A stretch of DNA of 64,000 nt, from NCBI RefSeq assembly GCF_024713975.1, contig NC_091096.1, forward strand, positions 1,645,001 to 1,709,000, read 5' to 3'. Both the position numbers and the translations under genes were made by a program. The notes under the pieces are model-generated. The model saw only the letters and a list, made by a program, of their open reading frames with translations. It was not told where the DNA came from and ran no database searches. The stretch comes from Paralichthys olivaceus. Taxonomy: Eukaryota; Chordata; Actinopteri; Pleuronectiformes; Paralichthyidae. Numbering within the stretch: the first letter of the stretch is position 1; each line of letters starts with the position of its first letter. This document shows positions 1-64,000 of this stretch, piece after piece.

Positions 1-3000
1 ACAGGATGAGCAGAGGAGACTTGGCTGCATGCCTTTGGGATTAGAGTCCACTAGACTGTGACTAAACATTTTCCCGTGCTTCTCTTGGCTCCTTTCTCCT
101 CTGCTGCCAGCTCCTTTGTGGACCTGATATTTAACTTTGGGGCAGAAGCCTTCAGCGTTTTGTTACTAACGTCTCTGCTGCAGACTGCCTGTCTCTTCCC
201 ACCACTCTTTATCTCCACTGCTACAAACAGGCCTTGGACCCTTCCTCTCAGACGTGGTGACACTGTGTGTGTGTGGGTTGTTAATTTAACCTGACATGCT
301 GACATTTTAAAACAGATTCTGCTTTGTTTTAATTGGACTGTATCCACACTGAGGCAAAGGTCTGCCAGTGAAGACGGCCTCTGCTCGCTCAGTTTACCCT
401 CCAGTGCAGCGCAATGACTAATTCAGGGGCACAAGTGCGTGTGTATATTTAGTTACCACACCAGGTAATTATCACAGACGCAGCAGCGTGATGACAGGCA
501 GCTGTTCTTATTCACTTGTTTGTTTTACCAGAGAGCATCAGAATGGATATTTGAAGACAAGTTCAAAAGAATCAGTTCAAAATATCCTGGCTGTTATTTG
601 TTCTAAAATCTAAAACTTCAAGAGCTGGAACAAGTTTCACTGCTGGAACTTAGGGTTGTAAGTGTAGATTCAAACCAATGGTTATTTTCTTTACAGATAA
701 ATCTGCAGATCAGCGTTTGAGTACATTCTGAATGATAGCTCTGTTGCAGCGGGGGCTTGAACTCATCGGTGTAAGTGAAGTCATCGATCATGACAATGTC
801 ACGTTCCAGTTCAGATATTTCTTAAGCTTCAACAAACCTTGAACAATCTCACGATAGACTGTAAACAAGATGGACGACGTGTCTCTGCTTCCATCCATCG
901 CGCAAAAAGGAAGCTGAAATGTCTTGAATACAAACGCTGCCATTTTGCATTGTGCGCAGAAGTGATCGTGTTGTGGAGTTGTGGTATTGAGGTCCCAGCG
1001 TCACACACGAGTCAGCCTGAGCTGTCAATCGTGACAACAGAACTACCTAACACCATCTTTGAAAATGTGATCCATCGGTTAACAGGGAGGAGGCAGTGGT
1101 TTGTGACCTGCAACCAGTCATCAGGGGCAATCAAGTCTGCAGCCAGTCTTTTCTCGCTGTGGCCTAATTAGTGCAGCTCAATTACCATCAGCACCACAGG
1201 CTCGTATCGAACAAACCTGTACCACCACGGGCACTGCACTAATGTAAACAATCCAAGAAGCTGCATGTTTCCTCAGGGCGTCTCTGATGCTGTTTGTTCA
1301 GCCCAAATATTTCCTGAAACACAATGAGTCCCTTCTCATTAAAAATCAATGTGGTTGCTTTACCCCTGGCAGAGTTGTTGGAGAGAATCCAGCACGGCTT
1401 ATTGTTGCGTGTTAATCCACTTCTGAAACTCTTGACCAGTGCAGGATACAACAACTACATTTTTTTCCGATTGTGATTAAATTACATTGATGTGTGTACA
1501 AGTCCCTGGATTGACCAAACAAAAGACACTCTTGTTAAATTGGCGCAGTATATATTTCTATCCTTCTGTAATGTTCAATTGAATTTTAGATATATTATAA
1601 ACAATGGAGATACTTTGTTTTGATTAATCAATTAAAAAAGCTTTTTTAAACCCTGAAATAGTATTTATATTTACTAAAGCCCATTGTATTTGCTAGTATT
1701 TCCCAACCAACAGAAAAACCACAGAAATTAATTTTGCAGTGATAAAGAAAATAAATCTGCAAGAAGCAGAAAATGTTCATCATGTTTTGACTAATAAAAT
1801 ACTGAAATGATCGATGAACCATCAGCTGGCGATGAATTATGTGTCAGTAGACTTATTAGCACAATTATCCATTTGGCTCCTCAGCCTGTGTTTCACTAAC
1901 AATACCAGCCAGCAGGAAGGAGGTCAAGGTCTAAAGCCCCTGAAACTTTTTCGAAGCATTTCGAAAGAGAGAATGTTGGAGAAATAAATAAAACAAGAGC
2001 ATAAAGAGGCTTATTAAGGTTGAGTTTGTGGGTTTTATAAACTGTGTCCCTGAATGTCCCTGAACTGAGAAACAGCTATTGACTGAAACTTGATCACTGT
2101 GCTGTTTTTCTGCACAGCAGCTGAATTGAATGTTTCCCTGTACGCTTCCTCTGCCAGTCAACTGAGTGGGGTTCTCTTAATTTAGACACAGGAATGAAGG
2201 AGGACCGCTCGTTGCACTTACAGAAAAGGAATGATGTGGATTTGGCGGCTCTGGGGCGTCGTGGTCTGAGTGTCACACTGAAAACTGAACAAGGCAAATC
2301 GATGGGGAAAAGACAGCACAGAATATCTAAGCTGGCAGCTGCCATGTCAGGTTTCTTTTCTCCTTCACTGCCTCTTTTCTTTTCTTTCAATCCTTCTTGT
2401 TTCTTTCTTTCTCACCGGTGAGTCGTAACCTTAGTTTTATCCGTGTCTCTCTCTCTCTTCCACAGTTCACTGCATTCCTGAGGAGCCCTTCTGTCTCCTC
2501 GGGCGTTTCTTTTCCTCCCGTCTCTGCTCCCAGGTATCCTGTGGGCATCGCCCGGCAAAGCCGAGAGCCTCGGGGCAGACACACCGCTGCTTTACGCATA
2601 TCTGTAATTAGTGGCTCCGTAGAAAAAGGTTTTTGCAGACGGGTTCTTAAAATGAATGGTGTGTTTATTCACCTCAGCGTGGCGTGTTGACCTGCTGGGT
2701 GTACTGAAATGAATCGGAGCTCTGTGAGCAGGGGCCGTGAACATTACAGTGCTCTGTACGTGACGTGTGCTCATGGACGCAGAAGAAACTGACGCCCTAG
2801 ATTCAAGATTCAAGGTCTTTATTGTCATCATCCTCAGGTACAATGGCATTGATATATCTACACACCGGTTTAAAGATATGTAGATATAAGTTTATGTTTG
2901 TGTGGGTGGTGTGTGTTAATCACAGTCCTTGGTGCGGTGATGGAGGTCACAGGTCTGAGACACAAACTGTTCCTCAGTGTGTTGGTGGAGGATCTTAATG

Positions 3001-4421
3001 TTCTGAACCGTCGGTTCAACAGGATGTGTCCGGGGAGTTCGTGGTCCCTGAAAACACTGCTTTCCTTCTTCTTCTTCTTCTTCAGTCGAGCAGCGCAGGT
3101 CTGGAGCTCCATACCAAATATGCGCTGGGCACGGTCTCTACGCTCGGCGGCTGTGCAGCTAGAAAACCATACGGTGGCACAGTTCTCTTTCATGCCCTTA
3201 GTTCCTGTGGGAGCTGGGTCTGCCTCAGTAGAACAGAGAAAACACTAAATCCCAATTCTACAGTTTTGCTGAGATCTCATTTTAAAAAGTTTCCTGCATG
3301 GTTTGAGTTTAGTGGAGTCATTGCATCAGTTTATGATATTTGTATCGCTGCCGGTGTTTGTGTGTTGTCTGATGGGTGTGTGCTTTCATTGTCTGCAATT
3401 GGCAGCAGTGTTAGTTCCACTTTGTGGTTTAGGTCTATCAGTGACTGGTGTGTTTGAGTTTGTGTTTGGATTCGCCTCTGCTGCAATATAAAAGAAGTCC
3501 AGCCCTCACTTGGTTTAGATACCAGCCCTCTAGTGCTGACACACAGTTATATAGTGGAAGTATTTAAAACTGTAGAGTCAAAACAAACAGCACCAGATGC
3601 TTCTCAAGATACAACAAATGAACAGATTTCCTCAATTTAAGCCACAACGGTTCATTTTTATGAAAAAAGTTTGTCGAAATACTCGGTGCTTCTCAAATAC
3701 TTTGCATGTGTTCCTAAGGTTACATCAGCTTCATTCTTCATAAAACGTTTGCAGAGTTTCCTGTCTTTATTTTCCTTTTCTGGTGTGTTGCTGCATTTTT
3801 TGGCAATTTACTGCCATCGACTGTTGAAAGATCCTTTTTAAAAACAAGACAATAAGACAGCGACCCTCCACAGCGCCGTCAGTGGTTAAAACTATTTCAG
3901 ACATTTCACTTAAAATTAAAATAATATCCTGAAGGAAGAAATGTTCAATAACTTGCTGCCAGTAGAGATGACTCATTCAGTATCACTCATAATCCATCTT
4001 TTTGTATTCTTTAAGTTTACCAAGTGATTTACGATCAACACTATCAACGGTCAAAAGCTGGGAGTCAACATGACTCCTTCAAATTGAGATATTTGATCTT
4101 TCTGTGTATCCGCCAGGTTTCGTTTACGTGAGTCAGTGTCTTCACATGACATCAATCAAGTTATTGACATTTTTAAAATGTTTTTATCAGAGCAGATGGT
4201 CGTCGGCCTAAAGTTAACAATTTAAAAAAGGGATTAGCAGTAACCTGGCTTGTCTCCTCCCTTCCGTTGGCTTTAAGCCGGTTTCAGACAGTTAAATCTT
4301 TCTACCACTAACAACTGACAGTGAGCAGTATTTGCTACGTGCAGTGTTTATAAAACAGTGGTTATCTCTGTCTCAGGTTATAAAACTCTTTTATTCACAC
4401 TCACTCCTTCTCCCTTCACAG
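1..4421. other. Region with no supported coding exon (upstream of slc39a14 coding start)
   Basis: No reading frame here resembles a protein I recognise, and the short open frames lack a coherent set of splice signals. The stretch is probably 5' flank or first-intron sequence of slc39a14, because the first coding exon at 4422 is preceded by a splice acceptor and an untranslated exon must therefore lie further upstream. About 2800-3220 reads like a degraded dispersed element: a 'ttcaagattcaaggtcttta' type tail at 2800-2820 followed by GC-rich sequence. Confidence 0.6.
2796..3225. repeat. Probable degraded dispersed repeat
   Basis: The segment starts with a motif of the 'attcaaggtctttattgtca' kind (2808-2827), typical of the tails of fish interspersed elements. 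It continues into a few hundred GC-richer bases unlike the AT-rich surroundings. No terminal repeats or target duplications could be defined, so class and limits are uncertain. Confidence 0.35.
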
Positions 4422-4450
4422 ATCAACGTCCTCCAGCCAGTGAAGACGCC

Positions 4451-7400
4451 ATGCTCATGTCGTTCCCTCATGGCCGTGTCATGACCACCGTCACCTCCCT
4501 CCAGTCGCGGCTGATGTTCGCCCTGACCTTGGCTGTGCTGCTCTGCCCCTTGGGCTCAGTGACGGCTCAGGGGGAAAGTCAGACCCAGTCTCCTGCCCAG
4601 GTGCTCCAGGACCTTCTGGCCCGCTATGGTGACAACACCACCATCACGGTGCCCCAGCTGCGCTCCCTGCTGGCCCTCCTCAGCCAGGATCGGGGTGACG
4701 GTAACGGCGAAAGCGGCAATGTGCCCGAGTCACCGACAAGCCCACCTCCCAAATCCAACAGGTCCAAGGTGAGAACAAAATCCCTGTCTTATCTTATCGG
4801 TCAGCACTTTGGGTTGATGGGATTCCCTGTCGTTGGTATAAAAGGTGCAAATTGAATCATATATATTTGATATTTCACCCTGAGAACAATTCACATTTGT
4901 AACTGTGCAGCAGAAAAGTAAATCCGGCTCAGTCCTGTCTGAAAGAAACAGGAGCCACTGGTTTCAGATACTTGAAATATTTAGCATTTCTCACATACTT
5001 AAGTTCATATGGTGTTATCATGTGTTCCCCTCATGTGTGACATGTCCATGCACAGGTGCTCTTTAGGTTTCTGGAGGGCATAAGTGCACATCTGCAGCTG
5101 AAGTCACCAGTCAGATGACAGGTTTCTTTCTCAGAATCATTTGAGATCTTTATCTGTGACAGCTATAACTCAGCTGGGTAGAACATGGCGTTATGGGAGG
5201 TGCACGTACATAAAGGTTTCTCTCACATGCAACAGATTACACGTGACAGCCCACATACCCTTCTTGGGAGAGTGAGAGAGATTTGTATTAATGCCAGTGG
5301 CGGTTGCACAGACAATGCAGCGACAGAGCTAGACAGCAAGTTCGAATCCTTCCTATCTCTTGTTAAAAGTGTAAATGTTTCATACCCACGTTATATCTGT
5401 TGTTGACTTGTGGACTTACATTTTACAAAATGAAAGAAAATTCAGATTCAAAAGCTCCCGCGCTCATCCAGAGATAATTCAGTTGTGTATAGTGAGAACT
5501 TCACTGACAGGTTGTTGTCGTTCCCAGTGCCTGCCTGCAGACACGTTGGCCATTTACAGCATTAGTGAGCAGTCGCAGCTGGATGGGCAGGGTTTGACGG
5601 AGCTGTGCCCCACCATGCTGCAGCAGCTGGGTGCTGGATCCTGCAAGGTGCAAAAAGAGGACACGCTGAGCACCGACCCCCCCCCCAGGCCCTCAGGAGC
5701 TGAAGGTGAGCACCGACTGGTTCCTTATTAATGTATATAATTCATTTTTATTACAATTAACACTGTTAATTGTTTAATTATTATTTAATTGTAATTGTAA
5801 TGTATTTTTTTGATTTTCTGTGATTAATTTAATTTTAAAATCGAATGTTTATTGTACATATGAACATGTTTGTATAAATTATTTGTCTGTGTCTTCTGCT
5901 TTTCCATCCTGAGATATTTGTTTTCTTTTGTTTGAATTTTTTGCGTCTGTCGCATATGTGAGAAGCGTCATCAACACACGCACCCGCTCGCTGTAAATCC
6001 TGCGGAGGATCTCCTGGTGTGTTCTCACTCTTCCAGTCCAGAGGCTCTCACTCGGACATTTGCTTTTACACACACAGCCCCTCCCCTCCGGAGAAGGGTC
6101 GGAGGATTTCCGTGCATGTCTGATATTTACATTAAATACATATGATAGTTTTATTTTTCTCCAGTGAGTACATGATGTAGCTCCATTAAAAGTTTCCCCC
6201 TGTGCTCTCTCAGTTCTCCTGTGACGTGAATGGAAACTTGGATCAATGAGACCTTTCAAACAGATTTCTGAGTGCTAAATGTTTGTTTTGTTGCCTGGAG
6301 ATAGTGATATTATCTTATCCCCCCCCAAAGGAAATCACAGCCAAAATATTCACAAGGCTGAGCAAAGGCTCAGATTACAATTCTTAAAAACCAACACGTC
6401 CTTTAGTTTTCACAACGCTGCCTCAGTCAGCATGACCAGTACGTAGCAGACTCATCCAGGTAGAGATTGTCTGTCAGCTGCTCTTCTCTCAGTGGCCGTT
6501 GATCCGCTGTAACTCCACGCAGACGTCCTCGAGAGCCCTGAACATCTGCGTCGAATCTGTACTTTAAAAAAAAACAGGCAGCTCGGTGTAATCTGTTGTT
6601 TCACAAGCCGTCAAGTTCATTTTCAACTGCAGCAAAATGTACTTTCAAGTATGAGGCTGGAATAAAAACTGCGTTGACGTCTGACTTGGAAAAGCTGGTG
6701 ACGTTAAGTGACCGAAGGCCTCGAAGGCTGCGGCAGCACAGCTTCAGTTGTTAGAGAAAAATAACAGTGACGACTCTGGGCAACAGTCTTCTTTGTAAAC
6801 TCGTGACTTTGTCGTGCTGCGGCCTTGCTAACACGTTTTCAGATTTCACTGCGTCCTTTTAACCCAGTTTATCTTAACCTTGGCATTAGAGGAGAAGAGA
6901 AGCTTTACCGTCCCAGAGCTCTGGCTCTATCTTTCTCTCTCCACTGAAAAATATATCTTATCTTCCACTTTCAGCTCGCCTCACACTTACTGCCTGCAGG
7001 CAGTTTATTTTGGCTTCAGGGCTGTTTTTTCTTTGTATGGGTTGTTCTGTCAATTCCAGGGAAGAAATGTCCCTGAAAATGTGTCTCTGTTGCAGAGTTC
7101 ACAACTTGTATATCTGGTTCTTTTTAAAACCTGTCCCTCCCCTCACCTGCAACGTGCCATGATTTCTGATGACGATGTCTTTGTCTCACGTTTACTACGT
7201 GACCCCTTGACCCTAACAACTCTAGAAAGTTGGTCTTTGACTTCTTGTCAGCAGACCCATTGCACATTATTGTCTTTCGTGCAGACTCGCTGTTTTCCAG
7301 TTGTCATAAAAATGCTTTAGGTTTGATCCCCTCTGAAGAAAACTGTTCTAGATGTCTGTAATCTGTAGAACCTTCATCAGTGTCCAACTCTGAGATCTGC

Positions 7401-10400
7401 TTTGCTTCCCGTGGGAAGACAGTGTAAATACTTCTTGTGGTGTGCCCCAGGGTTCAGTCCTGGGGGCACTTTCTTTTCTGTCTTAACATGTTCAAACTGA
7501 ATTTGTGTGTTTGCAAACATGGAGTCTGTTTTACGCAGATGACAAAGCCCTCGAGACGTTCTCAGACATGAGAGACGGACAATTGAGACGATGGGTGGAT
7601 CCTGGGCGGAGCTGCAGGAGGCAGAAACTTTCTTTACATTTTCCTGCTGACATCTCACAGGGACACATTATCCAGACTTTTAACTCAGACACATCTATGG
7701 TTAAGAATCTAGAAGTTGCATTTGATTTCATTTGAATTACACATATATGTGTAATTGATTTATGTTTTTGTAGAACCTCCTTTGTTCACTTCTTTGGTCA
7801 CATTATTAAATGTCTCTCGTCTTCTTTATCTTGTGACTTGAGTGGATCTCATATCTCTTCTCTCTCATCATGAGGACATCGTCTGACACCACAGAACATT
7901 TCATTAATCTTCCATAACTTAACCGTATTTCTCCTGAACCTCTCAGGTGCTGCAGCTTCGGACAGAAATGACACTCAACACAACTTCATTCAATAACCAC
8001 AATCCTTGTTTCTTTTTTCTACAGGTGTCGGGTTTGATCAAATAATAATATTCCCTTCTCACGTTGTTAGAGGCCAGAAGAGTTTTTCTTTACAAAGAGT
8101 GACATTTAGAGCAAGGTCAGAATAATGGACAGGATTTTTAGGGAAGTTTCTCATTTGCTTAATCATCTCCTGAGATTTATCTTCTGGCCTTAAAAGGGCT
8201 CAATTATACAAACTGAACAATATGTCAACTGCTAACATCCACATCACGTCAGTAACGTGTGAATTTGTTGCATTAAAGTGCATTAAAATATTGTTTTACA
8301 CAATTTTATCAGGCTGTGTTCACAGCTGTATTTTTTAAATTGGTTTGTTTTAATGCTGCACCTTCCATCTACCTCTTCCATCACTCCACCCGTCAGTGTG
8401 GGGCTTTTCTTTCCTGAGTGTGACGGTGATCAGTGCCTTCTCCCTCACCGGAGTCCTCAGCGTGCCTCTGATGAAGACACGCTTCATGAAACACACCATC
8501 GTCTTTTTCATCGCTCTTGCCGTCGGCACGCTGTTCTCCACTGCCGTCCTGCAGCTCCTGCCAGAGGTTTGAAACCTGCCCTCGCACCTTTATCTCGTCA
8601 TCTGATCACATCCCATAAACCTTTGCTCTTAAGAGACGCAAGCGCGGCAGCTGAAAACCTCATTACCTCACTGTCGTGTCACACGGATGTTTATAAAAAC
8701 CCGTACACCTTTGACTTTCCTGTCGTCATTTCTCTTTCCTTCCTGGCTTTGTTCTTTTCTCTGTGGTTGTCACAGGCTCTTTAAAGCACCGGGGAAAGCT
8801 CTTTGGTTTTGCTCTACCTTCACTGCGTCACAGATCATCTGGTGGTGTGTTTATTGTGTGTGTGTGTGTGTGTGTGCGTGCGTCTGCTCTTTCCCGGCAT
8901 TGAGATGTTGGCCTGCTTTGTCGATTTTCTTAGAAATAAAGAGCAGTTCTCTCTCTCTCTCTGCCCCGCAGCTTGTGAAACAGCTAAACAGCCTCGATAA
9001 CTTCCATTTTTTTGGGCCGAGGGATTAATAAATCTGCTGTTCGTGACAGTCCTGGAGAAATGGAGCGCAGCGCCGTCACAACATCCTTCAAATTGAAATG
9101 TGACCCCTCATTTGCAGCTCTCCTGCTACAGTTGGGCTATTTAAAGTTCTTTTGACCCCTCCTGTGTCTTTTACCCGTAACGAGTGTTCACCCTGAGGCA
9201 ATGACAGACGCACCTGAGCGGACTACGACAAAGGATCTGTGTGTGTGTGTGTGCTTGAGATCTCAGTAAACTGTAATTTCACCTTAATTGCATCCTGTTT
9301 CTTAACTAATTAAATGCATGGGACTCGAGCACTGAGACAATCATCATCTTCACTTGCAAATGAAAGATGGTGTCACTTCTGTTTTCAATGGAAAATGACC
9401 CATTGTTTCTGGAGAGCCTCACAGGTTTCTTTAAAATCTCTTTTTTCTCAGGTTGATTTAATCCAAATCTTTTCTTTTCAGGGGAATAACTAACTGGTGC
9501 TCTTCATTTTTTTTTTTTTATCCCTCATCCTGGTATTTAATGATTTCTGAATTAACTAGCCATGTTTTTCCCCCCTCACCTTCCCTCTTCTGTTTCCTGC
9601 TTCCTCTCTGTCGATCAGTGTGGGGTTATGGGATCCTGTGTGTGACACTCATCTCTCTGTGTTCGCTGGTCGGGGCGAGCGTGGTGCCCTTCATGAAGAA
9701 AACCTTTTACAAGCGACTGCTGCTCTACTTCATAGCCCTGGCCATTGGCACGCTCTACTCCAACGCCCTGTTTCAGCTCATCCCAGAGGTAGTGTCGAAG
9801 CTGCTGTGAATCACTTTGCTGTAGCTCAGTGCAGAGTTGCTATGCAGTTTCTACAAACAGCATTGAACACAGATTTTTACCAGGATTCTAATATCTCCCT
9901 CAGTAGGATGAGTTACGACCCAATTCAGAAGAGAAAAATATTATTATTTCACATTTAAACCTTAAATAGACAAATGATCTATTTTTCCATCTGGTTTAAA
10001 CTCAGCTCACGTGTCACGTGTCGAGCTCCCAAAATGCTTAACAGATGAGCCGAAGCTGAACACTCCCTTCAGAGCAGCAGAACCCACAAATGCAAGATAT
10101 TGCCCAACACACCTTAAATGCTTAGTGCGCACACCCATCAGGTTCATAGCAGTTACACAAAAGCTGTTGTGTAACACACAGCATCACTTTGATTGAGATG
10201 ACTCATCCCAGAAAAATGTTTGTACACCCTGGAAGTGGTTTTGATTTGTGTGTGTCGGTGTGTGTGTGCTCGAGGGGGAGTCGATTACATCCATATCTCA
10301 ACACGTCTCTCAGATCAGAGGATGATATTGTTCCTATATTCATTAAACAATAGACAAAAGTGAAACTATCCACACACAGAAAACCCAGCAGAGGTAAACT

Positions 10401-13122
10401 TTTGTTCAGCGACCCTCACAGTGAATTTAACAGTGAAAATGATTTTATTTACTCTTTTAAAGAACGCTGACAACTCAGTCCACATCCTGTTAGAGTTCAA
10501 ATCAAGCAATTTACCACCCGCTAAGTTGTTCACGCCAAAACCCTGTGTGTTCATGATCACACAGATGTTCCAGATAACACCTCATTCAAAAGATATGACC
10601 AGTAACTGATGCTAGGCAGGAATCATGAAACGGCTAATACAGATGTTTATCACTGACTAACTCTGTCTTGTTTCCTGCGTGTTAGGCGTTTGGTTTTGAC
10701 CCCATGGTGGATTTCTACGTGTCCAAGTCTGCAGTCGTGTTCGGAGGATTTTACCTGTTCTTCTTCACTGAGAAGGTTCTCAAAGTGCTGCTCAAACAGA
10801 GAAATGGGGTGAGTATGTTGACGCATGATGTTAAACTCGCAAAAACCACAATCGGCTTCCTGTTTACACCCAGTGAACATGGTTTCTGATGCTCGTCTGG
10901 ACGGAGACTGTTTTGGTTTCATCAGAATTTAACTTCTAACCTTCAGTAGGTCACATGTGAAGTGAACATTACACAATTAATTAAAAATACATAGATTCAT
11001 GAATATAACTTTATTTGTTTGATTTATTTCCCTTTATTGTTTTAATATCCAGTCTGTTCCTCTTTTTCAAATGGCTCAAGTCCATGAATCTTCAGTTGTG
11101 CTTTCCTTCACTCAATGACTCATGTTTCCTGCCCGCTGTTTATGTACGCTAATATTTTCCTCACTCTTCACGGAACTCTTCCAGTTCGACTTGTTTTTGG
11201 TTCTCGGTCACATCCCTGTGTCTATTTGCCGACATGCAGTAGTCATGTATGTGGCAGTTACTAAAACATGTGTATTTAACACAGATGTGTCGTTTCCATG
11301 AAGGTGCAGCAGAGTTTTACCTTTAAAACTTCAAACTGTCTCGACTCAGTGTGATGCTCTCGGCATTCACTCCTCCAGTGCTGCCGGGTTCATTCACAAA
11401 CAGCAGCAGTTACTGATAGAGGTGGAGGATTGTGGGACATTTGCTCCACCTTGTGGTTACTCTGGTTTGGTCCATATGGTTCAGCCAGTTTAAAGAACGG
11501 CTAACACGACCACCTGCTGATCCAATTACAGACGCTCTTTGACCCACATTAGCTCTTACATCGCTGCAGCTAATTCTCCAGCTCACTACACATTAAAACA
11601 TTTGCATAATTCTGTTTTATAATATTAAGACATCCTTGAGTTTAATGCTGAGTTTGTTTTGCTCCAGCCGACGCTTATTTTAGTTTGATGAACTCAGAGC
11701 AAATGCTGCCAGAGAGGCTCAGTTCAGGGCGAGATGGATTTAATATGATGTTTCAGACATGAACCCTGGAGAACGTCCACACAATCGGGTCTGGACTTCC
11801 TCCGGAGGTTGCCTTTCACCCAGCAGGAGATTCATGGCTGTTCGTTTCTGTTTCCTCGCCGTCTGTCAGAGCCACGGTCACAGCCATTACCCCAGCGCAG
11901 ATCGTTGCTCGTCACCTGACAGGGATTTGGAGGAGGGCGAGAAGGAGAAGCTGCAGCAGAACGGAGAAGCCGGCAGTCTGGCTGCGGGCAAAGTGGACGC
12001 CGGCGAGGGCGAGCTCATGCTCAGCCCCGCACAGACGCCGCAGGTAAGAACAGGCTGACGCGTGGATGAAGATCGGACAAACACTTGAGGAACATGAAGC
12101 AACTGAGAAAATATCATGAAGTAGCTCAAGAGAATAAAAACATTGTTTTGTTATCAGCATTCATGCAGAAATATTGAGGACAATTGAGTTAAACTAAGTT
12201 TAATCATCGTGTGGTTATTAAAGACAGTTTGGACCAATAGATGGACGATGTGATATTTTCATCCACACGTTTTAAGGACTCCCAGAGACCAGACAGCTCC
12301 GGGAGATCCGGAGGAGGCGGTGGCTGCTATTGGCTGAAGGGGACGACCTATTCTGACATCGGCACTCTGGCGTGGATGATCACGCTGAGCGACGGTCTGC
12401 ACAACTTCATCGATGGCTTGGCTATCGGAGCGTCCTTCACTTCGTCCGTCTTCCAGGGCATCAGCACATCCGTGGCCATCCTGTGTGAGGAGTTCCCCCA
12501 CGAGCTGGGTGAGTCGGGCCGGTTTCACTTCGGCAGCGGACAGGAACTTTTTCTGCCTCTAATGTTTACAAGAGTTTCAACTGATCATCATTTTTTTTTA
12601 AATGTCTATTTTTATCTACAAATCTTTGGTGGAGCTTCGTCTCCTTTTGTTGTTCTAACTTTTGTTCTGTCACCAGGAGACTTTGTGATCCTGCTGAACG
12701 CCGGCATGAGCATACAACAGGCTCTTTTCTTTAACTTCCTGTCGGCCTGTTGCTGTTACCTGGGAATGGGCTTCGGCATCCTGGCCGGCAACAGTTTCTC
12801 ACCCAACTGGATCTTCGCCCTGGCAGGAGGAATGTTCCTCTACATCGCTCTGGCAGACATGGTCAGTGTTTGGGGGGGGAAAGGGATGATTTGCTTCTCT
12901 AGAGCCAGAACACACACACACACAGCTGATTTCACAGGCAAAGTTTTAACTCTGTCTTATACTTTTCAGTTCCCAGAGATGAACGAGGTGAGTCGCGAGG
13001 AAGAGGACGCCGGCGGCAGCAGCTTCCTCCTCACCTTTGCCATCCAGAACGCCGGCCTGCTGACGGGCTTCTCCATCATGCTCCTCCTCACCATATACTC
13101 CGGACAGATACAGATGGGCTAG
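4451..13122 (+). CDS. slc39a14: Zinc/iron/manganese transporter ZIP14
   Basis: ZIP14 imports Zn, Mn and non-transferrin iron across the plasma and endosomal membranes. Coding exons: 4451-4768, 5528-5705, then either 8397-8566 or 9619-9788, then 10686-10808, 11870-12043, 12277-12508, 12677-12861 and 12970-13122. Each has GT-AG ends and phases match, giving 510 residues (human about 492). Seen in the sequence: a signal-peptide-like N-terminus (hydrophobic residues about 22-36), an N-glycosylation sequon (NTT) in the ectodomain, a His-containing cytosolic loop (exon 11870-12043), HNFIDG near residues 363-368, and EEFPHELGD near 392-400. In the last motif Glu replaces the first His of the usual HEXPHEXGD site, which is the ZIP14/ZIP8 signature. 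The C-terminus ends in SGQIQMG. The acceptor at 12277 could instead lie a few bases downstream. An untranslated first exon is not identified. Confidence 0.96.
5706..8396 (+). other. slc39a14 intron 3
   Basis: This 2.7-kb intron holds no exon I can support. It contains the decayed reverse-transcriptase remnant annotated at 7380-7660 and is otherwise AT-rich unique-looking sequence. ORFs around 6880-7320 are open by chance: they show no domain and have no matching splice signals. Confidence 0.6.
7380..7660 (+). mobile_element. Decayed LINE reverse-transcriptase fragment
   Basis: Translation of about 7427-7480 reads [15 protein letters not shown], which is the [10 protein letters not shown] box of non-LTR retrotransposon reverse transcriptases. 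About 33 codons later (7529-7546), in another frame, comes FYADDK with the catalytic YADD. The 'KHG' residues between the boxes are in a third frame, so at least two frameshifts and a stop separate them. It is a dead fragment, probably of a Rex1/L2/CR1-type LINE, in the sense orientation of the slc39a14 intron. Confidence 0.75.
8397..8566 (+). CDS. slc39a14: slc39a14 alternative exon 4, upstream copy
   Basis: This 170-bp exon encodes 57 residues from VWGFSFLSV to LQLLPE: one transmembrane helix, a short basic loop and the start of the next helix. Acceptor is cccgtcag and donor is gtttga, a weaker donor than the downstream copy has. It enters in phase 1 and leaves in phase 0, exactly like the exon at 9619-9788, and about 31 of 57 residues are identical between the two by eye. 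It corresponds to one of the two mutually exclusive exon 4 variants known in mammalian ZIP14. Confidence 0.9.
9619..9788 (+). CDS. slc39a14: slc39a14 alternative exon 4, downstream copy
   Basis: This 170-bp exon encodes VWGYGILCV to FQLIPE. Compared from memory with human ZIP14 it is nearly identical to the variant containing the FMKKTFYKR stretch. The acceptor follows a long pyrimidine-rich tract (about 9568-9618) and the donor is gtagtg. It has the same length and phases as the upstream copy, so only one of the two can be used in a productive mRNA. The loop residues between the helices differ most between the copies, which fits isoform-specific metal preference as described for mammalian ZIP14A/B. 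Confidence 0.92.
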
Positions 13123-14181
13123 CACCAGACTCCTCCGCACCAACCGGCCCGTGCAGCGTGAACCTGGGACATCTTCTGGTTTGTGCCGGTGGAAACTGGC
13201 TCAGAGACGAGGAGGCTGAAACTTCTTTTCCTCTTTATCTTCCTCCCTTCTTAAGCTATCTGGACTCTGGAGTTTGGGGAGTTTAGCTGTGCGGCAGGTA
13301 CGCACACTCCTCTGTAGTACATATTTGAGAAGCTGTTCATACATGCAGTATATCCCAGGCAGGGGGGGGGGGGCTGCTACTCCCTCTGGAGCATCAACCG
13401 ACGCAGCGTTCAGCCTACAAAGACGACTAAAGATGCGCTGAGCAGTTTGGCAATACTCGGCCAAACTTCTCTATTCCTCAAACTGCTGATCGGCCATTGC
13501 GGCTCCTGCTCTTGTTCTCTCGACCTTCCCTCGGTGGAAGCAACCGAGCCTCGTCCAGAGTCCGTTGAGATTCATTAGATGTTGAGTGTTTGTGTCACTG
13601 ATCCTCTGTGGCTGTAACGTTCCCTCAGGGGGGGAGAAAAGCACAATCAGGTAACAGCAGCTGTGTTAATGACCTTAATGATCTTTATGTCCTTTAGACT
13701 CCTCGACCCCCCCCCCCCCCCCCCCCCCGTGTTTTCACTCCACACCAAAAACCAATTATTATGGAACTGAAACTGGAATTCATATCAAGTGTTGACATGA
13801 AACTGGCTTCCAGCTGGACTTTGTCGTTTGTGTGTTGATGTTATATTTTCTTACACGTGAAAAATGTGAAAAAACGATCAGTCTTTTGAAGAATATCGGC
13901 AGACGGACGAGAACGATGAAGGGCTACGCAGTGACGTCATCCTCCTGACTTGTCTACATCCTCGACAGGCAGATCCAAAATCCTCCCGAAGTTATCTCGT
14001 GTAAAAAGTTTGATTTTAGTCTCTATCCTCAGCAGCACTTTCCAGTCATAGTTTAATACTGTAAACTGAAACATACACGTATACGCACACTTTGTCTACG
14101 GCTCGGGTCTGTGGTCCTATCTTTATTAATCATCCATAACAGAAAAATGAGATTATATACTTTATTTAGTTACTGTACCTA
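13123..14181 (+). other. slc39a14: Probable slc39a14 3' untranslated region
   Basis: Sequence directly after the TAG stop at 13120-13122. It contains a C homopolymer of about 20 bases (about 13709-13729) and a shorter G run near 13362-13371. AATAAA-type signals occur around 14456-14466 and 14506-14511, inside or after the transposon-like element that begins at 14182, so the mRNA end may lie in that element. The exact cleavage site cannot be set from sequence alone. Confidence 0.45.
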
Positions 14182-14678
14182 ACACTGTGTGGCCATAAGT
14201 ATGGAGACAAACATTTATTTTAAGAACCAATAAGATCGGTTGAAAACACAAATCTCTCCTCTGATATTATTCAGACTCTACGATGCAAAATAGACAAAAA
14301 ACTTTCAGGACTGCGTTTGGGTTCGACCCCTCGATGAAGAAGAAGAAAAGAAACTTATTGAGCTGAATCAATTAGTTTATTAATCGATTCATCTTAAATT
14401 TAATCTGCAACTATTTTAGTGAATCGAGCTGAAATCACTGGTTCCAGCATCTTAAATAAAATAAATAAAAACAGACAGTTTAATATGGGTTTTGAAAAAT
14501 GTGTGAATAAAGTTTCTGATTATTTTGGATTCGCTGACTCAATAAATTCGCCAGTTCTTTAAAAAGATTCATGTGGAAGAATTCATCTCTGATCCTCTTG
14601 TGGCTGAACACGAGCAAACAGCTGCCGCCAAAAGAAAGGAGGTGTTTAGATGTCCACATACTTTTGGCCATGTAGTGT
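14182..14678. mobile_element. MITE with 28-bp terminal inverted repeats
   Basis: The left end (14182-14209, core GGCCATAAGTATGGAGACA) and right end (14651-14678, core TGTCCACATACTTTTGGCCA) match as inverted repeats at about 22 of 28 positions. The interior of roughly 440 bp is AT-rich with no coding capacity. The 'ggccaaaagtatgtggaca' terminus is a familiar teleost repeat end. A second, incomplete copy starts at 33554. The element lies in or just after the slc39a14 3' untranslated region. Confidence 0.7.
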
Positions 14679-15879
14679 AACGTAAATCTGAAGGGATCCA
14701 GTGAACGTGAGAGCTGAAATGTCTGATTGTTTCTCTGCAGCATTCAGGGGCCGTGTCGCTGGTGTTTGTCATGTGTGTTTAAATGTGACTGGTTCTACTT
14801 TAACTAACTCTAACATCCGTGTTGTGCAGTTCAGTCCACGCTCGGTGGATCTCTGTTGAGCTACAGCTTAACGATATCTTCGGTTGCACAGACTCTTCAC
14901 AATATTCAAAGTTCAACCAGTCACCAGAAGCTACAATGTGAGTCACGGTTAAAATTGTAGAATATTATTTATTAGAAATAGAAACGAGAAGAAGTGATCG
15001 GATGTTGTGTTGTACAGTCGCGCTAACAAATTAAAGAGATTTCTGTTATTTCTGGTTGGAAAGGTGAAGCCATTGAAACAACTGGTACCATGTGGGTACA
15101 GTGTTACTGCTGTGTAATCACTCTAATGTATGGGGGGTTATTTATTATGGTTTGAGCCATAAAATATTTATTTCATGATTTACACCGGATATGAAAAGGT
15201 TGATTTTAGTTTTCCACTATGAGCACGAGGGAGTGTTTGTCATTTCTTTTGTTCTGATATTACAGCTGAAGTCGGAGTCGCTGCTTCACACAAACCTGAG
15301 TGTTCTTCAGTTCACACACTAACAATAGACCACACAACAAACACACAGGAGCAAACACACAACTCAAGTGTTGCTGCGTCGAACAGCCAACAAACTAACG
15401 TTCAACTTTATGAAGATTTTAACAGTTATCAATTTATAAATCCTCTTTCATACTCGTAATCTTCTTTAAGAAAGATATTGTACCTTGTGTAATTCATGTG
15501 AATCCTCATAAGCCTTCTCGGAGTGTCATGGGAGAACTTTTTTTTATAAACATAATTTTACAAGAAAATATTGTGTCGAGTGTCGTCATTGAATCTTTAA
15601 TGTTAAACTGTGAGATTTGATTTTTATTTAGACACAAACAAGGTTTTTATCATTAGGTGCAATATTCATTATTTATACTAATACATGTTCCAGGTAATGA
15701 TTAGAAAGTTGATCTGATGTGATCATTAAGATTTTTTTTTTCCAGTATAATGAGACTTAATGTGTCAAACATCAGCACTTTCTCCAAAATGGAGGAAGAA
15801 TTCTGATCTTTTCTAAAATATCCAATATCACAATTTAGACAAAATCCTGCTCTTCAAATGTTAAAAGTATGTAACTATC

Positions 15880-16130
15880 AGACAGTGGTGGAAAGCAAGT
15901 ACAAGTACATCTCTGGAATCTTTGTACTTTACTTGAGTATTTCCTTTTACTGCAACTTCTGTTCCATTACAGTTCATGTAAATGTGCTTGAGCTCTGTCC
16001 ACCTTCATCCTCATACGAAGATGTCGGCTCACAAACAAATGTGGGTTTCAGAGTGAATTTAAATCCAGATAAAATAATGCTTTACTTGTTCCACTACAGG
16101 GAGATTTGATGTTCTACAGGAGGAAAGCTG
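15880..16130. repeat. Teleost dispersed repeat of the 'acagtggtggaaagtaa...tactttacttgagtatttcc' type
   Basis: Positions 15881-15950 carry the phrases 'cagtggtggaaagcaagtac' and 'tactttacttgagtatttcc', and 'ctttacttgttccactacag' follows at 16081-16100. All are characteristic of a very common fish non-autonomous element. Fragments with similar wording occur near 53622-53720 and 62441-62520. Confidence 0.6.
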
Positions 16131-16532
16131 GATAGTGAAGATACAACGTTGTCTTTTATAGTAATCTTAATCTTTTAAAATACTTTTTATTGTTTGAACA
16201 TATTTTCCAAACTTAAGTTGTTCGGCTGAAAAGCACATGGAGCCGGATTCATACTATGAAATGTGTGATACAGTTATGAAAAAATAATACAAATAATCAT
16301 TTTAAGATACAACATAAACAGAAGAGCAATATGCTTCTGTACTTTTCTGCTTGATACCACTTTTACTTTTGGCCCTTAAATTACCTGAGGTTGCTAATAT
16401 CTTAATTTTAAGTCCGTGGCTCATGTTTTGTTTGGTTATAAATAATTTAAATGACTAAAAAACAATCAAAACCACTTGAGCTTTACTAGAGTCTTTATTT
16501 TTCAGGACACACAAAATAATAATAATAATAAT

Positions 16533-17217
16533 TTTTTCAGTTTTTCTGACAATTTTTTTTTTTTTCTGTTTTTCTGACTAATTTTTTTCTGTTTTTCTGA
16601 CTAATTTGTTTTCTGAGTTCAGAGAGCATCTGAAACAACAGACGCATTCATTCCTTCATCGAGAGCTCGATGTGATGGACACAAACATGACCGGCTTGTT
16701 TAGTTTGATCAGGTTTAAGACTCTGGGAGATCGTCGGGTCTTTAAGTCCGATCGATGTATTATCATTAGTTTGTTCGACTCTACGCAGAAACATGAGGAA
16801 CATGCAGGAGTCACCATAGGTCCATGGGAGTCGCCCGCAGGTTGGAGGTTCTTGGAGGAGTTCGAAGAATCTCGATACAAATAAAAAACAGAAAAATAAA
16901 AAAATTGGTCTGAAAAATAAAAAATTTGTCCGCAAAACAGAAAAATACAAAATTTGTGCGAAAAACAGAAAAATAAAAAAAATTGTCAGAAAAATAAAAA
17001 AATTGTCAGAAAAATAAAAAATTTGTCCGCAAAACAGAAAAATTTAAAATTTGCCAGAAAAACAGAAAAATTAAAAATTTGTCCGCAAAACAGAAAAATA
17101 AAAAAATTTCTCAGAAAAACAGAAAAATTAAAAATTTGTCCGCAAAACAGAAAAATAAAAAAATTTCTCAGAAAAACAGAAAAATTAAAAAATTGGTCAG
17201 AAAAACAGAAAAATGAT
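16533..17217. repeat. Foldback minisatellite (inverted arms of CAGAAAAA-type repeats)
   Basis: The left arm (about 16533-16617) repeats TTTTTCTGACTAATTT-like units. The right arm (about 16880-17217) repeats the reverse complement, GTCAGAAAAA/ACAGAAAAATAAAAAATT, in units of about 28 bp with a higher-order period of 56-57 bp: the GTCCGC phrase recurs at 16928, 17025, 17081 and 17138. A unique core of about 260 bp lies between the arms. The open frame across the right arm (Lys/Asn-rich) is a by-product of the repeat and not a gene. Confidence 0.8.
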
Positions 17218-17330
17218 TCAATAACACAAACCAAAAAATAAATGACTCAGTAAACCAGAGTTTTTCTCTCTAGTGAAGGCAGCACGTAACTTCTAAAGTT
17301 ATAAAAGTTTTATATAAAGTTGAACCGGGG

Positions 17331-17356
17331 GATGCTGCGCTGCCCTCTGGCGCCCA
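17331..17356 (-). promoter_or_regulatory. Candidate CTCF-type motif near the ascc2 5' end
   Basis: Read on the minus strand, the bases around 17338-17354 give GGGCGCCAGAGGGCAGC, close to the vertebrate CTCF core. It lies about 170 bp upstream of the end of the likely first exon of ascc2. This is motif recognition only. Confidence 0.35.
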
Positions 17357-17403
17357 CACGGGGGCAGCAGAGACAGACTTGTGCGCTTCTATTGCTTTTT
17401 TTT

Positions 17404-17528
17404 TTTTTTTTTCCTGCGTCACTTCCTTTAGCAGCAACTCAGCTGATTAGCTTAGCGTTAGCACCGGAAAGTTGCCAGCGGCGGTGGACGCGATGGCCTG
17501 AAGGAGCCGCGGAGGATCACAACAGGAG
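17404..17528 (+). promoter_or_regulatory. ascc2: Likely ascc2 promoter and untranslated first exon
   Basis: A GC-rich block without a TATA box ends at aacaggag|gtgagg (17528/17529), a strong splice donor. The next acceptor, upstream of the ATG at 18187, gives a 5' leader exon followed by the first coding exon. The transcription start is not resolved. Confidence 0.5.
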
Positions 17529-18186
17529 GTGAGGACGTTACTTCACTTCTTCACCTCCCCGCTGCTCCGACACGAGGGACCGGGGGACGGGGACAACGCC
17601 CCCGGGTGGTTAAAGTCAGCCGCCTTATGTCACACGTTAGCCGGCAGCCATTCATCAGTGTGCTGTCACCTGATGGAGCAGGTTAACTCAGCTTTAACTC
17701 AAACCAATCAACCTAATTAACCTCATTAACCTAATTAACCACCCATCACCAGGTCTTAACGAGCAGCAGGAGCTGTCACTACTCAACTAGTCCTGACAGT
17801 TAACTAACCAGCTGACTAACCAGCTAACTACCTGTGTAGCTGACGTTAGCTTCAGCTCCAGCAGCTCAGCTGGTTCCTGGTCCGCAGCTGTTTAACATCA
17901 ATCAAATATAAAGTGAGACTTAATTCAAATTCAGACACTGAGACTGGATTCAGAGGCAGTTCCTCATGAGGAGGATGATGAGGATGAGGAGGATGATGAG
18001 GCACAAGGATCAAACCTGTCTCTTAAAGTCATTTACTAAGTTGTGTTTGTGAATAATCATCTGTTATCAAGTCACGTTTTATCCACATTTCCTGATTCCA
18101 CAGAGTCTAATGAACTCAACATCTTTGAGTTTAGGGGTTACTTGTATTTCTGAATGTTGTTGACAGATAAAACCCAGAGAAGAGTC

Positions 18187-21100
18187 ATGGCCTGTGCCCG
18201 AGTGCCCCTGGACGAGCTGCAGGTGACTGAGCCTGGGCCGCAGGGAAGAGAGCGCTCGCTGCCTGCACTGGTGAGTCCGCTCCCCTGACGCTCGTGAGCA
18301 AACATCACAGTTCACTCCGAACAACAAGTCAAACCTTCTTCTTCTTCTTCTTCTTCTTCCTGCTCCACTCCACAGCACCCGGAAAGGAAGGAGGAACGCT
18401 GCTTTGTGCCTTACAAGCCTCCGCCCGAGGACGGCTCTCCTGCCGAGGTGGAGGAGTTTTTGGAATATGCCAGATTCATCATCGAGGACCTGGAGTGGCT
18501 GCTCGCGCTGCCCCACGACAAGTTCTGGTGCCAGGTAAGAGGAACACACAATCCAGTGACTTTAGAGAATGATGTGCATGAATACTACATACAGAAAAAC
18601 ACGAGGCAGCACAAAACAACACACCTTTCAACTCCCACAGCAACAATTATCCTCCATGAGAATTATCATCCCACTGTTGTCCTGCAGGTGGTGTTTGACG
18701 AGTCCCTGCAGTCGTGCTTGGACTCGTACCTGCGTCACACTCCCCGGAGCCTCGACCTCGCCGCCCTGCCCTCCTCCCCGGCGGTGGCTGAGATGCAGCG
18801 CTCCGTCCACAAGGTGGTCTTCTTGACCTTCCTGAGGATGGCTACACATAAAGAATCCAAGGTAGGATCAACACCGACATGTGAAACTACAAATAGATAG
18901 TTTATTGATCCTGAGGGAAGTTTAGTAGATTTAGATCCCTGACATTGTGGTTGCTCTGGGTTTGTCTGTATGTTCCAGTGATAGTGTTGTTATATTGTAG
19001 AATATATAAAGTATAAAGCCTTGATATACAGTTTAACCTGCTGCCTTGTGTGTGTGTGTGTGTGTGTGTGTTTATGGGATGTTTGTCTCTCAGGAGAGTT
19101 TCCTCACGCCCTCAGTGTTTGGAGAAATTATCTATGAAAACTTCCTGTTTGACATTCCCAAAATCTTGGATCTGTGTGTGCTCTTTGGAAAAGGCAACAG
19201 CCAGCTGCTGCACAAGATGATAGGTGAGCTGCGTTTAAAGGTTCCTTTCAAATCTCCGTGTGAGACACCAGAGACGTGAGGATTTTTCTTTTTCAGACGT
19301 TTATATTGTGATTTCAGTCTCGGTTTTAGAATCGTTACATCACCAGCACAATATTAAATAGAATTAATATGAAGAAGAATATAAAATATTAAATTGATAG
19401 AAGAAAAAGATCCATTATGTCAAGATCCAACTTTATATTACAATGTTAGGTTTTTACTGGAGCTGCTGAGTCCTGTGTCTCATCCTCTTCATTTTCATGT
19501 TGATGTGGTTTCAGAAAACATCTTCACCCAGCAGCCGTCTTACTACAGTGACCTGGACGAGACGGTTCCCACTGTGCTGCAGGTAACATCACTTTTCAAA
19601 CCTTCAGCCTGATAAACAGGAAGTGTGAAACTGGCTAAAACATATGTTTGGGTTTATTTAGATTTTTCAAAAAGTGAACTGAAGACACATCTTACACACA
19701 ATAATATAAATAATGTATTATTACGTATTGAGAGCAAGTTGTAAAGGTTTTCTGGGATGTGATTTCAACCTCAGGTGTTTGACTCAGTCCTGGACAAGTG
19801 TGGTCTTCAGTGTGAAGGAGCCACCGCCATGGAGCCGATGAAGCTGAACGCACACAAGCAGCCCACTGCCATGACCATGAGCCCGCAGGTCAGACACGCA
19901 GAATTATTCCAACTTGGTCAATTTTTAAATGTTGACTTTCTTCCTCACTGCAGCTTCGTGTTCCGTCACTAATGTTCATGCATGTTTTTGTTTTATTTCC
20001 TGTCCTAGGACCTTGTAGATATAATTTTGTACCTGTGTGACTCCACCACCACCATCCATGCCTTCCTGGACATCTTCCCTGCTGCCTGCTCCACCTTCTA
20101 CTCCCACGGCTTCCTCAGCAGGTAGAGCAGAGGGAGGACGTCGCTCTCGACCGGCAGCTTCAACGTTTACGGTCTGTCTGATCTGCATCTTTGTTTTTTT
20201 TTTCCCTCTCGTCAGACTGACCTCGTTTTATGAGACCGCTGTGCCTGATCTCGAGAAGGCGGTGAGGAAGAGGAACTTTGATGATAAAGGGTGAGAATCT
20301 GCTTCATGTAAATGTTAATCCAGACAACCACGCGGCTGATGATGGTAAATAAATTCCCAAACCCTCCTCCAGACTTCAGGACGACTTGTGGAAGAGGTTG
20401 TCCCACTCCTGTCGCAAGATGGTGGAGATGGCTCACCTGCTGCTGCACCACACCTGCCTGCAACCCATCCTGGAGGGGTGAGTCCAAACTGTCGACGTGT
20501 GGAATCATCCCTTCAAGTATCGATGCAAGCTTTAACTCTGCTGATGCTGTTTTGCAGGAGAGAAAACATGCAAACGTTCGCAGAGGAACTTTTACAACAT
20601 TTCACGTCTTTTCTACCTGAAAAAAGGTGAGAAGAGAAGTTCAGTGATTTCCAAAGTGAAGACAGAGGTTTAGTCAGTTTGTCTGTTTACGATTTGAAAT
20701 AAAAAAACATTGTCATGTTAAAAGCAGGTTTTTCATTTGTTGTAATTTAATTAAATCATATTTTCAAAAGTACAATTTTTGCCATTTGTCTGAATGAGTA
20801 ATTTTTGGCTTTCAGGTTCTTGTCAGACTACGATGAGCAGTTTCCCATCTCAGACGACATCAGCCTCCTGCATCAGGCCGTCCCCGTCATGTATCCTCAT
20901 CAGCTTCAGACATAACTAATTACACAAACACATTTTGATTGACAGTCGTGGAGCCTGGGCCCTGAATTAAACAGTATTTCCTTTATTTAGTTATCAGTCG
21001 TTTCCTTTTCTTTCCTTAACTTCTGGTTTTCCTCAGCGATGAGACCAGGACGTCCTACCTGCTCCAGGGGGTGGAAAGTGCCTGGGAGAGCGTCGGGCGG

Positions 21101-23650
21101 CGGAAACCACAGAGCCAGATTCACCCTAAAGCCAATCAGGGAGCAGCGGGGGGAGCTGCTGCTGCTGCCGCCGCCTCCTCTGCCAGTTTTAATCGTCAGG
21201 TCCGAGAACCGAGAGAGGAGTGTGAGAGGGGAGCAGAGGCCATGTTGGATGTGCCCCGAAAAGAAAACAACGTGAGTTCTGTGATTTTTTTACAGTTTCT
21301 TGTTTACGTTTTAATGGAAGCTCAGTGTCAGTAGATTAATAAGATCCACAGCCCAGCGTGACCGTCTACTATTGTTTGAACAGTTCATGAAGCAAACATG
21401 TTCAATTTAAGGTCATTCATTAATTTACATGTCAGATTTTAAACCAAACTTTATTTTAAATATTTGCTTAAAATGTTTGTGTAGAAAAAACATGTGCATG
21501 TTTTCAGGTGTGTACGGTGAGCTCGGCCGAGCTGGAGTCTCTGCTGTCGTGTATCCGGGACCTGCTGCCTGATTTGGGCGAAGGTTTCCTGCTGGCGTGT
21601 CTGGAGGAGTACGACTACAACACTGAGCTCGTCATCAACAACATCCTGGAGGATCGTTTAACTCCGAGTCTGGACAAACTGGACCGAGCGATGCCGAGGT
21701 GACACAACACACCTCTGTCCAGAGAGAAGTATAATCCAGAGAGTATCATTAGACCGATAGTCTTGTTTTTCTGTCAGGAGACTCACAATCCTGGCTTTCT
21801 GTAGTTAGTTCATTCTATTTTCAATGTCACATTATCTTGCAGTTAAAACCTGAGATGTGATTTAAGATGTGATGTAGTTTCCAGCGTTTCTCCAAAACAA
21901 ATACAGACATTGTGGAATTTACATCATGAAAACTTCACTTCTGAATATTTTGGTTGAGTTAAAGGAGTTTTATTCAAACAATTTCTTTTAAATCTAAGTT
22001 TATGACGCCAACAAGTTCAGAGACAGTTCTTACAGCCACTCAGGTTTTATTCTGTGGACCTTTGAGTTTATGATCATTAGTTTTGAAGTGATTTCAGCTG
22101 ATCCCACAGTTTGTTCGTCCTTTCAGGCCTGTGAAGGAGGAGATTCCAAATGTTCTGGGCGACAGATCCAACGTGTTTGATGACGATGAGTTTGACGTCT
22201 TCCGCAGGGACCAGGTGGACATGTCCCGCATCTGGAAGGGCCGGAGGTAAAAAGCATACAGGACACGCCCACTTATCAAACACTAACACATCCTGGACTC
22301 ACATTGGCAAAACGACAAAGAAAAAGTAAACCATCCATATCCTGGTGACAGATGACGATATCAAATCTGTACAGACTTCAAAACTCAAAGTTCAAACCAT
22401 GTAAGCGCCACGAACTGTAAATACATTTAAAGGAAACGAAGAACGCCTCCGTGTTTTCCGTCTCCTGCAGGAAAGGCGAGAACCCTCGAGAGATGCTGAA
22501 CGACAAGCGGCACATCGAGGAGCAGCGGGCTCGGTATCAGGCCTACGAGACCGTGGTGGACGAGGTGGTCATCGAACCCGGTCAAACTGCCGCCGACTAC
22601 GGCCTCGACGACTACGACGACGAGTACGACGACACCTACGACATGAACCAAGTGGGAGCCAACGACCTGGACAGAGACAGTTTACTGAACCGAAGGTGAA
22701 TCACCTTACACAGGAAACTTTATAAATCTGGATCGTTTTCGTCCTTGAGACGGACGATAACTACAGAACGTTTGTTTCCCTGCAGACCGTTCACAATCCC
22801 ACGGGTTTTGAGAAAAGGAAACAAAGCAGAGGAAGAGGAGGAGGGTGAAGATGAAGAGGAGGGAGAGAGTTCACAGGTACCGTAATGTTTTAACAATACA
22901 AGAAACAACTTTTCTATTTGACCAGTGTTAATAAAGTTGTGTAAAATAATATAATCTGAATATAAACATACATGTGAATGAGCTGCTCAGTTTTTTTCTG
23001 ATCTGTAAACTGCAGCCAACGTCTTTTAAATTTAACATATTCTCTGCGACAGACGCGTCGTGGTTTTCCGTCGTGACTCCACTTCTTCCATGTGAATCCA
23101 TTGTGTTTCAGAACAACGTGAACAGGGACCAGTTTGTGCAGGACCCGGCGCTGCTGAGGGAGAGAGCTGAGGCCAGAAGAGCAGCGATGCAGCAAAGACG
23201 AGGGTAAAGATTTAACGTCCTCTGTAGATCCAGGATTTTCTTTAAACCTTTATCCTCAGAACATTTACACATTCAACGAGCTTTTCTCTGGAGGTTTTCC
23301 AGTTCTCTTAATTAAGGGTTAACGGTTAAAAAGTATTGTAGTGATTGTAAAGTTTTATTAAACGTAGAGTTCATACTTCCATCTCTTTATGAAACCACAT
23401 TTAACTTCAGAGTTTTATTTGGATCTGCACCAAATGAAACAAACACAACATCCCTGTCCCTTCGTCCGTCTCTCCCAGTTTCCGACCGGAGCGAACCACC
23501 AACGTGGTCGGTCAACCCAAAGGCCAAGGACAAACCACGGAGACATTCCTGGACCGACGCAAGAAGGAAGCCAACAAGAACCGTGTGGCCAACCACAACC
23601 GGCGCAGCATGGCCGACCGCAAGAGGAACAAAGGCATGATCCCGTCCTGA
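18187..23650 (+). CDS. ascc2: Activating signal cointegrator 1 complex subunit 2
   Basis: ASCC2 binds Lys63-linked ubiquitin through a CUE domain. It works with the helicase ASCC3 in alkylation-damage repair and in splitting collided ribosomes. Coding exons: 18187-18270, 18376-18534, 18688-18861, 19094-19223, 19515-19582, 19775-19888, 20009-20121, 20216-20290, 20373-20477, 20558-20626, 20816-20890, 21037-21271, 21508-21698, 22127-22246, 22471-22695, 22786-22876, 23112-23203 and 23479-23650. All 18 have GT-AG ends and consistent phases, giving 763 residues (human 757). Recognisable blocks are LPHDKFWCQ, FLTFLRMATHKES, FDIPKILDLCVLFGKGN, the CUE domain at about residues 474-517 (LLPDLGEGFLLACLEEY, VINNILED), an acidic YDDEYDDTYD stretch, and a basic tail ending NKGMIPS. 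A fish-specific Gly/Ala tract sits just before the CUE domain. A non-coding first exon probably ends at 17528 before gtgagg. Confidence 0.97.
18893..18930. repeat. Short transposon tail ('agtttattgatcctgaggga' type)
   Basis: The phrase at about 18898-18922 matches the 'actttattgatcccgaggga' end shared by many teleost interspersed elements. A similar phrase is at 63618-63640. Only the tail is visible; it lies in an ascc2 intron. Confidence 0.45.
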
Positions 23651-24294
23651 CGCGTGTCGACGGCTGCTGCTCGACCCGACTGATGGTGGCAGGGTGGTGG
23701 ATAGAGAGTGTGACAGAGACAAAAGGGAAATCCAGGTTCTGGTTGGACGGACTTTCGATGGCGCTCCGGTCCTGAAGTGAAGCGGGAGAAGTCACTGAAG
23801 GTTTTCAGTCGCTGGACAGAAATGTAATTATTGGACTTTCTGAGCAGCTCGTTGACTGAGACGCTCAACATCTGCTTTTCTTTCTCTAGCTCATCAACAA
23901 CCAAAGTTCTGAGGACAAAGAATGAGAGTTTTATTTTTGCCAAGTAACAAATCAGTTTATTATTAAGATCCATAGTGAGTGAGAGAAGTTTCTTTGACAT
24001 CATCATCATCGAGGAGACAACATAGGAAAATAACAAAGGACGAGACATTCAGGGTTTTACAGAGACCGTCTGTAGCTGGAAGAACAATCACCGACCTGGT
24101 GTCAAAGTCTGGACATCAGCGTCTCTGAACCTCAACGAGCAGCGTATATTTAACCGCATGCGACGTCATCCCTGGTTCCAGCCTTCACAGCATCGTCTCT
24201 ACGTCTCGCTGCTGCTGTGTTTGTGTTTGGAAGCACGTGCTGCTCAGTGGAGCCTCGTGTCTCACACTCGCTGCTGAGACCCCCCCCCCCCCCC

Positions 24295-24325
<31 letters not shown>

Positions 24326-26279
24326 CCACGCACAGACTATTTTCTACCACGAGAACGGATCTGTCATTTTGCTTTTTCGAATTAAAGAAAAGCTTCTTTA
24401 ATTTGCTTTTTGAAGTTGACGTTGCAAAAAATAACAAAATAAATTCGATGTTATGTTTCCAACATCTTCGGACTCCGACTCCGTCTTTCACAAGATGCAA
24501 AGAATTCAAGTGGATGTGAGGTTTTTGCTTTTAGCACGAGAACATGTCGGAGATGCTTCAGAGTTTGAAGTTAACTGTTTTGTTGAGCTGTAACATTTTA
24601 AATAAATAAAGTTTCCATAAATCCTACAATAGTTTAACACTTGCTATTTAATATTTCATCTGTAAATTATAAATAAACTCTGACTTCAGGCTTTTCTTCA
24701 CACAATCATCCCGTCACTGTACGACGGAGTATTAATGTCACGGTAAAGAAAATTAAATTCTGAGATTTCGAGAAAAAAGTCGTAATTTAATCTACGTCTC
24801 CTGTTTTAAAATGAGGAGCGTCTTCTACTTTATAAGTTTCACAACTAACAAAATGCTTCCTCAGCTCAACATGGTCACTAGAATCAGGAGAAGCTGAGTT
24901 TATTATAATCACACTGACAAGTTATTTATTCTTGTAAATTTACGACTTTATTCTAGCGATATTACAAGTTTCTTCTCGATGACGACTTAATTCTCCAAAT
25001 CGAATGTTTTCCCTCGACGAGGCGCTAACACTCTGTTGCGTTAAATTAAAATTAGAGCCCAACAAATATGGATTATTGGGGCTGATGCAGATATTAAGGA
25101 TTTAAAAGATTCTCATACTGATATTAGTTGATTTACATATTTAAAATAATTGGCAACGATTTCCAAGATGTTATCAAACCCAAGAAATGTGAGTGAGGTT
25201 TAAAAGACTTCATCATAAATAACTATAAACATAAAGAAAACAAAAAATTCTACCAAATATATAGAACTTGAATCAGGGAACTCAAAAAGGTTCATATTCG
25301 TCGGGCTCGGGTCAAAAACTTTGTAATTACTCAGATTAACTTTGCGGCTGTGTCAGAGCAGCGCGAGGTCACATGACGCAGCAGAAAGGTTTTAACCTTC
25401 TTCACACAAACGCTCCGAACGTAAAGAGAATTCAAAGAGGTTGAAAAAGCATCTGAGTCGAGGCCGCAGCCTCAAACTACACGTTCAGCTCCTCCACCGC
25501 CGACCAAGCAAAACAGAGAGCGACTGTAACAAACGTCTGGATTCAGACAGTTCAGGAGGTGTGTTTGTGCAATAAGGCAAATTACGGACGAGTGCAAACA
25601 CTCACATCTGCTATCGACTGTTAATCCTGCACGACAACTACAGAACCGCTACCACTCACTTCTAACGGAAATACGTTTGGACACTGGAGTCGGTTACTCT
25701 TTACATCTGTTAGTCCGCTTGACGCGTCTGTTGTTGACGTCGTTAGGAAATAAATTGCACGTCGACGTGTGGCGAGTGAACGTTCAGGCACAAGCTGACT
25801 CGTGAATACTCGCCGAGCTCGTCAGCGTTAACAGAGGAGAAAAAAAGGGGAAATGTTTTGTGGCTCAGACGCTTTTCGTGTTTGTGTCACATCGTCACAA
25901 ACGAATACTTCCACAGGTGAACAGTTACAAGATCCCAGGAGAAGAACTGTTCATGCACAACAGTTCTTCGACAGTAGAGCTGAGCGAGATGACTTCAGAT
26001 CAGTTATTTACATTATACATCTTAACCGCCCAGCGTCACGCTACAGTACTTCATAGTATTGTGTTCAAACTTCCACTGTTTGTCTGCGACCCACCTCGAG
26101 GGTCAGAGGTCAACGTCCGACTGCGCCACAGTCCCAAAGGAGTCATGATTTGCTCCCACAATGCATTGCTGGAAGGAGGAAGCGGCGAGGTCGGTAAAAA
26201 AAACGGCTACAGGTGAGTCACCGAGGACGAGGGTTGATTCCCTGCGGCTGCTGCGGCGCTGGTGGAGGTGAGGCGACCG
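23651..26279. other. Tail-to-tail interval between ascc2 and rnf215
   Basis: The ascc2 3' untranslated region follows the TGA at 23650; AATAAA-type signals occur at about 24439 and at 24601-24610. A C homopolymer followed by a CA repeat lies at 24280-24321. The rest of the interval (24.65-26.28 kb) presumably holds the rnf215 3' untranslated region on the minus strand. I see no other gene: the open frame at 25860-26216 on the plus strand has no recognisable domain. Confidence 0.5.
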
Positions 26280-30938
<4,659 letters not shown>

Positions 30939-31296
30939 GGTCCGAGGCGACACGGAGGAAACGTTAACAAACACGAAAACCCAGCGTGTCAGACATTGTT
31001 GTTCTGGAGCGGAAGCTGGTGACGTTTCTCTCCTTCCTCTGAGAATGTAAACAAGCCCGGATAACTTCCGGGTCAACCGGAAACGAGGAGGGTGTTAGCA
31101 TCTTGTCTCGCACGGTTCAGATACATCGTGAAATAAAGAGCAGAATAGTTTTATCTTTGCTGTGTGATCACAAATAAACAATACATGTGTGTTCGTTTCA
31201 TTATAATTAGTTTTTTATATCTTCACACGGATTTATCTTTAAAATACATCAGATGTGCTCTTCGGTGTCCGCCATGTTGTTGCGTCATTGTTGCTA

Positions 31297-31460
31297 TGGC
31301 AGCTCAGAAGGGACAAACCAATATCTGGCTTTTCGCGATTTTTCGCAACATGAAGGCCACCGTAGTTCTTTCACTTGATGACGGGTTAAAGGTGACAGGT
31401 CGACACCGCTACATGCCGCGAAAGTTTAATTCAATAATAAATATAAAAAATAAATCATAA
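31297..31460 (+). other. Small ORF of unknown status
   Basis: A 54-codon frame starts MAAQKGQTNIWLFAIFRN and runs to the TAA at 31458-31460, with a favourable start context (gctATGG). A possible donor (AAAG|gtgaca) lies near 31390. I do not recognise the peptide. It could be a first coding exon of an unidentified gene, a divergent transcript from the rnf215 promoter, or chance. Confidence 0.2.
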
Positions 31461-31553
31461 TTTATTAGTAAAATAACACACACTTTGTTCACTTAGTGCA
31501 ATTCAAGCAGGTGTTTTGTTGAAGGAAAAAAAAAAGTGGCACGTCTGTTCAGT

Positions 31554-31605
31554 ATGACTCATTTCAATATGACTCATTTCAATATGACTCATTTCAATAT
31601 GACCT
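31554..31605 (+). promoter_or_regulatory. Three tandem AP-1 sites in a 15-bp repeat
   Basis: The unit ATGACTCATTTCAAT is repeated three times without change, followed by a fourth partial copy that reads ATGACCTG. Each full unit carries a perfect TGACTCA (31555-31561, 31570-31576, 31585-31591). The array lies about 0.6 kb upstream of the rnf215 start codon and 0.8 kb upstream of the SEC14-like start codon. Confidence 0.6.
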
Positions 31606-31923
31606 GAAAGTTCTGAAATGAAACGGGTCAGTAAAAGTGACTAAACAATAACAGCCGATGTAGGAGCTGAAATAAGTGAGATAATTGTTCGTTAAGCTTT
31701 GAATCTTCCTTTAGCAGATGTACCTCCGAGCTGATATCATAGCTGCTGGAAGATGTTACACAACAAGCTAACAACAAGCTAACAACAAGTATCACATGAC
31801 CTGCACCTGCCATGTGTGTATATAATATGATTTGATGCTGTAGAATTTGCTGATAGCACATGTTCGTAGTTTGAAAAAGTGACGTCACGTTTTCATCAAG
31901 TCTAACATAAACATCTTGGAGAA

Positions 31924-32122
31924 GGGGGCGGGGCTCATCCCCCTCCTTCTCTTTGGTTCATGTTTTTCCGCTCAGAGTGATCGTCCTGTCATTTCTCTTA
32001 TCTTTGGCCAGGTCAGCTGGTTTCGGGGGCGGGGCTTCCTCCTCCTTCTCTGTGGTTCATGTTTTTTCGCTCAGAGTGATCGTCCTGTCATTTCTCCTAT
32101 CTTTGGCCAGGTCAGCTGGTTG
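31924..32122 (+). repeat. Tandemly duplicated 101-bp GC-box module
   Basis: Copy 1 (31924-32022) and copy 2 (32025-32122) both start with GGGGGCGGGGCT, an Sp1-type GC box, and share 'gctcagagtgatcgtcctgt' and 'ctttggccaggtcagctggt'. They differ at only a few positions. The pair lies 250-450 bp upstream of the SEC14-like start codon, so it probably belongs to that promoter. Confidence 0.75.
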
Positions 32123-32123
32123 G

Positions 32124-32157
32124 AGAGAGAGAGAGAGAGAGAGAAACATAGAGAGAC

Positions 32158-32203
<46 letters not shown>

Positions 32204-32207
32204 AGGT
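32124..32207. repeat. GA/CT microsatellite
   Basis: GA-dinucleotide tract of about 80 bp with a few interruptions. It lies directly upstream of the likely leader of the SEC14-like gene, where GAGA tracts often form open or triplex-prone promoter DNA. Confidence 0.85.
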
Positions 32208-32376
32208 GATTACATGTGTGGTTCCACCTGACGTCCAGCTGGAGACAACACGACACCGAGGACGGAGCGCAGCATCCCGGGGAGAAGGTGCGGGAGGAGC
32301 CGGTGACGCGGTGGAAACCAGCTGCGTCTGAGGATCTGAGTTTAAATCTGCTCCGTCACGTCCTCTGAGCTCAGAC

Positions 32377-33134
32377 ATGAGCGGAAGAGTTGGAGACCTG
32401 AGTCCTAAACAGACTGAAGCTCTGCAGCAGGTAGTTATCATCTTCTTCTTCTTCATCTTCATCTTCTTCATCATCTTCTTCTTCATCATCTTCATCTTCT
32501 TCATAACAATAATAATAATAATAACAGTGATACTCACTCGTCATTATTAGATTCGTCACATTCTGCAGTTTCCTGTGAATCTCTCTGATTCCACAGTCAC
32601 ATTATTTCTCTCGTACCTAAAAAGCACAATATCAATTTGGCTCTTTCTCATCTTTTACTTCCTGGGTTTCATTGTCATGGTTACATCACATCCAGTCAGT
32701 CCAGGTTTTATAAGCTGCTCCCTCTCTGATGGTTAATACAGTTCAGGTGCATTAGTGGGTTTAGTGGGGGGGGTGTAATATTGTGTAATGATAATAAACT
32801 TTATTCATAGCAGGAGGTGCTTCAAGGTCCAGTGTGTAAGATTCAGGTGAGAGGATCTAATGGCAGAAACTTAATGTAGAATAATCCTCATGATGTTTTC
32901 ACTAGTTCGTTTCATCTAAATTATATGAATTGTAGTTTTCTTTACCTCAGAAAAGACCCTTTATATTGAAATACTTTATATTGAAATACTTTATATTGAA
33001 ATACTTTATATTTACATGGAGGGGACCCTCTCTACAGAGGTCGCCATGTTTTTTACATTAGTCCAGACTGAACAAACTAAAACCTTTTGAGTTTTCAATT
33101 AAAGACTACCACAGTTTCTTTTTCATGTTTGGAA

Positions 33135-33188
<54 letters not shown>

Positions 33189-36100
33189 GTTCAGCTGCAA
33201 CATGACACTTCAACACTAGGTGTCACTAAATTCTACACACTGCACCTTTAAGTTGAAGATGAAAGATTGAGCGCAAAGAGAAAGAAACCACGAGAAAGAA
33301 TTGAATTTAGTTTAAAATAATGAATCTGACTTCACACAGCAATACTGCACGGACACAGAAACAAACGCGCTACAGATGACGAGAAGCTGACGAGCTGTAA
33401 ATAAATGAATGAATATGTAAATAAATGAATTCCAGCTCATCAATGAGCTCCATCATCATTAAACACATCAGACTCACAGAGACGACTGTGTTTCACTGTG
33501 GATTAAGTAAGTCTGACTGAAGGGGAACTTTGTACACTTAGATAAGGTGAATCACACTATATGACCAAAAGTATGTGGACAGAGGAAGTGAGTTATTGCC
33601 ATCACCAGAGCATATTGTTCTAAACTTAATTTAGGGAAATCCTAATGCTGAGTCATGCATTGTGTGCTGCAGACGTTGTGTGTGGATATAAACGAATGTT
33701 TCAGTTTGATAAAGAGTCGGTTTTCAAAGCGTCAACACCTCTGGGATGGATTTAAAGTGTTTACCTCACCAATGCTCGTGTTGTGGGAGAAAATCCCTGC
33801 AGCAAGTTTCCAACATCGTGTGAAAACCAGAAAGTAACAGCAGGTGTTGGAGTTCTTCTTCAAATCATTCTTTAAAGCAAAGTCACTGGAGAGTTCTGTT
33901 TTCTTTAGCTTTAGTAGAGTTTAGAGTGTTGATCGGACAAAACACCTCCGACAAGGCTAACACCCAGTCTCACCGTGTTTGTTCGGATCACCTCTGAAAC
34001 CCGTGGGTCGTGCACCAGCTCTCCACAAACTGTCGGAGAAATCACTTCAGGAGCTTTTGTGCAATCTCAGTAACGGTCAGATGGAAATATGGAAATATAC
34101 ACGACTCTAATTAGAGAAAACAAATGTTTTGAAAATTTAAATATTTGGCTGAAGATAAACCCTTACTTCCTCTTCCTCTGCAGTTTCGAGAGAGGATACA
34201 AGACATTCTTCCTCAACTTCCCGCACAGCATGACCACTTCCTGTTGCGCTGGCTCAGAGGTGAGTTAAATTACGACACCTGCTCTCGTTCCATCCTTTTA
34301 CTTTCTCTGTTTCGTGTTAAGCACTTTGTTACATTAGCATAAAAAGTGATATAGAAATAAACTTTATAGTAATACTTATTGTTGTCATTACATTTTGAAG
34401 CAGATTTCAGTGAAACAAAACTCCCTCCTCTTCCTGATTCTCTCCTAAGCGACGTAAAATAAGTGATTTAAGCAGTTTTAGGTCGAATAAATAAAAGTTC
34501 TTGAATCGTAATGTGAAAGATCTGTGGTTCCATCCCACGGCTCCTCATCCTCTCCTGTCACATCTATTTTATTTCTAATTTCAAATTAAAAAACTAATCC
34601 AACTTGTATTTCGCCTGATCCGATCTGATCACTGGGCTCAGGAGGTGGAAAACAGGAATAACCCCTTCGTCCCCTCATCTCTCTCCGTTTGCAGTAAATG
34701 TGCGTTCCTCTTCCCCATCGTCAGTTTGAGTTCATGGTGAAAATCTGCTGCTGTCATAGTGCGGGAAGCAGAAGCTGCGGTTGATCACATGAGGCGACTT
34801 GAAGCAACGCATGTAAACACTGATTGCAGCAGTTGAGAAACTCACACGGTCGTGGAACACGATGCTGAAACCACAACTGAAAAAAAAAAAGCCCAGAATC
34901 TGCTCTGACCCCTGATGTCACAGCAGCTCAACCAGGACCCGGCATCTTTTATTCTCTCAGTGTGTCTGACCGTGATCGGAGGTGGAGGTTGTGCGCTCAG
35001 ACTCCACGACTCCACGCATCCGGCTAATCCACCGATAATCGCATTAAACGTTGACTACGATGAGCCACAGCTCGTCTGCCAGGAGACACTGAGCCGCTGG
35101 GTTTCTGTCGGGAACAGTCCATTCATTGATTTGAAGAGAATCACCCGAGGCCGCTCACGCTCAGAGTTAATGATTGACCTTATAATAATCAGGATCACAC
35201 ACACACACACATCAGGTTATAACACCATGTTGTGTGATGCAGAATTCACTTTGAATGTGGTGACATCATGTGTTGCTGCAGTGCATTGTGGGTCTGTGGT
35301 TTTGCCCATAAATGCAAAAACAGTTCGTCCCTGATATCAAACGTCAGAATGAGGCCCGAGGCGGCTGGCGGGTGTTCCTCTGGTTTGTTTATCAGCAGGA
35401 ACTTTCACAAAACCTACTTTGATTTCTCCGAGAATAAATTCAGGGCTCTTGATGAAAAAACATCACATTTCTCAGTGACGCTAATTAACACATTTAAATG
35501 TGGCGTGAGACGGTTGGACCTTGTCGGAGACTCACAGTGCGAGGGTGGTGTCATCCGCTGTTATCAGATGAACTCCAGCCACGCTGTAAACTTTTATCAC
35601 GGCTTCAGATAACGTCACAGGTTTGATTTCTGTGTTCACAAGTGGCCACACATGGGACACACACCCACTATTCTCTTTATTACCAAGTATTTCATATTCT
35701 TCTTCTCGACCACTCAAGTTGCATTCACCCATACGATGTCAGGGCAATCTTGCAGTCGGGGATCGAACCACCGGCCTTGTTGACAGTAGACAGCCTTCTT
35801 GAACTCCCAAAACATCAATCTCAAATCTCTCAGCGAAGCCACTGATGATTACGTCCTGTTGGCCGTACACTTACTCCCGACCCACAACAACACTTGTCTC
35901 CGTCTCCACGTCCTGCCCTGTCCCCGTCTGTCCCTGCCGGTCACTCCGAGCCCTCGAGGCCACGGTTACGCTGCCAGAACGGAGCGTTAGCTGCTAAACT
36001 TTAATCCACTGCTGGAGGAGGTATAGTGAGCGTCGCTGCAGAGCTAATCACCTTACACAGTGAATTAGCGTTGTGTGTCCATGTGTCCCCCGTCCCTCAC

Positions 36101-39100
36101 ACTGTGGTTCAGTCATGTCAGAGAAGAGGATCGTTACTCTCCGAGGCCTCAAAGTGAATTCTTACTGTTTATAAGAGATTCTTGTGTGTCGTGGTCCCTG
36201 CAGCTGCTTTTTACAGAAACCTTTAAAAAAAACTCTTGTGTAATTTCTTCGCGGCTAATTTCTTTCACATGATGGTGATTTAGTGATCGACTTGTTTTTC
36301 CCCTAATTCTGTTGGTTGTTAAAAGGTTTACGAAACAGTTTGTTCAGTGTTTTCGGCAAACGTTGTAGTTGTTGGTACAAGGAAGCTGAAACTAAATAAA
36401 GACAGGATAAAACAGGATCTGAAGATGTTTAGTTTTAAACTGGTCTCATTATTATCTCCGCCGAGGAGGTTTGTGTGTTTGTCAGCAGGATTAAACAAAA
36501 AGTACTCGACGGATTTCCAAGAAACTGGTGGAAGGATGAGACACGAGTGAGGACAGAAGTCGGATCAAAACTTTCTGTAACTTTTAAACATGTTCGTTTT
36601 GAGAATAATTCTTGGATCTTGATCTGAATCTAGTGGATTTAAAAGTGATCTGATAGAGACACTTGTTTTCAAATCCACATCCATCTGTTTATGTAAAAAA
36701 GTTTAAAGAAGCTCTGCTATTACACAATACACGTCTTTATCTTCCTCATATCTTTTTCTACGGACGTGCTTGGTTATCATTTTAGATATGGTTCTGTTTT
36801 TATTTTATTTCCTCACAGACAGTTTCATAACTTGGAATGAGACAGTCAGTCATTTTTAAATCATACATTTCATAAGATCGAGACCAGTGAGATACACTGA
36901 CCTCCTGGAAAGTCTCGAACTACTTTCTGTAGGTTTATACATTTTATTCTTTTTGGGGTGAGCGGAGGAAAATGTGGAACAGAGAGAGAGACCAGAAAAT
37001 AAAACCATGACTAGATGCACCGATATCTGAGATCACCTCATCAGTCTCGTTCGGAGGAGCTGAGAACGTACAGGAGACATTCACCTGTTTGTCCTTAATG
37101 TTTTTTTAAAATAACTGTATGAGTTATAGTGTCATATGAAGCATAGCATCTCTCTGTTCTTTCTCTGTTTCAGCCAGAAACTTCAACCTGCAGAAGTCGG
37201 AGGCCATGCTGAGAAAGGTAACGTGACATCTCATCTTTTCCTCTTCAGAACAGGCCTCATGTAGAAGTGAAATGGAAAGTGGAGGTAGAACCTTGCTGCC
37301 CTCTCCTTCACTCACTTATCTGTGGTGTGTGAAAGTGCAGTCTCCTCCAGCGGCACAGGAGTGGCAGCAGATTACAGAGGTAACGATTCTCTGTGGGGAA
37401 ACTGAGTCACTGCTGCAGACTGAGGGGATCAGATAGAGATGACACAAGATTTACAGCCTCCAGACTTAAAGCTGCAGGAACTGATTAATACCCGATAGGG
37501 GGTTGAAAACAACAAGCTGACGAGAGGAGCAGCCCTGACGAGCCGACGTCTCATCAACAATAACATCCGACCTTCTTAACGTATAATGAATTAAGTTATC
37601 ACTTATAAATAAAAGTACGGTGGCCCTGAAAGCTCAACACAGTCGAGACAACAAACACAAATCGACAAATCAGAAGCAGAATCGTCGCATTGTTGTTTGT
37701 TCCGGTTGTTTTAGTAACGTGCAGTAAAAAGATGATCATATCATAGATAAACCTCATCAGACTCACAATCTACTCTGCAGCTGCCTGCGTCAGCTTTCTA
37801 TCTGAACATTTACAAATCAGAACAGTTTGTGAACATGTGTTTGCACGTGTGTACTGTCGTGTGTGTATTTGCACACGACTGATCCCTGTCCTGCTGACGG
37901 AGCAGGTTTCACATCATCTACCGACTAAAACCTCCTAAGCCACTTAATTCACCACACTGTGCTCGGGGTGGGGGGTGGGGTGGGGGGGGGTCGGTTGCCG
38001 TAGAAACAGTTTCTGTCGTAACTCAACACGAATTCATCTTTTAACTTCACGCCCGTCTTTTCTTCCAGCACGTGGAGTTCAGGAGACACATGAAAGTGGA
38101 CACGATAATCACAGAGTGGCGTCCACCAGAGGTAAAAACAGGACACGTGTGAACCCCGCGGACAGAAACTGAGTCATTCTGCTCACTGATGCTCTGATGT
38201 TCGGCTGCAGGTGATAGAGAAGTATCTGTCCGGAGGGATGTGTGGTCACGACCGCGAGGGAAGCCCCATCTGGTACGACGTGATCGGGCCGGTGGATCCC
38301 AAAGGCCTCTTCCTGTCCGCCTCCAAACAGGACTTCATCAAGTCCAAGATCAGAGACTGTGAGATGCTGCAGCAGGACTGCACCCTGCAGTCACAGAGGG
38401 TGAGAGACCGGAGCCCTTCAGGGGACGTTGGGTTGTGACCATGTTGTCCTACAGTCTCCAGTTATAGAATTTAAGGGGCTTCTCATAAAGGGGCCCCCTG
38501 CGACTCGAGGTGGCGTCCACGTAAATTTTTCCCAGTCAGGAAATCATTTTTCTGATTATTCAGACGCCTCATTAACGCACAGTTTCTAACTACAACCTTA
38601 CAGAGCTGCATTTTCTTCTTCTCTTGTTTCTTCAGTTTATCAACTTGAGTTTAATACTTTTTGTTGATAATTTTGCTTTGGATGAAATATCCTAAAGTTT
38701 AAAGGTATTTTAAAGGAAACTTTTTCACTTTTCACATTTTAACGCATAGCAGACGACTTAACTCTTATTTTCAAATGTGATATTAATTTGACTTTTTATT
38801 TTATTATGCAGTTTTTATGGGTTTTTTTACATTTTGGCCAAAAAAACCTTTGAACAATAATTTCTTCCTTTTTTAGAAATATTTCATTAATTTCTGTCTC
38901 ATTTGGAATCATATGAATTTCTCACTTTTCTCACTTGATGAATCAAATTGTACAGTTTTATCCAACGTGACCACAAACTTATTTAATGACCAACCTGCTC
39001 TACCACCTTTGCAATGTTTTATTTACATTAATACATTTTTCATCCAGCTGGGGAAGAACGTGGAGTCGATCACGATGATCTACGATGTTGAAGGTCTGGG

Positions 39101-39143
39101 TCTGAAACACTTATGGAAGCCTGCTATAGAAACATATGGAGAG

Positions 39144-39189
<46 letters not shown>

Positions 39190-42100
39190 CGAGGTGATGC
39201 ATTAGAATTAGTCTGGATCTTAAAACGTTCTCTGCGTCACCAGATCCTCCAGATGTTTGAAGACAACTACCCAGAGGGTTTGAAGAGGCTGTTCGTCATT
39301 AAAGGTGAATTCCTCCAGAAAACGGATGATTCTTGATTATTGCTGCTTAAACGTCTGGTTTGTACCTTTACCTTTATTTTCTCTTGCAGCCCCCAAACTC
39401 TTTCCTGTGGCCTTCAACCTCGTCAAGCACTTCTTGAGCGAGAACACGAGACACAAGATCAATATCCTCGGAGGTGAGACGCCGCGCGTTATCGCATCAG
39501 ATTTGAAAAGAACGTTAGATTCAGATGGATTTTTTTTTTTTAAACGTGCGCTGCTGTTTGACAGCGAACTGGCAGGAGGTGTTACTGAAGTACATCGACG
39601 CGGAGGAGCTGCCGATGATATACGGCGGTAAACTGACGGATCCTGACGGAGATCCTCGCTGTCGCACCCGGGTGAGTCAACCACTCAGCGTCCTGTAGTC
39701 TGCTTTGTAGAGAAGAGGGCTGACGGGTCGGAGGAGACAAGTGGATGCACGTAGACGCAAATTACCCCTTTGTAAAGGGATCCACCCACAGGGCAGGATT
39801 TACTCAATGCAAAAACTATAATTTAAGTTCATCCAAAGGTTTGTTTCTCGTGATCAGCAGATGAATCCGCACTCTACATCTGTTCTGCTGAAATCAATGT
39901 CATCACACACACAAGGGTCAGTTGTTTTATGGAAAATGTTTGAGGCAATAAAAATGTGTTTTTATCTTATTTTTTTATTTTATTTTATCAGAATTGTGAC
40001 ACAAAAGTCAGTTGCTTTGAATGAGGTCACTTTACTTTAACAGGAAACACGTCTGTTCTGAACGATCAGCCCTCCTCTCTGAAGTCTGAAAAAGTCTGTG
40101 CACATTATTTTGGAGTAGTTTCATGTTTGTCGTCTCTTATCTCTGAAACTTTCCCCTCCTGCTCTGTAGTTTTCTCTCTCTGGCTTCCCTCCTGCGTTAG
40201 CTTGGCAGCCACAGCTTTGTTTTGGAGACAGAGCAGCTGGTTTTTTATGTTTACTGCTGACGTGTTGTGAGTTTACATTTGAGGATTTGACTGGCAAATT
40301 ATGTTCTCATCGCACCAGCTCTTCCAGTTCCTCCAGGCAGAGAATAATTAATTTGCCTGAGCAGGAAAGTAGAGTCTGATCCAGGCAGAAGTTTTCTAAA
40401 GGACTGGATCATAGAAGATTCATTTTAATTTAACATTTCTGCAGACAATCCACAGAAAGCTGCAAATTAAAAACACTTCTGCTTCGCTGTGTAGAAACGA
40501 CAGATCCTCGGTGTAGTGTTGAGCAACTAGTGAAGGAAACAGCAGCTTGAGGCTTCATCCACTCGTCTACACTTTCATTTGAAAACACATTAACACAGAT
40601 TCGTCCACACGACTCCGGAGTTTTAGAGCCGGTAAAGTCTGGAAACGCTGCTGGTCCCGTTTTAGTTTGAAAACTCCGGACGAGCAGAAACTGAGATGTT
40701 TGGAAACAAAGACGTCGGTAAACTGTCGTGTGGACAGAGATCGGTTTAGTTTGAAAACCGCTGCTGTCAAATGAAAACGTAGTTGTGTGGATGCAGCCTA
40801 ACAATAGAAAATACTCTAGATGAGAGAACTGACGTGTGTTTGTTACTGTTTCTGTAGATTTTTAATTGGGCCCAGGACAAATGAGGAACACAAGGAAAAG
40901 AAATTCATTTACGGCCGTGTTCAGGAGACGATGTTTTTCTATTTTCTACCGTTTCTGTTTGTTGTTTTTCTAAAATCTTTTTGGTTAGCTAGCTGTGTCA
41001 TTGACATTATACTGTGTGGTTTTTATTGGACTGTAGAAACTATTAGACTGAGAGCACGCTCATGATGATAAATGAATCTGAAAGCAGGAGCAGCACTAGA
41101 CACATTAATGAACGTGATTAACGACAGCTCATGTAAACATCTTAATGTTAGCAACTTAGCATAAAGACTGGAGGTGGAGGGATTCAACAAATCACTCTGT
41201 TCAGTAAACTCAGAGATTCTCACATTTCACCAAACAGATCTTTTCAGTTCTGTGATTTAAAAAGGTTCCAGTGAAAATACACTGAATGCTCTCAAATGGA
41301 ATCGAATATTATAAAACACGATGATGGGTTCATATTAATCCTGTTACTCTCAAAATGTTACTGTACAATATTAAATGAAAGTTTCAACAGTTTTGCAGTT
41401 GCGGTCCCTGACAACTAGGGATTGCTGCGGCCCTTAGATTTAACGAAACGTATATAAACAGTGATTCTCAGAGTTGTTGTCGGACTCTGTTCGTCTGTTT
41501 CCGTCTGTTTCCAGTCTTTGTGCAAACCTCAGCTCATCTTCTCATCTAACTGGAAATGAGTTTGTTTCCATCTCATTGTTCGTTTACCGGTTTGACGGAA
41601 TAATTACATCCTACGATGTTTTTGTCAAACTACAGGAAAGGTTGTTGTAGTTCTTGATGTCTGTTTAAAAAAGTTATGAGCCGTGCAACAGGACATTAAA
41701 AACTTCAGAGCCAAGTGTCATTGAGCATTTCACTAATTAATAACCAGTTGTTCTGTACATCAGCCATTTATTGATCTATAAATAATTACAGATTACATTA
41801 CAACGTAATTCATTAATTGATATTTAGATTGTTTATTAAAATATATTATACAGGAAATCAATAAATAGTTCAAATTTATGAGCGGTTTACAAAAACGACG
41901 TAAAATCCTAATTTAATAATACATTGATATTGATGTTGTTTGTTTGTAGTCATAATATATTAACATGTATTGTAAATTAATGGATTCATGCAAAGTGTAT
42001 TAATTTATTAATTAATGAAATGCTTCGTTACCATTGTGTGATTCTACACATTGTGAGCTTCTTTCTTCACTTCATATGTTTCTGCTTCAGTTTGTGTAAA

Positions 42101-43589
42101 GAACCAAAATGTCGGGAGATGCCTGATGAAGTCTAACAGAATATTTATATTAATATTTATAGATGTGTGTTTTTCTTTCTCTCTGTATCTTTTCTCTTTG
42201 TCTGTTTCCAAATATCTGCCCAGTTCCACTTTAGCAAGATTTGTAGAGAAGTGGTTTCAGATGAGTTTGACCCGGATGTGAGAACTGAGCAGCATTAGAA
42301 CCACGAGAGTTTCAAAACTTTCTGTTTCACCATCTCAAGTTTTGTGATGAAGTGTGAGTGTGAGCGTCAGGGGTTTGATGTCGTGTGTAATAAACAGGAG
42401 AGTGGAAAACAACCCTCGCTGGTTTTTTTTTTTCTGGGGTCACACTTTGATATAGTTTGTGCTCAGAATGAAACAGAATCACAGTAAGTGAAGCTTTTGT
42501 TTTTCTTTCTTCAGCTTCTCAAACGTTTCATCTATTAACCCTTCGACTCCTGTTGCCTGACTCTTTGTTGTCTCTGTCACAGATAAATCACGTCGGCCCA
42601 GTTCCTCCGTCGTACTACGTGCGGGACCACGTGCAGGTGGACTACGAGCAGTGTTTGACCGTCAGTCGAGGATCGTCAGAGCAGCTGGATTATGAGATCT
42701 TGTTCCCGGGCTGCGTCCTCAGGTCAGTCGACAGACATCAGGGAGAAAAGACTTATTTAAGTTGTGCTGGTATCCTGGATTAGTTGATTGATGGAGACGT
42801 GAACAAACAAATTGTCTGGTTCAAGCTCTTTAACGTTATATATTACAAGCTAACACACAAATGACAAGTAGCCAATATGGCGGCTCATAGATGCAGCGAC
42901 CTTACGATCTCCAACAAGCATTATTATGGTAATTTACTATTTTACAATTTTACAACCGTCTCATTAATTATTGAATTCATTAATAAACTAAACTAAAGAG
43001 CATATGCAGTAATCAGTGTTCATTTATGCTATGGCTTTAAAAATATTATACATTTTTATATATAAGTTTATATATTTATATATTAAATGTATATGTTATC
43101 ATTAAAGTAGTATCTTGTCTTTCAACATGCTCATAATGGCAGATTTTAATGAGACGTTATTTTTCCCGTCAGGTGGCAGTTTTCCAGCGAGGGGGCGGAC
43201 ATCGGCTTTGGGGTGTTTCTCAAGGCTAAAAAGGGAGAATGGAGGAAAGCGGCTCAGATGCAGGAAGTCGTTCCCAGCCAACGCTACAATGCCCACTTGG
43301 TGCCCGAGGACGGATCTCTGACCTGTGAGCGCCCCGGGGTCTGTGAGTAACCACTTCAGCTAAGCAACACGCTGTAACATATTGAGCAACAGCGCCCTCC
43401 GCGTCCACACGTGGCGACTAACTCTGTTCTTCGTCCGCAGACGTTCTGAGATTTGACAACACCTACAGCATCTTCCAGAACAAAAGGATCAGCTTTACAG
43501 TCGAGCTCCTGCTGCCTGACCACTTACTGCCCCCGCAGGCCAACGGGGGCTCCGGCAAGAGAGCGCAAGCGGAGGACAAACTGTCGTAA
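32377..43589 (+). CDS. sec14l2: SEC14-like lipid-binding protein (SEC14L2/3/4 type, tocopherol-associated protein family)
   Basis: These cytosolic proteins bind hydrophobic ligands such as alpha-tocopherol, squalene and phosphoinositides, and move or present them. Exons: 32377-32430, 34184-34259, 37174-37217, 38069-38131, 38211-38399, 39048-39143, 39244-39304, 39390-39473, 39565-39671, 42583-42722, 43173-43342 and 43441-43589. GT-AG ends and phases agree throughout, giving 410 residues (human SEC14L2 403). Domain order is CRAL-TRIO N-terminal helices (about residues 19-58, [12 protein letters not shown]), the SEC14 lipid pocket (about 78-245, [26 protein letters not shown]), then a GOLD domain (about 255-385, [23 protein letters not shown]). 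The family is certain. The exact paralogue is inferred from its place beside rnf215; teleosts have several lineage-specific sec14l copies. AATAAA at 43761-43766 is the likely polyadenylation signal. Confidence 0.94.
32822..33251. mobile_element. MITE in intron 1 of the SEC14-like gene, with an embedded G homopolymer
   Basis: The left end AAGGTCCAGTGTGTAAGATT (from about 32824) and right end AATTCTACACACTGCACCTT (to about 33249) are inverted repeats with few mismatches. Inside are phrases such as 'tcctcatgatgttttcacta' and 'ggtcgccatgttttttacat' that I recognise from a widespread teleost non-autonomous element. A triplicated 'actttatattgaaat' unit is at about 32970-33008, and an uninterrupted G run is at 33138-33187. 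Confidence 0.75.
33138..33187. repeat. G homopolymer of about 50 bases
   Basis: An uninterrupted run of G extends from 33138 to 33187, preceded by ggaagga and followed by tgttcag. Related copies of this element, as I remember them, carry only a short mixed G/A tract here, so the run looks like a local expansion. Length is uncertain because assemblies handle such runs poorly. Confidence 0.85.
33554..33850. mobile_element. Partial MITE copy related to 14182-14678
   Basis: The phrase ATGACCAAAAGTATGTGGAC (33560-33579) matches the terminal repeat of the element at 14182-14678. No opposite terminus is visible, so the copy is truncated or its right end has decayed. Confidence 0.45.
35640..35830 (-). 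repeat. SINE-like dispersed repeat fragment
   Basis: The reverse complement contains 'ccggtggttcgatccccgac', resembling a tRNA B box plus flank as in fish tRNA/5S-derived elements. A related fragment in the other orientation lies at about 58655-58800 ('ggcggtttgatccccggtgt' followed by 'gggtaaagtgatttgagtgg'). Confidence 0.5.
36455..36660 (+). repeat. Dispersed repeat with 'ccgccgaggaggtttgtgtg' start
   Basis: The order 'ccgccgaggagg', 'gtcagcaggatta', 'aagtactcgacggatttcca', 'ggtggaaggatgagacacga' matches a high-copy element seen across teleosts. The end is not well defined here. Confidence 0.55.
39146..39187. repeat. CA microsatellite directly after a SEC14-like donor
   Basis: The donor of exon 39048-39143 reads gtacacac and runs straight into about 20 CA units, so the +3 onward positions of the splice site are part of the repeat. 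Confidence 0.9.
39672..42582 (+). other. Intron 9 of the SEC14-like gene
   Basis: This 2.9-kb intron has no supported exon. It contains the repeat at 40430-40805 that recurs inverted at 44420-44615, and a very AT-rich stretch at about 41730-42040. Confidence 0.55.
40430..40805 (-). repeat. Dispersed repeat, member 1 of an inverted pair
   Basis: Read on the minus strand, it contains 'aaaacgggaccagcagcgtt' and 'ggctctaaaactccggagt'. The same phrases occur on the plus strand at 44518-44558. The flanking 'aaaacgtagttgtgtggatg' resembles the end of a fish MITE family. Boundaries are approximate. Confidence 0.6.
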
Positions 43590-43769
43590 CTGAGAAGGCG
43601 ACTCGATGTGCCTCCTCCATGTTGTCAGATCAGTAATATTCAGCCACATGTAAGCACAGCCTGACGTACTTGATTTGCTGACACACAGTTCGGTCCAACA
43701 TGGCCTCAGACGACCGTGTGCACACTAACAGTGTTTAATCTGAACGTGTGATGAAACTTTAATAAACCT

Positions 43770-46700
43770 CCATGACCTCATTCAGAAAGTTCAGATCTCC
43801 ACCGATAAGCATTTATGAAACACACTGATGTCTGAACTATAAAAAACACACACACACTGATATATATATAAATATTGAATCAGGAATTTTTTACTCGCAT
43901 ATCTAACATAAGTATCAGCTCCTCAAAATCTCTATTGCTCAGGCTCTGAGACAGATTTTAGTTTAATATGTTTATTTTAGCCAATAGTTTGATTAACTTG
44001 AGCTTCAGAACTTCTCTACTCGGACTTGAATGCAGCAAAGATCCAGCGCACTGATTAGCTGACAGGAATATCTGGGCTCATACAGTTTGATAAGATCTCA
44101 AATGTAGAATCTGAATCGTGTTTTCAAAGCAATGTATTTTAAGTGGATTCTGTAATTAATTCATGCTTCATGCTTATATGTTGATTCTTTATTTATTTAT
44201 TTATGTTCAGGATTTCATTACAGATAAGCTGAAAGCCGGATCATCCACAGTTTGAGTCAGTTTCTAAAGTCCAGTATAAACCACACAGTATAATGTCAAT
44301 GACACAGCTAGCTAAGTAAAAAGATAAAAAGAAATTAGGCCTCGCGTCTTAATTTGGTTGTTTTCTTCATGTGGGTCATGTGGTCACGTGACAGGAGCCT
44401 GAAAAATCAGCAGAGGCGAAGTCTTGACAGAAAAGACCCGATCAGCAAGAGGTTGTGAGCGTCTACGTCTACGTTTCCGCTCATCCACTAAAACGCTGCA
44501 CCAGAGTTTTCAGATTAAAACGGGACCAGCAGCGTTAGTGGCTCTAAAACTCCAGAGTTGTGTGGACGTGTCTGTGTCAATGTCTTTTCAAACAAAGACA
44601 AAGACATTTTAAAATGCAATCACATACTTTCCTGTTCGGAACAACTATTAAATCCTGGTGTTGTGCAGCTTCACGATGACCTAACTCACCACAAGTAAAC
44701 AGAAACGATAACTGTTGAACTGACTTGGAAAAGAATCAAAGCACTTTGATAAATATGATTCATAACCCTTAACTTTAGGTTTAAGTGAACAACCAGAGGC
44801 GCACGTGATGTCAATACTTTTATGTTTGACATTTTCAAATCTGTTGGGGCAAAATAAACTTACTGTTTTTATTTTCAACAGCAAAGAAATATATGGTATT
44901 TTTATAGCTACTCTCAGAGATGCACTGAACTGAAGATGAAGATGTATGTGTGATGTCCGAGAGCCTCCGGAGTTTCTGCAGACTTTCTCTGGCTCGCCCC
45001 CCAAGTATAAAGTCTGCAGGAAGTGCGGGCCAGTGTGAGAACGCAGCAGGAGATCCTCTGTAGGATTCACCACGGGCGAGTGGGGGGGGGGGGGGGGGGG
45101 GGTCGATGACGCCTTTAACACGCAGCAGTCGCAACATTGAACAAAACTAAATACTATTAATATCTCTAGAAGAAAAAGCGAAGCCACTGACGAAGATGCC
45201 GAGAGGGTTTGTGGTGACTGTGGCCGACGGCTGTGTCAGTGTGCTTTAAACAAAATCACAGATCGTGCTGCCTCCGCCCGCTGCACCATCCCCCGCCCGA
45301 TCACTCTGAGCAGAGAATCTCCTGCTGTGTTGTGCATGTGTGAAAGAAAACCTCTGGAGAAAGTTCCTCAGGAGGTCGTGTCTGAAAGTGGCTTATGTTA
45401 TAGAAAGCAAGTGAAACTATGACCTTCAGAGACGGAGCCCCTCACCTTCACACATGCAGCATGTAGGTGGTGAATGTACAATATGAACTTCCATCAGAGA
45501 CTGCAGAAGATTAAAAGATACAGAAACAATCAGCTGTGTGTTCTCTTTTTCACAGTCCACCATCAATATTATGGACATTTCAAACTACTATTCACTGAAG
45601 TCATCAGAAGTTATTTATTTGACTTTAATTAATCTGTGAAATTCAAGATTTGAATATCAATTAATTGTTTTTGCAAAATGTCTTTTTCTCTCCATGAATT
45701 TAAGATTATTCATTGATGTTAATGTGATCACACCATATTCAAGCAGTGAGTAGATGTAAATAAAGAACTTCATGTTCACATATTTATTATTTATCATTAC
45801 ATACAAGGGGAAAACTGAATCACTGTTGAAAGGTTGTTGGGTTTAGAGCTGGGAGAGTTTGGAACAGCTCACAGATTAGATTGAACGTCACCATGTGTTT
45901 CTGCAGATTGTGTAGAGCGTTTGTTTACTCACTTACTCATTTACAGCAAGTTTCTGCTCATTCGGCTTGAGCTCAGTTTAACTGGCGTGTGTGAGCTGAA
46001 GGTTTGACTGCTCCTGTACCGGCTCTCGAGATTCACGGAGGCCTGGAATCAAACGCTGCCGCTCCTCCACAGTTTTTACTTGCTTGATCATAACTCCTCT
46101 AAGCTGGAGACATGTACATCTTGTATATACAGTGGTTTCTTGGATAACAGTTGAGCCGAGAAAGAGTTTTATATGCTCCTCTTGCGTTTATATGTGTTCA
46201 TGTAAAAAGAGGTTTCATTTAATTTGAAATTGAGGACACAGTATTATTCTTTGCCAACTTGCCAGGGTCATTGTTAGGGAGCAGCATCTGTAAACCGCCA
46301 GTAGGTGTCAGTGTCACTACAAGAGCATTTTACAACTACATTTCAAAGTCGCCACAAATAGAGCTTATGATGTCATTATACATTACCATTTGTTTCTTTA
46401 CCTGTGTGCATCATTAAGGCGGGAGGGAGAGAGAGAAAGAAAGACTGATAGAGAGAGAGAGAGAGAGTTTAATTTTTTTTTAAAAACAAATGAATATATT
46501 CAGTCTACAGAAACCATAGACTGTATATAAAGACAGAAACGCTGGAGTGTTTTTACTTTGAAAAGTGCACAGGCAATATTGCAATCAATTATATTTGTGA
46601 CATTTGTTTAACAGATAAGCATTGAAACTGTGTAGAAACTAACGGATCCACGGCCGTTCTGTGGCGCAACCACAGCCAGTGTGGCCCTGCCTGATAACAC

Positions 46701-47230
46701 CAGACGAACCAGGTCTGAATTTCCTCCTAGGCAGCAGGTCCCTGTGTGGGGGAGACCCTGTTGCTTATGTTATTGTAAGTCAACTAAAGTGTTGCACCAC
46801 TAGGTGGAGCTGCAGCCCTGTTATGTTAAGTGTTTGATTATTTTATTTGAAACGATTTATATGTTTTAAACTGTGAAGGGATTTATTGCTGAATGATTTT
46901 GTTGACATGCACTTTTTGTTTCTGGTTAAAAACGATGTGTGATGTGACACAGTAAAAGGTACTAGCTGCTAAGTTTTTAGCTTCGGCTTCAGTGAATGTG
47001 CTAGCTTAAAAATGATCTGAGTGCATGAAAGTGATACAGATTGCACTGTTAACCCTTAAAGATGCCGCATGTGCCATAAATAAAACCTGTCGCCACCATT
47101 TCCGGACTACTAAGTCTCCGTATCCGTTCCTTTGGAGCTCAACCGCCCGCACTGGACAGGCAATTTAACAAGCAACACAACGCAGAGCAACAGCGGGTCG
47201 TTGGAGGACATGAGAGTGGAATACATTATC
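43770..47230. other. Intergenic region without a supported gene
   Basis: Contents: the repeat at 44420-44615, a G homopolymer at about 45081-45102, a GA-rich tract at 46420-46470, a 'ccatagactgtatataaaga' repeat end at 46515-46534, and a stretch at about 46640-47160 that ends in AATAAA-containing, LTR-like sequence but has no paired copy. The minus-strand open frame at 44681-45187 is Pro-rich only because it crosses the G run, and shows no domain. Confidence 0.5.
44420..44615 (+). repeat. Dispersed repeat, member 2 of an inverted pair
   Basis: It has 'aaaacgggaccagcagcgtt' (44518-44537) and 'ggctctaaaactccagagtt' in the opposite orientation to the copy at 40430-40805. It lies downstream of the SEC14-like gene. 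Confidence 0.6.
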
Positions 47231-47284
47231 ATTTTATTCATGTTTTATTAAGAAGTATGATGTTATGCAGAGTGCACATTAACT

Positions 47285-48175
47285 TCAACGTCCAAGCTTT
47301 TTCCTCACAAATCTTTTAAACAGGTGCAGGTAATTGGCTTTCTCCTTGTCCACTTCTTCTGCGAGTCTGCCGCTAGCTTCTCTGTCTCTCTGGCTCTGCC
47401 TTCGAGCAAGGTCTTTCTGATGTATAGCATTCTGAAGTTCACTTTGTAGCCTCTTGTTCTCAGAAACCAGTTCTTGACTGTAACAAGTCAAATCAACCTG
47501 TTCTTCTTTGTCCTTTAGTTGTGAGACAGGAGCCTCTTGAGCGAGCTTCCTCTCACGTAAAGCTTCCTCAAGATCACCTTTTAACTTATTGTTCTCTAAA
47601 GCAAATTTGTGATTTTTCAGAGACAGACGGCGCAGTTTTTCTGAGTTCTCCTGCTGCTGGGAGATGGCAGCCTGATGAGCAAGGTCTCTCCCACGTAGAG
47701 CTTCCTCAAGTTTATCTTGTAGCTCCTTGTTCTTAGAAACCAGTTGGAGATTTTCATGAGGCAGATTGTAAGATTCAGTTTCTTTATACTGCATAAAGAC
47801 GGTAGTCTCTTCCGCAATCTGTAGAGCTTCCTCAAGTTCATCTTGTAGCCTCTTGTTTTCAGAAGCCAGTTGCTGATTCTCCTGAGTCAGCTGGTCCTGT
47901 TTTTCTGTTTCCTCAAGGTGCTGGGAGATGGCAGCCTGATGAGCGAGGTCTTTGTCACGTAGAGCTTCCTCGAGTTCATCTTGTAGCTCCTTCCTCTTAG
48001 AAACCAGACTGTGGTTTTCATGAGCCAGATTGTCAGATTCCGTTTGCTCACGCTTCATAGAGATGGTAGCCTCTTCATAAAGCTCTTCAGCTTCCTCAAG
48101 TTCAGCTTTTAGCCTCTTGTTTTTAGAAACCAGTTGGAGATTTTCATGAGTCATCATTTTCTGTGGAAACACCAT
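47285..48175 (-). CDS. Unrecognised coiled-coil protein built from 42/46-residue repeats
   Basis: A single uninterrupted frame of 296 residues. It is almost wholly heptad-like coiled coil, with about six diverged repeats starting near residues 10, 52, 98, 140, 186 and 231. Each opens with (H/Q)EN..L.S.NK.L and continues (D/A)(E/K)LEEAL. Unit lengths alternate 42, 46, 42, 46, and units 1+2 resemble units 3+4, which points to an 88-residue (264-bp) duplication. The C-terminus is basic (FVRKKLGR). Two AATAAA signals on the same strand lie 36-52 bp after the stop (47244-47249 and 47233-47238). The first Met has a poor context. A gtttccacag just inside the frame (48161-48170) could be a splice acceptor, which would make the true start Met7 or place an untranslated exon upstream. 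I do not recognise the family: it could be a lineage-specific gene, an expressed retrocopy, or the last exon of a larger gene. Confidence 0.55.
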   Translation of the reverse strand: MVFPQKMMTHENLQLVSKNKRLKAELEEAEELYEEATISMKREQTESDNLAHENHSLVSKRKELQDELEEALRDKDLAHQAAISQHLEETEKQDQLTQENQQLASENKRLQDELEEALQIAEETTVFMQYKETESYNLPHENLQLVSKNKELQDKLEEALRGRDLAHQAAISQQQENSEKLRRLSLKNHKFALENNKLKGDLEEALRERKLAQEAPVSQLKDKEEQVDLTCYSQELVSENKRLQSELQNAIHQKDLARRQSQRDREASGRLAEEVDKEKANYLHLFKRFVRKKLGR

Positions 48176-48249
48176 CTACTGTATGTTCTTCTTCTCCGCT
48201 CGGCTAAATTGATTAAATGAGCTTCACATGTAACAAAATCACATGTTAA

Positions 48250-48720
48250 AGGAGAAGTTTGTTTTTTTTCAACCTGGTCCTTATTTCCAGCATATGGTGT
48301 GTAGATCTACTCACCCATGAAGGTTTGGAGTAACTTGGAGTCCTTCGGACAATACAGCCTCTAGATAATCGCATTATCTGTCGCGAAACTCTTTATTTAC
48401 TATGAATCTCCAGCACTAGTCCGCTGTGGGTCTGGCCAGCATCGGAGCTAGCGTTAGCTTAGCGAACCGAGGGCGAGTTGTCTTCCTGTTTAATTAACAA
48501 ATCGGTTCCCTAAGCTAACGCTAGCTCCGAGGCTGCTCGTTAGCCCGCTGAAGTTAGCTAGCCTCTCTGCTTTAAAACAATCCTGTACCGTGAAGCACCT
48601 GATGAGTGTTCGGCCATGTTGCGCAGAACTATCAGCAGCAAACTCCGTGTAAACAAACACAGCTGATCGTCAGCTGAGCTGCTAAGCTAATGCACAAACT
48701 ATTTTCTTTCTAAACAACAA
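48250..48720. repeat. Repeat-like block with a 28-bp inverted repeat
   Basis: Arms at 48443-48470 and 48502-48529 (core GGAGCTAGCGTTAGCTTAG and its complement) match at 27 of 28 positions around a 31-bp loop. The surrounding wording ('caacctggtccttatttcca', 'gctagcgttagcttagcg') is of a kind repeated through teleost genomes. It lies just upstream of the coiled-coil ORF on its strand. Confidence 0.5.
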
Positions 48721-51342
48721 CTGGAAAGAAATAAAAATAAATATATATAAATTAAAATTGAAAATGTATCCTGTGAAGTTTCCTAAACAAACAAACAAAC
48801 AAATGGATTCATGTTTACACTCACCTCAACTCGCTGCCTGACAATCCTCTGACGAGTGTGATGGATGAAATGACCTTTAGCTGATAGAATGTTGGGCTGA
48901 TTCGTGCTAACATCTGTAAGGTGCTTTAAGGTTCATGCTCGGGGTTTAATCCTCGACATGAAGGTAAAACATGTTTGCGTCCATGAGCTACTCTTAACGG
49001 GGCTGACTGCAACTGCATCTGAATTAAAAGAGAGTTTTCCTGCTGAGGGCTAAGAGCATCGGATGCCACTTCTTTTTAAGCCTTATGAGACAAACTGTGA
49101 GGTATACAAATATAATCTAAGTTAGAAGTTGGCGTGAGTCCTCACCACTAACTTCAGAGCTAAAGGCTCAGACCCTTTAACGCACACACACACACACAAG
49201 GGCAACCGCAGCCTTGATTCATAAATATTTTATGTACAAAATATTGTTACAAGTATATTCAACATATGTCACATTAGAATAATGATAAGTACTTTACATA
49301 TGTTTGATCATTCTTCATATTTCACAGTACAGACATGAAAAAGATCACAATTCTAGTTAAGTGTGATTGTATACAATAAATACATGCTCTGCTCACAGGC
49401 ATTTTCCTTTTATATTCTTTTTTTTTTTTTACAAACTTACAGTGCAAGAGCTCATTGTCGCTGCAGCTGTGGCCACTGTGAAAAATCCCACTTATACTCA
49501 ACTGTGGACGTACGTTTTGTTTGTTTTAATACAACAGAAGACAACGCTCTAAAATAGTTTCCAAACTATCTTGTCTAAACCAAACTGATCCTTTTGAGTT
49601 CGGAGCCAAAGTGCAGCTAGTTTTTGGCAAACGTGCGGCAGAAAGCGGGACGTTCAGAGCGGCCACGTCTACGTCCGATCGACAACCCAGAGTTCATACA
49701 GAGAGCTCGTTGAACACTTGAGTTCCTTGGCACATGGTAAACAGAGACGAGTGTGGATCAGCTATACTTTAAACCTGCATGTGTTATAATCTTCCATCAG
49801 CTTGTGGTAGAAAATCAGTTACTCCGAATCATATGATCCGTACAGGGTGCGGCTGTGCATGCACGGCAAGGCTGTGGCATCGGAAACATTTATCTTAAAA
49901 CTGTAAAAAGGGGATAAACTTCAATCCTTAGAAGAACCATTCCAAGTCCTCCGTACTTTTGAACCGTTAAAAACAGGTGTCATCTTTTTGGTTTTCTATT
50001 CAGAGCAGGTCTACAGGTCAACAGTCTTCACAGTCACAGTTTAATTAATACCTGGTTAAAACAGAAGAGCTGAATTCAAAACCTCTGACGTGACATTTTT
50101 TTTCCCACAAGGCAGAGAAGCTGCACTTTGTTCGTCTTATACTTTTAACTACGATGCCGAGAAATTCTTTGTTTCAGGAAAAAAGTATTTTAACTTAAAA
50201 GTCTCTGTCGACGAACCCATTCATGCTTTAGATAGGAGTACAGTGAGCTAGCTGTGTTAGCCAGCTGGCTTCTTTTAAGGCTACGTAATTGTTAAGAACC
50301 AACTGCGCAATCCGACCTCAGCGTGTCATGTTTTCTTTCTTTTAGAGGTTTTATATTTTCACTCTGGGAAAAATATGACGAGCGTTTCATCGTTAAAAAG
50401 CAACGTTAGCAGCATCCTGACATCCGTCTGCAGTCAACCCTCCAGAAAAGCTCTGGATCGGCTGCTGTGTCCCGACCACCTCCATGAATCTGGTGCTACA
50501 GATGTCAGTTGCACTTCTCCTCTCATGAGCTGTTTTATTTTTATTTTGCAGTCCTGGTGCAGTTTTCCTTGGCTACCTGCTTAAAATGTTCGCTAAGTAT
50601 GACGTTCGTGTTACTGTGTTTTTTATTGGTTAGCTATTTGGTTGTATCAAATGACGTCTTTGGGGAAACAGTGGTAATTGTTAGCGGTCTAAATTTATTT
50701 AGTTATTTATTTATGCAAAACCATCACGAGCGAGCAATTCTGCTCCGTGTTCACGACTGCGGTTCCATGAGCACGGCCCTGAGACGAGAGTGAACCTCCG
50801 CTCGACAGTCGGCCGCTCGCCAAGTTGAATTTTGAGACTTTGTGGATCATATAAACAGCTGCTTGAATCTGGTGCTGATGTTTGAAGCACTTGTTCTATC
50901 ACCAACTGTTTTATTTCTTTACGATGTCTGACATCAGTTCGCTGGTTGACAGCAGGTATGTAATCATGTCAACAGTGACGCTGATGTCTCTTAAGATATT
51001 CATTAGGCCTCACACATTTCAATAATTATTCCTCCATTCAGTAAAATGTAAGATATGTTTGCTTCTTTTCATTCTGTCCGGTAGACAGACTTGAATAGTC
51101 CGTCATTAAAACGATCTCTGCCCTCCGAGCTGGTGATCTAAATCATTTTTCTTTTTCGAGAACATCTTTTGTTCACTTATATCTACCGCGTCCTTCTCCC
51201 CCATGTTGAATATTATCACTCAGACACTTTAACGGTCTGTGTTTGCTGAGGACGACAGAAATCTGTAAAAATAAAGCACCTGACTCTAAACCCAGATCTC
51301 GATTTATGATCCAGTTTCCAGCGTCGGTGTCAGTGCCTCTGC
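48721..51342. other. Interval between the coiled-coil ORF and UNC13
   Basis: No supported coding exon. The right-hand part is probably the 3' untranslated region of the UNC13 gene on the minus strand, since AATAAA signals on that strand occur at about 50910-50915 and about 50530-50536. The plus-strand open frames near 49363 and 50375-50793 have no recognisable domains. Confidence 0.5.
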
Positions 51343-53086
51343 TCATCTCCCCTCCTCCACTGGACGAATCTCAGATTTCAGCTTGACAAACTCCTTGGCC
51401 ACCTCATCAGCAGGTCGCTGGGACAGGATACGCATCACCGTCATGCCCGTCTCGTCCGTCTGGATGCGTGGCCCCAGGGGACACCAGCACACGCAGCTCT
51501 TGCGGTCCGCGACGTCACGCAGCTGCACCACGGCCATGCCGACGACCCGGTCCGCGCGGCCAAAGCAGTAATCCTTCACGGTCACCTGGAGCTCGTAGCA
51601 GTCTGGAGACTCCTTACCCAGGATGCTGTGGGGCAGAGGGACACATTGAAAATCAGCCTCCTACTTACAATTTTCAGGTGCACACGTCTGGATTTGAAAC
51701 TCACAACTGGAAAGCCTCGTTGAACTTCGCCGTCCAGCTGTTGTTCTTGGATTTCGTGGTGAACTTGCGTTTCTTGTCGGCCAGAAAGGGGCCGATCACG
51801 GAGACGTCGGCGAAAGGCCGGAACATCCCTGATGTCTGCCACTTCATGTCGTTTACAGCAATGACTGGATGGACAAAAGAGAGGGAACGAGAGACAGAGA
51901 TGCACGAGTTACATACTGTATGTTAAGATTCATATAAGATCATATTGTTATCCGTTTTATTTTCCTATGTTATATTGTATTTTGGTCATATTTTGACTGT
52001 TTTCAAAATTAACTTGCAAACGTCTGAGACGTACTTAAGATCCAAATATTCCATCACAGGAAATTTGATTTAATTTTGAAATTGAAGACATTTAAACTAA
52101 AATTAGGAACATTTCATAAAAAACAAATCTGAGTCAATTCCCATATTTAAAATTTAACCTTAGATTCTGTTCAACCTTGGTTGTAGAAAATCGATTGTGA
52201 ATTTTCTTTTTTCTTGTTGTGGATTTAGTTGCCGTCAGTTTTAAAACTCAAGCTACAGATGTAGTTCACTATAAAACATTTTTTTTAAAGTAGTTTCAGC
52301 TTTTAGATGATTTTCTAAGTGATGATGGGAAATGGTAACCTGTGCTTTGGTCAAGAGTTGAGAGTAACAGACAAAAACAAGTATGAATGATCCTTGAATT
52401 ATAATTAAATCAGATCTAAAGCCTGGTACAGTTTGTATTGAAGAGGTTTAATTTAAACATTATAACTGTATATTGAACAGACTGACGGTTGACTCACCTC
52501 TGACGTTGACCTTACGTTCTTTCCCGAGCATCATATCGATCTGGAGAACGGCCTCTCCGATCGGCTTCTCCACCCCTGAACCTGCACGGGTCAACACAAA
52601 TATTACATTAAACATTAAACACGTTTAGACTTTAATCTAATCGTGTCTGGTCTTGATCCTTTGGCTGCTGCAGGGATCTTCTTTCTTTACTTTACAACTC
52701 AGCTTCGGACAAAGACATTCACATTTCTATCAGTTCTGCAGAGGCTCATGAGGAAATTTCGTTTTAACTTTATTTAGTATTTGATAAAGTGATGATTTTT
52801 AATTCAAAGCATAATATAAAAGCCCAAGTATCACACAGGAAATGGGAATAAAAAGCATAATAGCTTTCATGGGCAAGGAAGAGAACCTCCACCACCTCCG
52901 ACATTTCCCTGTGGAACCTAAGGAACCACAAATATTAAGAGTGTTGTGAACTTACCCCGATCAGGTCGAATCTTTTCATTGCCGGTGATTCTGATGCCCA
53001 TCCCATCATGCACTGAGACAACAGGAAGAGAAATTTAGAAATATTTCATCAGTTTGAGACACACAGGGGACGTCTGACCACGATAT

Positions 53087-53124
<38 letters not shown>

Positions 53125-54396
53125 TCACCCTGGGAGTGTTGCGTGGTGACAAAGGTTTTGATGAGAGCATCGGTGCTCTGGGAATAAAGGGAGAGGGCGT
53201 AGCGCAGGGACGCCAGTTCAGGACTTTTCTCCACAAACGCCTTCTTCAGCCCGTTTCCTCCAGCGTGGAAGTATTGCTGGAAGAAGAAAGCATCAGGGTG
53301 AAGGCGAGGACCAATGGATGAACAATAAAAACAAGACATACGACACAATTAGAACAACAAAGTACAAGTACAAATACACACGAATAGTCAATACAATAAA
53401 TAAGATATCAGAAAATAAAGTTGCTGAACTTGTTGTCGCTCTACCAAAATCCACTTTTTCATTGTCAGATATGTGAGTACACGCAGGTCTCCACTCACCT
53501 TGATGGTCTCCAGCCCTGCGTCGATGATGATGCACTGTTTGGGCGTCAGGGTTTTGGCTTCACCTCCTCCCTGCAGAGTTCACACGCTCACATCAGACAA
53601 ACGTCTCTTACAGGCAGCGTTGAGACGTAACAAAGTACATTTACAGATGCTAATTTAGTGTCTTTTTCATAAATCTGTACTTTACTTAAACTGATTCAGG
53701 TACTTTTCACTCTGACCCCACAACATATATCGGCAAATAATTACTGCACTACAATTTACAAAGCATCAGCTTTTATGTTCATATTGTTTTTCATATTCCA
53801 AGAACAAATCAATGATTAAAATGGCTGCCGCTGCCTGCGGGGCGTCACCTTGAGATTAGAGAGTCCTTTAGCCGCAGTGAGGAGTTGAGCTCCCTGCAGA
53901 GTAAAAACAGAGAGAGACACGTCACAGTTTCCTCTAAAGGAATAAAAACAGTGATTCAACATGATCACATCAAACTGGAACAAACACCGAAGGAAACACA
54001 CTTTGCCACCACTAGATGACAGCAGAGCACCGCCTCAGCTTTTTATACAGAGCGACAGAGAGAGACGTCAACAAGGTGCAGAATAAAAACGAAAACAAAG
54101 CTCAGCACTGACGTGAGATCCAGTCTGATCCTGTTTTGTTCGAGTACATCGGTGAATCAGTGTGTGTTACGCTCTCATGGTCACTAGGCTCAGTTAACGG
54201 TGTAGAGCTGTGAAGGGTTGGGGGGGTTTAGTGTTTACCAGGCTGTCGTTGCTCTGCGGCAGGACGATGATCTTCTCCAGGCTGCTCAGGACGATCTTCC
54301 ACAGATCCTTCAAGATCCTCTTCAGCACCGTCTTCTCACAGATGTCAGCGAAGATACTGAGACTGGGTGGGACACACAGACACACACACACACACA

Positions 54397-54435
<39 letters not shown>

Positions 54436-54917
54436 TATTCTTTTCTCTATTGTTAAAACAGGTCATTATTTTGTTTTGGTTCTGGAGGCAGCTCTCCTGA
54501 GGTCCACCGTCATCCAGAAAAAGTCATGACACGATATTTGTGAGACCCACTTGTGCAGTCATCTACATGCAGCGCACAACAGAACAGTGTGCGACTTACT
54601 TCCCGTCCAGGAACTCCATGAGGGGCCTCAGCATGGCGTCGGCATCTGCCTCTGCGGTGTCGTGCTTGGGAGGCCCCTTGATCTGGTAGAGGATCTCAGC
54701 CATCTGACGCATGCAGCCGGTGATACGAGTCTGGAAACTGGAGAGAGAGGAGGCAGAGGTGAACTCCTGCAGGAAAAACCTCAGAGAGGCTCGTTCCTCA
54801 GCTGTGTGTGTGTGTGTCTGCTACCTCTTGGCAAACACGATGCTGAAGTTGTCCAGGACGGTGCTCAGCTTCACCTGCAGCTCATTGAGGATGTTAGCTG
54901 CCTCTGTATCCATCTAC

Positions 54918-54963
<46 letters not shown>

Positions 54964-57900
54964 AGGAGATAACTGGTTATTTTCAGCCTTCACAGTCAGT
55001 GATGCAGAACAGCAAACAACCCGATGCCAAAACCTGGAAATTTGAAATGTCACATCTGAGCTGCAGCTCCAGCGTCTGTTGCCTCTTTGCTCCTCTGAAG
55101 CCAGATTCAGTATCTTTTCTTTTCTCAGTCAAAAACTTTCACACAAAAAACTCCCACTGTGGAGCCGCGATCGATTCGAACCTGTCGTCTGTTTCGCCTC
55201 GGTGGGTTTGGTGATTTTTGAGAACGTGCACAAACCAGATTTTAATGGTTTTTGATGTGTTAAAATATCGCAGAGCGCAGGAATACTTTCTAATGACGGA
55301 GACAAGAGGAGTAAGAGTGTGTAACACCTGCAGACTCATTTCTCAGCGTCAGCGGGTGACACAGCGTCACTGCTGTAAGACCAACGTGTGCAGATCAGTA
55401 AACAGGAGAGAAATGCTGAGTGAAGCTGGGATTGCAAAGATCGTGACTGTGGATGTAACGGTGAGAAGCACGACGAGCTCATTCATGCCTCTTCAAACCT
55501 ATTCAGCAGTGTTTCAAAAGAGCAGACCACTTCCTGGAGCTCCAGCAGAAAATAAAAAACACTCGAGAGTGAAGAAAAGGTCGTCTGCAGCAGGAGGCCG
55601 TCGCTCTTTCTCCTCAACTCGACGTCTCAATGGTTGAAAGGTGAATTTGAATTTGTTGACATTTAGTAAATGTAAAGAAAAGATGCTCTGGCTGATTTTT
55701 AAACTGGAATTAAAGAGGAAGCAGCCGAAGAAGTGATACAGATAACTTCTATATTTATTTATCTCGTTTGGTCGTCAGTGGTCAGAGTCCGCTTCACAGA
55801 TCCACTTAGACCAAGCAGACGTTCGATGCCACTACAAACGGACCCTGGAGCCTGAACGCTCGGCAGAGAGTCGTCTCGCCTCTGGGATTTAATTTCAATG
55901 TCTGGATTGTAACCTCTGTCACTCAGGTCATGTTTGATTCTAGCCCTGGGTGGAAAGCAGGCAGGGCTCAGCCAAAAACAAAGTTAACAATTAAATACAA
56001 ATATATTCCAACACAAATATAATTGTGATTTTTGCACATTGGAAATAATTCTATAGGCGACACAAACCAACATTTGACTGCAAACTTCTCTCCTGACATT
56101 TTCTCGGCTACGTACTGTGAATGGACGTAGACTCCAGGTTCGTGAAATTGAAAACAATGAGAAAGTGCCTGAAACCTGCATTCTCTCCAATGATCAACAG
56201 AGGGCGACTCGAGTCGGTTTCTATAGAAGTGAACTTCATGTTCATCTCATAAAGCAGCGTAGGCATTGGAGGCGTGGATATCGTGTGATTGACAGCTAGT
56301 AGCATCCAATGGGAGCAGGTGGCAGATGGAGGCGGGTGTGCACTATCCTCACGCTCTCAGTCAGGCTCCTCCCCTGCTCCTCCAAATATGGTTAAAATCA
56401 TGGCGCTGGAGAAAACGCCAAACTCAAGGCTTCAAACCAGCGGGTGACGTCACGCTGAGTCTGTACTTTTCATTCTGGTTTTCAGTTCTGTTCTTTTTAG
56501 ACTTCAGAAGAAAACACATGTTCATAGAGGATGACTGAACAAATAGAAATGTGCAGCTTCTTATTTACAAAGTTTGTAAATATATATCTCGGCTCTGTGA
56601 CAGCTCCGCACTGACTGAGCCACATTTTATTTTCCCTGATTGGACGTCTCGGCTGGACCGCGGGGGCGTGTACAGACCAGGTCTGAACACATCTCTCTCC
56701 TAATGAGACTTTTACGACGAGACAACTGAAACCTTCATCCTCCCCACGGGAGTGTTCGGATCTTATGTAATCGCTCGGCCACTGTGCCAACTGCAAACTA
56801 AGCAAATGTCTAATCGGTCAGAATAACTGATGCACGTGGTTTTTAAAACTAAATTCTTATCAACAAGCAACAATCAACAACCTTTTCCATTCACCAGCGT
56901 TAGGCAGTCTGCACCGTGAAGAGCGGAGTCTGCTATCAGACCTTGAATGAACCTGGCTGGACCTCATCAGTATGCTGGCTCTCAAGTGCGCTCCGCATGT
57001 TACACAGACACCGGACGACCGCAGGATAAGACATCGCAGAGTCTTTGCAGAGAGTGTGCCATCGATAAATGTGGGACTGAGTTATTAGATAGAGGACTGT
57101 GGGCAAAACGCCACAGGATTTAATTGGACCAGAGGACGGCTGTGACTTTCAAGTGACAGTGTTTTAGTATCTTGGATTTTAATTGAAAAATGTTGCATTG
57201 AGTAAAGTGAACGCTTGGACCATCCACTCAGCGTCTTTAGAACAAGTGTGTTCTTGGTCTGAATCCAAAAACTGAAAAGCTCAGTTGTGTTTATGTGAGT
57301 GTCGAGCAGTCAAACATCTTTATAGGTGTTTGAAGGTGACTGTGCACTTGATGTCTTCTTGGATGAAAGTACATGGAAGAGTCCAAACATAGAAGATTGT
57401 ATTTGGCAAAATATAAAAATTAACACATTGACAGACTCGTATGAGGACAACGTGACCTTTGACCACTGAACTCATTCATCTGAGTCAAAGTGAAAACCGA
57501 AGATGTGAAGAAATTCATGAGATTTAATGTTCAAGAGGCCAAACACATGTTTTGTGACCATGATCGATCGACCGCTCAAATTAAATCACTTACTCTGTGA
57601 GAACAAATGAACGATTGTACCAAATGATTCCCTGGAGGACGTCCTGAGTGTTCACGAGGCAAAAGTGTCACAGCGACCTTGACCTTTGACCTGATAATAT
57701 AATTTACAATAATAATCTCCTGTTGCATATAGTGAATTATTGTATTACTGTTTTCCCACATGTTCTTATTCTACTTATTTATATATATATTGAATTATAA
57801 TGCATATATTTTTAACAAACATTTTGCCAATTTCCCTCCAGACGTGGATTAAGTATTTATTAAGTATTTCTGATTTTAATTGGTGTTGGTGCAGAACCGA

Positions 57901-58080
57901 CAGCGTCTGCAGGTTCAGCTCAGTTCATTACGTTTCCAAATAAAAAATATCTCCTGCGTAAAACAACCAGATGTGAATCAATTCAAATGGAAACTTCAGA
58001 AAAGTTTGAAATCCTCTTTTCATTTCTCGACTCCTCAAGAAGTTTGGAAGAGAAAGAAAGTGAATGACTGAGAAAAAGAG

Positions 58081-58137
<57 letters not shown>

Positions 58138-60064
58138 TCACTAGAATAACAGCCTGGAATCAGAAGTGTCCTCGACCGGTAACAGACTCTCACTCTCACA
58201 CTCTCGCTCTAACAGTCAAATGTACCTTGTTGGTGGCAGCTGTGGCTTCAGTCTTCCCCGAAAGACAGAAAGAAAAAAAAACAAAAAACAGGAGAAAAGA
58301 CACAAAAGTAAAAAGAAAAGGAAAAGACACAACGCAGGACACTGATGATGAACACAAACAAAAACTATGACGAGGGTTAGATGTAAGTGAAGGGCACGCA
58401 GCAGGTGAGAGCAGCGGCAGCCTCCTGGTTATTTTGGGCTGTGTTTGGTGATATTGTCTGGTGGACTGGGTCGTGGTGAGTGGGCGATTTTAATAAAAGC
58501 TTTTTGTTTATTGCCTCTGGTTTATTGGGATTCTTCAGGACAAAGGGGAACGCTGACATCATGAGTCTGCGTTACCGCTGCACGCTGACATCATCCCCAA
58601 CTGGAATTATTTGGAGGAACCGATTGAATAATTAATTAGACGCTTGTGTAGCGGGTCGAAGGAGAACGTCGGCGGTTTGATCCCCGGTGTCCATGGATCA
58701 CAGGGGACCGAAAGTGCTGTATGTGTATGTGAGTAAATGGGTAAAGTGATTTGAGTGGCTGATTATAAAAGAAAAGTGTTATTTATAAATTCTCTCCATT
58801 TTTAATTGAGACAAAACCACTTTTAATATTCTGGTTTTAACACTCGGAGAAAACAAACGAACTGCACTCAAATAAAAATAGACAAATAGAAAAAGATATT
58901 ATGAAATTCAGGCTGTTTACTTCTCACAAATCCAGACTTGTATCGAGCAGCATGTCCATAAAGTTGAGATCGTTAACTGGGACCGCTGGTTGAGTTTGCT
59001 CAGGTTTTTATATCGTGTTTTATTTTCTACGTCTGCAGCTGACAGGAGAACAAAGTCAGGAGCTGAGGGAAAAACTCTACAGAGGAAAAAAGGGTCAAAC
59101 TAACCTTGTTTACTTCCTCCTTCGACTGGTGAGGAAAAAAAACAACAGAGTCAAACCTCAGACAAGTGATTTCACCTTTTTCACATCAAAATCAAATGTG
59201 AGGGCGACGACAAGCAAACAGTTTGACCGAGAGAGACTCAAATCAGAACAGAAACAAAAAGAAAAACTTCATCCTTGGGGAAAAAAAAAAGAAATATATA
59301 AATGTTTGTGAAATTGAATCAAGCTCTGCTGCCTCTGCCAGGGGCCGAGTGTTTTTGGCAAATGGGAACGATTCTTAGAAGTGGATTCTGGGAAATGTCT
59401 TGAGTCATCGACAAATCAGCTGGCTGTAACGAGGGCAGCAGACCGAGCGTGCAACGAATCACGAGGTGGAATCGTTCGCTTCTCTGGACCCGTGCTCGTC
59501 GCAAGACCAACAAACACACGTGCAAACAAAAAGTCGTTTGTATCGTATCTCAAGTCAAAACGAATCTGTGACACTGAACACGTCTGATGTGACAGATACC
59601 GAATAAACCAAAACACGTTTTGTTCACTCTTCTTCTTTTTAATGTCATTTTTCTTCTTTTAGAGCCACGTTGATCTTTCTTCACGTTTCACTCAGAATAC
59701 AGGACAAACGTTTTAACAGACGATGGCGTCGGACCTTTTGTTGCGGCTACGACTGAAGCTAATGTTCCTGTTCACTCACCTCTTTGCTTTTAGTTTCCTC
59801 CTTTGGGCGCAAAGGAGAAAGAGAAAGGTTGAGAAGAACGTAAACACTGTTATCCTCTCTTCATAAAGAGTTCGTCGCTGTGTTGTGCAGTGACAAGAAA
59901 ATAAAACCCCCGAAACAAACTGTGGCTTCAGTCAAATTAATAAATAACTGAGGGAGAGTTTCAGGGGAAAGAGAACAACTGAAGCTTTCAGGCAGAAACA
60001 GGAGGTGAAGGACGGAAGAAAAGAAACCAACCTGCTTCTCTTTGTCTTTCTTTTCAGCCTGCAA

Positions 60065-60108
<44 letters not shown>

Positions 60109-60456
60109 GTGAGTGATGAGGCCACACTCGACCACAGTCCCACTCAGCAACATTTTAACGCACTCCTCTTTCTTTTGGAACTTTTATTAGGTCCTCGTTC
60201 TGTTTCAGCCTCACTCCTCCAGACAGTGACTCACATATCAATGAAGCTCATTGTTGCTTTTAGCTGAAACCGTCCCAGACGCACTTCTGCTGATTCAGAG
60301 GTTTGACTTCCTCTGAGGGGTGATCAGTAAACTTGGCGTCCTGGGTTCATGATACACTTAAATAACTGCACTCCATCTTTCCAATCACCAAATCACTTCA
60401 CTAATGACTTGCTCTGTGTTTGAAGGTGTGGTTATTTAAAACCTCTCGGCCCTTTA

Positions 60457-60514
<58 letters not shown>

Positions 60515-61217
60515 GCCTCTAAATGTCTGAATATCATTTTTTAAACAAACGCACCTTTTCCTTCTTGGACTCAGACTGAAGGTGTAAAAACAGCAAAGAA
60601 AAATACAAATGAACGACAAATGACAAATAATAGTAAAATAAAATAATAAAATCATCATCATGGAGTATTATTATTATTATTATTATATTATATTATTATT
60701 ATATTAAAGGTTACATGAGCGTCCTCACCTTTTCCTTGTCAGTCTTATAAAGAAATAAAACAGTGAGACGTTAAAAACAGAAAAAGACAATAGGCAACAA
60801 ATAGGAGACATGATTAAAGCAACACCATGTGACTTTACTGAGCAGCAGCGCCCCCTGCAGCCACACATGGGGACTCATTCTGACGATCACAACACACGAG
60901 GAAGAATGTTCAACGATGGCTGAATTTTATTTTATTTTTTTTAGAGGAGAGACTTCGCAGGTTTGTAAGAAACTACAGTCGTTTATGTGACGTTAGTTTA
61001 TCGACATGTTTGCTGTTGTCGGTAACTCTGCGCTGCCCTCTAGTGGATGTGTTGCTCACTCACCAGAGTTACAGACGTTCAGGGAGTGAAGGAGGAAACT
61101 TTGTTCATGTTCACACTCAAACTTCTTTTTAATCAAGCTGCTGATTTATTGTTATAAAGTTGCATAGTGTTGCTTTAAGTTAATCGTCGAGGGTGATGGA
61201 GATAAAACGTGTCCTAG

Positions 61218-61276
<59 letters not shown>

Positions 61277-64000
61277 CAACAGCAAAGTAAACCAGAGTAC
61301 CTGTTCTAGTCAAACACTCATTTATCACAAACATTTCTTCATTTACTCACTGACAAAAGTGAGTAAATGAAGAATTACGGCTTAGTTGTATTTTAATAAT
61401 TCACCACATTTTCCCAGTGTTTCTCTCAACGGCTGCAGGAGCCTGACATTTTTTATTTTTAGAGCTGAAAGTAAAAAAAACATCCATCTGTTTTTTTTGT
61501 TTTTTTTTTTGTTCCCAACTGCAACAGGATTTTGAATCGTCTCAGAGAAACAGCAGCAGCCTGCAGTTTCCTCCCTGAAGCATATTCTCATGCTGCTCTG
61601 GGTGAAAATGGGATTTCTTGTCGAGACGGGCGGGTGACGCTACAGCGAGAGACCGAAGTGCATCGTTATCTGGTGACGAATCTTTGCTTCAGGTCAGCGA
61701 AAATACCACGTTCAAGGTTTCATGATATTTCAAACAAACACGTCTTAAAAATCTAAATCAGGAAATGGAATATTTCACACCCCAAAAAAGTAAGACGCCA
61801 TAAATTCACCGCAATAACTTGGATGAATCAGGATCTTTTTTTCCCCGCTGGTCTTATTTTTGTCTCATTGTTTAAAAAAACGTGAGCATGTCGTCTATAT
61901 TCCTGAGTTCTCACTCTGTTTCCTCGTGTCACTGGTTGAGATCTGAGATCGCTGACGCACCTTTAAACTTCTCATATTATGCAAAATAGACTTTTTCAAA
62001 CCCAGCGGATTTTTTCTGTTTTTGATGGAAAAGTGTGAACGTGAATCATTTTACGTTCGACAGCACGACACTGGAATCACTTCAGGGGATTTTTAAACAC
62101 AAAGAATTTACTGTTGATAAGGATGAGGTTTGATATTCTGCTGCACTGAAGGTATGAAACACTTTGTAAACACACAAACACACAAAACAACAACACACAC
62201 GTCCTGTCTGAGGCCTGACCGACCTTATTCTCCGTCTCCTTGTTGTCGAGCTGAGGACGGACACAACAGGACGAGACGACAACATGTGGTTCATTCAGAG
62301 CATTTTTATACGAGACACATTAAAATCTCATTCACTTTCATGACTTATTGATCGCCCCCTGGTGGCCGGCTGCAGCATAGGTCATAAATCCTGGCAAATG
62401 TAGTGGAGTGAAAAAAAAAAAAATGTTCTGTCTGAGTTATCGTGGAGTAGAGGTAGATTACAGACTAATGTCAATACTAGAGTACAAATACCTCAAATGT
62501 ACGTGTACAGCACTGTGCGGTTACCATCCGACCCGACTTTCCGCCACTAATAATCCATTCACCAAGAAAACACGACGACGCAGCAGAATGAATATAGATG
62601 AATATCATTTCACATCGAATCTGCAACGTGCAGTCGCATAAATCATCAATTAACACGAGGCTCTGCTGCAAAAACAAAACCTGAGAATAATTCTCCTCAA
62701 AACACAATATCTGATTCCACTTTATATTTCAAGCTACGATGCAGCAGCAGCATCAATTAACCACGAAATAAGTTAACAGCCTGAACTTCTTCATGCACGT
62801 GAACGAAACTGGAGCAGACGATTTCACAGAACGACGTTTTTCTCTGTATTTTTCAGCAGATGCACAGAAATCGTTCCCTCAGACACGAAACATCCTCATT
62901 TAAAAGCTCCAACTTGAGCAAAACAGCCGATAACAGTGTTTATCGTCTCTGTCACATCCATTAACATCTGTTAACTGCAGTCGTTGAGCAGCGGAGCCAA
63001 GAATTTATCTTTCCTCACCTCTGCTCCTCTCCCACACATCAGAGACCCCCCCACCCCCCACAGTCCGCTGACACACAGTCGCCATTTAGTTGCAGCTAAA
63101 TGCAAGAATTTTATACGAGATGAAATTCAATTATCTGGCAGCCCACTGTGGAGTCTATTAAACGCTCGGTCTCCGAGCTCCAGCTGTAAATGTGTTCAGA
63201 GCTCTGCTAACAGACGGTGCCGGAGGCTTTCTAACATCGGGTCTGAGCCGGGATTCATTAACGCAGGAGGAAGCAGACGAGGAGTTCAAACACATCACGG
63301 TCACTTGATGATATGTAAAAAAAAAAAAAAACTCTATGTTGAAACAACCAAAGCTTTGCATGTTCAAATCCCCGTCTCAGGTCTGAAGGTCCTCACGATA
63401 AACGTACGATATGTGTGACTTTGGCCACTAGGGGTCTCTGTCTAAACAACTAGGAAAAGACCTAGTTCGATGACATCGTGAAGCAGCTAAGGATCATGGG
63501 AATTATTATCTTCGCCACCACCCGTCGCCGCCCGTTATCCTCAACCCAACGTTCAGAACTGGAAATATTTGTTTTGTGTTTAAGTGATCGATTGTTTAAA
63601 TGTTTAAGACAAGTTTACTTTATTGATCCACGATGAGAAAATGTTCCTGCGTTTCTTAAATCATCATATTTATTTCTTATGATGTTTAATGATTCAATAT
63701 AATGATTATAATTATTATTATTATTGCACGATACTATAATTCAGACTTTAATTAGATATTAGCTAAGAGCTGTTCTTTCTCGCTTCCTTACAAATACTGA
63801 GATTAGTTGTTTTCCTTGTTTCTCTCTTACCTCAGATCCTTCAGAGTCTGAGCAGCCAGACTGAGTTTGAAACGGACAAAACAATAAGAAGAGAAAAAGA
63901 AGAGAATGTGACATAAAGGACACGAGACATTCGAGGAAGTAATAAAGACTGAAAGCTCAGGGGCTGTGACCTGGAATCCTTCTCTCACCTTGGATTCCTC
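51343..64000 (-). CDS. unc13: UNC13/Munc13 synaptic-vesicle priming protein, C-terminal part (gene continues past the window edge)
   Basis: Munc13 proteins open syntaxin and dock and prime vesicles through the MUN domain. Exons in transcript order: (64000)-63989, 63860-63831, 62250-62224, 60743-60729, 60575-60555, 60058-60032, 59800-59780, 58252-58226, 54913-54825, 54737-54600, 54362-54239, 53893-53849, 53570-53499, 53276-53129, 53012-52956, 52581-52498, 51864-51705 and 51625-51343. Phases agree throughout (459 residues visible). Seen: a K/E/S-rich linker; MUN segments [39 protein letters not shown] and [14 protein letters not shown]; then the C2C domain ([47 protein letters not shown]) and the tail [20 protein letters not shown]. 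The family is certain. From memory the tail and the LMEFLDG stretch look closest to UNC13B, but UNC13A or UNC13C is not excluded. Confidence 0.95.
52956..53012 (-). CDS. unc13: UNC13 57-bp optional cassette exon between MUN and C2C
   Basis: The exon inserts 19 residues ([19 protein letters not shown]) between SQ of the MUN end and GSGVEKPIG of the C2C start. Both neighbours have matching phases, so skipping it gives an in-frame SQGSGVEKP junction, the arrangement I remember from mammalian UNC13A/B. It is therefore probably alternatively spliced. Confidence 0.75.
53092..53123. repeat. TG/CA microsatellite directly after an UNC13 donor
   Basis: In the transcript this is a CA tract beginning 6 bases into the intron after the exon at 53276-53129 (gugauc, then CA repeats). 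Confidence 0.9.
54372..54434. repeat. CA/TG microsatellite fused to an UNC13 acceptor
   Basis: On the transcribed strand this is a UG tract ending about 9 bases before the AG of the exon at 54362, so it takes the place of a normal polypyrimidine tract. Confidence 0.9.
54803..54818. repeat. Short TG/CA tract directly after an UNC13 donor
   Basis: In the transcript this is a CA tract starting 7 bases into the intron after the exon at 54913-54825. Confidence 0.85.
54919..54961. repeat. CA/TG microsatellite fused to an UNC13 acceptor
   Basis: In the transcript this is a UG tract ending within 5 bases of the acceptor AG of the exon starting at 54913. Confidence 0.9.
56110..56470. repeat. Teleost dispersed repeat containing a CRE-like palindrome
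   Basis: Wording such as 'agagggcgactcgagtcggt', 'ggcgctggagaaaacgccaa' and 'caaaccagcgggtgacgtca' matches a common fish element whose ends read 'ccatagactgtatataaa' (an end of that type is at 46515). TGACGTCA is at 56445-56452. Confidence 0.55.
57440..57740. repeat. Dispersed repeat with 'gaccttgacctttgacct'
   Basis: The phrases 'acgtgacctttgaccactga' and 'cgaccttgacctttgacctg' are typical of a high-copy fish repeat. TGACCTTTGACCT at 57680-57692 is also a perfect DR1 nuclear-receptor half-site pair, probably carried by the repeat. Confidence 0.5.
58084..58134. repeat. CA microsatellite in UNC13 intron
   Basis: About 25 CA units (UG in the transcript), roughly 90-140 bases downstream of the donor of the 27-bp microexon at 58252-58226. 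Confidence 0.9.
58226..64000 (-). CDS. unc13: Series of in-frame UNC13 microexons encoding a charged linker
   Basis: Each microexon is flanked by AG and GT and keeps phase 0. In transcript order: (64000)-63989 (EESK, cut by the window edge), 63860-63831 ([10 protein letters not shown]), 62250-62224 (LDNKETENK), 60743-60729 (TDKEK), 60575-60555 (SESKKEK), 60058-60032 (AEKKDKEKQ), 59800-59780 (EETKSKE) and 58252-58226 (TEATAATNK). Sizes of the complete exons are 30, 27, 15, 21, 27, 21 and 27 bp. They join directly to [13 protein letters not shown] in exon 54913-54825. The position just before this MUN segment suggests the long flexible loop that was removed for the rat Munc13-1 MUN crystal structure; that correspondence is inference. 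Confidence 0.8.
58652..58800 (+). repeat. SINE-like dispersed repeat fragment
   Basis: Contains 'ggcggtttgatccccggtgt' and 'gggtaaagtgatttgagtgg', the usual order in a frequent teleost repeat. It is related to the fragment at 35640-35830. Confidence 0.5.
60067..60107. repeat. CA/TG microsatellite fused to a microexon acceptor
   Basis: In the transcript this is a UG tract followed by uccuugcag and then the 27-bp microexon at 60058-60032. Confidence 0.9.
60459..60513. repeat. CA/TG microsatellite between UNC13 microexons
   Basis: Uninterrupted CA on the plus strand (UG in the transcript), starting about 42 bases downstream of the donor of the 21-bp microexon at 60575-60555. Confidence 0.9.
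61223..61275. repeat. CA/TG microsatellite in UNC13 intron
   Basis: A long CA run preceded by GCGCGC, which makes the left edge Z-DNA-prone. It lies in the 1.5-kb intron between the microexons at 62250-62224 and 60743-60729. Confidence 0.9.
61335..61374. repeat. Perfect 17-bp inverted repeat (hairpin)
   Basis: Arms at 61335-61351 (TTCTTCATTTACTCACT) and 61358-61374 are exact reverse complements around a 6-base loop. It lies in the intron between the 27-bp and 15-bp UNC13 microexons. Confidence 0.85.
62352..62369 (-). promoter_or_regulatory. Candidate CTCF motif in UNC13 microexon region
   Basis: The minus strand reads GGCCACCAGGGGGCGAT, a near-consensus CTCF core, about 100 bp from the microexon at 62250-62224. 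Two further CTCF-like sequences, CTGCAGGGGGCGCT (60847-60860) and TCCACTAGAGGGCAGCG (61031-61047), lie in the same orientation. Confidence 0.4.

Follow-up and report, generated by a model that had tools for sequence, protein, structure and literature searches.

What is encoded by a dense run of very short exons that lies before a MUN-domain exon of an UNC13 gene in the fish Paralichthys olivaceus, and how might it alter the protein? Munc13 proteins set the number of fusion-ready vesicles and act on SNAREs through their MUN domain. The run straddles the end of the window, the whole 64,000-nucleotide stretch of DNA that we analysed (G000:C4:1645001-1709000, from a 588-Mb genome in 25 contigs); its upstream part was read from six 10-kb pieces of that contig, with coordinates extended past 64000. 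The gene lies on the minus strand, where the last UNC13 exons, which encode MUN segments and the C2C domain, span ~54.9 kb to 51.3 kb. A sequence-only reading of this DNA had assigned them to UNC13, and the assignment is borne out by MUN and C2C sequence homologous to Munc13, the MUN part matching Munc13-1 chains with an E value of 1.7e-33 in a homology search. The best database proteins carry the names unc-13 homolog B-like or Unc-13 homolog Ba. Among the matches listed (the best 120 of 2780), P0001 from Amphiprion is 90% identical across the entire scored region, and the nearest of the retrieved proteins, P0028 (Trachinotus) and P0027 (Seriola), are 96.1% identical over 205 residues. Homology identifies the gene as a member of the UNC13/Munc13 family and, within it, as the teleost UNC13B paralogue unc13ba, a name we adopt because its database relatives bear it.

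In the window and the genome sequence upstream of it, the array comprises 12 consecutive microexons of 15-39 nt, together 297 nt or 99 codons, spread over ~7 kb. The features, in the order of transcription, are as follows.

66121 (extended), minus strand: end of the upstream flanking exon (...MFESMGAKQ), with a phase 0 junction to the MUN exon.
65182-65202 (extended), minus strand: microexon m1, FTAEEER, outside the window.
64855-64893 (extended), minus strand: microexon m2, LENEEEPEECDEE, outside the window.
64141-64173 (extended), minus strand: microexon m3, AVSDDEGEDDM, outside the window.
63989-64003, minus strand: microexon m4, SEESK, 15 nt, of which 12 nt are visible up to 64000; a SEDSK/SEETK module in other fishes.
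63831-63860, minus strand: microexon m5, 30 nt, with 8-10 of 10 residues identical in 16 compared proteins.
62224-62250, minus strand: microexon m6, LDNKETENK, 27 nt, weak donor GTCGGT; missing from Amphiprion P0005 and Solea P0012.
60729-60743, minus strand: microexon m7, TDKEK, 15 nt.
60555-60575, minus strand: microexon m8, SESKKEK, 21 nt.
60032-60058, minus strand: microexon m9, AEKKDKEKQ, 27 nt, acceptor directly 3' of a (TG)n run, weak donor.
59780-59800, minus strand: microexon m10, EETKSKE, 21 nt.
59105-59125, minus strand: microexon m11, SKEEVNK, 21 nt; identical in Amphiprion, Solea, Siniperca and Labrus.
58226-58252, minus strand: microexon m12, TEATAATNK, 27 nt, weak donor; missing from Amphiprion P0006 and P0015, and the sole module of Gasterosteus P0040.
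54825-54913, minus strand: MUN-domain exon 3' of the array, starting in phase 0 and aligned to Munc13-1 crystal chains.
51346-54737, minus strand: downstream unc13ba exons, assigned from reading frames and homologues, covering the remaining MUN domain and the C2C domain to the last codon.

The microexons are separated by introns of 128 to 1580 nt, and a 3312-nt intron follows the last of them. All 12 are multiples of three in phase 0 and the flanking exons also join in phase 0; therefore any subset preserves the reading frame. By size, nine of the 12 measure at most 27 nt, ten at most 30 nt and all at most 51 nt; the usual limit for vertebrate microexons is 27-30 nt, and the broader one 51 nt. 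The sequence-only reading had proposed at least eight such exons. Its seven complete ones, of 15-30 nt with AG/GT borders, were all found where it had placed them, each a multiple of three in phase 0, and the exon cut by the window edge is real, as three further genomic bases complete its 15 nt. The dense in-frame array stood and proved larger than proposed: one exon within the window (m11) had been missed and three more lie upstream, for a total of 12. The proposal of a charged linker immediately before the MUN exon was also right. By consensus score, the m11 acceptor is the strongest of the 12, and the donors of m6, m9 and m12 and the acceptors of m1 and m5 are weak.

Exons this short could be chance pairings of AG and GT, a candidate explanation that we rejected on the basis of scan controls and of peptides that recur in fish homologues. 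We scanned for consensus splice sites bounding exons of 9-45 nt, counting nested alternatives and using loose thresholds picked after the exon scores were known (m1 scores below them); because the thresholds were set after the exons had been seen, the loose scan is a description rather than a test. Within the array interval it returned 13 sense-strand candidates, of which 12 were in frame and open and 11 had at least half charged or serine residues, against four on the antisense strand (none in frame and open, none charged or serine-rich) and 47 in window positions 1-50000 on both strands (100 kb scanned; 22 in frame and open, three charged or serine-rich). Under stricter thresholds (2.5 and 4), the corresponding numbers were 7, 7 and 7 for the sense strand, 2, 0 and 0 for the antisense strand, and 10, 7 and 2 for the control. 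A separate scan of the in-window part found nothing on the plus strand and five minus-strand candidates, of which two were nested. Stronger evidence than any scan is the presence of related peptides, in order, in the annotated proteins of other fishes. As to the origin of the array, a blastn comparison among the 12 exons, each taken with 150-nt flanks, yielded only overlaps between neighbouring flanks, repeat-like matches and short matches, giving no support for tandem exon duplication at such length.

To survey other fishes, we combined the best 120 of 2780 proteins retrieved with the conceptual protein and the best 120 of 585 retrieved with the insert region, a set of 183 distinct proteins. 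Of these UNC13B proteins, 113 parse as insert-free, 57 carry an insert and 13 were left unparsed (several of which do show inserts by eye), counts that are not frequencies because isoforms and fragments are included and the matches were listed in order of likeness to the query. The insert-free junction reads ...GAKQ|LDTEAADILN. Full or near-full inserts, 99-114 residues long, are seen among others in Amphiprion, Maylandia, Pelmatolapia, Siniperca, Solea, Girardinichthys and Sphaeramia. A similar module order is found in zebrafish (P0125), Danionella (P0127), piranha (P0124), Denticeps (P0123) and cod (P0136), where most losses and replacements of modules affect the array's 3' part, and Paramormyrops P0160, from an early-branching teleost group, has an insert resembling m2 and m3. 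Against 16 proteins selected for carrying inserts, zebrafish, piranha, Denticeps and cod included, identity reached 8-10 of 10 residues for m5, 9-13 of 13 for m2 and 5-9 of 9 for m9. The modules m4, m6, m7, m8 and m10-m12 are more variable in these proteins and some are missing in some species, m4 having 0 of 5 residues identical in Labrus, Perca and Gadus and m11 0 of 7 in Oryzias and Gadus. The segments are thus conserved across fishes, an outcome opposite to the one that the sequence-only reading had named as its refutation. Several percomorphs possess an extra module, m6b (D-SS-YDDSEEEQEK), for which a tblastn search of 60743-62224 with three versions gave no convincing match in Paralichthys olivaceus.

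Eighteen of the 57 insert-bearing proteins carry the other paralogue's type of insert. This different acidic and Lys/Glu sequence occupies the same site in P0148 (Danio X9), P0167 (Solea), P0143 (Paralichthys), P0163 (Etheostoma) and P0180 (Oncorhynchus), proteins that we infer to represent the second paralogue, unc13bb. For tetrapods, a search with an approximate human UNC13B segment listed the best 120 of 2392 proteins. Apart from three without a name, these came from mammals and, in four cases, from amphibians; no named one belonged to a bird, reptile, gar or shark. All 120 are insert-free at this site, with a junction that reads GGKE|LDxEA or a close variant, but a rare short microexon could be hidden because the listed proteins are representatives of 90% clusters. 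Relative to the mammal and amphibian proteins checked, the array appears to be a fish feature. Some fish database models of this gene are fusions or bear a wrong name (dehydrogenase for P0034, phospholipid transporter for P0093), and that of P0122 (Pogonophryne) runs into unrelated-looking sequence within the array.

Annotated database protein models provide the isoform evidence. In Amphiprion, P0001 contains all 12 modules, P0004 adds m6b, P0005 lacks m6, P0006 lacks m12, P0015 adds m6b and lacks m12, and P0078 is insert-free. The Solea models hold all modules (P0002), all except m6 (P0012), all except m6-m8 (P0018 and P0019) or m11 and m12 only (P0024). Gasterosteus has a near-full form with extra intron-like sequence (P0021) and one with m12 only (P0040); Channa striata P0141 combines m9 and m12; Channa argus P0139 combines m2, m3, m6 and m9; Collichthys P0101 has m6 and m6b; and Chanodichthys P0132 has m1-m5, m9 and m10. 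Insert and insert-free records both exist in Maylandia, Oryzias, Spinachia, Labrus and Sphaeramia, and the breaks of some partial models coincide exactly with Paralichthys olivaceus exon borders. The exons were rightly called skippable, and annotated models within species differ at these borders. These models support cassette use of at least m6, m6b and m12, together with blocks of other modules, and conservation and annotation jointly support a splicing interpretation.

We therefore favour, with a probability of roughly 0.77, the reading that the 12 consecutive microexons of teleost unc13ba are in-frame cassettes that would tune the length and charge of a loop, the tuning function being the presumptive part of the claim. 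A two-state alternative, which we consider a credible minority view, holds that the modules are co-regulated to give mostly insert-free or near-full protein, with partial forms being either minor products or errors of gene prediction; in that case it would be one long optional loop split by introns, with no combinatorial code, that the array encodes. This alternative accords with the 113 of 183 listed proteins that are insert-free, with the near-complete module content of most unc13ba-type inserts and with the damaged look of partial models such as P0021 (intron-like sequence), P0140, P0145 and P0165 (odd insertions). Several of the Amphiprion and Solea models, however, differ by exactly one module or by a neat block, a pattern not expected from a pure two-state switch.

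A bolder proposal extends the cassette reading to a splicing rheostat, in which 12-13 microexons would be chosen individually by cell type in teleost neurons to yield up to thousands of UNC13B forms, loop charge and length would set release properties, and both teleost UNC13B paralogues would carry a charged insert where mammals have none. We regard this as unlikely. The forms seen in annotations are inclusion of the whole insert, skipping of the whole insert and a handful of partials, as against the 128 combinations put forward from seven exons, now 4096.

Still less probable, in our judgement, is that the insert is a near-neutral disordered spacer in an insertion-tolerant turn, built of tiny fish exons with little function and noisy splicing. 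Drift outside m2, m5 and m9, the loss of modules, the commonness of insert-free forms among the 183 listed proteins and the ability of the listed tetrapod proteins to manage without an insert would all fit such a spacer. Against it stand the conservation of m5, m2 and m9 from zebrafish to percomorphs, the retention of frame and phase in all 12 exons, and the separate charged insert that the other paralogue's proteins have at the same site.

We next placed the cassette array within the MUN domain. The insert-free fish sequence aligns gaplessly to Munc13-1 crystal chains, with the junction at 3swh position 143/144, and the exon that follows the microexons matches Munc13-1 LDAEASGTLKELQVKL at chain position 144. 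We take the 3swh chain to start at residue 1148, which puts the junction at residue ~1290/1291 of Munc13-1; the chain length of 341 residues is what 1148-1531 gives when two residues stand in for 1408-1452. Segment 1408-1452 is a flexible loop that crystallographers removed and that, according to a report citing Brose 1995, is alternatively spliced (PMC5344669). The sequence-only reading had equated the array with this long flexible loop. That placement is wrong: in the 3swh alignment the insert sits near residue ~1290, at a turn between helices, and precedes LDAEASGTL at position 144, whereas the 1408-1452 loop would follow IVLPP near position 260, >110 residues later, and after IVLPQ the fish protein carries a short sequence of its own. 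That the array nevertheless encodes the 1408-1452 loop is highly improbable, a reading rejected by the alignment even though both are poorly conserved, optional MUN inserts altered by splicing, and the passages of that report on the loop describe no microexon array (PMC5344669).

An AlphaFold2 model of P0163, which carries the other paralogue's type of insert, covers 765 residues from a 31-sequence alignment, and only its broad helix-disorder-helix pattern was used because its mean pLDDT is 48. A helix at 269-290 (blocks at 71-80) is followed by a region with pLDDT <50 at 294-355, inside which lies a short low-confidence helix at 297-310, and then by a helix at 358-384 (blocks at 82-87). From this pattern, the insert is predicted to be a disordered loop in the turn between two MUN helices.

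The loop is divided in charge. The modules m1-m5 have a net charge of -21, and m6-m12 sum to 0 and are rich in lysine and glutamate, so that taking the acidic half in or out would shift the net charge of the loop by ~21 units. Splicing would thereby choose a loop length of 0 to ~100 residues together with its net charge, and these would tune, in particular cell types, how the priming domain contacts SNAREs, Munc18 or membranes. Seven S/T-x-x-D/E sites, the casein kinase 2 pattern, lie within the 99 residues, and phosphorylation of the acidic serines (SDSE, SDDE) may be a further means of control.

A UGC close upstream of the acceptor is a sign of SRRM3/4-type neural microexons, and the sequence-only reading had suggested looking for one before each microexon. 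TGC occurs within 40 nt upstream of four of the 12 (m3, m8, m9 and m10), against a background of 38% of all 40-nt windows, so there is no enrichment over the array, although an individual exon may carry a site. Proteins that bind UG repeats include TDP-43 and the CELF proteins. All six (TG)n runs of at least 10 units in the array interval (54920-61275, and extended 65212-65249) are in sense orientation. Three lie inside introns, and each of the others directly precedes an acceptor (that of m1, m9 or the MUN exon). The shared orientation may be mere local bias because 19 of the 26 runs from 51000 to 123000 of the joined stretch are also sense. The orientation bias is weak.

To our knowledge, the unc13ba array is among the longest runs of adjacent coding microexons, and for that reason it would be a good system in which to study how the spliceosome defines a dozen tiny consecutive exons. 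The TNNT3 exons offer a precedent, being short and acidic, and combinatorial splicing of troponin T was reportedly the subject of Breitbart 1985. In TNNT3, which encodes fast skeletal troponin T, exons 4-8 near the 5' end are alternatively spliced and thereby diversify a single protein region (PMC2447309). TNNT3 differs in that it encodes a muscle protein varied in its N-terminal region by five exons, whereas unc13ba varies an internal loop of a folded domain with twelve. In unc13ba, adjacent short in-frame exons are present, and the partial combinations are those of database protein models.

Microexons are also known in other MUN-domain genes, and passages of one paper give them as 9 nt in C. 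elegans unc-13, 6 nt in mammalian Unc13c, 6 nt in mouse Unc13b and 9 nt in Cadps; choice of the worm exon by neuron type changes synaptic function and matters for behaviour (PMC12287369). These resemble the unc13ba exons as tiny in-frame exons in UNC13-family genes, but are single and of 6-9 nt, with the worm and Unc13c ones lying between the CaM and C1 regions (PMC12287369). The unc13ba array, by contrast, comprises 12 tandem exons of 15-39 nt within the MUN domain. Zebrafish srrm3/4-dependent neural microexons are likewise small (3-27 nt) and found in vesicle and synapse genes, and unc13 is missing from the main text of the paper that describes them (PMC12626424). Elsewhere, exon 38 of UNC13A is reported, in an excerpt, to be skipped upon depolarisation (PMC9065059), and unc13ba is named in a table row on regulated exocytosis from a paper on teleost conserved noncoding elements. 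A photoreceptor Unc13b exon is named in passages of one paper, and Unc13b is not named in a photoreceptor Musashi paper. A literature search over titles, abstract starts and passages, with subscription journals mostly outside its coverage, gave no description of the unc13ba array. The array matters as a conserved, modular and optional MUN insert in which evolution has supplied a graded set of lengths and charges, and it allows testing whether the loop near residue 1290 adjusts priming.

Several other features were seen in the same protein and window. A second long charged stretch (KKEKAEGEDGEEDEEEEEEEE...KKEENQPEEQ) lies directly before GPSIQNLDFWPKL, at ~71.4-71.5 kb in extended coordinates (L001) on the minus strand, and is found in Amphiprion too. 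Between the end of the MUN domain and the lead-in to C2C, a 19-residue stretch at ~52957-53012 on the minus strand has a counterpart in Amphiprion models and may correspond to the alternative stretch 1533-1551 that, in passages of one report, is deleted from a rat Munc13-1 clone (PMC5344669). An open frame of 296 residues with a coiled-coil look (ENQQLASENKRLQDELEEAL) and no Pfam match occupies window positions 47288-48175 on the minus strand. Finally, a ZIP zinc transporter gene (PF02535, E 1.9e-31) is located at window positions 12241-13119 on the plus strand, opposite to unc13ba.
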